Program-made: the position numbers and the translations under genes
Origin: Sulfurimonas sp.
GTDB taxonomy: Bacteria; Campylobacterota; Campylobacteria; Campylobacterales; Sulfurimonadaceae
Length of the DNA: 53,007 nucleotides
Reading direction: 5' to 3'
Assembly (NCBI RefSeq): GCF_019429335.1
Contig: NZ_JAHYJB010000011.1
Location: forward strand, 1-53,007
Notes under the pieces: model-generated
What the model was told of the DNA's origin: nothing
What the model saw: the letters and a program-made list of their open reading frames with translations, nothing else
The model's database searches: none
Shown: one piece after another, positions 1 through 53,007 of the stretch
How the letters are laid out: every line of letters starts with the position of its first letter
How positions within the stretch are numbered: position 1 is the stretch's first letter

Positions 1-309
1 AGCAACAATTATGTACTCAATTTTTAAATACAACACACCATACAATTCTAAAAGAGTTTTAATCTCTAAATGATATTAAAACGGTTAGTTTTAACACTTG
101 TGAAAACAATGAGTTTTTAAGGAACACGACCAAATAATATAAGCTTTTTTATAGTGCTTATACCTTTGTATTTGATCATCTGAGTATTTATGCTTTTTAA
201 ATACTCAAATAATGAAACACATTATCTATGTCTATAAAAAATAGCTATTGGTTTAAGCTATTCTTTATAGGATGGTTATCTTATTTAGACATTATAGATT
301 TTTAATAGT
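1..309. other. AT-rich intergenic region at left edge
   Basis: No convincing gene is seen. The stretch is AT-rich and holds two inverted repeats: a perfect 10-bp stem at 181-190/198-207 and a longer stem at 232-270 (listed separately). It lies downstream of the leftward doxX gene; whatever is encoded to its left is outside the window. Confidence 0.6.
232..270 (-). terminator. Probable terminator of the doxX operon
   Basis: Fifteen-base arms (232-246 and 256-270) pair with one mismatch around a nine-base loop. Read on the minus strand, the inner stem AATAGCT/AGCTATT is followed directly by a run of T, as in an intrinsic terminator. It lies about 40 bp after the doxX stop codon. Confidence 0.55.
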
Positions 310-693
310 CTATTTTGCATTAAGTGCATATCTTCCGCTTCCGAACATAAATATCAGGATCGACATTACAAGATATAAAAATGGAAGTTCAAAAGCAGGT
401 GCGCCATGCTTGCCGAGGGTAAAAAGCGAACTTCCGTAAGCCAAAAATATTGCAACGCACATGTTAAACGCCAAAACTAAAGAGGCAACTCTTGCGTATG
501 CTCCAAGCAGAATTAAAATCGGCACTATAACCTCGCCGACATATACGCCGTACGCCAAAAACTCAGGAAGTCCTGCACTAACACTCAAATGTTTCACTCC
601 GCCTATGCCGTTGATTATCTTATCCACACCGTGGAATAGAACCATTACCCCCACACTCAGTCTTAAAATCAGTTTTGCTGTATCATCTATCAT
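310..693 (-). CDS. DoxX family membrane protein
   Basis: A 127-residue hydrophobic protein with about four predicted membrane segments. The N-terminus (LRLSVGVMVLFHGVDKI) has the arginine and phenylalanine-histidine-glycine pattern typical of the DoxX/DoxD family, whose small integral membrane proteins are often linked to thiosulfate or redox stress functions; the precise role here is unknown. The start codon overlaps the stop of the upstream small gene (ATGA), so the two are probably translationally coupled. The length is normal for the family. Confidence 0.8.
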   Translation of the reverse strand: MIDDTAKLILRLSVGVMVLFHGVDKIINGIGGVKHLSVSAGLPEFLAYGVYVGEVIVPILILLGAYARVASLVLAFNMCVAIFLAYGSSLFTLGKHGAPAFELPFLYLVMSILIFMFGSGRYALNAK

Positions 694-902
694 TTTTTTT
701 CCTCTGCTTTCTTTTTTTTCTCTTCTCTAAATTTACAACTTCCCACACTTATCTCTTTGCCGGTTTTTACAACCTCTTTTATATACTTTAACGTGCCCTT
801 AGGGTCTGCATCGCCAATCTCCTCTGTTATAACCTTTAACAGCTCCGCTTCGTTTGTTAATGTCCAATTTTTTTCATAACTGTACTGCGTCTCTATTAGC
901 AT
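690..902 (-). CDS. Small hypothetical protein coupled to doxX
   Basis: A 70-residue protein ending in a lysine/glutamate-rich tail (positions about 59-70), with one cysteine near residue 56 and no membrane segment. I do not recognise the family. It has an upstream purine-rich ribosome site (GAGGG) and its stop codon overlaps the doxX start by four bases. That coupling, rather than homology, is the main evidence that it is real. The region may encode a small soluble partner of the DoxX protein, which is inference only. Confidence 0.55.
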   Translation of the reverse strand: MLIETQYSYEKNWTLTNEAELLKVITEEIGDADPKGTLKYIKEVVKTGKEISVGSCKFREEKKKKAEEKK

Positions 903-1083
903 AATTCATCCCTCACTCTTATTCTCTTGCTTATAATAATATCTAAAAATTTAAAAATATAGTTTCTTTAAAACTGCAAAAATGCACTTCTACATGTAGA
1001 TTTTTTCATACACTTTTTACACAATATAAACTTAAGTAATCCTCAATATAATTTATTTAAATCAAAAAGAGAATATTTTTGGA

Positions 1084-1163
1084 TATAATTCGCTAAATAC
1101 TTTAGGGGACGGTGCCGTGTCAGACTTGACATGCTTGTATCAGCTCCTATTTAAAGGAAAACG
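1084..1163 (+). promoter_or_regulatory. Promoter and structured leader of the helicase gene
   Basis: A perfect -10 box (TATAAT, 1084-1089) is followed by a short leader of about 65 bases. The leader can fold into an outer stem (1103-1108 with 1144-1149), a small ACGG/CCGT hairpin (1109-1118) and a TGTCA-GACT-TGACA hairpin (1118-1131). The 3' arm of the outer stem (CTCCTA) can alternatively pair through TCCT with AGGA of the ribosome binding site (1155-1158), so two folds exclude each other. Regulation of the helicase through this leader is inferred, not shown. Confidence 0.45.
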
Positions 1164-2738
1164 ATGCAAGAAAATGCACAAACACAAATAGAAACAGAAG
1201 AAAAGTTAATCACATTTGATGATTTAGGATTAAAAAAAGAGATACTTAGAAGCGTCAAAGATGCAGGTTTTAAAGTTCCAAGTCCAATTCAAGCGGCAGC
1301 AATACCGTTTGTATTAGCAGGTCGCGACATTGTCGGACAAGCCCACACTGGTACAGGTAAAACTGCGGCTTTCGGGCTTCCGGCATTAAACAACATAAAC
1401 CCAAATGATGGTGTCGGCCTTTTGGTTATCACTCCTACTCGCGAACTTGCAACTCAGGTTAGCGATGAGCTTTTCAAATACGGAAGAAACATAGGCGCTA
1501 GAACCGTTACAGTTTACGGCGGCAGTTCTTACAACAGACAAATCGACCTTATAGAGAGAGGGGCAAGTGTTGTTGTTGCAACTCCAGGTAGACTTTTAGA
1601 TATACTTAAAAAGAATCTTTTAAAGAATTTTGCTCCTAGTATTGTTGTTCTAGATGAAGCCGATGAGATGCTTGATATGGGATTTTTAGATGATATCAAC
1701 GAAATCTTCTCATACCTTCCGTCAAACAGACAAACACTTCTTTTCTCGGCTACTATGCCAAAACCAATCAAACTTCTTGCAGAGAGAATTCTGGATAATC
1801 CTGAATTTATAAGTATCACAAAAGGTGAAACTACAAACACGGACATAAACCAAGAGTACTACGTAATTGATGAGCATGAGAGAGATGACGCAATCATCCG
1901 TTTAATGGATTCAGAAGGGTGCAGCAAGTCAATAGTTTTTTGTAGAACAAAAAGCGAAGTAGACAGACTCTCAAACGTACTTTCAAATGCAGGATATTTG
2001 GCAAACGGTCTTCACGGAGACATGGAACAGCGCCAGCGTGAGACTGTAATCAAAGGTTTTAAAAACAACGGAGTTAAAGTTCTTGTTGCTACAGACGTTG
2101 CCGCTCGCGGTATACATGTTGACAACATCTCTCACGTTTTCAACTACCATATCCCTTTTGATCCCGAGTCTTACGTTCACCGTATTGGTAGAACTGGACG
2201 TGCAGGAACTAAGGGAAAGGCTATCACACTTTTAACTCCGTTAGAATTTAAAGAGCTTCAACGTATTAAAACAAAAGTTGGAACTACTATAACTCACGCA
2301 TTTGTTCCAAGTAAAAATGACTTGAGAGCTACAAACTTAAAAACTATTGTTACTACAATCGAAGAGCAGAAGATTTACGATGAGGCACACCAAGTTCTTG
2401 ATATGTTAAAAGAGGATATCGATGAAGCGACGATTATGTTTAAACTTGTATCTATGATACTTGACAAACAGACTATCCAAGGTCCAAATAGTATCGGTAT
2501 TCCTGCTGAGAAACTGGCAGCAATACTTGATCGCGCTAGCAAAAGAGGCGATAATAGAAGTGGCGGTCGCGGCGGTTACAAAGGGACAAGAAGTCGTTCG
2601 GGAAGTGGAGACAGAAATCGCTCAGGAAGCGGCGAAAGAAGTTCTCGTCCAAGCGGCGGCGGTTACCGCGGAAACAGCTCTACTGGTGAAAGAAGTCGTC
2701 CAAGCGGAGATAGAAATCGCTCAAGAACTAGAGACTAA
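1164..2738 (+). CDS. DEAD-box ATP-dependent RNA helicase
   Basis: A 524-residue cytoplasmic RNA helicase that unwinds RNA duplexes using ATP. The order of motifs is complete: Q motif near residue 41, AHTGTGKT (motif I), PTRELA, TPGR, DEAD, SAT, and the C-terminal RecA-like domain ending with HRIGRTGRAG. After about residue 450 the protein becomes rich in Gly, Arg and Ser (RGG-like repeats), a tail type used for non-specific RNA contact in CsdA/DeaD-like proteins. The ATG follows AAAGGA. It is most similar in layout to CsdA/DeaD/RhlE-type helicases; I cannot choose among these names. It appears monocistronic with its own promoter. Confidence 0.93.
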   Translation: MQENAQTQIETEEKLITFDDLGLKKEILRSVKDAGFKVPSPIQAAAIPFVLAGRDIVGQAHTGTGKTAAFGLPALNNINPNDGVGLLVITPTRELATQVSDELFKYGRNIGARTVTVYGGSSYNRQIDLIERGASVVVATPGRLLDILKKNLLKNFAPSIVVLDEADEMLDMGFLDDINEIFSYLPSNRQTLLFSATMPKPIKLLAERILDNPEFISITKGETTNTDINQEYYVIDEHERDDAIIRLMDSEGCSKSIVFCRTKSEVDRLSNVLSNAGYLANGLHGDMEQRQRETVIKGFKNNGVKVLVATDVAARGIHVDNISHVFNYHIPFDPESYVHRIGRTGRAGTKGKAITLLTPLEFKELQRIKTKVGTTITHAFVPSKNDLRATNLKTIVTTIEEQKIYDEAHQVLDMLKEDIDEATIMFKLVSMILDKQTIQGPNSIGIPAEKLAAILDRASKRGDNRSGGRGGYKGTRSRSGSGDRNRSGSGERSSRPSGGGYRGNSSTGERSRPSGDRNRSRTRD

Positions 2739-2844
2739 AAACCGCTACAAATATTAACCCGAAATCTCTTTCTGGTTATATACAACTCCGTCTCTGCACT
2801 TAATACAAAAATCTTTATACTGTTTTGATATTTTTACAAATTCA

Positions 2845-3328
2845 TTGATAACTTTCAGAGAGTATCGGTCTAATTGTATCTCATGTGAAAACAAAAAGAG
2901 CGCAATGATGCTCTTTCTAACAAACAATCCTGATTTACTTATTGTAGACTTGAGGCTGGCTGATGGTGACGGCAAAGAGTTTATCAAACAGATAAGAGAG
3001 ATATCAAAGATTCCAATTCTCTTGCTCTCGGCGAGACATGACGAAAAAGAGATAATCGCCGCACTTGATTTTGGAGCAGATGGCTATATTACCAAGCCGT
3101 TTTCTATCAACGAACCCATAGCAAGAGTAAGGGCAGAAAGCAATGATGAGAACATATTAGAGAAGATTGTTTGTCGCAACTTAGAGATTGATATTGCTTC
3201 AAGGGATATCTTTTTTAAGAGAGAAATGAGGCAAAGGCTACCAAAACGAGATGCAATACCTCAGAACCTATGTAGATACTCTAAGAAAAAAGATAGAAGA
3301 GAGTAGCACAAGACCCTTGCTGTTTTAA
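2845..3328 (+). pseudogene. Degenerate KdpE-like response regulator
   Basis: The reading frame begins inside a receiver domain, with no N-terminal acidic pair. It keeps the phosphoacceptor region (LLIVDLRLADGDG) and the conserved lysine (YITKPFS). It then enters the linker (NLEIDIASRDIFF) and loses frame near 3225. Another frame at 3251-3328 encodes the end of an OmpR/KdpE-type winged helix (MQYLRTYVDTLRKKIEES). The middle of the DNA-binding domain is missing. So the gene has a 5' truncation, an internal deletion and a frameshift. No kdp transport or sensor genes are next to it, so it looks like a remnant of a lost potassium-response system. Confidence 0.8.
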
Positions 3329-3332
3329 AAAA

Positions 3333-3632
3333 CTAAAGAGGCGCTTTTGTAATGGCAGAGAGCTTTTCGTTAATATCAAAAATCCTTGATCTGATGTCTG
3401 TTACACCAAAACTTTGAACTCTTTTTGTGTGCATATCAAGATATGCCTCTAATGCAGGCAGATTTTCAAATACGTATATTCCGCCCGCCTCTTTTGTCTC
3501 TCTGTTCTCGGTCCAAATCTTCCAAATCAAGCCCTCCTCCTTAGCAATCGAGTGAGCCAAATCTTTAAATCCCTCCGCCATCTCTTCGCCTGTCGGGCCA
3601 TAATATGGGAAATCTATCTGTAAAAGCAGCAT
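3333..3632 (-). CDS. YdhR-like putative mono-oxygenase
   Basis: A 99-residue protein of the YdhR family, small dimeric ferredoxin-like-fold proteins annotated as putative mono-oxygenases with unknown substrate. The recognisable parts are the N-terminal LLLQIDFPYYGPTGEEM, the EEGLIWKIWTENRETKEAGGIYVF-type core around residues 33-57 and the C-terminal region that ends the sheet. The length agrees with the family. It is transcribed alone, convergent with the broken response-regulator gene; the upstream gap is shared with the divergent HIT gene. Confidence 0.8.
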   Translation of the reverse strand: MLLLQIDFPYYGPTGEEMAEGFKDLAHSIAKEEGLIWKIWTENRETKEAGGIYVFENLPALEAYLDMHTKRVQSFGVTDIRSRIFDINEKLSAITKAPL

Positions 3633-3737
3633 TGTTATTCCTTTTTCAAAACAGTACCAAATTTAGACCTAAATAGCCATAAATGAAGAGGTGTCATACA
3701 AATAAATCTGATATAATTTGCCAAAAAAAGAGAAAAA

Positions 3738-4103
3738 ATGATTATCTATGAAGAGAGTGAACTATATATTGAGAAAGAGCAGAGCGAAATTCCGTGGCTG
3801 AAAATCTTCACAAAAGAGCCTTTCTTAGAGCTAGGCGATGTTCCAAAAGAGCTACGCACGAGACTTTGGGAGGTTTTTGACGTTATAGAGCATGAAATGA
3901 GAGAGTATTACAATCCCAAAAAAATAAATATGGCATCTTTTGCAAATATGCTTCCAAGAGTTCATATACATGTAATGGCGCGATTTGAGAATGACAGCTA
4001 CTTTCCAAACCCGATGTGGGGAGAAAAAGTGAGAGAGTCGAAGTTGAATCTACCGAACGAGGAAGAGTTTTTTAAAAGAGTTAGAGAAGCTCTTCATAAA
4101 TAA
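3738..4103 (+). CDS. HIT-like nucleotide-binding protein
   Basis: A 121-residue protein with the HIT signature near residues 74-80 (RVHIHVMARF), in which the histidine triad binds the phosphates of nucleotide substrates such as diadenosine polyphosphates. The motif is reduced: two histidines separated by one residue are clear and the third position is not histidine, so catalytic activity is uncertain. The N-terminal YEESELYIEKEQSEIPWLKIF matches the HIT beta-hairpin region. A canonical -10-like box (TATAAT) lies about 25 bp upstream of the ATG. Confidence 0.75.
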   Translation: MIIYEESELYIEKEQSEIPWLKIFTKEPFLELGDVPKELRTRLWEVFDVIEHEMREYYNPKKINMASFANMLPRVHIHVMARFENDSYFPNPMWGEKVRESKLNLPNEEEFFKRVREALHK

Positions 4104-4148
4104 TTTTTAACCTAAGCTCACTCACTTGAGTCTAGCCGTGGGTGCCCC

Positions 4149-4166
4149 AAAATAGAAAACTATTTT
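4149..4166. terminator. AT-rich stem-loop after the HIT gene
   Basis: A perfect seven-base stem (AAAATAG / CTATTTT) closes an AAAA loop 45 bp beyond the HIT gene stop. It could end transcription in either direction, but it is weak in GC pairs. Confidence 0.35.
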
Positions 4167-4256
4167 GACCCTTCGGTTGCAGAATCGTTCGTTTAGCTTG
4201 TTTTAAAAATATATTTGAATGTGATTTTACAAAGCAATTTCTGTATAAATAAAATA

Positions 4257-4367
4257 GATAATTTTGTTCTAGTTTGAGGCGGGATTTAATTTTTTTTGAG
4301 GAGTTTACTTATTGTAAATGACGAAAAATAAAACTAAAGCCCAACGCTAAAATCGGACAAAAGTATC
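4257..4367. repeat. 111-bp imperfect palindrome between convergent genes
   Basis: The two halves of this non-coding stretch are related as inverted repeats: the left arm starting GATAATTTTGTTC and the reverse complement of the right arm starting GATACTTTTGTCC match for much of their length. The centre is a small hairpin TTTAC-TTATT-GTAAA (4304-4318). It fills the gap between the HIT gene and fabH, which converge. It may be a decayed miniature mobile element or a double-sided terminator; the sequence alone does not decide. Confidence 0.6.
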
Positions 4368-4379
4368 ATTTTAGAAGAG

Positions 4380-5381
4380 TTATTTTTTAACTGGGGAGAA
4401 TGGGACTAGAGCCGAACCCCACGTTAGTCCCCCTCCAAAAGCATCAAGCAGCATTAGCTCGCCGTCTTGCAATCTTCCACTCTCATAAATATCATTTATC
4501 GCCATTGGAATAGAAGCGCCTGAAGTATTTCCATACTTCTCAACAGTTAAAACAACCTGCTTATCATCCAATTTTAAAGCATCGCCTACGGCTTTTATAA
4601 TTCTAAGATTTGCCTGATGCGGCACAAAGTGTTTAACATCAGAAGCTTGGATATTGTTCTCTTTTAAAATCTCTATAACATCTTTTGTGAGAGTTTTAAC
4701 GGCAACTTTAAAAGTTTCGTTTCCTTTCATCTGCATATAACAGCTTGTAGCTTCCTGCTCCAGAGCATCGTGTGCAGAACCGCTTCCGCCGTTTGGCGAC
4801 ATAAGCAAGTCTGCAAATTCACCGTCTGAGCCAGTATGAATATCTATAATTGCTTCTTCTTTGTTATCTGTAGTGCTGATTACAGCAGCACCTGCCCCAT
4901 CGCCAAAAAGTATGCATGTTCCTCTGTCGCTGTAGTCGGTTATGGATGAGAGTTTTTCAGCACCGATTAGTAGAACATTCTTTTTCATACCAGATTCTAT
5001 AAAAGCTTTTGCTATTGATAAGGTGTAAACAAAGCCTGTACAAGCTGCAGAGATGTCAAATGCAGTTATATTTCCAAGCCCCAATTTTGTGCTGATAATA
5101 GTAGCGGTAGATGGCATGCAGAAGTAGTCCGGCGAGATAGTCGCGCAGATAATCATGTCTATTTGACTTTTATCAAGACCGCTTCTCTCAATAGCCAATC
5201 TAGCGGCTTTTACGCCCATATCGCTTGTAAACTCATCATTTGCTGCTATACGACGCTCTTTAATGCCTGTTCTTTTAGTTATCCACTCATCCGAGGTGTC
5301 AACCATTTTTGCAAGATCATCATTAGAGAGTACTTTGCTTGGAGCGTAAGCTCCAATAGAGCGAAATGCAGCATATGCCAT
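4380..5381 (-). CDS. fabH: Beta-ketoacyl-ACP synthase III (FabH)
   Basis: A 333-residue cytoplasmic enzyme that condenses acetyl-CoA with malonyl-ACP to start fatty acid synthesis. The catalytic triad is visible: Cys114 in SAACTGF, His255 in VPHQANLRI and Asn285 in KYGNTSGAS. The glycine-rich C-terminal [11 protein letters not shown] is also typical. The ATG lies directly at the end of plsX (the last base of plsX and first base of fabH are shared), which indicates translational coupling. It is the last gene of the yceD-rpmF-plsX-fabH cluster, a conserved arrangement linking membrane lipid and ribosome synthesis. Confidence 0.97.
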
Positions 5382-6379
5382 TACTTTTCCTTGTTTTTTA
5401 GCGTTTCAAGTCTTTCTACTATGTGCGCATTTACGCCCGTATCAACATAGCGAATTGCCTGAAAAATTGCATTTTTAATTGCTTTTGGATTGCTTTTTCC
5501 ATGGCTTACTATTGCGCAACCCTGAATACCGATAAGCGGAGCACCGCCGATTTCAGCATAATCCATCTGTTTTTTAAGCAGTACAAACACTTTTCTCATA
5601 AGAAGCGCACCCGTAATTGCTATAGGTGATTTTCTGATGTAATCTTTAATCAGTCCACTGATTGTAGAAGCAACACCCTCAGAAGCTTTAAGCACAAGAT
5701 TTCCGACAAAACCGTCACAGACTATAACATCGCAACTTGCATTGAAAATATCACTGCCTTCAACATTTCCCTTAAAGCCTTTATACTCCTCAAGAAGTTT
5801 AAATGCAGCTTTTGTAAGCTCATTGCCTTTTGAGTCTTCTTCTCCGTTTGCAAGCATACCGATTGAAGGTTTGTCTATCTTAAACATATCCTCGGCATAA
5901 CAGCCACCCATTACGGCAAACTGCGCTAAATGTTCAGGCTTTGAGTCAACATTTGCTCCGACATCAAGTATAACGGATCTGCGAGCGCTTTTTGTTGGCA
6001 TAAGTGCAACAAGCGCAGGCCGCATAACGCCTTTTAGTCGTCCAAGTCTCAGAGTTGCCAAAGTCATAGTTGCCCCACTGTGCCCAGCAGAAACTACACC
6101 ATGAGCTTCACCATTTTTCACAAGCTCTATAGCTTTATAAATCGAACTTTCACTTCTTTTTAGCGCATCAGTAGCCGCATCATGCATTGATATAACGTCA
6201 TCAGCTTCAACTATGGAAATCTTATCTCTATAACGTTTTGGTAACAGAGGTAAAATTTCTGATTTTTTACCTACAAGAATAGGAATGAAAAATTTTTGTT
6301 TGAGAGCCTGAATACAGCCTTCTATAATCGGCTTAGGACCGAAGTCCCCGCCCATTGCGTCAATAGCAATCTTTACCAT
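5381..6379 (-). CDS. plsX: Phosphate acyltransferase PlsX
   Basis: A 332-residue protein that converts acyl-ACP and phosphate to acyl-phosphate, the acyl donor for PlsY in glycerophospholipid synthesis. The start [12 protein letters not shown] is the family hallmark, followed by the SAGHSGATM and [10 protein letters not shown] segments and the C-terminal [11 protein letters not shown]. It is a peripheral membrane enzyme in other bacteria. The gene starts three bases after the rpmF stop codon and abuts fabH, so it is part of one operon. Confidence 0.97.
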
Positions 6380-6382
6380 TGA

Positions 6383-6532
6383 CTATTTATACTCACCAGT
6401 CGTTGGGTTAATATGGTGTGGAAGCTTGTAAGTTCCGTCTTTATCTTTAACCGGACGAGCTAGAGAGATCTTATAGTGAGTTCTTCTTTTCGCTGCGCGA
6501 GAATGAGAGACTCTTCGTTTTGGTACTGCCAT
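6383..6532 (-). CDS. rpmF: Ribosomal protein L32
   Basis: A 49-residue basic protein starting [17 protein letters not shown], the diagnostic N-terminus of large-subunit protein L32. The middle ([13 protein letters not shown]) and the C-terminal [14 protein letters not shown] fit epsilonproteobacterial L32. It has no zinc-binding cysteines. The ATG follows AGGAATTT. It lies between yceD and plsX, as in many bacteria. Confidence 0.95.
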
Positions 6533-6588
6533 AATAAATTCCTTTCTTTTTTGTTTTGTTTATAGTGCAAATGAGCAAACCCCATCTT

Positions 6589-6634
6589 GCTACGCTGCCG
6601 CTATGGCACTTTAGTCTTGCCTCTTTCGAGGCAG
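6589..6634 (+). repeat. Dispersed hairpin repeat, copy 1
   Basis: A 46-bp stretch in the leader between yceD and rpmF matches a second copy at 27171-27216. It ends in a perfect six-pair stem TGCCTC-TTTC-GAGGCA (6618-6633), which on the minus strand has a GAAA tetraloop. In the other copy the stem reads TGCCGC-ATGA-GCGGCA, so paired bases changed together. It may act as an attenuator or be a small mobile repeat. Confidence 0.6.
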
Positions 6635-6643
6635 AAACCTTAC

Positions 6644-7024
6644 TTAAAACACTTCTTGTTCAGAAGCACCATTTTTCTTACAATCAAGGCAGCTGATATA
6701 GTCGCTTCTAATAAGTTCAATTTCGGAGTTCATCAACTCTTCTAGGTCGGCTATGGAATCTAAAGCTTCCACAACATCTAAAAGAGACTCTTCACTCTTT
6801 TGATAAATGCCATCTGACATGAAAAACTCTATATCCTCATCCACATCAAGCATAAACTCATTAGCACAAATGTCACAAACTGCATCAATTTTGCCACTTA
6901 ACTCTGCTTTTAGCAAAATTAATTTGTCGGCATCATACTGTAAATAACCTTTAAAAGTTATTTCATTAGACTTAACTTCAAAGTCCAACGGCGTTTTGTT
7001 GACTTTTTTAAGAGATACTTTCAA
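6644..7024 (-). CDS. YceD/DUF177 family protein
   Basis: A 126-residue acidic protein with two CxxC pairs (CDICANEF near residue 49 and CLDCKK near residue 114), a pattern of the YceD/DUF177 family. Members are almost always encoded upstream of rpmF and are thought to affect 23S rRNA or ribosome biogenesis; in plants and Escherichia coli the related protein is linked to 23S rRNA accumulation. The cysteines probably bind a metal. It sits ten bases downstream of ndk and 111 bp upstream of rpmF. Confidence 0.85.
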   Translation of the reverse strand: MKVSLKKVNKTPLDFEVKSNEITFKGYLQYDADKLILLKAELSGKIDAVCDICANEFMLDVDEDIEFFMSDGIYQKSEESLLDVVEALDSIADLEELMNSEIELIRSDYISCLDCKKNGASEQEVF

Positions 7025-7033
7025 CAGGTCTGC

Positions 7034-7447
7034 TTAAGAAATTTCTCTCTCAGAGAAAAAGAATGCAATTTCTACAGCTGCATTCTCGGCAGAGTCACTT
7101 CCGTGAACTGCATTAGCATCTATGTTTTCGGCAAAATCTGCACGAATTGTTCCTGCCTCAGCCTCTTTTGGATTAGTAGCACCCATAAGCTGGCGGTTTT
7201 TTATTAGCGCATTTTCACCCTCAAGTACAGAAACAACTACTGGACCGCTAATCATAAAATCAACTAAATCACCAAAGAAAGGTCTCTCAGAGTGAACTGC
7301 GTAAAAAGCTTCTGCATCTGCGCGAGAAAGTTGCATCTTTCTTGTTGCTGCTATTTTTAGACCATTACTCTCAAAACGATCTAAAATTTTACCGATAACA
7401 CCTTTTGCAACGGCATCTGGTTTTATTATTGATAGTGTGCGTTCCAT
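7034..7447 (-). CDS. ndk: Nucleoside diphosphate kinase
   Basis: A 137-residue enzyme that transfers the gamma phosphate from ATP to nucleoside diphosphates. It begins [13 protein letters not shown] and contains the active-site histidine in NAVHGSDS near residue 116, with the conserved [11 protein letters not shown] and GATNPKEA segments. I start it at the ATG at 7447, five bases after AGGAG; a TTG one codon earlier is too close to the ribosome site. It appears to be the first gene of the ndk-yceD-rpmF-plsX-fabH series. Confidence 0.97.
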
Positions 7448-7552
7448 CAAATCTCCTATTAAATATATAAAATTAGAGTGGAATTGTACCCAAAAAAGAA
7501 TTGATTTGAAGTTAAAAAGAGAAATTTGCCGATAAAGATGTTAAAGTGGATA

Positions 7553-7578
7553 TCACAAAGCGTAAAACTGCTTTGTGA
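7553..7578 (-). terminator. Stem-loop downstream of ferredoxin gene
   Basis: A perfect nine-base stem (TCACAAAGC / GCTTTGTGA) with an eight-base loop lies 12 bp after the ferredoxin stop codon, upstream of ndk. There is no long T run, so it may be a weak terminator or an mRNA 3'-end stabiliser. Confidence 0.45.
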
Positions 7579-7589
7579 ATTGATGTAGA

Positions 7590-7874
7590 TTAATCTACGA
7601 TAGACTTGCCGATTCCGCGCATGCTCTCTGGAATATCTTCACGGTGTGCCGGGCTTTCGCCTACAGCGTCCCAAGTAATACATCCCTCTGTAGGACATGC
7701 AGTAGCACAAGCCGGTTCGTCATGATGACCGACACACTCTACACATTTATTACCGTATACGTAGTAAGTTTCCTCACCTGTTGGGTTATCATCCTCATCT
7801 ACGATTGCCTCAACTGGACACTCATCAATACAAGCGCCGCAGTTGATACATGTATCGCCAATAATTACTGCCAT
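7590..7874 (-). CDS. 2[4Fe-4S] ferredoxin
   Basis: A 94-residue electron carrier. The first cluster motif is CINCGACIDECP (residues about 9-20); the second is the expanded form CVECVGHHDEPACATACP (about 48-65), with the eight-residue insertion and extended C-terminus seen in Allochromatium-type ferredoxins. Such proteins have very low potential and serve oxidoreductases such as pyruvate or 2-oxoglutarate:ferredoxin oxidoreductases. The ATG follows AGGAG. It is probably monocistronic, with hairpins on both sides. Confidence 0.95.
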   Translation of the reverse strand: MAVIIGDTCINCGACIDECPVEAIVDEDDNPTGEETYYVYGNKCVECVGHHDEPACATACPTEGCITWDAVGESPAHREDIPESMRGIGKSIVD

Positions 7875-7905
7875 AGGATTCTCCTGTTTTTAATATTTCG
7901 AAGTA

Positions 7906-7954
7906 AGTTTAACAGAAGATTTTTAAAGATAGCTAAAATATCTTCTGTTAAACT
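7906..7954 (-). terminator. Large stem-loop between metK and ferredoxin gene
   Basis: Fifteen bases (7906-7920) pair perfectly with 7940-7954 around a 19-base AT-rich loop. It stands about 70 bp after the metK stop and about 30 bp before the ferredoxin start, both leftward. It may terminate metK transcripts or, being within the ferredoxin upstream region, affect ferredoxin expression. No T run follows on the minus strand. Confidence 0.5.
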
Positions 7955-8024
7955 CCGATAAGCTAGTTTTGTTACACTTTATGGGTAAAAAACCAACTTT
8001 TATAAATTAGATTGATAATAGTTA

Positions 8025-9200
8025 TTAAAGTCCCAAGTACTTTTTAATATCATCGACTCTGTCTGTTCTTTCCCATGTAAAATCACTCTCTTCTCTTCCA
8101 AAGTGACCGTAAGCAGCAGTTTTTCTGTAAATGGGGCGAAGCAAATCCAGAGATTTTATAATACCTTTTGGAGACAAATCAAACAGTTCTTTAACGCATT
8201 TCTCTATCTTTTCTTCATTCACAATAGCAGTCGAGTGCGTGTTTACCATTATAGAAGTCGGTTGAGCTATGCCTATCGCGTAAGAGACCTGTATGGTTAC
8301 CTTGTCACATGCGCCCGCTGCAACCAGATTTTTTGCGACATGTCTTGCAGCATAAGCAGCGCTTCTGTCAACTTTGGTCGGGTCTTTACCTGAAAATGCT
8401 CCGCCGCCGTGAGGACAGCTTCCGCCGTAAGTATCAACTATGATTTTTCGCCCCGTTAGCCCTGCATCTCCCTGAGGACCGCCGATTACAAATTTTCCTG
8501 TAGGATTTATATGAAAGATTGTTTTATCGCTCATAAGTTCTGCAGGAATAACATGCCTGATAACCTCTCTGATTACATCCTCGTGAATTTTCTCTTGAGA
8601 AATCTCGGGAGCATGCTGCGTAGAGACAACAACAGTCTCAACGGAGACGGGCTTGTCCCCTACGTATTTGACACTGATTTGCGCTTTGCCATCAGGACGA
8701 AGATATGGGATTATTCCCTCTTTGCGCACTTCTGCCAATCTTTTAGTCAGACGGTGAGCCAAATATATCGGAAGCGGCATAAGCACATCAGTTTCACGGC
8801 AGGCATAACCAAACATTAGACCTTGATCTCCCGCTCCAATCTCTCCGTCAACTTGGTTTACACCCTGATTTATATCAGGCGACTGCTCTCCAACTGCATT
8901 TAAAACCGCAGCAGAGCGGTAATCAAAGCCGTATGTAGCGTCCGTATAGCCAATCTCTTGAACAACCTTGCGGACTATCTCTTGCATCGGCGCGTATGCC
9001 GTAGTTTTGAGTTCGCCTGCTATTATACAAAATCCGTTTGATACCAAAGTCTCACATGCAACATGCGCAGAGGTATCATGTTCAATAATATAATCCAGAA
9101 TTGCATCGCTAATCTGATCTGCCATCTTATCAGGATGCCCCTCTGTTACAGACTCTGAAGTAAAAATATACTCTTTTAGAGTAGAAGCTTCTTTTGTCAT
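8025..9200 (-). CDS. metK: S-adenosylmethionine synthetase
   Basis: A 391-residue enzyme that makes S-adenosylmethionine from methionine and ATP. It shows [14 protein letters not shown] near residue 13, SPDINQGV, the [12 protein letters not shown] loop and the phosphate-binding [16 protein letters not shown]. The N-terminus is about eight residues longer than usual; I keep the ATG at 9200 because AAGGAAAATCG precedes it. No SAM riboswitch-like structure is seen upstream. It is divergent from the peroxiredoxin gene. Confidence 0.97.
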
Positions 9201-9321
9201 CGATTTTCCTTATCTATAAATCACCGTAAGTATATCAAAAAAGCCGGTAAGTTTTATTGCTTGGATTTTCATTAGTATACTTTATGTTAAAATTTTGCAA
9301 ATTAACCAAAAGGACATTTAC

Positions 9322-9918
9322 ATGTTAGTAACAAACCCGGCTCCGGATTTTACTGCAACAGCAGTTTTAGCTGACGGCTCAATAGTAGATAATTTCAAAT
9401 TATCAGAAAATTTTGGAGAAAAAGGTACAGTTTTATTCTTTTATCCACTAGATTTTACTTTCGTATGTCCATCTGAAATTATTGCGTTTTCACACAGAAT
9501 TGAAGATTTCAACAGCCGCGGCGTAAACATTATCGGTGTTTCAGTTGACAGCCAGTTTTCACACTTTGCTTGGAGAGAGACTCCTGTAAATAGCGGTGGT
9601 ATCGGCAGAATTAAGTATCCCCTTGTTGCAGACTTGACAAAGCAGATTTCTAAAGATTACGATGTTCTTTTTGGCAACTCGGTTGCTCTTCGCGGCTCGT
9701 TCTTGATTGACGCAAAAGGCACTATTCGCCACGCCGTAATCAACGACCTTCCGCTTGGAAGGAACATTGATGAGATGATTCGCATGGTTGACACCATGCA
9801 GTTTACTGACGAGCACGGCGAAGTTTGTCCTGCAGGTTGGGTAAAAGGCGATGAGGGTATGAAAGCGAGCACAGAGGGTGTTGCAGAGTACCTTGCAAAA
9901 CATGCGAACGAGCTATAA
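9322..9918 (+). CDS. 2-Cys peroxiredoxin (AhpC/Prx1 type)
   Basis: A 198-residue thiol peroxidase that reduces hydrogen peroxide and organic peroxides. The peroxidatic cysteine is in DFTFVCPSEI (near residue 48) and the resolving cysteine in GEVCPAGW (near residue 169), so it is a typical 2-Cys enzyme. I choose the ATG at 9322, seven bases after AAGGA, over an in-frame TTG nine codons earlier. A GC-rich hairpin with a short T run follows. It is probably a single-gene transcript for oxidative stress defence in a microaerophile. Confidence 0.95.
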   Translation: MLVTNPAPDFTATAVLADGSIVDNFKLSENFGEKGTVLFFYPLDFTFVCPSEIIAFSHRIEDFNSRGVNIIGVSVDSQFSHFAWRETPVNSGGIGRIKYPLVADLTKQISKDYDVLFGNSVALRGSFLIDAKGTIRHAVINDLPLGRNIDEMIRMVDTMQFTDEHGEVCPAGWVKGDEGMKASTEGVAEYLAKHANEL

Positions 9919-9936
9919 TAAGTTCTAAAAACCAAC

Positions 9937-9970
9937 GAGCCGTGCTTGCATGTTTGCACTGCGGCTCTTT
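9937..9970 (+). terminator. Intrinsic terminator of the peroxiredoxin gene
   Basis: GAGCCG (9937-9942) pairs with CGGCTC (9962-9967), with further TGC/GCA pairs inside, and TTT follows. It is 18 bp after the stop codon. Confidence 0.65.
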
Positions 9971-10077
9971 GGTAGATGTGCAGCATATATAAAGCTAGAC
10001 AGAAACGGCATTCAATAACCTACTCTATACTAGAATTTCCACTCCTCTAATTTTCATTATTGTTGTAAAATAGTCAA

Positions 10078-11988
10078 ATGAAATTATTATTTACAATACT
10101 ATTTTTTCTTACAACAATCACAGCCGATGAGACGAAAGAGTTTCGCGTCGGTGTCTACGACAATCCCCCAAAAATATTTTTAAACCAAAATAATAGAGCA
10201 TCAGGCTTCTTTGTCGACATATTAAACGAGATAGCAAAAAGAGAGAATTGGCGACTCAACTACGTAAAGTGCGAATGGAGAGAGTGCCTTTTGATGCTTG
10301 AAGATGGCAGGCTTGATATTATGCCAGACGTTGCATATTCCAAAGAGAGGGAGAAGCGTTTCAGATTTCAAAAAGAGGTTGTTCTCTCAAATTGGTCTAT
10401 AATTCTAACAAATAAAAAAAGCAAAATATCATCGATTTTAGATCTTGACAACAAGAAGATAGCGCTCCTTAAAAACAGCATCCAGCACGAACAAATAAAA
10501 GAAATTTTTGAGCTATTTGATGTAAAACCTATTTTTATCCTTACAGAGAGTTATGAAGAAGCATTCTCCACAACGCTAAAAGGCAAGGCGGATGCGGTAA
10601 TGGTCAACAGACACTACGCAGAGCTAAACAAAAGCAAGTTTGACCTCAAGCATACAGACATTCTTGTAAATCCTGCTGCACTGAAGTTTGCCTTTTCTAA
10701 TTCTGAGAACACTCAAGCCATAATAGATAAAATTGATATGCATCTAAGAGAGCTAAAGAGCGACAAAGAGTCAATCTATTACAAATCAAACGAAAAATGG
10801 CTTAAAGAGAAAGAGAGTTTTCACATTCCGACATGGCTATACATAACATTTATAATCATACTTGCGATAGTCGTACTGCTAATTACAGCGGTCACATTTT
10901 TTAAATACATGTTAAATAAAAAAACCAGAGAAGTTATAGAGAAAACCGAAAAATTCCGCCAGCTTGAGGAAGAGAAGGTGAATGATTATCAAAAAATTCT
11001 CTACGCGCTAGTCTTAATGATAGAGCAAAGAGACTCATATACGGCAGGCCACTCTGGACGTGTTGCCAACTACTCTTCAATGATAGCAAGAGAGATGGGA
11101 TATAGCGATGATGAGTGTGCATTGATATATAAAGCCGGGATACTTCACGATATCGGAAAAATCGCAACACCGGATTCGGTTCTGCTAAAACCGGACAAAC
11201 TCTCGGAACTTGAATATGACCTAATAAAAGAGCATGTAATTGTCGGTTATAAAATACTTCGCGATGTTCCAATGTTTAGAGATGTTACAAAAATAATAAA
11301 ACATCATCATGAAAGATATGACGGAGGCGGATATCCAGATGGACTGATCGGCAATGAGATTCCGCCGCTCTCAAGAATTATGATGGTTGCTGATGCTTTT
11401 GACGCTATAACCACAAACAGAATATACAAACATAAAAAAAGCGTCCATGATGCGCTAATAGAGATAGAATCTCTGAGCAAAATACATTATCACCCAGAAG
11501 TTGTTAAGGCTGCGCTCAAGGCTCTCTCTGACCTAGAGATAGCAGATGAGATAAACCAAAATCCTATAACGGCAATTGAGCAGCAAAGATTTGCCTACTT
11601 CTATAAAGACGCTGCTACAGAGCTATATAACATAAAATTTTTGGAGGCGACCCTCTTAGGAAACAATAACCATGCTAGATATGACCAGATGGTTATAGTC
11701 TCTTTGCATAAATTTGACATATACAATAAAAAATATGGCTGGGAGGTGGGAGACAAAGCTCTTAGAGAGTTTGCTTCTCTCCTTCGCGAGCTATTTAATG
11801 ATGCTTTGATTTTTAGAGTAAGGGCAAATGATTTTATAGTTCTATTAAAGGATGAGTTTAAAATGACAACTCAAAAAGATGAAATCGGGCAGTTTACACA
11901 AAAGAGAGAACTTGAGTTCAGCTTTAATGTTTACAACCTTAAAAAAGATAAAATCAACTCATATAATGATTTGAAAAAGGTTCTATAA
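10078..11988 (+). CDS. Periplasmic-sensor HD-GYP protein with degenerate GGDEF
   Basis: A 636-residue inner-membrane signalling protein. It has a signal peptide (residues 1-15), a periplasmic solute-binding domain of bacterial family 3 (about 20-235), one membrane segment (about 258-280), an HD-GYP phosphodiesterase domain (about 300-485) and a C-terminal GGDEF-like domain (about 500-636). The HD-GYP core is intact: HDIGK, a HHHERYDGGGYP segment and DAFDAIT, so c-di-GMP hydrolysis is likely. The GGDEF signature is replaced by RANDF, so cyclase activity is unlikely; it may bind GTP or be structural. The domain order is less common than GGDEF before EAL or HD-GYP. Its stop overlaps the convergent helicase gene by six bases. 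Confidence 0.9.
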   Translation: MKLLFTILFFLTTITADETKEFRVGVYDNPPKIFLNQNNRASGFFVDILNEIAKRENWRLNYVKCEWRECLLMLEDGRLDIMPDVAYSKEREKRFRFQKEVVLSNWSIILTNKKSKISSILDLDNKKIALLKNSIQHEQIKEIFELFDVKPIFILTESYEEAFSTTLKGKADAVMVNRHYAELNKSKFDLKHTDILVNPAALKFAFSNSENTQAIIDKIDMHLRELKSDKESIYYKSNEKWLKEKESFHIPTWLYITFIIILAIVVLLITAVTFFKYMLNKKTREVIEKTEKFRQLEEEKVNDYQKILYALVLMIEQRDSYTAGHSGRVANYSSMIAREMGYSDDECALIYKAGILHDIGKIATPDSVLLKPDKLSELEYDLIKEHVIVGYKILRDVPMFRDVTKIIKHHHERYDGGGYPDGLIGNEIPPLSRIMMVADAFDAITTNRIYKHKKSVHDALIEIESLSKIHYHPEVVKAALKALSDLEIADEINQNPITAIEQQRFAYFYKDAATELYNIKFLEATLLGNNNHARYDQMVIVSLHKFDIYNKKYGWEVGDKALREFASLLRELFNDALIFRVRANDFIVLLKDEFKMTTQKDEIGQFTQKRELEFSFNVYNLKKDKINSYNDLKKVL

Positions 11989-13242
11989 CCTCTTGCTAAA
12001 GTCCAAAGCTTTATAATTTACAAAAACTATATCTCTCCACTGCTTTTTTGGAGCGATTAAGTTTAGACGTTTAGGGTTTGAGCTTCTGGAAATCGCCACA
12101 TAAAACTGCGAGGGGGCAAAAATTTCGTTTGTCTCTATTATCAAATCCACAATAGACATGCCTTGCGATTTGTGGATTGTTATTGCATATGCTAGCTTTA
12201 TAGGATACTGATAGATGCTAAAAAGAGTCTCTTGGAGCACCTCTTTTTTTCCGCCCACACTCTTCTCTTTCCAGACCTCTTTGCTTTGAGCTACAGTCTC
12301 AAGCTTTACAACAACGCCGTCTCTTTTTTGCACATAAACATAGGTTGCGTCAATATTTACCACAACTCCGCGCTCGCCGTTAAAGTAGTTCCAAGAGTTT
12401 CTTGTAAAAAGAACGGGAACGCCCACTTTTAACTCCAGCTTTCTCTCAATCCTCGCATCATCCATAAAACGCTCTATCTCAAGCTCTTTTACACTTTTTA
12501 CATGTCGGATTATTCCAGCCTCTTTAACATGCAGATCGCTATCAACAAACTCCAGCTGATTTTTATTATGAAGTGCTGCGGAGTTGTTTTTTCCAAATAA
12601 AAATGTAAATTCGCTCAAATCCTGCGGCAGAGGTTTTATAAACTCATTTAAAGAGTTGTGCACATCTTCATCGACAATGCCGTCTCTTACATGTGACAAA
12701 AGTTCTATAAAATCTCTGTCATCTGTTCTGTATATGTGTGTGAGCTCTATGGTGTGAAATGCAAATCTCTCCCATGAAGCGCCCTCAAACGCAAACCTGA
12801 CCTCCGCATATCCGCGTACAACCGGAGGAAGCTGAAGAAAATCTCCAACAACCAAAACTGCACCCTTAAAATCAGCCTGTTTAAGTCTTAGCTCTATCAT
12901 ATCAAGCAGAGTATCGCTTACCATGGAAATCTCATCTATAACAATCAAATCCATGCTTGAGACAAGCTTTTTAACTTTTTTGCTAATCTCCATTTTGCCA
13001 TTAAGTGAAAGCTCTTTTAAATTTCCTGCGATTCCAAAATCCAAAAAACTGTGCAGTGTTTGCCCGCCTATAAGTGTTGCAGCCATTCCGGTAGAGGCAA
13101 GCTTTGCGACTTTTTTCGCCTCCTCCTCATAAAACTTTATGACATCTCTTGTTATTGTCGTCTTCCCGACACCGGCTCCGCCGGTTAGAAAAACGTTCTC
13201 TTTGGCTTTTAATTTTTCAATAATATCTTTCAAATAATCCAT
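11983..13242 (-). CDS. PIF1-like / RecD-type DNA helicase
   Basis: A 419-residue superfamily 1B helicase. Motifs are FLTGGAGVGKTT (Walker A, near residue 18), STGMAATLIGGQTLHSFL, VIDEISMVS (Walker B), GDFLQLPPV and, near the C-terminus, AITIHKSQGMS and SRSSNP. These define PIF1/RRM3-like helicases, which unwind DNA 5' to 3' and can act on G-quadruplexes or replication barriers. The length fits short bacterial PIF1 homologues. It is encoded alone between two c-di-GMP genes pointing away from or into it. Confidence 0.88.
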   Translation of the reverse strand: MDYLKDIIEKLKAKENVFLTGGAGVGKTTITRDVIKFYEEEAKKVAKLASTGMAATLIGGQTLHSFLDFGIAGNLKELSLNGKMEISKKVKKLVSSMDLIVIDEISMVSDTLLDMIELRLKQADFKGAVLVVGDFLQLPPVVRGYAEVRFAFEGASWERFAFHTIELTHIYRTDDRDFIELLSHVRDGIVDEDVHNSLNEFIKPLPQDLSEFTFLFGKNNSAALHNKNQLEFVDSDLHVKEAGIIRHVKSVKELEIERFMDDARIERKLELKVGVPVLFTRNSWNYFNGERGVVVNIDATYVYVQKRDGVVVKLETVAQSKEVWKEKSVGGKKEVLQETLFSIYQYPIKLAYAITIHKSQGMSIVDLIIETNEIFAPSQFYVAISRSSNPKRLNLIAPKKQWRDIVFVNYKALDFSKRL

Positions 13243-13291
13243 AAAAAATTATACTATAATATCAAAAAATTTATGAGGATATTGCGTAATC

Positions 13292-14536
13292 ATGGAGAGA
13301 ATACTAGTAGTAGAAGATAATAAAACCTTAGCAAAATTAATAGCAAAAAAACTAAGTACAGAGCTTGATTTTGAAGTAGACGTTGCTTACAGCATGTCCG
13401 AGGCAAAGTTGTTTTTTAAGAGATACAAATATTTTTTGGCTCTTCTTGATTTAAATCTCCCAGATGCCCCAGACGGCGAGATTGTAGACTATGCGATAGA
13501 GCATAAAAACCGCGTAATCATACTAAGCGCAAAAGTGGACAAAGATTTCAGAAACAATATGCTCAAAAAAAATATCATAGACTATGTCAACAAGAGCGGC
13601 GTACACGATGTAAACTACGTTATTCAGATGATTACGAGGCTTCATAAAAACCAAAATCACACAATTTTAGTCGTTGACGACTCTTTGGTGTTTAGAAAAC
13701 AGCTCCAAAATATGCTTGAAAATATGTTTTACAAAGTGATTGCGGTTGCTCACGGCGAAGAGGCAGTCGGGATTTTAGAGACAAACCAAAATATCAGTCT
13801 GGTACTAACAGACTACAATATGCCCGTTATGAACGGACTTGAGCTAACCTCTGAGATAAGAAAAACATACTCCAAAAACGACCTTAGCATCATCGCCATC
13901 TCCTCAAGCCTAGATGACGACACAACAGCTCTTTTTTTAAAAAACGGTGCAAACGACTACATCAAAAAACCATTCTCCAAAGAGGAGTTTTCATGCCGCA
14001 TAAACAACTCAATAGAAGCGCTTGAAAATATACATGCCATAACAAACCACGCCAACCGAGACTTTTTAACAGGACTTTATAACAGAAGATACTTTTTTGC
14101 CGACATGCAGAGCTATTTTGAAAAAGCGTTAAAAGAGAATGAAAGTTTTGCGATTGCGATGATAGATATTGACAATTTCAAGAAGATAAACGACACATAC
14201 GGCCATGAGAACGGCGACAAGGCTATAAACAGCGTGGCAGACATCTTAAGAGCAAACACGAGTCAAAACGACATCGTCTCAAGGTTTAACGGGGAGGAGT
14301 TTTGCGTGGCGCTTAAAAATGTATCCTCCGACAAAGCGCTTGAGATTTTTGAAAAACTTAGAGAGAAAGTGCAAAACTCAGTGACGACCTCAACTAGAGG
14401 CGAAGAGATAAGATTTACTATCTCTGCGGGTGTTGTGATTAACTATGAAGATACGCTAGAAGAGAGCATAAATCAGGCGGATATGCTTATTTATGAAGCG
14501 AAGCAAAACGGTAGAAACAGAATTGTGCACAACTAA
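13292..14536 (+). CDS. REC-REC-GGDEF response regulator
   Basis: A 414-residue cytoplasmic protein with two receiver domains (about 1-120 and 125-245) and a GGDEF domain (about 255-414). The first receiver has VVEDN and LLDLNLPD; the second has VVDDS, LTDYNMPVMNG and IKKPFS, so both look phosphorylatable. The cyclase signature reads NGEEF in place of GGEEF and the RxxD inhibitory site is SQND, so product inhibition is probably absent and activity uncertain. The layout resembles PleD. No histidine kinase gene is adjacent. Its stop overlaps the convergent VWA gene by four bases. Confidence 0.9.
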   Translation: MERILVVEDNKTLAKLIAKKLSTELDFEVDVAYSMSEAKLFFKRYKYFLALLDLNLPDAPDGEIVDYAIEHKNRVIILSAKVDKDFRNNMLKKNIIDYVNKSGVHDVNYVIQMITRLHKNQNHTILVVDDSLVFRKQLQNMLENMFYKVIAVAHGEEAVGILETNQNISLVLTDYNMPVMNGLELTSEIRKTYSKNDLSIIAISSSLDDDTTALFLKNGANDYIKKPFSKEEFSCRINNSIEALENIHAITNHANRDFLTGLYNRRYFFADMQSYFEKALKENESFAIAMIDIDNFKKINDTYGHENGDKAINSVADILRANTSQNDIVSRFNGEEFCVALKNVSSDKALEIFEKLREKVQNSVTTSTRGEEIRFTISAGVVINYEDTLEESINQADMLIYEAKQNGRNRIVHN

Positions 14537-15627
14537 TCTCTGAGTATTATAACCTCTCCAAAGGGCACATCCGCCTCTTTTGGAGATACCCATTTTACGG
14601 TGTAATTTGGCTCCTCTTTTGGAAAAACACCCTCCAAATCGCTAAAATATATAAGCAGTTTTACATCCTCCAACTCACGCTCTGCAAACTCAAACACCGG
14701 TCTAAAGTCAGTCGCGCCGCCGCCTTTTATCTCGACCTCTAAAATATCGCCACTATAAAAAGTTTTATGCAGAACTATTTTATCATCGCATAAAAGCAGC
14801 TCTATCTGGTAGTTTGAAATGGTATTTGTGAGAAAATTAAACTCGTTTAAAAACTCTCCTAAAAGTTTCTCATCGACTGAACCTGAAGTATCAATCGCAA
14901 TGACAAGGTTAAATCTCTGACTCACAGATGAGGGAATATATAAGTTCATGTGTAGAAATTTTTTGCTTGGAGGAAGCAGCGTATAATCATCTTTGTGAAA
15001 CCGCTCTAACGCGGCTTTTAGCTCATCTCTCCAGTTTATTTTTCCATTACATGTAGGTTTAAAAAATCTCTCTATAGAGCTTGGAGCTTCACCATTTTTT
15101 ATCTCCTCTTCAAAGACCGCCTTTGCAAACTCATCATATAGCTGCTCCTCAAAAACCTGCTCCTCTGAGGAGTTTTGGTTCTGTATATCGTCAATATCAT
15201 CAGCCTCGTACTCAAGCTCGTCACGAAGAATATCCTCTTGAAGAAAGGCGTAAATCTCTTCGGCATAAAGACCGCTGAAACGCTTTGAGTAGTGGGCTTC
15301 ATCTGGACGCACAAGGTTGTTTTCAACCAACATGTCGTTTATGGCATAGTCCGTTGCCATCTGCCAAAGCCAGCCGCTTCTGCCATTTTTTCTGCTCTCA
15401 TGTGTAAGTGAAGCATGCATCGCTCCGTTTGCGAAGACGAACTCCATCTCTGCGGATGTAAGCCTCTCTAAAAAGTCGCTGTTATACTCAAGCTTTATGC
15501 CGTTGCTCTTAAAGCTCTGTATGTCGTCATTTTTTACCAGTTCCAGCTTTGAAGCGATTGTTCCAAAGAGTGGATAATCTACTAAAAGTTTGGCTTTTGC
15601 CTGAGAGATTTTATGTTCTAGCGACAT
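14533..15627 (-). CDS. VWA-like domain protein (DUF2201 type)
   Basis: A 364-residue protein. The N-terminal half resembles the putative metallopeptidase-like domain found with VWA-like proteins (AMHASLTHESRK near residue 70, but without a full HExxH). The C-terminal third is a VWA-like fold with an intact metal-ion adhesion site (AIDTSGSVDE near residue 246). A highly acidic linker lies between them (about 135-175). It starts three bases after the upstream MoxR-type ATPase stop. MoxR ATPases and VWA proteins generally work as chaperone pairs that load metals or remodel protein complexes; the target here is unknown. Confidence 0.82.
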   Translation of the reverse strand: MSLEHKISQAKAKLLVDYPLFGTIASKLELVKNDDIQSFKSNGIKLEYNSDFLERLTSAEMEFVFANGAMHASLTHESRKNGRSGWLWQMATDYAINDMLVENNLVRPDEAHYSKRFSGLYAEEIYAFLQEDILRDELEYEADDIDDIQNQNSSEEQVFEEQLYDEFAKAVFEEEIKNGEAPSSIERFFKPTCNGKINWRDELKAALERFHKDDYTLLPPSKKFLHMNLYIPSSVSQRFNLVIAIDTSGSVDEKLLGEFLNEFNFLTNTISNYQIELLLCDDKIVLHKTFYSGDILEVEIKGGGATDFRPVFEFAERELEDVKLLIYFSDLEGVFPKEEPNYTVKWVSPKEADVPFGEVIILRD

Positions 15628-15630
15628 CTG

Positions 15631-16635
15631 CTATCCAAGAAGATAAGAAAACTTCTTGACCCACTCTTTGAATGTATCAGAGTGCTCCATTCTGACACCG
15701 CCTCTTTGCAAATCCTGAACTATCATTACCGCAAATTCACTCTTTAATTCAAGCGTATATCTTAGAATATTTTCCAGCCTCTCTTCGTTTTCATTTTTCA
15801 AATATCCGCTCACAAGTCCCGTACTCAGTGCATAAAGAACATCCACCTCATCGCTGTATTCGCGGCTGCTGCCATTTAAGATAGCTTCAATATCCGGCAG
15901 TCTGAGTGCAACCTTTGCAAACGCCAAAAAAGAGACTGCAACGTCACGCCCCACGGCTCCGCTTATAGTGTCCAAAAGCAACTCTTTTGTAATCGTACTT
16001 TTTAGTATCTTGTCCACATACTCCCAGCTTCTAGGAGTTGCGAAGCTTTTTATATCGCTCTTTGCATCAAAAGTGAACAGATGCTCACTTCTATATGAGA
16101 TGTAGGAGATTACTCTCTCATCAAGCCCTTTTTTGTATGCCCAAAGACGCCAATCTTGGACATCTACTTCCATCTCAAAGTGAACAAATCTGTTTGCCAG
16201 AGGACTTGGCATGCGGTAAGTAACACCCCTGTCCCCCTCACGGTTTCCAGCAGCTACTATCGCCCAGCCATCTGGAAGTTCATACTCTCCTACTTTTCTG
16301 TCAAGTATAAGCTGATACGCGGAGGCTTGAACACTCGGAGGAGCGGAGTTTAACTCATCCAAAAACAAAACTCCCTCACCGCTCTTAGGCAAAAAAGCCG
16401 GAGGCGCCCAAAGTGCGGTGTGCGACTCTTTGTCATAAAACGGGATACCTTTTAGGTCGGTAGGGTCCATAAGAGCGAGCCTTAAATCAATAAAACCGAT
16501 GCCCATTTCAAAAGCAATCTGATTGACTATAGATGATTTTCCAATCCCCGGTGCACCCCATAAAAATGTCGGAACCCTCTGCTCTACCAGAGATTTTATA
16601 GTAGTTATTAAACTTGTTGCTCTCACACTTCCCAT
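15631..16635 (-). CDS. MoxR-family AAA+ ATPase
   Basis: A 334-residue AAA+ protein with Walker A (WGAPGIGKSS near residue 22), Walker B (VLFLDELNSAPP) and a sensor region (IVAAGNREGDRG). Such ATPases couple ATP hydrolysis to remodelling of a VWA-protein client. Its start overlaps the end of the upstream BRCT-repeat gene by 13 bases and it nearly abuts the VWA gene, so the three genes very likely make one coupled unit. No substrate gene is visible nearby. Confidence 0.9.
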   Translation of the reverse strand: MGSVRATSLITTIKSLVEQRVPTFLWGAPGIGKSSIVNQIAFEMGIGFIDLRLALMDPTDLKGIPFYDKESHTALWAPPAFLPKSGEGVLFLDELNSAPPSVQASAYQLILDRKVGEYELPDGWAIVAAGNREGDRGVTYRMPSPLANRFVHFEMEVDVQDWRLWAYKKGLDERVISYISYRSEHLFTFDAKSDIKSFATPRSWEYVDKILKSTITKELLLDTISGAVGRDVAVSFLAFAKVALRLPDIEAILNGSSREYSDEVDVLYALSTGLVSGYLKNENEERLENILRYTLELKSEFAVMIVQDLQRGGVRMEHSDTFKEWVKKFSYLLG

Positions 16636-17795
16636 CCTATATTTTCTTGTTGTATATGTCTTCCAAACGACGCGTTCTCTTTTACGGCTCTTGCAAATCT
16701 TGAATCAAGCTGGAGCTGATACAAAATCTCCACAGGAGTGTTCTCATTTTTTGCTATCTCTTTAAGATATTTGCCCTCTTTATAGGCTTCTTCGAGTATC
16801 GCTACAGCTGTTTTTCTGTTTTCATACAGAGCCGATTTTATCTCTTCATTTGCACTCTCTAAAAGCAGATTTAAAATCTCCTCATCTATGTTGTTATTAA
16901 GTGCCAGAGCATACAAAATCTTCTCATCGTTATAATTTAACAGCTCTTTTTGCATCTTTGGAGTCAAGCTCTCATTGAGTGCCAAGCCAATTTTGTTTGC
17001 TTTAAAAAGTTCAAAAAGTTCATCACTCAACTCTATATTTTGAGCTACATTTCTTCCCAGTTTTTCATCTTTTAAAAACTCTTCTATTAACTCTCGTTTT
17101 AAATTTTTGTTTTGTGAGAGAGCCTCTAGCACATCGGGATTGTTGGTTTTGAAAAAGAACTCCTGCATCTCGTCATCGCAATAAATACTCATAGCAATTG
17201 CAACTTGAATTTTAGGATTCTGTTTTATCGGCTCAAGCAGTGAAATAGCTTTTAGAAGTTGCGTATTTTTTGTCTGCGAAACAAGATGTATAAAGCCTGT
17301 TGTTGCGTATTGGACATTGTGGTTTCGCTCTATATTTTCGTAAAATCTTAAAATAAGCGCCGCACTCACATCACGGTTGTCATCATTTTCAAAAAAATCT
17401 TCTCCGCCCCATTTGTACATCTTTAGAAGCCTAAAAAAAAGAGCATCACTAATCATGGAATTTTTTAAAAAGCTCTTGAGTCTCTCTTTATCGTGGCTGA
17501 GTTTTAAGCTCATCAAAAGCGTATCTGCATCTATGTGAGATGCAAGCTCTTTTTCCAAAACGTCTATGGAGACAAACTCTAGTGCCGTTCCATACTGCTC
17601 ATATAGCGCACTGCTCGCATTTTGCTCATAGGGAGTCATCATCTTTCCCTCAACGACAACTGCCACGTTCTCACTATACTCTTTTGCTATGCCTATCTTG
17701 TGAAATCTCATCTGAGACTCAAACTCATCGCTGCTAAATGCACGGCTTTTGCCAAAAAGCAACACTGTTTTATCTTTTAATTCTTTTAAATTCAT
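16623..17795 (-). CDS. BRCT-like plus helical-repeat protein
   Basis: A 390-residue protein. The N-terminus (about 1-85) looks like a BRCT domain (LKDKTVLLFGKSRAFSSDEF). The remainder is alpha-helical with recurring units of the form N-P-x-V-L-x-x-L and A-x-N, like leucine-rich-repeat-variant or HEAT-type repeats. I start at the ATG at 17795: a -10 box lies only seven bases upstream, so the message would be nearly leaderless; an ATG ten codons earlier would sit inside the promoter. It heads the operon with the MoxR ATPase and VWA genes and may be their adaptor or scaffold, which is inference. Confidence 0.75.
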   Translation of the reverse strand: MNLKELKDKTVLLFGKSRAFSSDEFESQMRFHKIGIAKEYSENVAVVVEGKMMTPYEQNASSALYEQYGTALEFVSIDVLEKELASHIDADTLLMSLKLSHDKERLKSFLKNSMISDALFFRLLKMYKWGGEDFFENDDNRDVSAALILRFYENIERNHNVQYATTGFIHLVSQTKNTQLLKAISLLEPIKQNPKIQVAIAMSIYCDDEMQEFFFKTNNPDVLEALSQNKNLKRELIEEFLKDEKLGRNVAQNIELSDELFELFKANKIGLALNESLTPKMQKELLNYNDEKILYALALNNNIDEEILNLLLESANEEIKSALYENRKTAVAILEEAYKEGKYLKEIAKNENTPVEILYQLQLDSRFARAVKENASFGRHIQQENIGWEV

Positions 17796-17802
17796 AAAGC
17801 AG

Positions 17803-17835
17803 ATTATATCATTGGTTACACTCATTTGATATAAT
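17803..17835. promoter_or_regulatory. Divergent promoters for the MoxR operon and nhaA
   Basis: Two perfect -10 boxes face away from each other: TATAAT on the minus strand at 17803-17808 and on the plus strand at 17830-17835. The minus box is seven bases before the BRCT-repeat gene start. The plus box is about 27 bases before the nhaA start, which has AAAAGGA as ribosome site. No good -35 boxes are seen, as is usual in this phylum. Confidence 0.6.
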
Positions 17836-17861
17836 GCCCGACAACAAAGAAAAGGATTTTT

Positions 17862-19202
17862 ATGAAAAAATTGTACGCCCCTTGGGAAAAGGTATTTAAA
17901 AAAGTAGCAACTCCTTTTGAAGAGTTTATACACGCACAAACCACTACCGGTCTCATACTTATGATAATGACCGTAGTGGCGTTAGTATTGGCAAACTCCC
18001 CCATAGCAAGTAGCTACGAGCACTTTTTTCATACATATATCAACCTCGAAGTAGGCTCTTGGAAGCTCTCTCAATCCATCCATCACTGGATAAACGACGG
18101 ACTTATGGCCATCTTTTTCTTTATTATCGGACTAGAGATTAAAAGAAATATAACCGTAGGCGAGCTCTCAGATATAAAAGTCGCTATCCTCCCGATAATT
18201 GCGGCAATTGGCGGAATGGTCATACCTGCTCTTATATACCTAAGTATAAACGGAGGCTTAGATAGTGTAAGAGGATGGGGAATACCTATGGCAACCGATA
18301 TCGCTTTTGCCATCAGCGCGCTGGTGCTTCTAGGCAAAAGAGTGCCCACTTCACTAGTTACTTTTTTAGTTGCTTTAGCAATCGTTGATGACCTTGGGGC
18401 AGTCGTTGTTATAGCTCTTTTTTACACAAATGAGATACATATGTTCTGGCTTGTTTTAGCGCTCGGAGCTTTCTTTGGAATGATGGTTCTTAATCGCTTT
18501 GGCATACATGCAGTACTGCCATACTTCATAGTCGGTCTTCTAATGTGGTACTTTATGCTCGAATCTGGAGTACACGCGACAATAGCCGGGGTTATTGCGG
18601 CTATGTCTATTCCATCAAGGCCCAAGTACGTACCTATAACCTTTGCAGAGCATACAAGCAGACTGCTTCATGAGTATGACAGCTACCCAATTGCGACTGA
18701 TCATATGATGCATGAGAAGCAAAAAGCCATTCTTCAAAACATAAAAGATACCATAGATGCAGTAGGAACCCCAGCTTCAAGGCTTGAGCATGGGCTTCAT
18801 CTGCCGGTGAGTTTATTGGTTATTCCTCTCTTTGCTTTGGCAAATGCAGGCATCTCTATAGACTTCTCATCAATAAATCAAAGCATAATGCAGCCTGTAT
18901 CTTTAGGTATTATTTTTGGTCTTATAGGCGGAAAAATAGTTGGTATTGCGGGTCTCTCATGGCTTGCAATAAAGCTCAAAATTGCAACACTTCCGCAGAA
19001 CACGACCATGAGCCAGATATTTGGCGTCTCATTTTTAGGAGGCATAGGTTTTACTATGTCTATTTTCGTAGCTGAACTTGCTTTTTTAGGGAACAGCGAA
19101 CTTATATTTCAAGCAAAAATAGGAATTTTAGCAGCCTCATTGTTTGCCGGTCTTTTTGGATTTGTATGGCTTAGATATATAGCAAGTTCTTCAAACAAAT
19201 AG
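17862..19202 (+). CDS. nhaA: Na+/H+ antiporter NhaA
   Basis: A 446-residue inner-membrane protein with about 12 membrane segments that exchanges sodium for protons. Landmarks are GLMAIFFFIIGLEIKR, the ATDIAFAISALVLLG segment and the transport aspartates in ALAIVDDLGAVVVIALF. It is longer than the E. coli protein (388 residues) because of a hydrophilic loop around residues 250-295, a common variant. It has its own promoter, divergent from the MoxR operon, and is followed nine bases before the ribosome site of the cytochrome gene. Confidence 0.96.
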   Translation: MKKLYAPWEKVFKKVATPFEEFIHAQTTTGLILMIMTVVALVLANSPIASSYEHFFHTYINLEVGSWKLSQSIHHWINDGLMAIFFFIIGLEIKRNITVGELSDIKVAILPIIAAIGGMVIPALIYLSINGGLDSVRGWGIPMATDIAFAISALVLLGKRVPTSLVTFLVALAIVDDLGAVVVIALFYTNEIHMFWLVLALGAFFGMMVLNRFGIHAVLPYFIVGLLMWYFMLESGVHATIAGVIAAMSIPSRPKYVPITFAEHTSRLLHEYDSYPIATDHMMHEKQKAILQNIKDTIDAVGTPASRLEHGLHLPVSLLVIPLFALANAGISIDFSSINQSIMQPVSLGIIFGLIGGKIVGIAGLSWLAIKLKIATLPQNTTMSQIFGVSFLGGIGFTMSIFVAELAFLGNSELIFQAKIGILAASLFAGLFGFVWLRYIASSSNK

Positions 19203-19238
19203 TGTTATAATTTGACCCTCATTCAAAAAGGATACATT

Positions 19239-20348
19239 ATGAAAAAATTATTTCTGTTTTTATCTCTAACTATCATTCTCTTCGCAAACGACGGCGTTCA
19301 TGAGTTTGCTTCAAGTCAAGAGTGTCAAGCGTGCCACCCTAAAATCTATAAAGAGTATTACGGTTCTATGCATGCAAATGCGACACCCGACAAAGACCCG
19401 GTCCACAAAGCCGTGTGGGATAAACATCCGCATAATACGAAACTCTCTCAGTACTCTTGCGGCAAATGCCACTCTCCTGCTGCGGATAACTTAGACAAGA
19501 TGCTTACAAAAGGTGCAAAGGCTATGCCCGACCCGGCAAATGCAACTCATCAAGAAGCCATCAGCTGTGCATACTGCCACCGCATAGAGGGCATAGAAAA
19601 ACATAAACAGAGCAACACGAACATTATCTCAAAAGAGAAAGGGAGCTACTACGGCTCAACAAGAAGTTCACTTGATTCTCCATATCATAAAATCATAACC
19701 GATGAGAACGAGAACTTTAAAAATGGAAATGTCTGTGTCGGATGTCATTCGCATAACCTCAACAAAGCAGGACTAAATCTCTGTTCAACAAACGTAAATG
19801 ATGAGATGAGCCAGTCAAACTGCGTAAGCTGTCATATGCCAAAAGTAGATGGAAGCTTTTCCTCCATCATAGAGACAAAAACACACTCTTTCCACGGTTT
19901 TGCAGGAGCACACTACAACTCTGACATGTTAAGCAAATATGTGAATATATCGATTCTTAGAAATATAGACCATTTTATAGTAAATGTCGACAACAGAAGC
20001 TCACATGCGCTTTTACTTCATCCTATGCGTGTGGCTGTTTTAAAGATAAACGTGCTGAGAGAGGGCAAAACCATAGAGCTTGAAAAAGAGGTTTTTGTAA
20101 GAGTGATAGGAAAAGACGGCAAACCTGCAATGCCGTGGGCAGCGGATACTACGCTTAAAGACACCATGATTCAAGCAAATGAAAAAAGAGAGGTAAAACG
20201 CGAGTTTAAACTTCAAAAAGGCGACAAGGTAAATGTAGTTTTAGGCTGGTTCTTGGTAAATCCAAAAGCTCTTAAATCTTTAGGACTTGAGAATGAAGAA
20301 GCAGCAAAAGAGTTTAAAATCTTTAAAAAGGAGAGCTTCACTTTTTAA
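19239..20348 (+). CDS. Periplasmic five-haem c-type cytochrome
   Basis: A 369-residue exported protein with a signal peptide (residues 1-16) and five CxxCH haem sites: CQACH, CGKCH, CAYCH, CVGCH and CVSCH, all in the first 210 residues. The arrangement resembles the cytochrome c554/c' family of electron carriers. The C-terminal 150 residues have no haem motif and look beta-rich. I choose the ATG at 19239 after AAGGA; an in-frame TTG nine codons upstream lacks a ribosome site. Redox partners are unknown. The 3' end overlaps the convergent epimerase gene by 11 bases. Confidence 0.88.
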   Translation: MKKLFLFLSLTIILFANDGVHEFASSQECQACHPKIYKEYYGSMHANATPDKDPVHKAVWDKHPHNTKLSQYSCGKCHSPAADNLDKMLTKGAKAMPDPANATHQEAISCAYCHRIEGIEKHKQSNTNIISKEKGSYYGSTRSSLDSPYHKIITDENENFKNGNVCVGCHSHNLNKAGLNLCSTNVNDEMSQSNCVSCHMPKVDGSFSSIIETKTHSFHGFAGAHYNSDMLSKYVNISILRNIDHFIVNVDNRSSHALLLHPMRVAVLKINVLREGKTIELEKEVFVRVIGKDGKPAMPWAADTTLKDTMIQANEKREVKREFKLQKGDKVNVVLGWFLVNPKALKSLGLENEEAAKEFKIFKKESFTF

Positions 20349-21375
20349 ATGAAATCTCGCAGCCGTTAAAGAGAAAGTCCAACTCGCTTGATGGCTCTTT
20401 GTAAAGCAAAGGGCTGTCCAAATCGACATACTTCACAACATCACGATAGGCAAACGCCAGATACAAGGCAATGTTTATGGAGTAAGGTCCCTCAAGCATA
20501 GAGCCGAGCATACATGCAATGTTTTTCTCTCTTGCATACTCCAAAATCTCCACGGCTTTTGTAACCCCGCCGCACTTCATAAGCTTTATATTTATCATGT
20601 CGGCACTCTTTGACTCCATGACCTTTTTGACATCTTCAAGAGTGAAAACCGCTTCATCTGCCAAGATGGGAATGTGTGAGAGCTCTGTTATTTTTTTTAG
20701 ACTCTCCAAGTCAGAAGCGACAACGGGCTGCTCTATAAGTTCTATTTTTGCATCAAACATATTGCTTATAAAAAAGTGCGAATCCTCAAAACTCCATGCC
20801 TGATTTGCATCGACTAAAACCTCAGCTTGCGGCAGAAAGTTTGCGATTTTTCTTATAACATCCACCGCATGTAAAATATCGCTGCCGACTTTTACTTTGA
20901 GTATTGATATGTCAGCGTCATACGCCTTTTTCGCGTCCTCTAGCATAACATCCGCAGAGTTGAGGCTGATAGTCACATCCGTTTTTATAGGCGTAAAATC
21001 CTCTATGCAAAAATGCTCCGCCAGAGCGCGGTTTTTTTGTTTGACATGTAGAGATATAAATGCCATATCAAGTGCCGCTTTGGCACTTGAGCCGATGCTA
21101 CATGTTGAGTGCAAAATCTCTAAAGCCTCTTTACATGTAAGGTGCAAAAACTGCTCTCTTACGCTCTCAACGGAGTTTAAAATTATCTCTATATCTTCAC
21201 CCGTAATAGCCTTTGTAGCGGGCGCTTCACCGATGCCTACGTGTCCGTTTTCATCTTCTACATGTACTCTTATAAGCTCTACCTCCGAAGTCTCCCGCAA
21301 GGCAGTTTTGAATGGAGTTTTTAGTTCTATCTGTTTTACTTGGGTTGTGATTTTTAATACTTTCAAATCTTGCAT
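20338..21375 (-). CDS. Dipeptide epimerase (enolase superfamily)
   Basis: A 345-residue enzyme of the muconate-lactonising subgroup. The acid-base lysine pair is in ILKVKVG, followed by metal ligands in LVDANQAW, IEQPV and LADEAVF, and the second lysine in NIKLMKCGG. This set fits L-Ala-D/L-Glu epimerases, which recycle murein peptides; substrate specificity cannot be fixed from the sequence. The ATG follows AGAGGT. Upstream lie only gene remnants. Confidence 0.85.
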   Translation of the reverse strand: MQDLKVLKITTQVKQIELKTPFKTALRETSEVELIRVHVEDENGHVGIGEAPATKAITGEDIEIILNSVESVREQFLHLTCKEALEILHSTCSIGSSAKAALDMAFISLHVKQKNRALAEHFCIEDFTPIKTDVTISLNSADVMLEDAKKAYDADISILKVKVGSDILHAVDVIRKIANFLPQAEVLVDANQAWSFEDSHFFISNMFDAKIELIEQPVVASDLESLKKITELSHIPILADEAVFTLEDVKKVMESKSADMINIKLMKCGGVTKAVEILEYAREKNIACMLGSMLEGPYSINIALYLAFAYRDVVKYVDLDSPLLYKEPSSELDFLFNGCEISFKK

Positions 21376-21395
21376 TTTTTACCTCTTTAAAATAA

Positions 21396-21572
21396 TCACT
21401 CTCCATATCCATACCAAAAAAACACCCTTACAACTATAAGATTTGTTTTGATAAAGCTTTTGTCATTTTGCATAGTTTTTTCCCAGACTACTTTTACTTC
21501 CCTTTTGCTAAAGAGTTCCAAACAAAGCTTTATGTCATCAAAATCTGCATATTTAAGAGCGTATTCTATCAC
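21396..21572 (-). pseudogene. Remnant of a small gene
   Basis: A GTG-started frame after AAGGAG encodes 58 residues (IEYALKYADFDDIKLCLELF...). Near its end, at a run of seven T on the minus strand, the frame appears to shift: the neighbouring frame continues as GMDMESDYFKEVKNARFE and runs into the start of the epimerase gene. Just upstream (about 21585-21658) another frame encodes the end of a second small protein (ELDEHELNNIEKLYNAKAK). The pair looks like a decayed two-gene module, perhaps of toxin-antitoxin size. I do not recognise the families. Confidence 0.5.
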
Positions 21573-21659
21573 TAAACTACTCCTTACTTAATCATATGTA
21601 ATCTCTTTGCTTTTGCATTGTAGAGTTTCTCTATGTTGTTTAACTCATGTTCGTCTAGC

Positions 21660-21977
21660 TCACATACCAAGACTTAAATCTTCCCTGCAAAGAGGACCGA
21701 CTCGTTTGTATTTACGGTTAAAATACATGCCATATCGTGAGTTGATTTTTTGTAATGAGAGTGAAAGATTTTGATTGGCGATTTTCATCAGCAAATGATA
21801 ATGGTTGTTCATAAGAGGTAAATGAAAATATCTCAAATCCATACTCTTCACTTACCTCTTGTACGATTTCAGGAAATTTTTTAAAGTCATCATCTTCATA
21901 AAAAACAGTGTACTTAGCAATACCACGATTAACAATATGGTAAAAACCGTTTGCTCTATTCTTTGGGGTCTTGGCAT
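21660..21977 (-). pseudogene. Decayed RAYT-type (IS200-like) transposase
   Basis: A plausible ATG at 21977 starts MPRPQRIE. After a frameshift the next frame reads GFYHIVNRGIAKYTVFYEDD. After another it reads LMNNHYHLLMKIANQNLSLS and RYGMYFNRKYKRVGPL. These are consecutive parts of the REP-associated tyrosine transposase family (Y1 type): the HVNRG-like start, the HYHLL histidine pair and the FNRKYKRVG block. At least two frameshifts are present and the C-terminal third is missing, so it is inactive. It is bordered by an element-end repeat at 21991-22051. Confidence 0.85.
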
Positions 21978-21990
21978 GATTTAACTTACT

Positions 21991-22051
21991 TACTTTTTAC
22001 CCGATTGCAGCGTAACATAGTTTTAGTAAAAAGTAAAACTCTGACCCGCTT
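21991..22051 (+). repeat. Element end: hairpin plus conserved motif, copy A
   Basis: TACTTTTTAC (21991-22000) is the inverted repeat of GTAAAAAGTA (22026-22035). This runs into a 22-base motif ending CTCTGACCCGCTT (22030-22051) that recurs inverted at 23154-23175 and, with one change, at 52696-52717. It lies just upstream of the dead RAYT gene, the place expected for a structured recognition end of a Y1-type element. Confidence 0.7.
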
Positions 22052-22063
22052 TGTAAGGCAATA

Positions 22064-22546
22064 TTAAAAATAGTTACCTCGTTGAAAGGTTGTTATACAA
22101 CCACCGTTTAGTGGCTTCAACAACATTATAACCCCACCTTTGTTTTGCGTCCAAACATAATCAGCTGTCTCTGCTACAAATTCAAAAGCCTTCATCTCAC
22201 TAGCATACGCAGTACATGATTTAGTAGATGTAATGACTGACGTTTTAGTCATAAAACACTTGCCAGCATGTGTTCTAAGTTCTACTTCTAGAAAAACAGA
22301 ATCACCCTTACTTCCATAAGTTGCGGTAAGCTTTAGAGAATCATTCTTGGTATCATCAAACAATTGAGTATTGACACGTATATCATCACCACCAGCATTT
22401 TCAAAAGCTGACGTGATTGCTGCATCACATCCCATAAATCCCCTATCGTGCGCCTGCTTTAATGCAAACTGAATAAACTTTGAATCACCAGCATTACATG
22501 TCATTGCTGCTATCAATAAGGAAATTCCAAGTACAATTTTTTTCAT
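22064..22546 (-). CDS. Hypothetical exported protein
   Basis: A 160-residue protein with a signal peptide (residues 1-19, ending CNA-GD). The mature part has five cysteines, so disulfides in the periplasm are likely. I do not recognise a family. The ATG at 22546 has AAGGA upstream and precedes the hydrophobic core; a longer frame upstream would bury the signal peptide and is rejected. It lies 46 bp after the BamE-like lipoprotein gene in the same direction, and both genes together are bracketed by inverted copies of the element-end motif. Confidence 0.7.
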   Translation of the reverse strand: MKKIVLGISLLIAAMTCNAGDSKFIQFALKQAHDRGFMGCDAAITSAFENAGGDDIRVNTQLFDDTKNDSLKLTATYGSKGDSVFLEVELRTHAGKCFMTKTSVITSTKSCTAYASEMKAFEFVAETADYVWTQNKGGVIMLLKPLNGGCITTFQRGNYF

Positions 22547-22592
22547 ATTTTTTCCTTTTTTATATAACCCGATTTGTATCGAGCATATATAT

Positions 22593-22991
22593 TTACTGGA
22601 ATAATCCACCTTTAGTTTCACCTTTTGCGTCAGATGTGATAAAGTTTTTTACAACACCATTTTCTTCAAAAACTATAACTAATGATTTGGTAGTATCATT
22701 TGTGCCTGCAACAAACCAATTTGCAACTGGAACATAACTTACAAGTTTCAAGTCTTTTCTAGTGTGAGCATATGTCCATTTTTCTAAAGAATTATTGTCG
22801 AAATCCGTTCTGTCTGGATCACCTAAAAGTGCTTTTATGTCTTGTTTTGTAGATTTGCCTTTTACAATTTTTGTATCAAGCTCACTCTTTTCCATTGTGC
22901 CTAAGTTCTCATTGCCTGTCTTTACAGCACATCCACTACTTAAAACTAAAGTTGCAACTAGCATCGATGATGCAGTTATTTTTTTTAGCAT
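22593..22991 (-). CDS. BamE/SmpA-like lipoprotein
   Basis: A 132-residue protein with a lipoprotein signal (LVLSSGC, cysteine near residue 21). The mature part (KIVKGKSTKQDIKALLGDPD followed by a strand rich in W and Y) is the pattern of the BamE/SmpA/OmlA fold. True BamE helps outer-membrane protein assembly; several unrelated lipoproteins share the fold, and the accessory location here argues against this being the core BamE. It is probably co-transcribed with the exported protein downstream. Confidence 0.7.
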   Translation of the reverse strand: MLKKITASSMLVATLVLSSGCAVKTGNENLGTMEKSELDTKIVKGKSTKQDIKALLGDPDRTDFDNNSLEKWTYAHTRKDLKLVSYVPVANWFVAGTNDTTKSLVIVFEENGVVKNFITSDAKGETKGGLFQ

Positions 22992-23119
22992 TTTATTACT
23001 CCAATTTGAATTTAATTCATAAAAAATATGAATTAAATATTATACAAAAAAATACTATAATGGCCTGAAAAATCAAGACAATTTTTTAGCCTAATTAATT
23101 TCCACCTCTGCTTGTTACT

Positions 23120-23242
23120 TTACCCTACATTTTTAATAAATTCTAGATAATTCAAGCGGGTCAGAGTTTTACTTTCAAAATCCAAAGAAACACTTTTATC
23201 TTCCGTAATAACTCTGCACTTCAAATCACTCAAATCAACCAC
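23120..23242 (-). CDS. Short frame after RhuM, possibly truncated gene
   Basis: A GTG directly after the RhuM stop (TGAGTG) opens a 40-codon frame (VVDLSDLKCRVITEDKSVSLD...) that reads through element-end copy B and stops soon after. The part before copy B looks protein-like, while the part after it is arbitrary. It is best read as a third operon gene cut short when the element end joined here. Function unknown. Confidence 0.35.
   Translation of the reverse strand: MVDLSDLKCRVITEDKSVSLDFESKTLTRLNYLEFIKNVG
23154..23175 (-). repeat. Element-end motif, copy B (inverted)
   Basis: Identical over 22 bases to copy A (22030-22051) but on the opposite strand. Copies A and B thus bracket about 1.1 kb that encodes the exported protein and the BamE-like lipoprotein. 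Confidence 0.7.
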
Positions 23243-24259
23243 TCATTTGAGCCTCTTTATATCATCTTCAAGCTCTTTGAGGCTCTCTGACTTTTGATTT
23301 CCTTTTTTGGCTATTTTATATTTTTCATATTCTTGATTTGATTTTTTAAGAGCAATTTGATGGCTGATTTTCCCTGCATGAGTAAGTAGTTCTCTACCAT
23401 TTAGCGAGATGATAACATCAAGTCGTTCACACCACTCTTTCATAGTCATCGGCTTTTGTTGCATTGCCATCGTTTCGGCAAATGCCAAATATTGTTCTAC
23501 TAAAAGCCCAAGGAGTTTTATCTCCTCTTCTTTTAAATAATTTTTAGCAATGCTGACATCTTTTTTTGTGATGCTTTTGCCTTCTTTATCAAACGACTGC
23601 ATTCCAAGAAGCGGTAAACTCATATCAATTCTATTGTGTACAAGTTCTGCTGCTGTTTGCTCGGATACTGCCCAAAGAAGTTTGTTTTGGATGATTTTAA
23701 AAAACTCTATCGTTTTTTCATCTTTTGGATTGTAGTCTATGCTTGTCATATAAATATCTTTGATTTTTTGATAAAAAAACCTCTCAGATAATCGTATTTC
23801 TCTTAGTCGTTTTTGGAGTTCATCAAAATAGTTCATATTTGAACCGCTTTTAAACCTCTCATCATTAAGCACAAAACCTTTTGTGATGTACTCATTTAAC
23901 TTCCCAGTTGCCCAAATCCTAAACTTTGTACCTTGAGCAGATTTAACACGAAACCCAACAGCGATAATCATATCAAGATTGTAGTATTCAACATCTCTTG
24001 AAACTTCTCTATTTCCTTCAATTTGAACTCTTCGGAAATTCCGAACAGTTGAACTTGGAGCTAGTTCTTCTTCATCGAAAATATTTTTTATATGTTCACT
24101 TATAGTTGATTTTACTTTACCAAAAAGTTCACAAATTTGAGCTTGAGATAACCAAATAGAGTTATCTTCAAACCGCACATCTACTTTTATATCACCGTTT
24201 TCATTTTGATAAATAAGCATTTGGCTCATTTTATGACTCTCTACCGCTACTAGCATCAT
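23243..24259 (-). CDS. RhuM family protein 1
   Basis: A 338-residue protein of the RhuM family, named after a gene of Salmonella pathogenicity island 3. The N-terminal winged-helix-like region (SIWLSQAQICELFGKVKSTISEHI, about 34-57) is followed by the hallmark DMIIAVGFRVKSAQGTKFR and ATGKLNEYITKGF. The C-terminal half is helical and charged. The biochemical function of RhuM is not established; it recurs on mobile islands and near defence genes. The start overlaps the toxin gene stop (ATGA), placing it in the antitoxin-toxin operon. A start at the second methionine is equally possible. Confidence 0.88.
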   Translation of the reverse strand: MMLVAVESHKMSQMLIYQNENGDIKVDVRFEDNSIWLSQAQICELFGKVKSTISEHIKNIFDEEELAPSSTVRNFRRVQIEGNREVSRDVEYYNLDMIIAVGFRVKSAQGTKFRIWATGKLNEYITKGFVLNDERFKSGSNMNYFDELQKRLREIRLSERFFYQKIKDIYMTSIDYNPKDEKTIEFFKIIQNKLLWAVSEQTAAELVHNRIDMSLPLLGMQSFDKEGKSITKKDVSIAKNYLKEEEIKLLGLLVEQYLAFAETMAMQQKPMTMKEWCERLDVIISLNGRELLTHAGKISHQIALKKSNQEYEKYKIAKKGNQKSESLKELEDDIKRLK

Positions 24260-24600
24260 ACCATCCCCAACACAATTTTCATTTGCTTATCGACTTGCTC
24301 CATCTCATCATCACTTAATACGGTAAGTTTTTCGTTTATGATTCTTTGATTGTCTATCGTTCTTATTTGGTCGCAGAGTATTTCGTTAGAAGAGTCAAGT
24401 TTGTCTCTTTTTGTTACTCTAAATCTTAGAGGGTAGCTCTCATCTATGAGGTGTGTAGATAGAGGTAAAACAGTAGTTGTAGGATGTGCTATCTCGTTTA
24501 ACATATCTGTTTGGTAGATAAGAATCGGGCGGAGTTTACCGACTTCATTGCCTTTTTTGGGGTTGAGATTCGCTAAGTAGATTTCGCCTTTTTTAAACAT
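24256..24600 (-). CDS. MazF/PemK-type toxin
   Basis: A 114-residue PemK/MazF-fold endoribonuclease. It begins MFKKGEIYLANLNPKKGNE and has the family segments KLRPILIYQTD (arginine-proline), a TTTVLPLS strand and the C-terminal CDQIRTIDNQRI, where the arginine after the DQI motif is typical of the active site. Such toxins cut mRNA when the antitoxin is degraded. I start at 24600, inside the antitoxin stop codon region (8-base overlap); the earlier in-frame codons belong to the antitoxin gene. Confidence 0.88.
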   Translation of the reverse strand: MFKKGEIYLANLNPKKGNEVGKLRPILIYQTDMLNEIAHPTTTVLPLSTHLIDESYPLRFRVTKRDKLDSSNEILCDQIRTIDNQRIINEKLTVLSDDEMEQVDKQMKIVLGMV

Positions 24601-24835
24601 TGCCAAGCCCGTCACTCAATGTACCTTCAAACTCATTTGCTGCTTTTTTGGACTCTTTTCTCACCTTTAAAGATGCCTTTTTTATCTGTTGTTTTAGCTT
24701 CTCTTTTTCTAAAGTTTCTTTGTAGTTTATAACTGCGTTTCTGATAAGCTCACTTCTTGAAGTGCCGAATGTCGTTGCCATTTCATTTAGCATCGTAAAA
24801 AAATTATCATCTGCTTTAAGTGTTATCGTATGCAT
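24593..24835 (-). CDS. Ribbon-helix-helix antitoxin
   Basis: An 80-residue protein. The first 50 residues (HTITLKADDNFFTMLNEMA..FGTSRSELIRNAV) fit a CopG/ribbon-helix-helix DNA-binding domain; the lysine-rich tail would wrap around and neutralise the toxin. It is the first gene of the operon with the MazF-type toxin and RhuM and probably represses its own promoter in the 55-bp gap before 24890. Confidence 0.82.
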   Translation of the reverse strand: MHTITLKADDNFFTMLNEMATTFGTSRSELIRNAVINYKETLEKEKLKQQIKKASLKVRKESKKAANEFEGTLSDGLGNV

Positions 24836-24889
24836 AAATACTCCTTTTAAGTATTATATAAATATTACTCTTTGTATTACCTTTAAGCC

Positions 24890-26032
24890 TTAACCAGCAA
24901 TCCAAACCAAAATATTACCCACCGCCAAACCTCCGAAAGTTCCTATCAGATACCCCATAATCGCCATCAAAACTCCGACTCCGACAAGAGATTTGTTATA
25001 CGCCGCAGCAAGAATAGAGGCAGATGCTACTCCGCCGATGTTTGAGAGTGAAGCGATGGCAATGCTGAAGAGGTCAAGTCTGAATATCTTGGCACCAGCG
25101 ACCATGATAAGCGCATGAATAACTAAGATACAAAATCCTGCAAGAACATAAACTCCGACATTGCTGAAGTTCTCAAACAGCGCCTTTGAGCCTATAAGCG
25201 CTACTAGGATATAGAGCATAGATGTTGCCACTTCGCTTGAGCCGCTTATCTGTTTTAGCCTTGTAAACGAGCCTGCAACGCCGAGTATAGTCGCCAAAAT
25301 AACCGTTGTCGTAGTGTAGTTTAGAACGACAAATCCGATTGAGGCTATAAGATTTACCGTGAACGCGACGAGTATTGCCAAAAGTATCAAAAGCCAGTAT
25401 CTCTTTGCTCCGATGGTACATGCGCACCCTATTTCACTCAGTTTTACCATCTGTTCATGTGAAGAAGTAAAGCTATTGAACCTGTAGGCAAACGGGACTA
25501 AAAAAAGCAAAAACATTATCCAAAGAGTATAGTTTACACTGTCAACTATCAGCGCGTACCCAAAAGCCTCTTGTGAAACATTCAGTGCCGAACCCACCGC
25601 TATCATGTTTGCAACGCCGCCCATCCAGCTGCCGCTCAATGCTCCAAAAGCTGATGCCATTTCGGTGCCGAAATTAAAAACCGCAGATACGGCAATAAAG
25701 CCCAAAGAGAGGGAAAAAAGCGCTAAAAAATATGAGATGAGAAGTGATCTTCCAAGCTTTGCGAAGTGTCTAAAATCAATCTGCAGCAGAATCAAAAAAA
25801 GCATGGCGGGAAGCAGGTTCTTTTTTGCGTTTGAGTATATGTCATCTATTTCTTCATTCTGCTCAAATACGCCAAATGAAGCTAAAATCATACTCACTAT
25901 ATATATCATCACGACGGCAGGAATAAACTTGAAGATTTTAAATCTGGTTTTTTGCTCTGCGAGAGTTATCAACGCGACTAAAAGTGCGAGTAACGAGATG
26001 TAGATAAGAGGAGAACTAATCATTTGTCTCAT
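24890..26032 (-). CDS. DUF819 family membrane protein
   Basis: A 380-residue integral membrane protein with about 11 hydrophobic segments, belonging to the DUF819 (YjcL-like) family of predicted transporters. Typical parts are the LSGSWMGGVANMIAV segment near residue 140 and LSNIGGVASASILAAAYN near residue 330. The substrate is unknown. It begins inside the 3' end of the amidase gene (17-base overlap), so the two are co-transcribed. Confidence 0.85.
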   Translation of the reverse strand: MRQMISSPLIYISLLALLVALITLAEQKTRFKIFKFIPAVVMIYIVSMILASFGVFEQNEEIDDIYSNAKKNLLPAMLFLILLQIDFRHFAKLGRSLLISYFLALFSLSLGFIAVSAVFNFGTEMASAFGALSGSWMGGVANMIAVGSALNVSQEAFGYALIVDSVNYTLWIMFLLFLVPFAYRFNSFTSSHEQMVKLSEIGCACTIGAKRYWLLILLAILVAFTVNLIASIGFVVLNYTTTTVILATILGVAGSFTRLKQISGSSEVATSMLYILVALIGSKALFENFSNVGVYVLAGFCILVIHALIMVAGAKIFRLDLFSIAIASLSNIGGVASASILAAAYNKSLVGVGVLMAIMGYLIGTFGGLAVGNILVWIAG

Positions 26033-26681
26033 TTGCGCAAGGCGCTACTTTAAAGCCCTCAATATTTGCTCGTAACTCATTCATAAAACGTACTGACGGG
26101 TCATCTTTAAATGTTCTGTAGCCGTCATCTACTTCAAGCCAAAGTTCGCTCCCCTCAAAACATCTGTACTCGTAATGACCGATAACGTACTCTATAGTAT
26201 CAAAACGTTTTTTAAGCTCTTTTACAAGAAAAATATTTGCCTCCAACTGCTCTTTTGTGAGGTTGTCCTTAGAGTTTTGACCTCCGACATTCTCTATGCC
26301 GATAGAGTTGTAGTTCAGTCCTATGACATGTCGAGCCATAAAATCAAGCGGCATAAGTTGATGAATAGTTCCATCACGCTCAACCATAAAGTGAGTAGAT
26401 ACGTTAAGCGCGCCGCCCCCTTTTATGTCAGGTCTGTCGCTAGGCAGAGCTTCAGCTTTGAAACGTGAAAGTGAATCCGAAAAATCATCTATTGCTGTAT
26501 GATGCACAACAACCATTTTAGGAACAATTTTGATATCTTTTACATCAAGATTGTAGTGTGTTTTTATATACTCTTTTGTAAGCTCAACTCTGACTTTAGA
26601 AAACTCTATGGGCGTTTGCTCTATTTTTAGCGCAAAAAGATAGATGGGAAGAAAAAGGAGCGATAAGAAAAATCTCTTCAT
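26016..26681 (-). CDS. N-acetylmuramoyl-L-alanine amidase (amidase_2)
   Basis: A 221-residue exported enzyme that cuts the bond between muramic acid and peptide in murein. It has a signal peptide (1-17) and zinc ligands in VVVHHTA near residue 59, the HFMVERDGTIHQL strand and the VIGHYEYRC histidine. The amidase fold of AmpD and phage lysozyme type is clear. The export signal suggests a periplasmic, recycling or remodelling role. It is the first gene of the pair with DUF819. Confidence 0.88.
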   Translation of the reverse strand: MKRFFLSLLFLPIYLFALKIEQTPIEFSKVRVELTKEYIKTHYNLDVKDIKIVPKMVVVHHTAIDDFSDSLSRFKAEALPSDRPDIKGGGALNVSTHFMVERDGTIHQLMPLDFMARHVIGLNYNSIGIENVGGQNSKDNLTKEQLEANIFLVKELKKRFDTIEYVIGHYEYRCFEGSELWLEVDDGYRTFKDDPSVRFMNELRANIEGFKVAPCANETND

Positions 26682-26767
26682 TTAAGATGCCTCAAAAATT
26701 ATTTAAGCGCAGTATCTTACAATAAATTTTATATACTTTTAATGGTTATCCATATAATATAGCAGTT

Positions 26768-27145
26768 ATGAACCCAGATGAAATTATAAAACATAACCTA
26801 CTCGCGGAGCCCCTGAGCCTTGATGCTCTAAAGCTTGCACGCGGCATATATAACACCCACATTTCTCTGGATGAGGAGTTTGAGATGGAGATAAAGATTC
26901 CCATATTTTACAAACTTCTAAACCTTCAGCCCTCAGAAGCATCAATAAACTATATTCAAGACCTCCTCGAAGAGCTGAACGAACCTCTGGCTATCAGAAA
27001 TTTTGAGTTTAACAAAGAGAAGACGCAGCTTAAATTTGTCCAGTTTTGCTGCTATAAAATCGGAAATGAAAGTATAAAAATAGAGCTTAGCGAAGAGTAT
27101 TTGCATGCACAAAGGGAATATATGTTAGACTGCTTTCTATTTTAA
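26768..27145 (+). CDS. Conserved-looking hypothetical protein
   Basis: A 125-residue acidic soluble protein (MNPDEIIKHNLLAEPLSLD...), rich in Glu and Leu, with two adjacent cysteines near residue 98 and no signal or membrane segment. I do not recognise a domain. A TATAAT box about 13 bp upstream of the ATG and a strong hairpin downstream support a real gene; the short spacing means the message has almost no leader. Confidence 0.65.
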   Translation: MNPDEIIKHNLLAEPLSLDALKLARGIYNTHISLDEEFEMEIKIPIFYKLLNLQPSEASINYIQDLLEELNEPLAIRNFEFNKEKTQLKFVQFCCYKIGNESIKIELSEEYLHAQREYMLDCFLF

Positions 27146-27148
27146 AAC

Positions 27149-27216
27149 GCCAAAGAAAGTAATTTCTTTGGCTACGCTAACCGCTGTGGCACTAAAGCTT
27201 GCCGCATGAGCGGCAG
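27149..27216 (+). repeat. Dispersed two-hairpin repeat, copy 2
   Basis: A 10-pair stem (GCCAAAGAAA-GTAA-TTTCTTTGGC, 27149-27172) is followed by a linker similar to copy 1 (6589-6617) and a six-pair stem TGCCGC-ATGA-GCGGCA (27200-27215). The second stem differs from copy 1 by paired changes. It may terminate the upstream gene and lies in the leader of the exonuclease gene. Confidence 0.65.
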
Positions 27217-27260
27217 ATAATTTGAACATTACCAATAAAGACAGAACAAAAGGTAGAAAT

Positions 27261-28004
27261 TTGGCAAAAAAATATATTCTTTTAGATACAGAAACAACGG
27301 GAACAGGTGATAGAGACAGGGTTATTCAGCTTGGCTTTATGGTTTTAGGCGCAAAAGAGATTGAAGTTCAAAATGAGTTTTTCAGCACGGACGTTCCAAT
27401 AAACTTTGCCGCGATGGAAGTTCACGGAATCACTCCGGATATGCTTGAGGGAAAACCTACATGTAAAGAGAGTGAGTCGTTCAAAAGGCTTCAAGAGCTA
27501 AACACAAACGAGAACTACATCATCATACATAACGCTCCTTTTGATATAGCAATGCTTGAGAAAGAGGGTTTTAAAACGCAGATGAAAGTTATCGACACCC
27601 TTAGAGTCGCAAAACATCTTCTTCCTGACGAAGAGGCCCACAGACTCCAGTACTTCCGCTATAAAATGGGGCTCTACAATGATGAGCTTCAAGAGGCTGA
27701 TGAGTTAAAAATCGTAGTAAAAGCACATGACGCAATTGGTGACGTATTGGTTTTAAAACTCTTCTTGAGCAAGCTCAAAGAGCTTGTCTTAGCGCAATTT
27801 CCAACTGAAAATCCGGTTGAGAAGATGGTTGATTTAACAGCAACGCCTATTTTGATAAAATCATTTAACTTCGGAAAGTATAAAGGCAAAACACTTCAAG
27901 AGGTAGCCGCAAGCGACGCCACTTATCTTAGATGGATGCTAAGCGGTATGGAGAATCTTGACGAAGATATGAAATACTCCATAAACGTGGCTTTAGGAAA
28001 ATAA
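27261..28004 (+). CDS. DnaQ-like 3'-5' exonuclease
   Basis: A 247-residue protein with an RNase H-fold exonuclease domain: ILLDTETTG (first Asp/Glu), IIHNAPFDIAML (second Asp) and KAHDAIGDV (His and last Asp), so all catalytic DEDDh residues are present. The C-terminal 50 residues (FNFGKYKGKTLQEVA..YLRWML) match a small domain attached to several exonucleases. It acts on single-stranded DNA or RNA ends. I choose the TTG at 27261 because AAAGGT lies seven bases upstream and the protein then starts just before the first strand; a TTG at 27222 is the alternative. Confidence 0.85.
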   Translation: MAKKYILLDTETTGTGDRDRVIQLGFMVLGAKEIEVQNEFFSTDVPINFAAMEVHGITPDMLEGKPTCKESESFKRLQELNTNENYIIIHNAPFDIAMLEKEGFKTQMKVIDTLRVAKHLLPDEEAHRLQYFRYKMGLYNDELQEADELKIVVKAHDAIGDVLVLKLFLSKLKELVLAQFPTENPVEKMVDLTATPILIKSFNFGKYKGKTLQEVAASDATYLRWMLSGMENLDEDMKYSINVALGK

Positions 28005-29294
28005 TCCAAACAGCACAAACAGCACAAAAGCGATGCCCCAGCTTATAAAGACGTATGGCATCTGAGTGCTTGTATGCTCCACAAGGTCGCAATCACTCGC
28101 CATAGCAGATATGATAGTTGTATCTGAAATCGGTGAAGAGTGGTCTCCAAAAACACCTCCAGAGATAGCCGCACCAATACACAGCGCCATATTTGCATCC
28201 ATTGCAGCCGCCATTGGAATAGCTATGGGAATCATTATGCTAAACGTTCCCCAACTTGTCCCTGTAGAGAGAGAAATAAGCGAAGCAATAAAAAATATAA
28301 CGGCCGCCAAAAGATAAACGCTTAGATTTTCATTCAATAAAGAAGCAAGATAGTGCCCTGTTTTTAGTTGTGTCGTAATATCTCCTATACCAAAAGCAAG
28401 AAGAAGTATCAGCGCGATTGGAGAGAGTTTCAGTGCCCCTCTCAGTGCCGCTTCGCTCCACTCTTTTAAGCTCATGTTTTTTGTGCCGACAAAATAAAAG
28501 AGAGTAAATATAAGCGTAGTTAGCATCGTGTAAAATATAGCACTAGAACCACTCCCTTTTAATATATCTCCATCACCGGTTATATACAAAAAGAAAAAAA
28601 CCAAAATAATCATCAAGATAATCGGAGCAACCATATAGTACATGCTAGCACTTTTAAGGCTTATAACCTCTTCATTTTTCGGCATATGCTTTGCGCGTTT
28701 CATTGCGCCTATATCTATGCTGAACCATATAAACAAAAAGATAACAACAAGCGCTGCCATCGAATAAAAATTGTATAAAACCGACTCTATTAAAATATCC
28801 ATCGCATCAACATATATAACGCCAAGCGATATTTGAGTCGTAATTAGTCCAAGAAGAAGCGCTCCCCATCCGTTTATGATAATAAGCGAACTAACGGGAG
28901 CAGCTGTTGAGTCACAAACAAAGGCAAGCTTTGCACTGGGTATCTTGTATTTGTTGCAAAAGGGCTTGCCGACCGCACCTGCGATTAGAGAAGTTATTAT
29001 TGATTCTATAAAAATAAATAGCCCGATAATATAGCTAAGCATCAGTGCAGCGCGCGGGGAGTTTACCAAAGAGAGCCTGTGCTGCATAAAATCTACAAAC
29101 CCCTCAATTCCGCCAGACTTCTCAATAACAGCCATTATGCTTCCAACCAATACGGCGAATGCAAGCGTCTTTAATATCCAAGCTTCACTTAGCAGAGATT
29201 TTGAGAGTAAAAAAATAGACTCGGTTGATGATAAAAAAACAAAATCATTTAAAATAAAAGCGCCCAACACTATACCGCCAAAAAGCGAGAGCAT
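27993..29294 (-). CDS. NhaC-family Na+/H+ antiporter
   Basis: A membrane protein with about 11 hydrophobic segments, of the NhaC antiporter family (KPFCNKYKIPSAKLAFVCDS, SLISLSTGTSWGTFSIMIPI, ISGGVFGDHSSPISDTTI). From the first ATG it has 433 residues, but the same frame continues upstream without stops and encodes the missing N-terminal segment (NIELSALSILPSLLAIIVAL). The frame reaches only an ATT at 29372; the coupled ATG at 29377 is out of frame by one base. So the true gene probably extends to 29377. Its 3' end overlaps the exonuclease gene by 12 bases. Confidence 0.85.
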   Translation of the reverse strand: MLSLFGGIVLGAFILNDFVFLSSTESIFLLSKSLLSEAWILKTLAFAVLVGSIMAVIEKSGGIEGFVDFMQHRLSLVNSPRAALMLSYIIGLFIFIESIITSLIAGAVGKPFCNKYKIPSAKLAFVCDSTAAPVSSLIIINGWGALLLGLITTQISLGVIYVDAMDILIESVLYNFYSMAALVVIFLFIWFSIDIGAMKRAKHMPKNEEVISLKSASMYYMVAPIILMIILVFFFLYITGDGDILKGSGSSAIFYTMLTTLIFTLFYFVGTKNMSLKEWSEAALRGALKLSPIALILLLAFGIGDITTQLKTGHYLASLLNENLSVYLLAAVIFFIASLISLSTGTSWGTFSIMIPIAIPMAAAMDANMALCIGAAISGGVFGDHSSPISDTTIISAMASDCDLVEHTSTQMPYVFISWGIAFVLFVLFGLFS

Positions 29295-29376
29295 GACATT
29301 CTTTGTATATAGCGCTACGATGATAGCAAGCAGGGATGGAAGAATGGAGAGTGCAGAGAGTTCTATGTTAATCCCA

Positions 29377-30000
29377 TCAAAACTCTATAGATAGCAGAAC
29401 TAAACCAGGTCTGCCGAAAATCTCTTTATAAGGGTCGCACTCTTTTTGTTTGACCTCTTTAAATCCAAGTTTTTTGTAATAAAGCAGAGTCTCTAACGAG
29501 CCTATTTCAACGATTGTCTGCGCAATACGGTAACCCTTTAGTCTAGCCGCAAGAAGGCTTTTGTGCATAAGCTCTTTTAAAATTCCAACGTCCATAAAAC
29601 CCTCTAGCTCTTCCATGTAGTCAAAAATAAGAGTTCTGCTGTTTAGAGGAAAGCCGCAAATATCCATAAGTCCCAGATATTCGCCCTCTTCGCCGTTCAC
29701 TCCAATCTCTTCAAGTGCTGCTAAAAAAGTCTCTCTTGTAACGAGTCTTGGCTCATAGCTCGCAAGCGAACCTACGCTTTTTCCGTCAATTTCAGCTATT
29801 AAAAAATTACTATAGTGGCAGTTTGATTTTGATGTTGTATTTGTAAGTTTTTCTAAATGTTTTAAAATCTGCTCATCACTCGTTGTTTTAAAAATCAAAT
29901 CATATATACCGATTTTTTTGTCAGCTCTAGTGCTCTGTAAAATCATCTGTGCTAAGAACGGTCCGTCAGTGCTAGTAGCTTTTCTAATGTTAATACCCAT
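29377..30000 (-). CDS. GNAT-family N-acetyltransferase
   Basis: A 207-residue protein starting INIRKATSTDGPFLAQMIL, a GNAT N-terminus. The acetyl-CoA-binding part is around residues 140-165 (LMHKSLLAARLKGYRIAQ), followed by GSLETLLYYKKLGFKEV, the usual alpha4-beta7 region. The substrate is unknown. Its TGA overlaps the ATG of the next gene (TGATG), a coupled arrangement with the NhaC-type antiporter. Confidence 0.82.
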   Translation of the reverse strand: MGINIRKATSTDGPFLAQMILQSTRADKKIGIYDLIFKTTSDEQILKHLEKLTNTTSKSNCHYSNFLIAEIDGKSVGSLASYEPRLVTRETFLAALEEIGVNGEEGEYLGLMDICGFPLNSRTLIFDYMEELEGFMDVGILKELMHKSLLAARLKGYRIAQTIVEIGSLETLLYYKKLGFKEVKQKECDPYKEIFGRPGLVLLSIEF

Positions 30001-30064
30001 AAATCTTTTTCCATTTTTTAAAAAAATTAAACTGTTTCATATTTTGGTAATAGTAACATACTTT

Positions 30065-30745
30065 ATGGTAAAAAGTTTCTTAATTATTACAATTTGTCAA
30101 ATCTTTCTTTTCGCCGCACAGCAGACAATATTGGTCGTTGGCGATGGTTATAATTCCACTAGAGCAGTTCTTGAGTGTTTTGAGGATAACAAAAAAATAA
30201 TCGGGCCGATAGAAGTAAACCTTGGCAATAACGGTCTGGGCTTTGGACTCGGTAAAATAGAGCTTTCACACACAAAAGATACGCCGATAAAGAGAGAGGG
30301 GGACAAAAAGACGCCGATAGGAGTTTTTACTCTTGATGCTCTTTTTGGCTATAAAAAAGATTTAGATTTTAAGATGCCGTATCTTCATGCTACAAAAGAT
30401 TTAATCTGTGTAGATGACTCTGACTCACAATTTTACAATCAGATTATAAAAAAACCTGAGATTCTACCTAAGAGTTTTGAAGAGATGAGAAGAGAAGATG
30501 CCCAATATGAACTTGGAATCGTAGTAGGACATAACAAAGAGCAGAAGAAAGAAGCTGGCTCTTGCATATTTATACATGTAGAAAAATCAAAAGGTTCACC
30601 GACGGCAGGATGCACATCTATGAGTCTCTCGGATATTAAAAAAATAGCGTCTTGGCTTGATAGGGAGAAAAACCCGATTTTGATACAGGCTACAAAAGAG
30701 CAGCTGGATGAAGTTTTAAAGCTTTATCCAGAGCTAAAAGAGTAA
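30065..30745 (+). CDS. L,D-transpeptidase-like (YkuD) protein
   Basis: A 226-residue protein with a short hydrophobic leader (1-19) that probably exports it. The YkuD catalytic region is IHVEKSKGSPTAGCTSM (residues about 167-183): the histidine and cysteine are present, with T instead of the usual asparagine-like position after the cysteine. Upstream, KTPIGVFTLD is also diagnostic. These enzymes crosslink or trim murein, and in Helicobacter and Campylobacter relatives (Csd6/Pgp2) act as L,D-carboxypeptidases that set cell shape. The ATG at 30065 lies just before the leader; longer frames are in the divergent gene region. Confidence 0.85.
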   Translation: MVKSFLIITICQIFLFAAQQTILVVGDGYNSTRAVLECFEDNKKIIGPIEVNLGNNGLGFGLGKIELSHTKDTPIKREGDKKTPIGVFTLDALFGYKKDLDFKMPYLHATKDLICVDDSDSQFYNQIIKKPEILPKSFEEMRREDAQYELGIVVGHNKEQKKEAGSCIFIHVEKSKGSPTAGCTSMSLSDIKKIASWLDREKNPILIQATKEQLDEVLKLYPELKE

Positions 30746-30746
30746 T

Positions 30747-32342
30747 CTACTCCTCTTCTTTGCTCATATAATCTTTTGCAGTAATTCCCATCAAAGAGAG
30801 CCCTGTTCTAAGGGATAATGCAACCAACATCAGAAGTTTTAGAAGTTTTGCCTCATCCTCAGTTCCTAGAATTCTACAATCGTAGTAAAATTTATGAAGC
30901 GAAGCTGCAAGCGACTTTAAATATTCAGGCAGTTTTTGAACCTGTCTTGTAGAAAATGCGTCATCTACGATTTCGGGCAATAAAAGCGCATCAAACATCA
31001 AGATATCTGCATTCTCATCTAAATTTTTCAGGCTTGCAGACATTATCTCATCTTCGCTCAAATCGCTTTTTGAGATAATAGTTTTTATTCTGGCATGTGC
31101 GTACTGAATGTAAAAAATAGGGTTTGAACTATCCTGCTTTTTAAACTCAGCTAGGTCAAACTCCAACGCAGTGTCACTCTTTTTTGAAGCAAAAATAAAT
31201 CTCAGTGCATCAGAGCCAATCTCCTCTACGATATCACTCATAAGAATTACGTTGCCGGCTCGCTTGCTCATCTTATAAGGCTCGCCGTCTTTTAAGAGAC
31301 TAACCATTTGAGAGAGCCCAACTTCAAGCTTTGAGCTATCATAACCCAAAAACTCAACAGCAGCTTTTACTCTTGGGATATAGCCATGGTGGTCGGCTCC
31401 CCAGATATTTATATAGTGGTCATATCCGCGTTCAAATTTTTGGTTATGGTAAACGATATCGCCTGCAAGATAGGTAGGACGTCCATCTTCACGAACAACT
31501 ACTCTATCTGCATCATCGCCTTTTAGGGAAGAAGCAATGTATAGCTTATCATCTTTTTTATATACGCTATCGCCCATCTTTGCCACAACTCTCTCCCAGT
31601 CGTAATAAAGAGAGGATTCATAAACAAAAGTGTCAAAAAAGATGTTTGTATCTGCCAAATCTTTTTTGATAATCTCCATAACGCCGTCTTTTGCCCAAAG
31701 GGCGAGCTCTTTTTGGCGAGATTCATCACTTAAAATCTCTATACCGAATTTCTCTACGGCTTTTTGAGCCAAAGGTGCGAGATATTCGCCGCGATAGTAA
31801 CTCTGCGGATACTCAACACTCTCACCCAGTATATTTTCACGTCCGTAAAGTTGGATGGAGAGACCAAGCAAATCTATCTGGTTTCCGGCATCATTTACAT
31901 AATACTCTGCCGTAATATCATAGCCCAGATGTTTTGCCAATCTATAAAGAGTATCTCCGTAAACTGCGCCTCTTGCGTGCCCGATATGAAGCGGTCCTGT
32001 CGGATTTGCACTTACAAATTCTAAAAGAATCTTCTCTTTTTTCTCTTGCTTTGCAAACTCAGAAGGGTTTTGAAGCGCCCATGCCCCGTATTCGTTTAAG
32101 AAATTTTCACTAAGACGAAAATTGAGATAACCTTTTACGGGGTCAACACTGCTAAATATTTCAGATTCATGGAAAGAGGATGCAAGCTCATCGGCGATTT
32201 TTGCAGGAGACTGCTTTAGCTCCTTTGCCAAAGAGAAAGCAATAGGGGTTGCAAAGTGACCAAAAGAGCGCTCCCGTGGCTTTTCTAAAACAACTTCACG
32301 ACCAAACTTTTCGCGCAAAAGCGCCGATACTCGTTGTTTCAA
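30747..32342 (-). CDS. argS: Arginyl-tRNA synthetase
   Basis: A 531-residue class I aminoacyl-tRNA synthetase that charges tRNA-Arg. It shows the HIGH signature (GPLHIGHARGA near residue 118), the KMSK-like loop PYKMSKRAGN (near 348) and a C-terminal helical anticodon-binding domain ending with the usual SLMGITA. Length is normal. It starts three bases after tatA, so the two form an operon. Confidence 0.97.
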   Translation of the reverse strand: MKQRVSALLREKFGREVVLEKPRERSFGHFATPIAFSLAKELKQSPAKIADELASSFHESEIFSSVDPVKGYLNFRLSENFLNEYGAWALQNPSEFAKQEKKEKILLEFVSANPTGPLHIGHARGAVYGDTLYRLAKHLGYDITAEYYVNDAGNQIDLLGLSIQLYGRENILGESVEYPQSYYRGEYLAPLAQKAVEKFGIEILSDESRQKELALWAKDGVMEIIKKDLADTNIFFDTFVYESSLYYDWERVVAKMGDSVYKKDDKLYIASSLKGDDADRVVVREDGRPTYLAGDIVYHNQKFERGYDHYINIWGADHHGYIPRVKAAVEFLGYDSSKLEVGLSQMVSLLKDGEPYKMSKRAGNVILMSDIVEEIGSDALRFIFASKKSDTALEFDLAEFKKQDSSNPIFYIQYAHARIKTIISKSDLSEDEIMSASLKNLDENADILMFDALLLPEIVDDAFSTRQVQKLPEYLKSLAASLHKFYYDCRILGTEDEAKLLKLLMLVALSLRTGLSLMGITAKDYMSKEEE

Positions 32343-32345
32343 AAG

Positions 32346-32591
32346 TTACGCTTGTTCTGTAGTTTTTGGAGCTTCTTTTGAAGCAACTTCTTTATCGGCT
32401 TCTACTTTTTTAGGAGCCTCAGATGATGCAACTTTAGTCTCTGTTTCATCATCATCGTTTTTCATTTCAGCTTTAAAGTTTTTAATTCCTTTGCCGATTC
32501 CCTTTGCAAGTTCAGGTATTTTTTTCGCACCAAATAGCAAAACCACGATTGCTAAAATTATTAATAACTCTTGTCCACCAGGCATTCCCAT
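32346..32591 (-). CDS. tatA: Twin-arginine translocase subunit TatA
   Basis: An 81-residue membrane protein that forms the pore of the Tat system for folded proteins. One N-terminal membrane segment ([20 protein letters not shown]) is followed by the amphipathic helix [14 protein letters not shown] and a charged tail rich in K, E and A. The gene order gmk-tatA-argS is typical of this phylum. Confidence 0.93.
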
Positions 32592-32654
32592 ATTTATTCC
32601 TTTTGTAATTTAAGTCAGAAATTATAGCCAAATTAGCTGTAACTACTCTTATTG

Positions 32655-33275
32655 CTATATATCTTCCCAGCCTCTGACAAAATCGTTTATTTCGTTGCCT
32701 GGAATTTTAACTCTTGCCGCGCTTGCTATAATTCTTAGCGTATTTGCTGCTTCTTGGAGATTGTCATTTACTACTAAAAAATCATACTCGCTTATTCTCT
32801 GAATCTCTTTTTTTGCCATCTCAATGCGGCGCTCAATTACATCTTGCGAATCAGTTTTTCTAGATTCTAGACGATTTTTAAGCTCTGAGAGTGTCGGAGG
32901 CGTAATAAAAACAGAGGTGGTTATATCCCCAAGTCTGTTTGTAACTACGGCATTTCCTTGTACGTCGATATCAAAAAGAACCAATTTGCCAGCACTAAGC
33001 GCCTCTTTTACAGGTTTAATCGATGTTCCATAATAGTTGCCGTGAACAAACGCATACTCTAAAAAAAACTCTTCTTCGATATCTTTTTTGAACTCAGCTT
33101 CGCTGATAAAATGGTAGTGAACGCCGTCTATTTCGCCCTCTCTAATGGGACGCGTCGTTGTTGAGATGGAGAAGTAACACTCACCTATGTCATCGATTAT
33201 TTCATTTAGTAAAGAGCTCTTCCCTGCCCCGCTAGGACCAGAGAGAACTAAAATAGCTCCTGTTTTATTATTCAC
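32655..33275 (-). CDS. gmk: Guanylate kinase
   Basis: A 206-residue enzyme that converts GMP to GDP. It contains LSGPSGAGKSSL (P-loop), the GMP-binding SISTTTRPIREGEIDGVHYHF and the lid region RRIEMAKKEI. The start shares one base with the end of the upstream acidic protein gene, indicating coupling. Confidence 0.97.
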   Translation of the reverse strand: MNNKTGAILVLSGPSGAGKSSLLNEIIDDIGECYFSISTTTRPIREGEIDGVHYHFISEAEFKKDIEEEFFLEYAFVHGNYYGTSIKPVKEALSAGKLVLFDIDVQGNAVVTNRLGDITTSVFITPPTLSELKNRLESRKTDSQDVIERRIEMAKKEIQRISEYDFLVVNDNLQEAANTLRIIASAARVKIPGNEINDFVRGWEDI

Positions 33276-34720
33276 TACTTATCGCCCAGCGTTATATTAA
33301 TATTTATCTTCATCCCTTTTAGCGATGCAGCAACATCTTCGTTTGATAGTGCTTTTAATAGCTTTTTGAGAGCTTCAACGCCTTCATTACCGCTCTCTTG
33401 CTCTTTTTCGTTTTCAACCTGTTCGTCATCTTTGGTGAACTCATCTTCTGTCAACTCATCTTCATCAGACTCTTCTTCTGCCTCATTAATTGGTTCGGGT
33501 TCGTCAAACTCTTCTTTGTTTGATTCTTCATCATTTACCTCTTCGCCGATTGCAAGTTTTAAATCCCTGCTTGTAAGCGAACCGATATTTAAGAGCAAAT
33601 CCTCATCAACTTCCGTCTGGAGGTCTTCATCGCTAAGCGCTTGCACTGCGCTCTCAATCTGAGATGCCAAATCTTCAAGCTCATCAGAGCCCTCTTGGAC
33701 TTTTGGTTTTTCTAAAACTTCCTCATCCTGCAGCCCTATATCATCGCTAAACTCTGTCTCTTCATCAAGTTCTAAATCATCGCCAAGCTCTAAATCTTCA
33801 TCAAGCGCCAAGTCTCTATCGTCTAAGCCTAACCCTTCTTCGCTCTCGTCTGCTTCTGCAAATGTCTCATCAAGCGCTTCTTCTTTAGTTTCGATCTTTT
33901 GAGTAGCTGTTTCTTCAAGACTTTCAAGCTCCAAATCGCTGTCGTCAAAACCTAAATCATCTTCTGCGCTCTCTTTGTCAAACTCATGCTCATGGAAGTT
34001 CAGCTCTTCGTCTAGAGTCTCTTCTGCTTCGCTCTCTTGCTCGTTTGTCTCTTCAAGGCTCTCAAGCTCTAAACTACTCTCATCGAAATTGAAATCTTCT
34101 CCAAGCTCATCGTCTTCTAAACTCAAATCTTCCATCTCGGTCTCTTCTAAAAGATTTTGAACCTCTTGAAGTTCCTCTTTGTCTAATATACCATCTACTT
34201 CAAGCTCATCATCTTCTAAGTGCCCTAAATCTTCAAGCTCTTCATCTCTCTCTTCATCAAGCTCATCAAGGCTACCTAAATCATCAAGCTCATCAAAACT
34301 TTCAAAGCTATCTATCTCATTAAAAGATTCAGAGCTGCCGTTAGGCTCTTCCAATTCGCAAAAATCATGAGCTTCACACACTTTGTCAAGCTCAATAGTG
34401 TCAACTATTTTTGACAAAGATATAAGCATCTCAACAAGGTCTGTAGGAAGAAAAGGCTTTCTTAGAGTTCTGCTAAATCCATCTGCAACTTTGGCATCTT
34501 TTGCACATATATATAGTGACTCTTTGTATCTGATTTTGCTCTCAATTTCCGCCATCGCATCTTCGCTGTAAAGAGCGTCATCTAGAATCAAAAGATCATA
34601 ATCTTTAGGCTCTATCGCCTCTATGTTGCCTGCCGTGTTTAACTCATCTGAGGTCTTTTGTACGCTTAAAGTTACTAGTTTATTAACTACCGGATTATTG
34701 TTTAGAAGTAATATTTTCAT
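33275..34720 (-). CDS. Very acidic protein with receiver-like N-terminus
   Basis: A 481-residue protein. The first 110 residues resemble a receiver domain (KILLLNNNPVVNKL, DLLILDDALYSED, LRKPFLPTDLVEML), but the usual N-terminal acidic pair is replaced by NNN. Residues about 120-440 are low-complexity and very rich in Glu, Asp, Leu and Ser, with imperfect repeats of an LGxDDxDLELESLEET type. A short C-terminal part (EALKKLLKALSNEDVAASLKG) looks folded. Function unknown; it may be a scaffold or surface-binding polyanion. It lies between fliR and gmk and abuts gmk. Confidence 0.75.
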   Translation of the reverse strand: MKILLLNNNPVVNKLVTLSVQKTSDELNTAGNIEAIEPKDYDLLILDDALYSEDAMAEIESKIRYKESLYICAKDAKVADGFSRTLRKPFLPTDLVEMLISLSKIVDTIELDKVCEAHDFCELEEPNGSSESFNEIDSFESFDELDDLGSLDELDEERDEELEDLGHLEDDELEVDGILDKEELQEVQNLLEETEMEDLSLEDDELGEDFNFDESSLELESLEETNEQESEAEETLDEELNFHEHEFDKESAEDDLGFDDSDLELESLEETATQKIETKEEALDETFAEADESEEGLGLDDRDLALDEDLELGDDLELDEETEFSDDIGLQDEEVLEKPKVQEGSDELEDLASQIESAVQALSDEDLQTEVDEDLLLNIGSLTSRDLKLAIGEEVNDEESNKEEFDEPEPINEAEEESDEDELTEDEFTKDDEQVENEKEQESGNEGVEALKKLLKALSNEDVAASLKGMKININITLGDK

Positions 34721-34768
34721 TACGCTTTCCCTTCGGAGGCTCTTTTGACATTATTGTATCAAAAAAAA

Positions 34769-35533
34769 CTAAAAAAACATCTCTAAAAAGTTAAATGCCT
34801 CTAGCATCTGCCCTTTTAAAATCAGCATGGTAGCGACAAATGTTGCAATTAGTACGGCGAAAGAGACCATAATTTTTATAGGAAAGCCGATAACCAAAAG
34901 ATTGAACTGCGGCATGGTCTTCATTAACATACCAAATATAACATCAGCCAGCCATGAGAGCGCAATTATAGGAAATGCAATCATAAAGCCGACCAAAAAC
35001 ATATTTGATGTTGCTTTAATAATGTAGTTAAAAAGATTTTCACTCATTATAAATCCGCCGAGCGGTATATTCTGCAGGGAGCCATCGATAAAGAGCAGCA
35101 TCCAGTGGTGCAAATCCACCGCAAATAGCATCATAAGCGCCATAAGTGACAAAAACTGCGAGATTATCGGCATTGATATGCCAGACTGCGGGTCAATGGC
35201 ACTTGCCAAGGAAAAACCCATCATAAAGGAAATCTGCCCGCCGGCAAATGTTATAGCGTTAAATGCAAGCTGCAAAATCGTCCCTATCGCCAAACCAAAA
35301 AGGAGCTCGCTGAGTATCGCCAAAATTATACTCGGAGTAGTAATCGGTATATCAAGAGGTGGCATGGAGGGGTAAAAAACAATGGTGAAAAAAAACGCCA
35401 TTGCTGCTTTTGTGCTTGCCGGTATACTGTTGTGGGAAAATATAGGTACCGCCATAAATAGTGCACCAAATCTGAAAAAAAGAAGAATAAACCCAACTAT
35501 GTAAGTTTCACTAAAAACCTCTGTCCAGCCCAT
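34769..35533 (-). CDS. fliR: Flagellar biosynthesis protein FliR
   Basis: A 254-residue inner-membrane protein of the flagellar type III export gate with about six membrane segments. Recognisable are RFGALFMAVPIFSH, the GLAIGTILQLAFNAITFAGG segment and the ending region LLVIGFPIKIMVSFAVL. I start at the ATG at 35533 with AGGA eight bases upstream; a GTG one codon earlier is possible. It follows the LolD-like gene by 21 bases. Confidence 0.93.
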   Translation of the reverse strand: MGWTEVFSETYIVGFILLFFRFGALFMAVPIFSHNSIPASTKAAMAFFFTIVFYPSMPPLDIPITTPSIILAILSELLFGLAIGTILQLAFNAITFAGGQISFMMGFSLASAIDPQSGISMPIISQFLSLMALMMLFAVDLHHWMLLFIDGSLQNIPLGGFIMSENLFNYIIKATSNMFLVGFMIAFPIIALSWLADVIFGMLMKTMPQFNLLVIGFPIKIMVSFAVLIATFVATMLILKGQMLEAFNFLEMFF

Positions 35534-35554
35534 CACAAAATTCCTATTTTAAAA

Positions 35555-36199
35555 TCAGTTAACTCTTACTAGCTCTTTGTTTGTGAGTTTGTAAACCTTA
35601 TGGCATCTGTGCGCAAGATCTTCATCGTGGGTGACCAGAATCATGCCTGCATTACGTTTAGAGATATACTCAAAAAAGATATCCATAACCTCGTTTGCAG
35701 TCGATTTGTCGAGATTGCCTGTAGGCTCGTCAACAAAAAGCAGACGCGGCTGTTTGGTAAGAACTCTGGCGATAGAGACCCTTTGCTGCTGTCCGCCTGA
35801 GAGTTCGGTCACTTTTTGATTGAGAGTCTCATCTATTTTCAATCTTTTTAAAAGCTCTCCATCAACTTCTTGGTTTGAGAGGATGGCTGCAACTTCAAGA
35901 TTTTCCATACATGTAAAACCTTTAAAAAGATAGTGCGATTGAAAAACAAGCCCAAGCTCATCTCTTTTTATCTGAGAGAGCTTTTTTTTGCTCATCTTTG
36001 CCACATCCTCGCCAAAGATAGATACAGTGCCCTCATCAGGCTTCAGAAGTGTAGAGAGAATGTTAAGCAGGGTTGATTTTCCGCTTCCGCTTACTCCAAT
36101 AATTGCGATTGAATCGCCCTCTTGCAAATCAAGCGAAATATTGCAAAAGAGCTGATAATCAAAAGTGTGTGATAAATTTTGTGCAGATAGTAAATTCAT
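35555..36199 (-). CDS. ABC transporter ATPase, LolD-like
   Basis: A 214-residue ATP-binding subunit: Walker A GVSGSGKSTLL (near residue 35), Q-loop GLVFQSHYLF, signature LSGGQQQRVSIA (near 132), Walker B LLFVDEPTGNLD and H-loop VTHDEDL. Size and motifs fit the LolD/MacB/FtsE group; LolD (lipoprotein release) is the likeliest, but no permease gene lies next to it, so the assignment is tentative. It is transcribed with fliR. Confidence 0.85.
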   Translation of the reverse strand: MNLLSAQNLSHTFDYQLFCNISLDLQEGDSIAIIGVSGSGKSTLLNILSTLLKPDEGTVSIFGEDVAKMSKKKLSQIKRDELGLVFQSHYLFKGFTCMENLEVAAILSNQEVDGELLKRLKIDETLNQKVTELSGGQQQRVSIARVLTKQPRLLFVDEPTGNLDKSTANEVMDIFFEYISKRNAGMILVTHDEDLAHRCHKVYKLTNKELVRVN

Positions 36200-36217
36200 A
36201 AAAGGATTATAGCCAAT

Positions 36218-37414
36218 TTAACTAGAAAATATCTTTTTGCACCCTCTTCGCGAGCGTATCTCTAATTTTTTTTCATAAATCTTCTCTACGCTTTTTTTAA
36301 TTATATATGCAAAATAACCGCCGAGATAGATGCCGAATATTTTAGCTACTGCATAACGTCTGCCAAGGGCAATTAAGATGCCTCTTGAGTTTATTTTATG
36401 CTCAAGCAGAGGCTTTGAGGCTATAAGATTAGTTATGTTTTTAGCACATATATCGGCCATCTGTTCAGCAGTGTCGGCAGTTGGAGCCAAAATTTTGCCA
36501 TCGTGAAATATGGTCGTGCAGTCGCCGATTGCAAATACATCACTGTAGCCCTCAGCCTGCAGATATTCGTTTGATACAATGTAGCCTGCTCTGTTTTTTT
36601 CAAGTGTCAAGTTTTGTACCAGAGCATTTGGCTCTATCCCGCCGGTAAATATCATAAAGTCCATTTCCATTACTTCACCGCTGTTGAGTCTCACGCTGTT
36701 TTGTGTAATCTCAACAACTTTTCTTTGATTTTTAACTCTTATCTCAAGCTCTTTTAATCTCACTTCAGTTTTTTCTACCAACACTTTGTCAAGCCCGTAA
36801 AGCACATGTTCGTTTGCATTGATAAGAACTATGTTTAATTTTCTGCATATAAAATTATTTTTACGATAAAACTCTTTTGAAAACGATGCCATCTGAGCAG
36901 CAATCTCCACTCCGCTAAGTCCGCCACCCGCTACAATAATATTTATCGGCTTACAGCTTGTCCCGCTCTCCTCTACTCTTTTAAAAAGCGATATTTCAAA
37001 TTTTTGCTTAAAATACATGGCACGGTGCAGTGACTTAATGCCGTGTGCATGGGTACGTAGTCCTATAACATCTTCCACGAATTTTGTTCGCGCTCCTACG
37101 GCAATCACTAAGTAGTCATAGCTAAATCTCTGTACCGTGGTAATAACTTTTCTGTTTTTAAAATCAATATTATTTACTTCTTGTTTTAAGAAAGTTACAT
37201 TGTCATCAAAGCCGCTGCAAAATGTAAAAAGGTCAACCGTAACCTGTGCGAAATCTTCCTCGTTTGCTATTAGGTCATAAACTTCGGTCTGGGTAAAATG
37301 GTATGAATTTTTATCTAAAAGAAGTATCTCGTTTTGAGGGGTTTTTGCAAGCTTTTCAACGGTGCGAAGTCCGCCGTACCCGCCGCCGATAACAATGATT
37401 TTATGTTTGCCCAT
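36218..37414 (-). CDS. NDH-2-like NAD(P)/FAD oxidoreductase
   Basis: A 398-residue flavoprotein with two dinucleotide-binding folds: VIGGGYGGLRTVEKL (FAD, residues 6-20) and IIVAGGGLSGVEIAAQM (NADH, near 160), plus the FAD-binding FAIGDCT near 298. This is the layout of type II NADH dehydrogenases and relatives including sulfide:quinone oxidoreductases; the cysteines needed for sulfide oxidation are not evident. The basic, hydrophobic C-terminus (around 365-390) probably attaches to the membrane. It would pass electrons to menaquinone. Confidence 0.82.
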   Translation of the reverse strand: MGKHKIIVIGGGYGGLRTVEKLAKTPQNEILLLDKNSYHFTQTEVYDLIANEEDFAQVTVDLFTFCSGFDDNVTFLKQEVNNIDFKNRKVITTVQRFSYDYLVIAVGARTKFVEDVIGLRTHAHGIKSLHRAMYFKQKFEISLFKRVEESGTSCKPINIIVAGGGLSGVEIAAQMASFSKEFYRKNNFICRKLNIVLINANEHVLYGLDKVLVEKTEVRLKELEIRVKNQRKVVEITQNSVRLNSGEVMEMDFMIFTGGIEPNALVQNLTLEKNRAGYIVSNEYLQAEGYSDVFAIGDCTTIFHDGKILAPTADTAEQMADICAKNITNLIASKPLLEHKINSRGILIALGRRYAVAKIFGIYLGGYFAYIIKKSVEKIYEKKLEIRSRRGCKKIFSS

Positions 37415-37483
37415 AACGAACCTTTGCGGTTTTTTTGGAAAAATTATATCATTTTTGAATTGGATTAGTATAAAGAGGTGTAG

Positions 37484-37509
37484 AAAAGGTTAAGGAAAGA
37501 TCCTTAACC
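37484..37509 (-). terminator. Intrinsic terminator overlapping the tsf stop
   Basis: A perfect nine-pair stem (GGTTAAGGA / TCCTTAACC, 37488-37509) with a four-base loop is followed on the minus strand by TTTT. The 5' arm contains the TAA stop codon of tsf, so the end of the coding sequence is part of the hairpin. Confidence 0.8.
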
Positions 37510-38556
37510 CATTTGAGCAGCGACTTCTGCAGCGAAGTCGTCAGCTTTCTTCTCAATCCCCTCGCCTACTTCAAGGCGAACGAAATCGATGATTTCAGCC
37601 GTGCCGCCTGCTTCTTTAGCAGCAGCTTCAACAGCCTGAGCAACTGTCAGTTTGTCGTTTAGTACATAAGTTTGATCTAACAGTGCAAGCTCTTTGTCAA
37701 GAGTTGTGTTGTCATCAATAAAACGAGCAAGTTGCCCAGGAATTATTTTATCCCAGATAGCTTCCGGCTTGCCTTGAGATTTTAGAGCATCTTTGATATC
37801 AGCTTCAGCTTGCGCCAAAACATCGTCTGTTAATTGAGCCATAGAGATGTACTTAGGTACATTTATAAGTGGTTTTTTAAGACGAGAAAGCTCTTCATTC
37901 TCTTTTTTTATAGCTTCGATTCTTCCGATTGTCTCAGATGTTACGAAATCCATATCAAAATCTTTATAAGATAGAGTTTTTGGCTTCATTGCAGATGCGT
38001 GCATTGCAACGTTTTTAAGCATTCCTCTAAGCGCTTCAGCAGTTTTTTTGCTGTCACACTTAGCAGCTATAATTACAGCGATGCGGTTGTTTGAGTGAAC
38101 ATAACCGTTAACTGCAACTGTCTCATCATCAGCTTTGATTGTGTTAAAACGGCGAAGTTCTATCTTCTCGCCGATTTTTATAACTGCTTCGCTAAAGTAT
38201 GTTCCAAATGCAGTTGCTTTTAGGCTCTCTACATCAGCAGGAGAAGTAGAATATACCTCTTCAGTTGTTTTTAGAACTAGGTTTTTGAAACCCTCGTTTT
38301 GAGCAACAAAGTCTGTCTCAGAGTTAATCTCAACTACAGTAGCTTTAGAGAAATCATCAGCAATTTTAAGACCTACAAGTCCCTCAGCCGCAACTCTGTC
38401 AGCTTTTTTAGCTGATTGAGCGATACCTCTCTCTTTTAACCAAGCAGTTGCTTTTTCCATATCTCCGTTACATTCAACCAAAGCTTTTTTACAATCCATC
38501 ATTGGCGCATTAGTAGATGCGCGCAAATCTTTTACCATTGCCGCTGTAACTTCCAT
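37504..38556 (-). CDS. tsf: Elongation factor Ts
   Basis: A 350-residue guanine nucleotide exchange factor that recycles EF-Tu. The N-terminal UBA-like part ([19 protein letters not shown]) and the EF-Tu contact [11 protein letters not shown] are present. It is longer than E. coli EF-Ts (283), as in other epsilonproteobacteria, owing to an insertion in the C-terminal half. It lies two bases after rpsB. Confidence 0.96.
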
Positions 38557-38558
38557 AA

Positions 38559-39338
38559 TTACACTTCCTCTGTTTGGAAATCTTCTACTTGTAGTGCATC
38601 AACATCTACAGCTGCAGATTCTTCTGCTTCTTCAGATTGAGCATCATCTCTTCCACCGCTTCTTAACGCTTTACCTTCGTTAATAGCTTCTGTCATTTCG
38701 CGACAGAAAAGTTGGATAGAACGGATAGCATCATCGTTTCCAGGAATTGGGTATGTGATTAAGTCAGGGTCACAGTTTGTGTCAAGCGGAGCAACAATAG
38801 GAATACCTAAACAACGAGCTTCTAAAACAGCAATGTGCTCTTTAACTGCATCCATAACAAAAAGCATGTCAGGAAGTTTTTTCATATTGCGGATACCGCC
38901 GAAATATATCTCTAACTTCTCTTTTTGACGAATAAGCATTAGAGCTTCTTTCTTAGTTAAAAGATCTATTTGACCATTCTCTTGCATTTCAGAAATAACA
39001 TCAAGTTTACGGATTGACTTTTGAATAGTTGGGAAGTTTGTAAGCATACCGCCTAGCCATCTATTGTCAACGTATGGCATTCCACAAGCGATTGCAGCGT
39101 CTCTAACTGAAGCGCGAGCCTGTTTTTTTGTTCCAACGAAAAGAACTGTTTTACCCTCATGCGCCGCATCTACAACGATTTGGTAAGTGTTACGGAAGTA
39201 ACGAAGAGTTTTTTGTAAATCTATAATATAGATATTTTTACGAACACCGAAAATGTATTTTTTCATTTTTGGATTCCAACGGCGTGTTTGGTGTCCGAAG
39301 TGTACACCGCACTCCAATAGGTCTTTCATAGTTACCAT
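38559..39338 (-). CDS. rpsB: Ribosomal protein S2
   Basis: A 259-residue small-subunit protein starting [23 protein letters not shown], with the [12 protein letters not shown] and [13 protein letters not shown] signatures. The C-terminus is acidic. Translation starts after AAAGGACCTTAG. A long leader precedes it (listed separately). It is co-transcribed with tsf. Confidence 0.97.
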
Positions 39339-39499
39339 CTAAGGTCCTTTAAGGGCATTTTTCAGCCAGAATTTAATCAGTTATGCTTTAGTATCGCCGA
39401 GCAATTATCCTCTAAAAAGAGGAGTTGCACTGATTTTATGGCGCATACCTGTGAATATTTTCAGATGCAAAAAAGCACATGAAAAATCCGCGAATTATA
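39339..39499 (-). promoter_or_regulatory. rpsB promoter and leader
   Basis: A TATAAT box on the minus strand (39494-39499) would start a leader of about 150 bases. It contains a perfect six-pair hairpin TCCTCT-AAAA-AGAGGA (39408-39423 on the plus strand) and other potential stems. Long rpsB leaders bind S2 for feedback control in several bacteria; this one has no evident similarity to those I know, so autoregulation is inferred. Confidence 0.5.
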
Positions 39500-39627
39500 C
39501 TCAAAAAAAAATTAAGCCAACCTTTCTTTATGCACTCTTGTGTATCACGGCTGTTATCTATGCTTCAATGTGTGTAGACAAAGTTCAGGACATCCGTCTC
39601 TACATCCACTACAGATATTAATAAATT
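39500..39627. other. Intergenic region between rpsB and bcp
   Basis: AT-rich non-coding stretch between the rpsB promoter and the bcp terminator. Short open frames on the plus strand have no ribosome site and run into the bcp antisense; I see no gene. Confidence 0.5.
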
Positions 39628-39687
39628 TAACATATAGATATTTCTACATGTTAAAACTTCAAGCAGCTTTACCTAAAGTGCTTGAAG
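39628..39687 (-). terminator. Tandem hairpins ending bcp
   Basis: On the minus strand a 14-pair stem with one bulged base (39657-39687), whose arm contains the bcp TAG stop, is followed by TTTT. Directly after it comes a second hairpin of 11 pairs, one of them G-U (39628-39653). The first looks like an intrinsic terminator; the second may back it up. Confidence 0.75.
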
Positions 39688-40143
39688 CGCTTCTAGCTTC
39701 TCTTTTACAACTCTTGCGTGCTCTTTTACTTTAACGTTTTTCCAGATAGCTTTTATAACACCCTCTGGATTTATAATCAGAGTCGAGCGTACAATACCCA
39801 TATACTCTTTGCCGTAATTTTTCTTCAAAGCCCACACGCCGTACTCCTGCATCATTGAAGTGCTCTCATCACTAAGAAGAGTAATACTCAAATCTTTTTT
39901 ATCTATAAAATCACGGTGTTTTGCAGTGCTGTCTGCACTTACTCCGATTATCACTGCATTTAGAGTGCTAAAATCGGGTGCAGCTTCGCTAAAATCACAT
40001 GCCTCGGTTGTACACCCAGGAGTGTTATCTTTTGGGTAGAAGTAGAGAACTATCCACTTCCCCCTCAAATCTCTTAAACATATCTCGACATCATCCTGGT
40101 TTGGCAGACAAAAGTCCGGCGCCATGCTCTCTAATTGAACCAT
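39673..40143 (-). CDS. bcp: Bcp-type peroxiredoxin
   Basis: A 156-residue thioredoxin-dependent peroxidase. The peroxidatic cysteine is in DNTPGCTTEACDF (near residue 44) and a second cysteine five residues later may resolve it, as in BCP/PrxQ. The thioredoxin fold features YFYPKD and SADSTAKHRDF are clear. It follows the cytochrome b gene by 16 bases. Confidence 0.93.
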   Translation of the reverse strand: MVQLESMAPDFCLPNQDDVEICLRDLRGKWIVLYFYPKDNTPGCTTEACDFSEAAPDFSTLNAVIIGVSADSTAKHRDFIDKKDLSITLLSDESTSMMQEYGVWALKKNYGKEYMGIVRSTLIINPEGVIKAIWKNVKVKEHARVVKEKLEALQAL

Positions 40144-40159
40144 TTAATTCCTTTGTAAA

Positions 40160-40738
40160 TTAATTCTCTTTTGTTTTTCCGTTTATCATAGTTGATGTAA
40201 TTCCATGCTCGTCTCTTATATCTGCAACCACTACTCCCGCGATATGAAGCGGTATAAATATTAAAAAGTAGTTATAGACCAGCTCATGCAGCTCTTTTAT
40301 GCTTTTTACGGTTTCCTCTGCCAAAACCAACTCCTCTTTGAGGTAGATTGAAAAACCGCTCAGTGTCATAAAAACAAGAGCAGCATACAAAATATAATAG
40401 GATATCTTCACGCCCTTTTTATGCAGCTCTAAAGAGGCAAAAGAGTCTCTTTTGCTTTTATCGAAAAACATTAGAGCGATTCTGTAAACAACCAAAAAAG
40501 CAAGAGCGTAGCCAAATATTATATGCCACTCCCACATTGGAGCGCGTATAGCCTTTGCTATTACTACTGCATCCTCTTTGAAGATATCAACACCCATCTC
40601 TGAGAGTTTGGTCATTATAATTTCAGAGTTTGTTCTATAACTCAAAAAACCTTTTCTTAGCAGTACCGTTGCAACAAGTCCTAAAATAACTATCGCATTC
40701 AGCCAGTGCCAAATTCTAAAACTTCTCGTGTACCTCAT
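40160..40738 (-). CDS. Cytochrome b561-like membrane protein
   Basis: A 192-residue integral membrane protein with four membrane segments and haem-ligand-type histidines: RIWHWLNA in segment 1, WHIIFGYALAF in segment 2 and LHIAGVVVADI in segment 4. It resembles the cytochrome b561 and hydrogenase cytochrome b group. It could shuttle electrons between quinone and a periplasmic partner. I prefer the ATG at 40738, seven bases after GGAG; an ATG four codons earlier overlaps that site. Confidence 0.83.
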   Translation of the reverse strand: MRYTRSFRIWHWLNAIVILGLVATVLLRKGFLSYRTNSEIIMTKLSEMGVDIFKEDAVVIAKAIRAPMWEWHIIFGYALAFLVVYRIALMFFDKSKRDSFASLELHKKGVKISYYILYAALVFMTLSGFSIYLKEELVLAEETVKSIKELHELVYNYFLIFIPLHIAGVVVADIRDEHGITSTMINGKTKEN

Positions 40739-40777
40739 CTTAAACTCCATTGATTTATTTTATATTTTGCAAGTGGC

Positions 40778-41245
40778 TTAATATATAAACATCAAACAAT
40801 AGACCCAAATTCCAGTCAACGATGTAAGAACAACTCCTGTAAATGTGATAAGACCCATTTTTCTGTGCCTGCCTGATTGCAACAACTTCTTTGCTCCAAA
40901 AATAGCTATTCCCCATAATACGACCGTGATTACCGCAATAATTATATGAGCAACAAGAACTATAAGAGCATAGCTGTATGAGACTCCGCTCTCTTGCATA
41001 AATGCTGAAAATCCGCCACCGACTCTTACTCCGTACTCAAAGTAAGAGAGCACTATTACCGAAAAAGCAAATATAACAATCTGAAGGTATGAGTGGGTAC
41101 GATAGCGCTTCTTTACTGCAAATGAGATTGCAAAAGCCACGATAAACGGCAAAAGAGCAACTATTAGCGTCACTATATCCATAAACAGCGGTGCACGCGT
41201 TCCAAAAAAACCTGCTTCAAACATATATCCCAAATCACTACTCAT
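40778..41245 (-). CDS. DUF420 family membrane protein
   Basis: A 155-residue protein with four membrane segments of the DUF420 family (GTRAPLFMDIV near residue 15, YRTHSYLQI, and a histidine in LVAHIIIAV). Members include CtaM/YozB-like proteins linked to haem-copper oxidase assembly, but the function here is unproven. It overlaps the dedA stop by four bases. Confidence 0.78.
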   Translation of the reverse strand: MSSDLGYMFEAGFFGTRAPLFMDIVTLIVALLPFIVAFAISFAVKKRYRTHSYLQIVIFAFSVIVLSYFEYGVRVGGGFSAFMQESGVSYSYALIVLVAHIIIAVITVVLWGIAIFGAKKLLQSGRHRKMGLITFTGVVLTSLTGIWVYCLMFIY

Positions 41246-41850
41246 TCTTTAACCTTTTTTTGTTTTTGAATATAAGCATACCACGAAGCCAATAAAACCA
41301 AAGTAAGGAGCACCGTGACAGTTATCTGTTTTAAGTATGTATCTATGAGCTCCTGATTTTCTCCGATTGCATAGCCCAGTATCACCAAAATAAAAGCCCA
41401 GATTCCAGCACCCAACGCCGTATATATAGAAAAAACCGCCAAATTCATGCGAGCTAGACCCGCAGGGATGGAGATAAGCTGACGGATTCCCGGTATTAAT
41501 CTTCCGATAAAAGTAGAGATATGACCATGTTTTTCAAAATAGCTGTCCATCTTCTCTATGGCATTTTCGTTTATAAAAAAATATTTCCCGTACTTGCTGA
41601 GAATTTTTCTACCAAGAAGCAGTGCTAGGTAGTAGTTTATAAACGCTCCCGTCATTGAACCGCCAAGACCGCTTGCCATTACCAGCCCTATGCTCATCTC
41701 GCCTTTTGATGCCAAATAACCCGCGGGGATAAGAACTATCTCGCTTGGAAAGGGGATAAAAGAGCTCTCTATCGTCATAAGTACAAATATCCCAAAATAT
41801 CCCCACTCAAATATTAACTCAACCAAATCGGCGGCAAGCTCTCTAAGCAT
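41242..41850 (-). CDS. DedA family membrane protein
   Basis: A 202-residue membrane protein of the DedA/SNARE-associated family. It has SSFIPFPSEIVLIPAGYLA and the GRLIPGIRQLISIPAG signature with the conserved arginines. Family members help recycle undecaprenyl-phosphate or other lipids across the membrane, which suits its position directly after murG (8-base overlap). Confidence 0.9.
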   Translation of the reverse strand: MLRELAADLVELIFEWGYFGIFVLMTIESSFIPFPSEIVLIPAGYLASKGEMSIGLVMASGLGGSMTGAFINYYLALLLGRKILSKYGKYFFINENAIEKMDSYFEKHGHISTFIGRLIPGIRQLISIPAGLARMNLAVFSIYTALGAGIWAFILVILGYAIGENQELIDTYLKQITVTVLLTLVLLASWYAYIQKQKKVKE

Positions 41851-42865
41851 TTAAAACCTCTGCTACGTCTAAAATCATCTTCTTTGCCACATCCTTGCTT
41901 GAGTGTTTTATAAGTGCGCTGCTTTTTTCTTTTAGATTTTCATCTAAGAGCAATAGAAGTTTCGCCTTTAAATCCTCAGACTCGCGCTCACACCAGCCCA
42001 TGTTGTTCTCGACTATAAACCTTGCGTTATAGTATTGGTGGTCTGATGCGGCATGAGGAAAGGGAACAAAAAGCGCAGGCAGACCGTTTGCGCAAAGCTC
42101 CCACAGCGTGCTTGCACCTGAGCGGCTAACGGCCAAATCGGCCTTTGACATTAGTGATGGCATCTCTTTTGTAAAAGCGTAAAGTTCAGCTTCTACATGT
42201 AGATTTTCATACTCCTGTTTTACGCGCTCAAAATCACGCTCTCCAGCTTGATGGATGATTTTTATGCCTCTGGCTTGAAGCTCACATGCGACACTTAGAG
42301 CCAAATCATTTATCGCTTTAGCACCCTGCGAGCCGCCTAAAAAAATAACGGTTTTTATCTTCTCTCTAACTCTCTTAGCGTTGAAAAACTCATCTTTTAG
42401 AGGATAACCTTTTATGGCAGAATTTTTGTCATAAGCAGATATAAACCTCTTGGCAAAGGGTTTTAAAAGTGAGTTAAGTCTTCCCTCAACTGCATTTTGC
42501 TCATGTATAAAAAGAGGGATGAATCTGCTCAAGCTCGCAAAAGAAGCAGGAGCTGCAGAGAATCCTCCTACGCTGTAAGTCGCCTCAATCTTGTGTTTTT
42601 TCAGTATTTTTCTTGAGGCAAAAAAAGCTTTTGTTACAAGCCAAAGAGCCTTTAGCTTACTAAGCCCTCTTTGGTTTACAACCCCCGTAGTATCTAAAAA
42701 ATAGACATGGCTGAATGTGCTGTGACTTTCAAAATATTTTCTATCCTGTCCGCTCTTTGAACCTATAAAAATAGCCTCATGTCCCTCTTGCACGGCAGCT
42801 TCGACCAAAGCCTCCGCAATTACCAAATGTCCGCCTGTTCCGCCGCCCGTTATGCAGATTTTCAT
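41843..42865 (-). CDS. murG: UDP-GlcNAc transferase MurG
   Basis: A 340-residue peripheral membrane enzyme that adds GlcNAc to lipid I to form lipid II. It begins KICITGGGTGGHLVIAEAL, has HEQNAVEGRLN, the GGSQGAKAIN loop and the donor-binding SRSGASTLWELCA and FPHAASDHQYYNA. It lies downstream of ftsW in a cell-wall cluster. Confidence 0.97.
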   Translation of the reverse strand: MKICITGGGTGGHLVIAEALVEAAVQEGHEAIFIGSKSGQDRKYFESHSTFSHVYFLDTTGVVNQRGLSKLKALWLVTKAFFASRKILKKHKIEATYSVGGFSAAPASFASLSRFIPLFIHEQNAVEGRLNSLLKPFAKRFISAYDKNSAIKGYPLKDEFFNAKRVREKIKTVIFLGGSQGAKAINDLALSVACELQARGIKIIHQAGERDFERVKQEYENLHVEAELYAFTKEMPSLMSKADLAVSRSGASTLWELCANGLPALFVPFPHAASDHQYYNARFIVENNMGWCERESEDLKAKLLLLLDENLKEKSSALIKHSSKDVAKKMILDVAEVLNA

Positions 42866-42886
42866 CTTTTTTCCAATTTGTGCATG

Positions 42887-44050
42887 TTACTTCATTTTCA
42901 CTTTTTTAGAGACCATAAGAACCATACCTATCCCGATGGAAGCTGCCAAAATAGAGGAACCTCCATAACTTAAAAATGGAACGGAAATACCCTTGATAGG
43001 CGTGATACCGCTGATACCGTACGCATTTACCAAAAATGCAAAAGCCAGAAGAAGACCTACTCCCAAACAAAAAAGATATGTCTTTGAATCTTTTGCGCGG
43101 TTTGCAATCTTGAAAATTCTCTGCAACATCCATATAAATAGTGTTACGACAACTAAAACACCGATAAAGCCAAACTCCTCGGCAAGTCCAGCCAAAACAA
43201 AGTCAGTATGAACCTCGCTCAAAAATCCAAGTTTAAAAGTTCCGTTTGAGACTCCCGCGCCGAATAAGCCGCCGTTGTGGATTGCATTTAAGGAGTGTCC
43301 TATCTGGTAAGGCTCAACCTCTGTGGGAACTCTTAGCTGTGCGGCGATTGACTCGGGGAAAATCTCCAGAATATTGTTCTGCGCCAAAGCCCACCAAGAT
43401 TTTATACGCAAGATTCTATGCTCTGCGGTAAATATAAAAAACAGGAAGAAAAGCACTGCTCCTATCAGAAGCGTCAAGAAGAACCTAAAACTACTTCCCG
43501 CAAACATAAGCATAAAAAGCAGGGTAAGCCCTAATACCACAACTTGACCTAAGTCATTTTGAACAAAGGCGATAACAAACATCGCTCCTATAAAAACGAT
43601 GCCGTAAGGTGCAAAACGGATATATTCCTCTTTTACGCCCATGCCGCCGTGATGCCCAAGTTTTCTCGAAAAGCTCCATGCCAAGAAATATACAAAGCCG
43701 ATTTTAAAAAATTCAACCGGCGCGAAAGAAAAACCAAAAAGCTTTATCCATCTCTTTGCTCCGCCAACCGCAGAGACCAAAAACTCCGGCAAAAACGGCA
43801 TGGCTATCATAAGTATCGTTGAGCCGATAAAGAGAGTAAATCCTATCGGGGTAAGATGTTTATCGGGATCTCCCTGAGCCAAAAGCCAGATGATAAATAT
43901 GCTTAAAAATCCAAAAACAGCCTGTCTCAAAGCAAAGTGGAACTGGTTTACTTCAAAAAGCAGTGTGATATATGCCGAGAGCGAATATATCAGAACTACA
44001 CTGATGCCGATAAGAACCGATACGAGGGTAAAGAGTTGTCTATCTGCCAC
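42887..44050 (-). CDS. ftsW: FtsW/RodA-type lipid II glycosyltransferase
   Basis: A 387-residue SEDS protein with ten membrane segments that polymerises lipid II. Diagnostic are GGAKRWIKLFGFSFAPVEFFK near residue 95 and the C-terminal GITPIKGISVPFLSYGGSS. Its position next to murG suggests FtsW (division) rather than RodA (elongation). It begins four bases after a coiled-coil protein gene. Confidence 0.93.
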   Translation of the reverse strand: MADRQLFTLVSVLIGISVVLIYSLSAYITLLFEVNQFHFALRQAVFGFLSIFIIWLLAQGDPDKHLTPIGFTLFIGSTILMIAMPFLPEFLVSAVGGAKRWIKLFGFSFAPVEFFKIGFVYFLAWSFSRKLGHHGGMGVKEEYIRFAPYGIVFIGAMFVIAFVQNDLGQVVVLGLTLLFMLMFAGSSFRFFLTLLIGAVLFFLFFIFTAEHRILRIKSWWALAQNNILEIFPESIAAQLRVPTEVEPYQIGHSLNAIHNGGLFGAGVSNGTFKLGFLSEVHTDFVLAGLAEEFGFIGVLVVVTLFIWMLQRIFKIANRAKDSKTYLFCLGVGLLLAFAFLVNAYGISGITPIKGISVPFLSYGGSSILAASIGIGMVLMVSKKVKMK

Positions 44051-44054
44051 TGAG

Positions 44055-44579
44055 TTACTTTATTTTGTTGATTTTTAGTACAAATTCAACTTCTGCTTTA
44101 GATAAATGGAGCTCTTTTGAGATGTTTTCAAGAGTGATTCCCTGCTTGTAGCGCGATATGATTTTTTCGTCATCGTTTCCGTGGATTGACGCAGGGATAG
44201 ATATCTGTTTTACTCCGCTCTCAAGCGATGAGATTCTTGCGTCTATATGCTCATCTATCCTTTGCACGCTCTCTTCTAGTCTCTTAAGCGAGAGTGAAAT
44301 CGGCTTTACCATGTCATAAACGGTTCTCTCGACCTCTTGATAAATCTCCTCATCGGTCATTCTTGAGCTATTTTTTTTGATGCTAATCTGAGTATCACCA
44401 AGCTTTTTTTTGAGGTAAAAAATCTCTCTGTTTAGCTCTTCTGCGACCGTTGCAACGGCGCGGATATTTTTGTTATACTCTGAATCTTTTGTAAATACGT
44501 AGTAGATAAGATACAAAATCATAGCTGCCATCGCAACCACTAGATACTCTACGTTTATAGCTTCAAGATTAAGATTCAT
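44055..44579 (-). CDS. Membrane-anchored coiled-coil protein
   Basis: A 174-residue protein with an N-terminal membrane anchor (about 10-30), a long heptad-like helical region (about 38-125) and a C-terminal helix-turn-helix-like end (ISRYKQGITLENISKELHLSKAEVEFVLKI). It resembles small anchored proteins near ftsW/murG in this phylum. The function is unknown. It overlaps the upstream gene by four bases. Confidence 0.7.
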   Translation of the reverse strand: MNLNLEAINVEYLVVAMAAMILYLIYYVFTKDSEYNKNIRAVATVAEELNREIFYLKKKLGDTQISIKKNSSRMTDEEIYQEVERTVYDMVKPISLSLKRLEESVQRIDEHIDARISSLESGVKQISIPASIHGNDDEKIISRYKQGITLENISKELHLSKAEVEFVLKINKIK

Positions 44580-45097
44580 TCTTTAGCCTCTTTTGCTTCA
44601 CGGATAAGAACCCTCTCTCTTGCCGTCAGATATACGCTCCACTCTCTCTCGTCGCGCTCATGCATCTTTGTGATTTTGGCAAGCGATTTGTCCAAAGCGG
44701 TAAAAAAAACTGCCACATCTCTCTTTGGGTGCACAGGCATCATAACTCTGCCGTAATACTCCGCGCCCTCTTGCAAGAGCTCCTCAGAGAGTTTAAAATG
44801 CTCAAAACCTATGGACTCTATCTCGGCACTGCTTGCAAGAGATACTCTCTTTGGCTCCTCATTTTTCAAAAAGCGCTCCAGTGCGTCTACTTTTCTGTGA
44901 AGCTCAACCATAAGGTTTAACAAAACCGGGTCTGTATCTGATGTCTCGCCTTTTGCGCGAGCAATTTTGAGCCACTGACTTATAGGGTCGTCATCACTCT
45001 CGCTTAACTGCTGATACTCTCTTATATAAGCCTCTTTATCTGCTGCAGCGAAGCTAAAAACTATTTCAATCGGTGCTTTTACTAATCTTACGCTCAT
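44576..45097 (-). CDS. Hypothetical protein, possibly PilZ-like
   Basis: A 173-residue soluble protein. The first half is helical and contains VELHRKVDALERFLKNEE; the second half (RVSLASSAEIESIGFEHFKL..GRVMMPVHPKRDV) recalls atypical PilZ-like domains with a sigma-strand core, but the c-di-GMP-binding RxxxR and D/NxSxxG are not clear. It overlaps ubiA by four bases, so it is co-transcribed; no function is assigned. Confidence 0.6.
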   Translation of the reverse strand: MSVRLVKAPIEIVFSFAAADKEAYIREYQQLSESDDDPISQWLKIARAKGETSDTDPVLLNLMVELHRKVDALERFLKNEEPKRVSLASSAEIESIGFEHFKLSEELLQEGAEYYGRVMMPVHPKRDVAVFFTALDKSLAKITKMHERDEREWSVYLTARERVLIREAKEAKE

Positions 45098-45954
45098 AAC
45101 AAAACCTTTTCCAAAACAATCAGGATAAAAAATGCAATGCCGAGATAGCCGTTTACCGTAAAAAAGGCGCGGTCAATTTTTGTAAAATCTTTTCTTACCA
45201 GATAGTGCTCATACCCAAGCATAAAAGCGCTGAGCATAACCGCGCTGTAGGCAAATATGCCAAGCCCCGCAACCCATACGAACAAAAACCAAAATATTAT
45301 CGTAAGCAGGTGAAAAAAAGCGGAGATTTTAAGCGTAACATCCGCGCCGTATTTTGAAGGGATTGAGTGCAGTCCTCTCTCTTTGTCAAACTCCATATCC
45401 TGTAATGAGTACAATAGGTCAAACCCAGCCACCCAAAATATTACGCCAAGACTTAACATAACCGACCACGGTGTTATCTCGGCACTTACCGCAACAACTC
45501 CCGCTATCGGGGCAAGTCCCAACGATATGCCCAAAACAACGTGTGCAAGCGATGAAAATCTCTTGAAGTAGGAGTAGCTGCCCAAAACAAGAAGGATAGG
45601 AAAGCTTAGAGCAAAAGCAAGCGGGTTTATCAAATATGCAGCCCCAACAAAAACAAAAGCGTTAACAGCGGTAAATATGAGAATCGAGCCTGCATCAAGT
45701 CTTCCGTCAACATTTGGTCTTGAGAGTGTTCTTGGATTTTGCGCGTCAATGTCTCTGTCGGCAAATCTGTTAAGCCCCATCGCGAAATTTCTGGCACTGA
45801 TTGCTGCAAAAACGCCTAAAACAAGGAGCATTGTGCCGAACCATCCATCGGCTGCGACTACCATGGCTATAAAGATAAAAGGAAGCGAAAAAATAGAGTG
45901 TTCAAACATCACTAGTTCATTAAAATCTCTGAGTTTGTTTATATATCGCTTCAA
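45094..45954 (-). CDS. UbiA-type prenyltransferase (menaquinone synthesis)
   Basis: A 286-residue membrane enzyme with about eight segments. The two aspartate-rich motifs are NRFADRDIDAQNPRT (near residue 62) and LYSLQDMEFDKERGLHS (near 180). It prenylates an aromatic acid; in this phylum, which makes menaquinone by the futalosine route, it most likely acts as MqnP. It heads the operon ubiA-hypothetical-coiled coil-ftsW and is divergent from miaA. Confidence 0.88.
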   Translation of the reverse strand: MKRYINKLRDFNELVMFEHSIFSLPFIFIAMVVAADGWFGTMLLVLGVFAAISARNFAMGLNRFADRDIDAQNPRTLSRPNVDGRLDAGSILIFTAVNAFVFVGAAYLINPLAFALSFPILLVLGSYSYFKRFSSLAHVVLGISLGLAPIAGVVAVSAEITPWSVMLSLGVIFWVAGFDLLYSLQDMEFDKERGLHSIPSKYGADVTLKISAFFHLLTIIFWFLFVWVAGLGIFAYSAVMLSAFMLGYEHYLVRKDFTKIDRAFFTVNGYLGIAFFILIVLEKVLL

Positions 45955-46021
45955 ATTAAACCTTAGAATTATTTTTGTTTGATTTTACCCAAAGTTGATT
46001 TAAAATTGCTATAATTTTGCC

Positions 46022-46915
46022 ATGACTCAACTCGCACTTATAGGTCCTACAGCATCAGGAAAAAGTGATTTAGCAACTAAAATCGCCAAAAAAATAGATG
46101 CCTACATTCTCTCCATAGATTCACTAAGCATATACAAAGAGATTGACATAGTATCCGCCAAACCCTCTAAAGCAGAGCTAAGAGAGGTTAAACACTTCGG
46201 CATAGACCTGCTTAATCCTGATGAGTACTTCAGCGTTGATATTTTTATAAATCTATACAAAGATGTAATTTCTACATGTAAAAAAAATAAAAAGAACCTC
46301 ATCATCGTCGGAGGCACATCTTTTTACCTAAAATCGCTCGTTAGCGGGCTTTCAGAGATTCCAAAAATAACCAAAGAGATATCTTTACATGTAGAAAAAA
46401 AACTCAAAGATTTGCACGGGTGTTGGGAGATTTTATATAACTTGGACAAAGAGTATGTGAAAAACATATCGCCATCCGACAGATACAGAATAGAAAAAGC
46501 GCTCCTTATTTATGAGGCTTCTGGGCTTCCTCCAAGCGAATGGTTTAGGCTAAATCCTCCAAAACCGACAATAGAAAACCTCCCTATCTACAATATAGAA
46601 GTTGAGAGAGAAGTTTTAAAAGAGAGGATTAAAAAACGCACTCTAAAGATGGTTGAGTCTGGTTTAATAGATGAAGTTTGCCGACTAGAGCAGCGCTACA
46701 CAAGGCTTCCTCACTCCATGAACTCCATCGGGATAGTGGAAGTTTTGGAGTATCTTGATGGCAAAGTGACACTTGAGCAGATGATTGGAAATATCTCAAC
46801 TCACACGGCGCAGCTTGCAAAGAGACAGCAGACGTTCAACCGCACTCAGTTTGAAAATATCATCAGCGCGCCGCTTGAAGAGTTCTCAAATAAGCAAATC
46901 TGGGGTATAAGTTGA
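46022..46915 (+). CDS. miaA: tRNA dimethylallyltransferase
   Basis: A 297-residue enzyme that adds a dimethylallyl group to A37 of tRNAs reading UNN codons. It has LIGPTASGKSDLA (P-loop), SIDSLSIYKEIDI and the C-terminal helical SMNSIGIVEVLEYLDG..LAKRQQTFNRTQF. Its last ten residues (FSNKQIWGIS) differ from the alternative tail encoded at 48451-48496 after a duplicate of its 3' end. The stop overlaps the TTG start of the symporter gene. Confidence 0.95.
   Translation: MTQLALIGPTASGKSDLATKIAKKIDAYILSIDSLSIYKEIDIVSAKPSKAELREVKHFGIDLLNPDEYFSVDIFINLYKDVISTCKKNKKNLIIVGGTSFYLKSLVSGLSEIPKITKEISLHVEKKLKDLHGCWEILYNLDKEYVKNISPSDRYRIEKALLIYEASGLPPSEWFRLNPPKPTIENLPIYNIEVEREVLKERIKKRTLKMVESGLIDEVCRLEQRYTRLPHSMNSIGIVEVLEYLDGKVTLEQMIGNISTHTAQLAKRQQTFNRTQFENIISAPLEEFSNKQIWGIS
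46809..46878 (+). repeat. 70-bp direct repeat, copy 1 (in miaA)
   Basis: These 70 bases encode MiaA residues about 263-286 (AQLAKRQQTFNRTQFE...). They are identical to 48381-48450, 1,572 bp to the right. Identity stops sharply on both sides. Confidence 0.97.
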
Positions 46916-48147
46916 TAAAGAGAGTAAAAAAATATACAACCACAAACAGTTTGGTTCTTCTTGCCATTCTCTCTGGCGCGCTTTTTGGAGTTTTCTTCCC
47001 AGAGCTGGCTTTGGAGCAAAAAATCATAGGTTCTATATTTATTTCGTTTTTAAAAATGCTGGTTGTTCCGCTCGTTTTTGCAAGCATTTTTACGGCCATT
47101 ATAGGGCTTGGCTCTCTGGAGCATCTCAAAAAAATCGCTCTTAAAACACTTCTGCTCTACATCTTTACAACATCTCTGGCAGTTTTGGCGGCTATTGTTG
47201 CTATGAATATTTTTTCAGTGGGAGAAAGTGTAGAGAGTGCAGGACTTAGCTATGAAAAAGCAGCCGCGATAGAGCCTTTTTCTCTCTCGGCTATGGTGCT
47301 TAGTTTTATCCCGACAAATATTTTTTCAGCTCTGAGCGAGGGCTCTATGATGCAAATCATAGTGTTTGCAATACTGCTTGGAGTTGCTTCGCTTTACCTA
47401 AAACCAAGTGAGCAAAAATCTATGTTTGATTTTTTCTCAGCACTAAATGGCGCCATGTTGAAAATAGCAGGGTGGATTATTCTTCTGACACCCATCGGCG
47501 TTTTTAGTCTAATCTCTTACGTCATAGCCCAGCAGGGAATAGATGTTGTTTTGGGCTTGTGGAAATACATGCTGGTAGTTGTTGGTGTCATCGTTTTTCA
47601 CGCGCTCATTACTCTTCCCGCACTCTTGGCATACTTGGCGAAAGTCAATCCTTACCGCTATCTCTCAGACGTACGAGAAGCTTCCATTATGGCATTTTCA
47701 ACCGCTTCTTCAGCGGCTACACTTCCCGTGTCTATGAAAGTAGTTAAAGAGATGGGTGGAGTAGATGGAAAAACTGCCTCTTTTGTTCTGCCTTTGGGTG
47801 CTACAGTTTCTATGGACGGAACGGCTGCATATCTCTGTGTTGCAGTACTATACATCGCAAATCTTGCAGGTGTGGAGCTTGCTTTTGGCGAGCAGGTTTT
47901 GCTTGGAGTTACCGTTGTAGCTTTGAGTATAGGTGTTGCAGCACTGCCTAGTGCCTCTTTGGTTATGCTGGTTGTTATTTTAAATCAAGTTGGTTTGCCT
48001 GTTGAGTATATCGCCCTGATTGTCGCGGTGGATAGAATTTTAGATATGTGCAGAACTTCGCTAAATGTCACTTCTGATTTGGTTGTGACAAAGATTGTCG
48101 ATGAGTATGAAAAAAGAGGCCGCACGCTCTCAAGCACCGCCTCTTAA
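46912..48147 (+). CDS. DAACS family dicarboxylate/amino acid symporter
   Basis: A 411-residue membrane protein of the dicarboxylate/amino acid:cation symporter family (GltP/DctA type). Typical parts are FISFLKMLVVPLVFASIFTAI, the serine-rich AFSTASSAATLPVS hairpin, the SMDGTAAY motif and the final DRILDMCRTSLNVTSD. The exact substrate (glutamate, aspartate or C4-dicarboxylate) cannot be given. It starts with TTG overlapping the miaA TGA, a coupled start. Its 3' end overlaps the convergent sirtuin fragment by four bases. Confidence 0.93.
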   Translation: MIKRVKKYTTTNSLVLLAILSGALFGVFFPELALEQKIIGSIFISFLKMLVVPLVFASIFTAIIGLGSLEHLKKIALKTLLLYIFTTSLAVLAAIVAMNIFSVGESVESAGLSYEKAAAIEPFSLSAMVLSFIPTNIFSALSEGSMMQIIVFAILLGVASLYLKPSEQKSMFDFFSALNGAMLKIAGWIILLTPIGVFSLISYVIAQQGIDVVLGLWKYMLVVVGVIVFHALITLPALLAYLAKVNPYRYLSDVREASIMAFSTASSAATLPVSMKVVKEMGGVDGKTASFVLPLGATVSMDGTAAYLCVAVLYIANLAGVELAFGEQVLLGVTVVALSIGVAALPSASLVMLVVILNQVGLPVEYIALIVAVDRILDMCRTSLNVTSDLVVTKIVDEYEKRGRTLSSTAS

Positions 48148-48380
48148 TTTAAAAAAACTTTTATCTCCTTCGCTATCTCATCAACGGCTTCGATCGCTTT
48201 TTTGTAAAGCACTTTTGAGAAGTAGGCGTCGTTTATGGCAACGCTTGGCTCATAGTTGTTTAAAATCGACCTTGTAGCAAACTGCGCCATTGTGTTTACG
48301 CCTATGACATTGCCACTTGTGCCGATAACGACAAAGAGTTCGCAATCCTGAATATGTCTGTTTAGCTCCTCGTACATGGA
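48144..48380 (-). pseudogene. C-terminal fragment of a sirtuin gene (cobB, copy A)
   Basis: The frame encodes the last ~78 residues of a SIR2-type deacetylase (MYEELNRHIQDCELFVV...) and is closely related to the complete copy at 49914-50624. Eight amino acids differ, all in the last 35, and there are several silent changes. At 48380 the similarity ends in a short stretch shared with miaA, and the antisense of the miaA repeat follows. The NAD-binding start is absent, so it cannot be functional. Confidence 0.92.
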
Positions 48381-48496
48381 CGCAGCTTGCAAAGAGACAG
48401 CAGACGTTCAACCGCACTCAGTTTGAAAATATCATCAGCGCGCCGCTTGAGGATTTGGAAGAACTTATACTATCTTCTATACATTCTCAAAAGTAA
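48381..48496 (+). pseudogene. Duplicate 3' end of miaA with alternative tail
   Basis: The first 70 bases repeat miaA 46809-46878 exactly. The frame then continues as DLEELILSSIHSQK to a stop at 48494-48496, a tail that looks like an ordinary MiaA C-terminus. No start or upstream part of miaA is present. The tail overlaps the end of the convergent PAS-GGDEF gene by about 20 bases, as expected if that gene originally lay after this version of miaA. Confidence 0.88.
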
Positions 48497-49487
48497 TCGT
48501 ATTCTTTACGTTTTTTTTACTTTTATATAGAGCCGAATCAGCAATATTTAACAGCTCTCGAACAGCAATTTCTCTTCTTAATATATCCACATGAACAACA
48601 CCAAAACTCATAGTTATAAATTTTGATATATCACTAAACGAATGTTCTATATTCAGTTCCTCTATATCTTTTTTTGCTTTTTGAACAAGCTTTAACGCAC
48701 TATCTTTAGGTGTTACAATCAAAATGAAAACAAACTCCTCTCCTCCATATCTAGCTACAATATCTGTTTGTCGGTTGAAAGTCTGTTTTAAAACATTGGC
48801 TACGGAGCGTATTGCCTCATCTCCTTTTATATGACCATAGTTATCGTTATACAATTTAAAATTATCTATATCGCATATACCCAATGTAAAACTGGTACCA
48901 CCCCTCGATGCTCTGTCATATTCAATCTGCAGATTATCATCGAAATATCTTCTATTATACAAACCGCTCAATCCATCCGTAGTAGCAAGTCTGTCAAGTT
49001 CAACATTCCTTTGATTTAACTCTTGCAGCATTGCGACTTCCGTACTAATATCTTTAAAGACAACTACAGCTCCATCGTCTTCAAAAGGGGAGATGCTAAG
49101 GCTAAGATGGATTGAAGTTCCATCTTTTTTAGTAATTTGCTTTTTTACAACTCTCTTTTTTTTATCTTTTATAGTTTTAGATACCGGGCATGTCTCTTTT
49201 GCATATGTGTGATTTTTTAATGCACCATCATAAAACATAGTCTCAACGCTTCTACCTAAGACCTCGTGTTTTAGCATATCTAACATCTCAAGAGCAGTCT
49301 CATTTATGGATAAGCAGTTTCCATTGTTATCAACAGTGTAGACACCATAACCTACCGCATCTAACAATAAATTGTTTTGTAACTGGTGACGTAATCTATT
49401 ATTCAAACTATTACTGTAAAATTTACTTTTTTGTAATAAATATAAAACTAATATAATCAATAAAAGTAAAGCTGTCTCTGTAATCAC
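48477..49487 (-). CDS. PAS-GGDEF diguanylate cyclase
   Basis: A 336-residue membrane-anchored protein: one N-terminal membrane segment (2-19), a PAS sensor domain (about 38-155), a coiled linker and a GGDEF domain (about 165-336). The signature ARYGGEEF is intact and is preceded, with five residues between, by the RQTD inhibitory site, so an active, product-inhibited c-di-GMP synthase is likely. It is divergent from the XRE-like gene and came with the inserted block. Confidence 0.92.
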   Translation of the reverse strand: MITETALLLLIILVLYLLQKSKFYSNSLNNRLRHQLQNNLLLDAVGYGVYTVDNNGNCLSINETALEMLDMLKHEVLGRSVETMFYDGALKNHTYAKETCPVSKTIKDKKKRVVKKQITKKDGTSIHLSLSISPFEDDGAVVVFKDISTEVAMLQELNQRNVELDRLATTDGLSGLYNRRYFDDNLQIEYDRASRGGTSFTLGICDIDNFKLYNDNYGHIKGDEAIRSVANVLKQTFNRQTDIVARYGGEEFVFILIVTPKDSALKLVQKAKKDIEELNIEHSFSDISKFITMSFGVVHVDILRREIAVRELLNIADSALYKSKKNVKNTITFENV

Positions 49488-49514
49488 CCTTGCAATCTCC
49501 TTTCATGTAAAATA

Positions 49515-49540
49515 TACTATATATAGTAATACTATATATA
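49515..49540. promoter_or_regulatory. Paired palindromic boxes, possible operator
   Basis: A perfect 14-bp palindrome TACTATATATAGTA (49515-49528) is followed 15 bp later by a second TACTATATATA (49530-49540). They sit between the divergent PAS-GGDEF and XRE-like genes and would suit binding of a dimeric regulator such as the adjacent XRE-like protein. Their AT-only content means they could also be ordinary promoter DNA. Confidence 0.4.
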
Positions 49541-49641
49541 ATATTGTTATCTATGATTATAAAATATTATAATTCTAGCCAGTTGTAATTATATATTTGT
49601 AAACTTAAAAAGTTTAATATTAACGTTAAAAAGTAGTTGAA

Positions 49642-49917
49642 ATGAAAAAACTTTCCATAACCGATGAAGAAGAACTAAGAGATTTCTATAAAACAGTCTC
49701 TGAAAATGTCAGAGCAATAAGAAAACAGAGAAATAAGCCTCAGCTTGATTTGGTCTTAGAGATGGGTCTTAGATCAATATCATTTTACAGTAAATGCGAA
49801 AATCTAAAAGATAATCACCATTTTAACCTAGAGCATATATATAAAATAGCGGTCGCACTCAATGTTGATATTTTAGAGTTTTTTAACGGTATCAGTACTA
49901 TAAAAGAAGATCCCTAA
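49642..49917 (+). CDS. XRE-like helix-turn-helix regulator
   Basis: A 91-residue protein with a Cro/C1-type five-helix pattern (VSENVRAIRKQRNKPQLDLVLEMG, then SISFYSKCE and the last helices KIAVALNVDILEFF). It probably binds DNA and may act on its own divergent promoter region. The stop overlaps the end of the convergent sirtuin gene by four bases. It resembles short XRE regulators found across this phylum. Confidence 0.78.
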   Translation: MKKLSITDEEELRDFYKTVSENVRAIRKQRNKPQLDLVLEMGLRSISFYSKCENLKDNHHFNLEHIYKIAVALNVDILEFFNGISTIKEDP

Positions 49918-50624
49918 CTTAAAAAACTCTCTATCTCCTGCAATATCTCATCAACGGCTTCGGTCGCTTTTTTGTAGAGCACTTTTGAGAAGTAGGCATC
50001 ATCTATGGCACTGCTAGGCTCATAGTTGTTTAAAATCGACCTTGTAGCAAACTGCGCCATTGTATTTACCCCAATGACATTGCCGCTTGTGCCGATGACG
50101 ACGAAAAGCTCACAATCCTGAATATGTCTGTTTAGCTCCTCATACATGGGCGCTGCTTCGCCGAAAAAGACGATGTTTGGTCTAAGTTTTGAGTTACATG
50201 TAAGACATCTTCCGCCGTTAAACTCATTTTGATTTTTATAACCTATGTCAAAAACTTTTCCGCAGTTTGAGTTTTGACATCTAAGCTGTGTCAAAAAACC
50301 GTGCAGATGAATAACATCCTCGGATTTAAGCCCTGCTTTTTCAAAAAGATTGTCCACGTTTTGAGTAATAACCGCTATCTCTTTTTTGTACATGTTCTTT
50401 AGCTCGGCTACTCTTTTGTGTGCGTAGTTTGGCTCTTTGCTCTCTAGCTCCGCTCTTCTTTTGTCGTAAAACTCTATGGTTGCATCTTCGTGCTTTTGCA
50501 TGCTGTCGTAGTTGCAAACAACGCTGACATCGTACTCATCCCAAAGCCCGCCGCTGTCCCTAAATGTACTTATGCCCGACTCAGCACTTATCCCCGCACC
50601 GCTTAAAATCAAAACTTTTGCCAT
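49914..50624 (-). CDS. cobB: SIR2-family NAD-dependent deacylase
   Basis: A 236-residue sirtuin that removes acyl groups from lysines using NAD. It has the NAD-binding start LILSGAGISAESGISTFRD, the catalytic ITQNVDNLFEKAG..VIHLHGF histidine, two zinc-binding cysteine pairs (CQNSNCGK and CLTCNS) and FGEAAP. Residues Y and R of the class III (desuccinylase) type are seen in FYDKRRAELE. All catalytic parts are intact. Fragments of a second, diverged copy lie on both sides (48144-48380 and 52724-52775). It follows the RhuM gene by 13 bases in the same direction. Confidence 0.93.
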   Translation of the reverse strand: MAKVLILSGAGISAESGISTFRDSGGLWDEYDVSVVCNYDSMQKHEDATIEFYDKRRAELESKEPNYAHKRVAELKNMYKKEIAVITQNVDNLFEKAGLKSEDVIHLHGFLTQLRCQNSNCGKVFDIGYKNQNEFNGGRCLTCNSKLRPNIVFFGEAAPMYEELNRHIQDCELFVVIGTSGNVIGVNTMAQFATRSILNNYEPSSAIDDAYFSKVLYKKATEAVDEILQEIESFLS

Positions 50625-50637
50625 CTGTTTTTCTCCG

Positions 50638-51642
50638 TCAGACCTTAATTTTTAACATCTTCGCCGTAGCCTCTAAATGCTCTATAAAATCTTCTTCTAC
50701 TTTTGAGAGTTCATTTTTTGTTTTTTCTTTGTATGACATGTACTCTTTATTTACCTTTTCTATAGCTTTTTCATGGCTGATTGTGCCAGCGTGAGAGAGT
50801 ATATCTTTACCCGTCATTTTCAAAAAATCATCCAATCTTGCTATCCAGTCTTTCATGTACATCGGGGTTTTACTCATCGCTTGAATCTCTGCCATCTCTA
50901 TATATGCCGTTACCATACGATTTAAAAGAGTTAGTTCATCAACATTCAGATAGTTTTTGGCTATCTCTGCTTCTTGTTTTGTTGGTTTGCTGCCTTTAAA
51001 GTTGGTAAGCCCAATATTTGGCTTTGTGCTGTCTGCTCTTTGATAAACTATCTCCGCTGCCGTGTTGCCATGAACTGCCCAGTGCATTTTGTTCTGCACC
51101 GTTTGAAAAAAGAGCATAGAACTCTCCGCTTTTGGGTCGTAGTCTATACTTGTGGCATAGATGTCTAGTACCTTTCTCCAAAATACTTTCTCACTGCTTC
51201 GTATATCTCGGATGCGTTCTAAAAGTTCTTCAAAATAGTTTCCGCCACCTGCTTGTTTCAAGAGTTCATCATTCATAGTAAAACCTTTGATGATGTACTC
51301 TTTGAGCCGTGCTGTTGCCCATTGACGGAACTTCGTACCTTGAAGCGATTTTACTCTGTAGCCTATGGAGATGATGACATCTAGGTTGTAGAAGTTAGTA
51401 GGTTTTGTAGAAAAATCGGAATTTCCGATTTTTCTCATGCTCTCATCTTTTTCAAGCTCAGCTTCTTTATAAATATTTAAAATATGTTCATTAATTGTTG
51501 AGCGGCTTTTTTGAAAAAGTTCTGCCATTTGGTCTATATTTATCCAAACAGTTTCATCTTCAAGTCGTGTTTGGATTTTGGTCTGCCCGTCTTCGGTTTG
51601 GTAGATGAGGATGTTTGATTGTGAGTTCATTTTATTTTTCAT
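50638..51642 (-). CDS. RhuM family protein 2
   Basis: A 334-residue RhuM protein with an N-terminal winged-helix-like region (TVWINIDQMAELFQKSRSTINEHI), the core DVIISIGYRVKSLQGTKFRQWA and a helical C-terminal half. It is colinear with the RhuM at 23243-24259 over its whole length. It starts inside the end of the RhuM-PLD gene (11-base overlap) and is followed by cobB after 13 bases, so the three are probably one transcript. Its biochemical role is unknown. Confidence 0.88.
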   Translation of the reverse strand: MKNKMNSQSNILIYQTEDGQTKIQTRLEDETVWINIDQMAELFQKSRSTINEHILNIYKEAELEKDESMRKIGNSDFSTKPTNFYNLDVIISIGYRVKSLQGTKFRQWATARLKEYIIKGFTMNDELLKQAGGGNYFEELLERIRDIRSSEKVFWRKVLDIYATSIDYDPKAESSMLFFQTVQNKMHWAVHGNTAAEIVYQRADSTKPNIGLTNFKGSKPTKQEAEIAKNYLNVDELTLLNRMVTAYIEMAEIQAMSKTPMYMKDWIARLDDFLKMTGKDILSHAGTISHEKAIEKVNKEYMSYKEKTKNELSKVEEDFIEHLEATAKMLKIKV

Positions 51643-52504
51643 GCTTCAACCTCTGTAAAATCTCCAAAGCTTCCATCTCAAACTTAGAAAATGCAAACCA
51701 CTTTTTGCCGAGGTCTTTGAGACTTGTTCCTATGTGGTAAATCTCTTTTTCATCAAGTATCAAAAATCTGTCGTGAGCTTTTTTGAACTCATATAGTTCT
51801 ATATTTTGATACTGGGAATTGTATTTTTGAAAATCCAAACGCAGCTGTTTTGAAATGCTCTGAGTGTAGATTTTTATCTTTAAATTTTGGTATTTACTAA
51901 AGAGTGTAAAAACCGTATCGTCTATGTAGTTATCTATAATAACCACTTCATCTTTTGCACTTTTTAACAAATCGTTCACAAAAATATAGGCATCATACAT
52001 CTGCCCGTCAAAAAGTATTCCTTGTTTTTGTTTTAGCGTTGTGCTTTCAAGTGAATTTGAGATATTTTCTACTTTTGACTTTAAAAGCACCACCTCATTT
52101 TCAAGCTCTTTAAATCTTTGGTTTGTTATTTTTTCGGAGTTTATTACATATCCGTCGGTAATGTAATTTTTGAGTACTTTTGTTGCCCATTGTCTGAACT
52201 GTACCCCTTTTTGCGATTTTACCCGATAGCCCACTGAAATAATGACATCCAAACTATAGTATTCAACATTGTATGTTTTGCCATCATGAGCAGTTGTCGC
52301 AAAATTTGCGACAACTGAAAACTTTTCAAGTTCCCCATCACTAAATACATTGCCGATATGCTTCCCTATGGTTTTTACATCTCTACCGAATAGCTCTGAA
52401 ATTTGATGTCTATTGAGCCATACCGTATCATTTTTAACAGACACATCAAGCTCAAGCTCACCGTCATTATAAATAATCAAATCTGATTTATTTAGTTTAT
52501 CCAT
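51632..52504 (-). CDS. RhuM-like protein with phospholipase-D-like C-terminus
   Basis: A 290-residue protein. Residues 1-130 are a RhuM-type N-terminus (TVWLNRHQISELFGRDVKTI, then VIISVGYRVKSQKGVQFRQWA). A coiled linker (about 125-155) leads to a domain (about 165-285) whose DEVVIIDNYIDDTVF and AHDRFLILDEKEIYHIGTS resemble one half of a phospholipase D-type fold, with HxR in place of the usual HxK. Such domains in defence or mobile proteins can be nucleases. A fusion of this kind with RhuM is unusual. Confidence 0.8.
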   Translation of the reverse strand: MDKLNKSDLIIYNDGELELDVSVKNDTVWLNRHQISELFGRDVKTIGKHIGNVFSDGELEKFSVVANFATTAHDGKTYNVEYYSLDVIISVGYRVKSQKGVQFRQWATKVLKNYITDGYVINSEKITNQRFKELENEVVLLKSKVENISNSLESTTLKQKQGILFDGQMYDAYIFVNDLLKSAKDEVVIIDNYIDDTVFTLFSKYQNLKIKIYTQSISKQLRLDFQKYNSQYQNIELYEFKKAHDRFLILDEKEIYHIGTSLKDLGKKWFAFSKFEMEALEILQRLKHEK

Positions 52505-52601
52505 TTACTTTGTTCCTTTTATTCCCGTTCTCATCAAAACTTACGACATGTAGAAATAGTTTTTTTATAGTCTCTTCATTAATAACTGATATTTTATGCA
52601 T
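52497..52601 (-). CDS. Possible small upstream protein
   Basis: A 34-codon frame (MHKISVINEETIKKLFLHVV...) with AGGA six bases before the ATG. It ends eight bases inside the RhuM-PLD gene, as coupled genes do. It has no recognisable family and may be a leader peptide or the remnant of a larger gene. Confidence 0.35.
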   Translation of the reverse strand: MHKISVINEETIKKLFLHVVSFDENGNKRNKVNG

Positions 52602-52695
52602 AACCAATCCTAGATACTTTTATTTATCATGGCGTAAAAATAAAAATTCATTTAAAAATATGACATTTTGCAATGATTTTTTCTATATGTAGTAA

Positions 52696-52717
52696 AAAGT
52701 GAAACTCTGACCCGCTT
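52696..52717 (+). repeat. Element-end motif, copy C
   Basis: Matches copies A (22030-22051) and B (23154-23175) at 21 of 22 bases. The similarity to copy A extends to the left for a few more bases (AGTAAAAAGT). It directly joins the truncated cobB start at about 52722. Confidence 0.75.
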
Positions 52718-52723
52718 TATCCA

Positions 52724-52775
52724 TTCCCGACTCAGCGCTTATTCCCGCACCGCTTAAAATCAAAACTTTTGCCAT
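52724..52775 (-). pseudogene. N-terminal fragment of a sirtuin gene (cobB, copy A)
   Basis: The frame encodes MAKVLILSGAGISAES plus one or two residues and then runs into the element-end motif and stops. This and its upstream flank (to 52806) match 50572-50655 at about 80 of 84 positions, including the end of an upstream RhuM-like gene (KIKV then stop). It is the missing front of the sirtuin gene whose tail is at 48144-48380; the middle ~140 codons are gone. Confidence 0.9.
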
Positions 52776-52786
52776 CTGTTTTTCTC

Positions 52787-52820
52787 CATCAGACCTTAAT
52801 TTTTAATGCCTTTATATCTT
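52787..52820 (-). pseudogene. End fragment of a RhuM-like gene
   Basis: A short frame reading DIKALKIKV then stop sits just upstream of the cobB fragment, at the same place as the end of RhuM (MLKIKV then stop) upstream of the complete cobB. It suggests that copy A of cobB also followed a RhuM-like gene. Confidence 0.4.
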
Positions 52821-52824
52821 TTAT

Positions 52825-52900
52825 TTATTGAGACCACTTATTAATATCTTTAAAAATTTCATCATTGTTAAAATCATAAACTGCAAAAAACGGTTCAAAT
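52825..52900 (-). pseudogene. C-terminal fragment of unknown gene
   Basis: A frame entering from the repeat array reads RFEPFFAVYDFNNDEIFKDI and ends NKWSQ then stop (52825-52827). Composition looks like a genuine protein end, cut off by the repeat array. I do not recognise it. Confidence 0.35.
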
Positions 52901-52996
52901 CGGACACTAATGTCGGTTGAGTTCGGACAGTGATGTCGGTTCTAATCGGACAGTGGTGTCGGAAATGATTCGGACACTTTGGAGTAAAAACCGACA
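52901..52996. repeat. IS21-like terminal repeat array
   Basis: Three near-palindromic units of the form CGGACA-N4-TGTCGG begin at 52901, 52924 and 52947 (period 23), followed by CGGACA at 52971 and CCGACA at 52991-52996. Read from the right end the sequence begins TGTCGGTTTTTACTCC. This pattern of a terminal TGTCGG with regularly spaced internal copies is that of IS21-family ends, where they bind the transposase. No istA/istB genes are inside the window. Confidence 0.6.
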
Positions 52997-53007
52997 CTTA
53001 AGTTTAA

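Follow-up and report, generated by a model that had tools for sequence, protein, structure and literature searches.

The interval between miaA and cobB in this Sulfurimonas genome is probably a partial merodiploid, located at an insertion hotspot and made by recombination with the DNA of relatives. The window, i.e. the whole stretch of 53,007 nucleotides that was analyzed, displays the following gene order according to Pfam: miaA (IPPT), a gltP-like gene (SDF), a 3' remnant of cobB, a second miaA end, a PAS-GGDEF gene, an XRE-like gene, cobB (SIR2), two RhuM genes and a 5' remnant of cobB. Beyond this last remnant lie a short stretch and then the end of an insertion sequence. Pfam thus upholds the order proposed from the miaA end to the full cobB in a first-pass annotation, which had read it as two diverged miaA-cobB alleles joined together. 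In substance, the analysis supports the idea that two diverged versions of one locus were joined, but we do not observe a clean fusion of whole alleles: the diverged versions are combined in a mosaic with a crossover and joints. The order of events, the donor and the mechanism are what we infer for this joining.

The complete miaA gene (46022..46915, + strand; Pfam IPPT 1e-63) has its end repeated downstream. The two copies of this direct repeat, 46809..46878 and 48381..48450 (both on the + strand), had been described as perfect over 70 bp and are indeed identical at 70/70 positions; when the comparison is extended to 46809-46884/48381-48456, they are 97% identical over 76 nt, all of the first 70 nt being the same. 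Translation also agrees with the former claim that the two ends encode different tails, EEFSNKQIWGIS and EDLEELILSSIHSQK. The tail of the complete gene is altered after codon ~286, at the start of the gltP segment, and is different from that of every relative. The second copy belongs to a fragment (48381..48497, + strand) that is of resident type up to 48450 and then continues with EDLEELILSSIHSQK, which is the tail encoded in G087, a MAG named Kmv11 with the gene order ubiA-miaA-GGDEF-XRE-cobB. Over its 70 nt, this copy displays 0 differences from the first one, 6 from the nearest other relative and 8 from G087. The 8 mismatches with G087 all lie inside 48394-48436 and are followed by a single one in the next ~245 bp, the last difference in the miaA end being at 48436 and the next at 48508. 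Such a switch from resident to G087 sequence places a homologous crossover at about 48437-48450. It occurred without loss of sequence, and it concerns the GGDEF-XRE side and not the gltP unit described below, whose repeat copies are identical and thus give no position for a crossover. The miaA gene of the window shares only 82% identity with that of G087. Altogether, this comparison shows a G087-like allele (miaA tail-GGDEF-XRE-cobB) occupying the resident frame, with a crossover near the miaA end.

The cobB gene is present as one full copy and two remnants. The full-length gene (49914..50624, - strand), which encodes a Sir2-type deacylase (Pfam SIR2 2.6e-41), is 96% identical to that of G087 at the nucleotide level and is mosaic relative to it, with differences clustered at 50070-50298. 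The 3' remnant (48144..48388, - strand), delineated by repeat comparison and translation, corresponds to the last ~81 codons and its reading frame is open. The duplication announced between 48144-48380 and 49914-50150 is present at ~89% identity (89% over 244 nt for 48145-48388/49915-50158), and translation of the two C-terminal parts yields the eight residue differences already reported. As had been argued, a recent simple tandem duplication can be rejected, given the 89% identity of the cobB copies and the difference in cargo. In a check for relaxed selection, the changes private to the 3' remnant, few in number, amounted to 5 synonymous and 5 non-synonymous ones. A repeat search also revealed a third repeat pair, 95% identical over 84 nt, that links the cobB 5' end with 31 bp of upstream sequence (50572..50655) to a 5' remnant made of 17 codons and the same 31 bp upstream (52723..52806, - strand). 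The first-pass annotation had hinted at this pair only by its junction at 52722. The 3' and 5' remnants do not overlap each other. No further copies of these cobB and miaA pieces were found elsewhere in the whole assembly (2,060,673 bp, 73 contigs), so that the middle of the split cobB is missing from the genome assembly. The repeats are far beyond chance expectation.

Between these gene ends lies the cargo. The gene of the gltP-like dicarboxylate symporter (46912..48147, + strand; Pfam SDF 1.5e-114) begins with a TTG start that overlaps the miaA stop. Its nearest relatives are found in G086 (78%) and G155 (76%), in neither case near miaA, and the homologues in G087, G005 and G012 are only ~68% identical and located elsewhere. 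The PAS-GGDEF diguanylate cyclase gene (48477..49487, - strand; Pfam GGDEF 2e-42) has a counterpart with 95% amino acid identity at the equivalent position in G087. It is followed by the gene of a small XRE-like HTH protein (49642..49917, + strand), with a weak HTH_19 match (8e-4, below the Pfam cut-off) and relatives in G087 and G012. The whole GGDEF-XRE segment is 97% identical to G087 at the nucleotide level. On the other side of cobB, rhuM1 (50638..51642, - strand; Pfam RhuM 1.9e-106) is adjacent to cobB in G004 too (94% amino acid identity), and rhuM2 (51632..52504, - strand), also recognized by Pfam, is 90% identical in amino acids to a gene in the copy of the hotspot carried by G021.

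Two novel joints delimit this arrangement. At the first one, J1 (48381..48388), the cobB remnant runs into the miaA end through the 8-bp CGCAGCTT, common to the miaA end and to cobB as it reads in G005. Because the resident cobB beyond J1 has been lost, this microhomology is deduced from relatives: at the equivalent place of cobB, CGCAGCTT is matched at 8/8 positions in G005 and at 7/8 in G087 and in the full copy of the window. Random joints between miaA and cobB share at least 8 bases with a frequency of 2e-4. At the second joint, J2 (52722..52723), the sequence beyond rhuM2 meets codon 18 of the second cobB 5' end; here microhomology is not assessable because the donor side, 52603-52722, is without relative. 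J1 and J2 each adjoin a conserved gene end that is directly repeated. Two units can be drawn on this basis, each delimited by one of the novel joints and by directly repeated sequence from the end of a resident gene. The first, unit 1 (46809-48380, 1,572 bp), consists of the 70 bp of the miaA end, gltP and the 3' part of cobB, and unit 2 (50572-52722, 2,151 bp) consists of the cobB 5' end, rhuM1 and rhuM2. The core between them is miaA end-GGDEF-XRE-cobB.

The nearest genomes are all from Sulfurimonas, and 135 congeneric genomes were searched for the allele arrangements. Genus-wide, nuoN-TPR and miaA-ubiA frame the locus, and the genes between them vary. The resident frame reads nuoN-TPR ... 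cobB >< miaA-ubiA. cobB directly adjoins miaA in G136, G109, G005, G151 and G021; of these, G005 and G021 carry different genes in the interval from TPR to cobB. In G062, G083, G025, G032 and G076, TPR adjoins miaA and no cobB was found between them. G004 contains TPR-...-rhuM1-cobB, with miaA on a separate contig, and provides a precedent for the adjacency of rhuM1 and cobB. Across species, the cargo of this hotspot includes RhuM (PADLOC candidate PDC-S05), GajB-like proteins, PDC-S06 and others. The first-pass annotation had predicted that each allele would occur alone in some relatives: miaA-GGDEF-XRE-cobB does so in G087, but miaA-gltP-cobB occurs alone in none of the 135 congeneric genomes.

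Several side observations concern the same locus in relatives. A divergent GGDEF and XRE pair also follows miaA in G012 (L074:3578-4907; 50% and 76% amino acid identity), which suggests that these two genes (48477-49917 in the window) may move or work as a pair. The contigs of three close relatives end within the first ~100 bp of cobB, namely L063 and L064 (G087), L067 (G151) and L066 (G136). The break in G087 falls inside cobB, with a coverage of 260 for one piece and 68 for the other; strain variation upstream of cobB, to which this contrast points, would be expected to produce it. The contig tips of the G136 MAG (L065:1-100 and L066:1-62) look chimeric, with fragments of distant genes fused to cobB or TPR sequence. 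In G136, a gltP fragment and a second start of cobB sit together at a contig tip; they could have been taken for an independent rearrangement, but this tip looks chimeric as well.

The contig ends with one end of an IS21-like insertion sequence (52881..53007), the other end of which is found on contig C45 (C45:1-127, L128). The end in the window begins with TGCAAAAAACGG, the start of C45 carries the other end, ..CCGTTATATGCA, and the ends of the element read TGCAAAAAACGG/TGCATATAACGG. CATAAAC flanks both ends and constitutes a 7-bp target duplication. The IS21-like end is common to about 11 other contig ends in the genome. On C45 it is followed by the end of a GajB-like gene, a rhuM fragment, a dksA-like gene, the TPR gene and nuoN.

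One would wonder whether the whole arrangement could be an artefact, a metagenome assembler having misjoined two co-existing strain alleles. The genome is probably a mud-volcano MAG, possibly bin KA11 from Karabetova Gora, assembled with metaSPAdes from 150-nt reads (PMC8470020), and the chimeric-looking tips of the G136 contigs illustrate that such errors do occur. However, exact overlaps between contig ends reach 126-127 bp, so that the final k was about 127; the 70- and 84-bp repeats fall below k, were thus unable to branch the graph and would have been resolved. As the sides of J1 and J2 share about 8 bp or less, these joints must presumably exist in the reads. They are also distant from the contig tips, J2 being ~285 bp from the end, and the target duplication of the IS21-like element connects C45 to this contig, in agreement with the conserved gene order. 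An assembly artefact thus appears unlikely. A somewhat better case, although still an improbable one, can be made for a preformed segment of 4.34 kb (48381-52722) from a conspecific strain, which would have taken the place of the middle part of the resident cobB via two illegitimate joints. Indeed, this segment is flanked exactly by 48144-48388 and 52723-52806, which correspond to the 3' and 5' parts of a single gene, and the absence of the cobB middle from the assembly is what such a replacement would leave. On the other hand, two independent illegitimate joints would be required, and the donor would need to have acquired, by a prior recombination, a G087-type tail on its resident-type miaA end. 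This scenario would be a special case of allele joining and, at this low probability, the main alternative to a unit-by-unit entry.

Insertions of a mobile element carrying the cargo, repeated at gene ends, are the least credible explanation, and we give it very little weight. The hotspot with its variable cargo, the proximity of the IS21-like element and the presence 7 bp before J2 of a 20-bp repeat, AAAGTRAAACTCTGACCCGC, with three copies all on this contig, would fit with it. However, neither unit contains an integrase or a transposase, no target duplications or matching inverted ends were noticed at J1 and J2, and the units end in pieces of resident genes. In addition, the repeat copies diverge by 0-11%, as expected for homologous exchange between relatives. 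Hardly more probable is the idea that the 70- and 84-bp repeats are recurrent switches, excising and re-inserting the gltP unit as a 1,572-bp circle and the rhuM unit as a 2,151-bp circle. If true, it would mean that the population swaps small cassettes at the hotspot through gene-end homology, without an integrase.

Taken together, the mosaic G087-type core, the gene-end repeats, the putative microhomology at J1 and the variable hotspot favor recombination of two partial alleles. We propose that each unit entered via a homologous crossover within the gene end that is repeated, the other junction being illegitimate. Possible routes would be homology-facilitated illegitimate recombination (HFIR), a single crossover with a recircularized fragment, or a tandem duplication at microhomology followed by replacement of one copy. 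The DNA would most likely have entered by natural transformation, a plausible route; the genome encodes a ComEC-type competence protein, which is generic and not specific evidence. The outcome would be that one intact miaA and one intact cobB were kept and cargo genes were gained, the remnants being by-products without function of their own.

A parallel can be drawn with HFIR, described in three species with natural competence, among them Streptococcus pneumoniae and Acinetobacter baylyi, where the joints typically display 3-10 bp of microhomology (PMC3240628). The likeness lies in foreign cargo beside a conserved gene, a homologous joint on one side and, on the other, an illegitimate one, with putative short microhomology (8 bp at J1). 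A homologous side is found here at the miaA end, ~48437-48450, on the GGDEF-XRE side. Unlike our case, which is inferred from one genome, HFIR usually deletes recipient DNA: no recipient deletion of similar size is observed in the window, the gene ends being duplicated instead, and the missing cobB middle counts as a deletion only if both remnants derive from one resident gene. Single crossovers of recircularized DNA are known to generate partial duplications, for example of lacZ (PMC3240628). They would leave a direct repeat of the homologous segment and one novel joint, which is what the 70- and 84-bp repeats with J1 and J2 display, unit 1 then corresponding to a putative circle of 1,572 bp. 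Transformation also generates merodiploids and tandem duplications of 100-900 kb bounded by long repeats (PMC3784515). As in the latter, two alleles of a locus would stand side by side in the chromosome after DNA uptake, but the scale is 1.6-4.3 kb here, with short repeats and a microhomology joint. Finally, the nuoN-TPR / miaA-ubiA interval with its variable cargo resembles the integration and defense hotspots located between conserved genes, except that no integrase is seen and exchange seems to use the flanking homology.

The locus is thus a well-preserved and unusually legible example of a known recombination process, already described in laboratory work, and not a new system. It shows, in a natural setting, how environmental bacteria acquire genes beside conserved ones without destroying the latter. 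Joining that is part homologous and part illegitimate leaves readable scars at gene ends, which could be searched systematically as a measure of one-sided recombination at hotspots without integrase.

Two minor observations concern the contig and its continuation. The 20-bp motif AAAGTRAAACTCTGACCCGC lies at 22030-22049, 23156-23175 (- strand) and 52696-52715; one copy is beside split ORFs that presumably resemble a REP-associated tyrosine transposase, one just before J2 and one by a rhuM gene. A repeat-element origin of J2 is unsupported, as the motif was not found in 40 relatives and has only these three copies in the genome. As to the IS21-like element, it is located close to the C-terminal end of a gene for a GajB-like (Gabija) helicase. 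In L128:1-1000, the end of this gene (PADLOC GajB 1.4e-48) is followed by short ORFs and the neighboring gene looks degraded, so that the Gabija-like system is probably broken.

Follow-up and report, generated by a model that had tools for sequence, protein, structure and literature searches.

The stretch of Sulfurimonas DNA analysed here (53,007 nt; the window) carries a short motif in two accessory regions (Table 1). A 22-base motif had been predicted at 22030–22051 (− strand), 23154–23175 (+) and 52696–52717 (−), and was found at all three places, designated copies A, B and C; A and B have the same 22 nt and C is one base off. The sequence CTCTGACCCGCTT occurs exactly three times in the 2.06-Mb genome, always inside the window, and the reversed-pattern control gave no match, while a 28-mer common to A and C, with one base free to vary, was found twice where shuffles expect 0.00. 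The core of the motif is GGGTCAGAG-N-TTTACTTTT.

Table 1 Features of the window associated with the motif (LE, left end, see text). Positions refer to the 53,007-nt stretch.
Feature	Position	Strand
Broken RAYT (Y1_Tnp) gene of the long, C-terminally extended clade; 3' part enters the epimerase gene start	21361–21977	−
Accessory insert of 3.5 kb with A and B, between the DUF819 and epimerase genes	21376–24889	
Copy A, very probable LE motif of the dead RAYT	22025–22051	−
Copy B, very probable LE motif, ACTTT side facing the RhuM 3' end	23154–23175	+
RhuM (23243–24259), PemK toxin (24256–24615) and RHH antitoxin (24593–24835) genes, on the ACTTT side of B	23243–24835	−
Second cobB, C-terminal fragment	48144–48392	−
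Intact cobB (SIR2-type), inside the block	49914–50624	−
RhuM1 gene; RhuM1–cobB adjacency also in G032 (L034)	50638–51642	−
RhuM2 gene, on the ACTTT side of C; unit of motif, upstream region and RhuM2 also in G066	51632–52504	−
Copy C, very probable LE motif ATAAAGCGGGTCAGAGTTTCACTTTTTACT, left part common to G066	52691–52720	−
Second RhuM1-end/cobB-start copy, fragment cut by C	52721–52801	−

Copies A and B lie in an insert between a DUF819 gene and an epimerase gene. At least ten relatives lack the insert, their two genes overlapping (ATGA) or touching; empty-site junctions were shown in 10 of 30 DUF819 loci, these 30 being drawn from 105 matching genomes. A broken Y1_Tnp (RAYT) gene lies about 50 nt downstream of A, in line with the original prediction, which placed A next to a dead RAYT. 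Copy B is inverted relative to A and is a shorter form of the motif, without TTACT. It had been said to cut off a frame after RhuM, and indeed an open frame (VVDLSDLKCRVITEDKSVSLDFES...) enters the motif and runs through it, which bears the claim out at the level of the frame, the identity of the gene aside. No RNA family was matched in an Rfam search of the window, and a hairpin end around A was ruled out, since its fold (z-score −0.11) was no better than those of shuffles. The segment between A and B (22064–22991) contains two small exported-protein genes, one of them BamE-like. At 21361–21375 the epimerase start (MQDLKVLK...) appears to borrow 3' bases of the broken RAYT gene; relatives begin MKIAK.... 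Genome G104 (L173) has the window's RHH-PemK pair at its DUF819 site, and next comes a methylase-like gene where the window has RhuM.

Copy C had been interpreted as the right border of a block that split cobB. C does abut a gene break, but an intact cobB lies within the block, so the split gene is a second copy, which lacks about 400 bp. C adjoins the N-terminal fragment of this second copy, about 19 codons long and following the final codons of RhuM1. Thus, the C locus cannot be explained simply by a single insertion that split a single cobB. The unit formed by ATAAAGC, the motif and the region upstream of RhuM2 is common to the window and G066 (about 82% over 1.3 kb), and its left neighbour is the cobB start in the window and the RhuM1 end in G066. 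The left flanks at window position 52713 and at 9018 of L027 (G113) are alike (GG.ATGG.TAAAGC), maybe by chance.

The motif was found a few tens of bases 5' of an intact Y1_Tnp (RAYT) gene, and on its coding strand, in four genomes (G031, G443, G239 and G255), and in a tree of 33 RAYT proteins these four form one clade with support of 100/99. The middle fragment of the window RAYT is 65–73% identical to the four clade proteins, and its C-terminal remnant had matches at E ≤ 1 only to them. Pfam Y1_Tnp was above the cut-off in L086, L090 and L093 and below it for the broken window copy, and the RAYT signatures (NHYH, Y..NP) are readable in the clade proteins as NNHYH and YIEFNP. In a test for the C-terminal helix-turn-helix of subclass 2.1, HTH_23/HTH_28 was detected in the G255 protein and none in L090 and L093 at E ≤ 0.001. 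Elsewhere in the phylum, the counterpart of the motif at RAYT genes (GGGGTCAGGGCTAAACTTTT and similar) recurs inverted at the stop codon. Inverted repeats of this kind accompany 17 of the 33 tree RAYTs by our own reading of the repeat scores, one weak case (L103) included, which amounts to 17/29 outside the window's clade and 0/4 within it; a right end was also searched for across the clade loci and not found. The sister RAYT L107, which has GGGTCAGAGCTTTACTTT and an inverted near copy downstream, joins the motif to the RAYTs with terminal inverted repeats. An exact variant can be common to RAYT and cargo in one genome, as is GAGCTTTACTTTTAACTAAAA in G443. For five genomes that carry the motif (G471, G262, G235, G066 and G113) no clade RAYT was found in the search of 298 genomes, which perhaps did not include all five.

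On these sequence comparisons, the motif is very probably the left end (LE) of a TIRYT-type clade of RAYT/TnpA-Y1 (HUH) elements. Copy A is by all appearances the LE of the window's dead RAYT, and B and C are apparent LE copies bordering RhuM-bearing accessory DNA. TIRtrons or TIRYTs are described in PMC3733652 as RAYT elements with terminal inverted repeats and GGGGWSAS ends, and PMC6006769 places this arrangement mostly in TnpA-Y1 subclass 2.1. The present clade resembles this group (subclass 2.1, RAYT group 1) in its RAYT-type Y1_Tnp protein and in having phylum relatives with both inverted ends; its 5' GGGTCAG (after G, C or A) fits or nearly fits the published GGGGWSAS, the Sulfurimonas form CGGGTCAG being one base off. 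It differs in the C-terminal extension, in having no inverted right end (4/4 intact RAYTs) and in LEs that flank accessory genes in direct orientation. IS200/IS605 elements differ in their subterminal hairpins at both ends; here the fold around A is no better than those of shuffles and no right end was found. The array RAYT of G443 has its own, differing 5' end GGGGTCAGGTACTTTTACT (L092, about 7100–7180), so that two end types occur in one array. In G031 (L093, 8640–10281) the C-terminal end of the RAYT and the beginning of an AbiEii-like toxin gene overlap, a pair of which remnants were seen in G443 and G239.

Among 135 genomes of the genus, seven carry nine copies of the motif with at most 2 mismatches (control, 0), and six of these nine lie at one hotspot flanked by epimerase-like and DUF819 genes (G000, G022, G032, G124, G130). 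In the phylum sample the 24-nt form (at most 3 mismatches) was found at 23 places in 9 of 397 genomes, with 2 in the control. Within the G255 family (18 genomes, pattern search) G255 has 14 copies, G325 has 2 and the remaining 16 genomes have none. The right-hand neighbours of 44 copies from 13 genomes were RAYT (9), toxin, TA, HEPN-NTase, RhuM or Fic type (18), AAA, PD-(D/E)XK or Uma2 (7) and other genes (10), these classes being assigned by hand and not set against the background frequency of such genes in islands. The count covers 25 loci, 24 of them with a copy; L027 and L086:10310 were scored by the next real gene past a small or doubtful ORF, and G130, with 3 mismatches in its copy, was omitted. 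The hotspot copies and the accessory right-hand neighbours support the view that the motif marks breakpoints of accessory DNA, and no copy was seen within intact conserved chromosomal genes of these genomes. The 18-mer also has exact matches in Acidobacteria, Desulfuromusa, Lentisphaerota and Limnohabitans (L004–L006, L008), which lack the ACTTT extension and were excluded as members, their number being, by our own estimate, about what chance gives in a collection of this size. Carriage by phages was rejected, as the 19-nt core was present in a single viral contig, there within a terminase-like gene, and reads as chance, and a query with a clade RAYT retrieved six plasmid records, all below 60% identity and none matching over 80% of the RAYT length.

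Outside the window, all 25 copies in the seven multi-copy loci have one orientation per locus, a pattern to which A and B are the exception. Three of these loci, with 7, 4 and 4 copies (at most 2 mismatches, or the one-base-shorter form) and each in one orientation, are in G255; the others are L092 and L216 (3 copies each) and L091 and L093 (2 each). Between the copies lie genes for DUF1703 AAA-ATPase/PD-(D/E)XK, ATPase_2, AAA_14, Uma2, ORF6N and GNAT proteins, pairs of nucleotidyltransferase and HEPN-like genes, YafQ-Phd and RAYT itself, and single copies elsewhere adjoin HepT, HicA, Fic and RhuM; some of these identities, between copies and at their borders, were assigned by eye. The edges of the units are sharp on the left and ragged on the right. 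In L092 of G443 three Phd-YafQ units each start with the motif, the first two ending at different points in phd and the third being complete, and the RAYT between them is truncated by the third motif. In G255, homology of the DUF1703 gene ends after residue 324 and that of the RAYT after residue 299, with a motif at each break. L216 of G239 is a ladder of two stubs, an LE with about 37 bp, an LE with RAYT to about codon 73 and an LE with full RAYT, all with an identical left end, and L217 and L215 have one such stub apiece.

Single-orientation arrays with sharp left and ragged right edges led us to infer one-ended stacking. In the proposed mechanism the inverted right end would be gone in the clade and the LE would act alone. 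The transposase would nick the left border of the LE, and single-stranded DNA would run from it a variable distance rightward, through RAYT or whichever gene adjoins, to be joined to an A-rich target or to the left border of another LE. Repeated rounds would stack LE-gene units in one orientation, with genes truncated at ragged right ends, and accessory genes, mostly toxin-antitoxin-like, would be turned into cassettes. Taken whole, an LE of a RAYT clade that has lost its right end and alone stacks adjacent genes as cassettes is the probable explanation. For the step of one-ended, HUH-driven stacking in the clade the chances appear nearly even, with a slight lean against; the MITE-like copy and the ladder microhomology described below, the irregular form of B and the inversion of A and B speak against it. 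Neither a transposition event nor a strain pair differing by exactly one cassette was found among the genomes compared.

The copies might instead be bare TIR relics or MITE-like mini-elements, which landed without cargo in islands rich in toxin-antitoxin genes. A copy between cysC and cysQ in G255 has an inverted partial partner and, at about 165 bp, resembles a MITE; Di Nocera et al. (PMC3733652) report dispersed TIRs in families of modest size; and the DUF819-epimerase hotspot holds other accessory genes too. This account is possible and still unlikely given the uniform orientation of the 25 copies, the right-truncated genes fused to the next motif, and the occurrence of the motif-RhuM2 unit with two different left flanks. 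The arrays and ladders might also have arisen without transposase action, through slippage of replication at an A-rich site or tandem duplication mediated by microhomology there. The junctions of the G239 ladder have short A-rich microhomology, with a few A/T bases in common with the left flank, so template switching with no transposase is conceivable; it is a doubtful explanation overall, because the identical left edge is met in several genera, at loci unrelated to one another and carrying equally unrelated cargo, and the G255 units are for the most part not mutual duplicates. A promoter or other regulatory element for accessory genes would suit the position 5' of the gene in forward units, but at YafQ of G443, HepT of G124 and RhuM of the window (B) the motif lies beyond the 3' end of the gene and on the opposite strand, which makes such a function very improbable. 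A site-specific recombination site of the Xer dif or integron attC type, suggested by cassettes between short repeated sites, several with TA genes, as in pdif modules and integrons, is hardly credible with a core that is not palindromic, no strong fold around A, ragged right ends and a co-travelling enzyme that is an HUH transposase and not a tyrosine recombinase.

The proposed one-ended stacking by the RAYT clade has counterparts among known systems. In IS91/ISCR elements and Helitrons one end is fixed, the other is variable and adjacent genes are picked up. The same three features are proposed for the clade; unlike them, its motif-adjacent protein is a Y1_Tnp RAYT and not an IS91-type (Y2) or RepHel protein, and no known terminator sequence was recognised. 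Integron cassettes and pdif modules are arrays of small genes, often toxin-antitoxin, with a short repeated site between genes. The clade arrays are built alike and differ in their ragged right ends and HUH enzyme; no attC fold was seen, and no integrase was noticed beside the arrays read. As a tentative extension, an HUH (Y1) clade might run an integron-like cassette system, in which one asymmetric end of about 26 nt, with no right end, would by one-ended transfer of single strands build directional arrays out of toxin-antitoxin, HEPN-NTase, RhuM and DUF1703 genes. REP/REPIN sequences are RAYT-linked short repeats dispersed in a genome, with genome-specific variants. The LE shares the RAYT link and the genome-specific variants that PMC6006769 describes for such dispersed repeats, and differs in being non-palindromic, in having few copies and in bordering genes instead of filling intergenic gaps.

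Neither the end type nor the transposase family is new. For right-end loss, directional cassette arrays and toxin-rich cargo, no description was found in the literature searched, which did not extend to preprints and most subscription journals. A defined DNA end is here tied to one RAYT clade and comes with cargo. If the cassette system exists as proposed, RAYT group 1, whose mobility has so far lacked formal evidence, would gain a substrate and a function. Action of the transposase on the LE, if it takes place, would account for the amassing of toxin-antitoxin and other selfish-looking genes in directional arrays of Campylobacterota. As judged from sequence, the data suggest that a poorly understood transposase family may move or stack toxin-antitoxin and other accessory genes.

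As for the places where the copies lie, a same-strand stop codon was found 0–6 nt (in fact 2–3 nt) before GGG in 8 of 44 copies, compared with 90 of 10,000 random places, for which the window searched was wider. These stops, first read as target choice, may just be supplied at the junction, since TAA often belongs to the A-rich left flank. In G262 (L096, 5483–8435) an LE copy is located about 115 bp outside a CRISPR array of at least 44 repeats, as counted from its last exact repeat.
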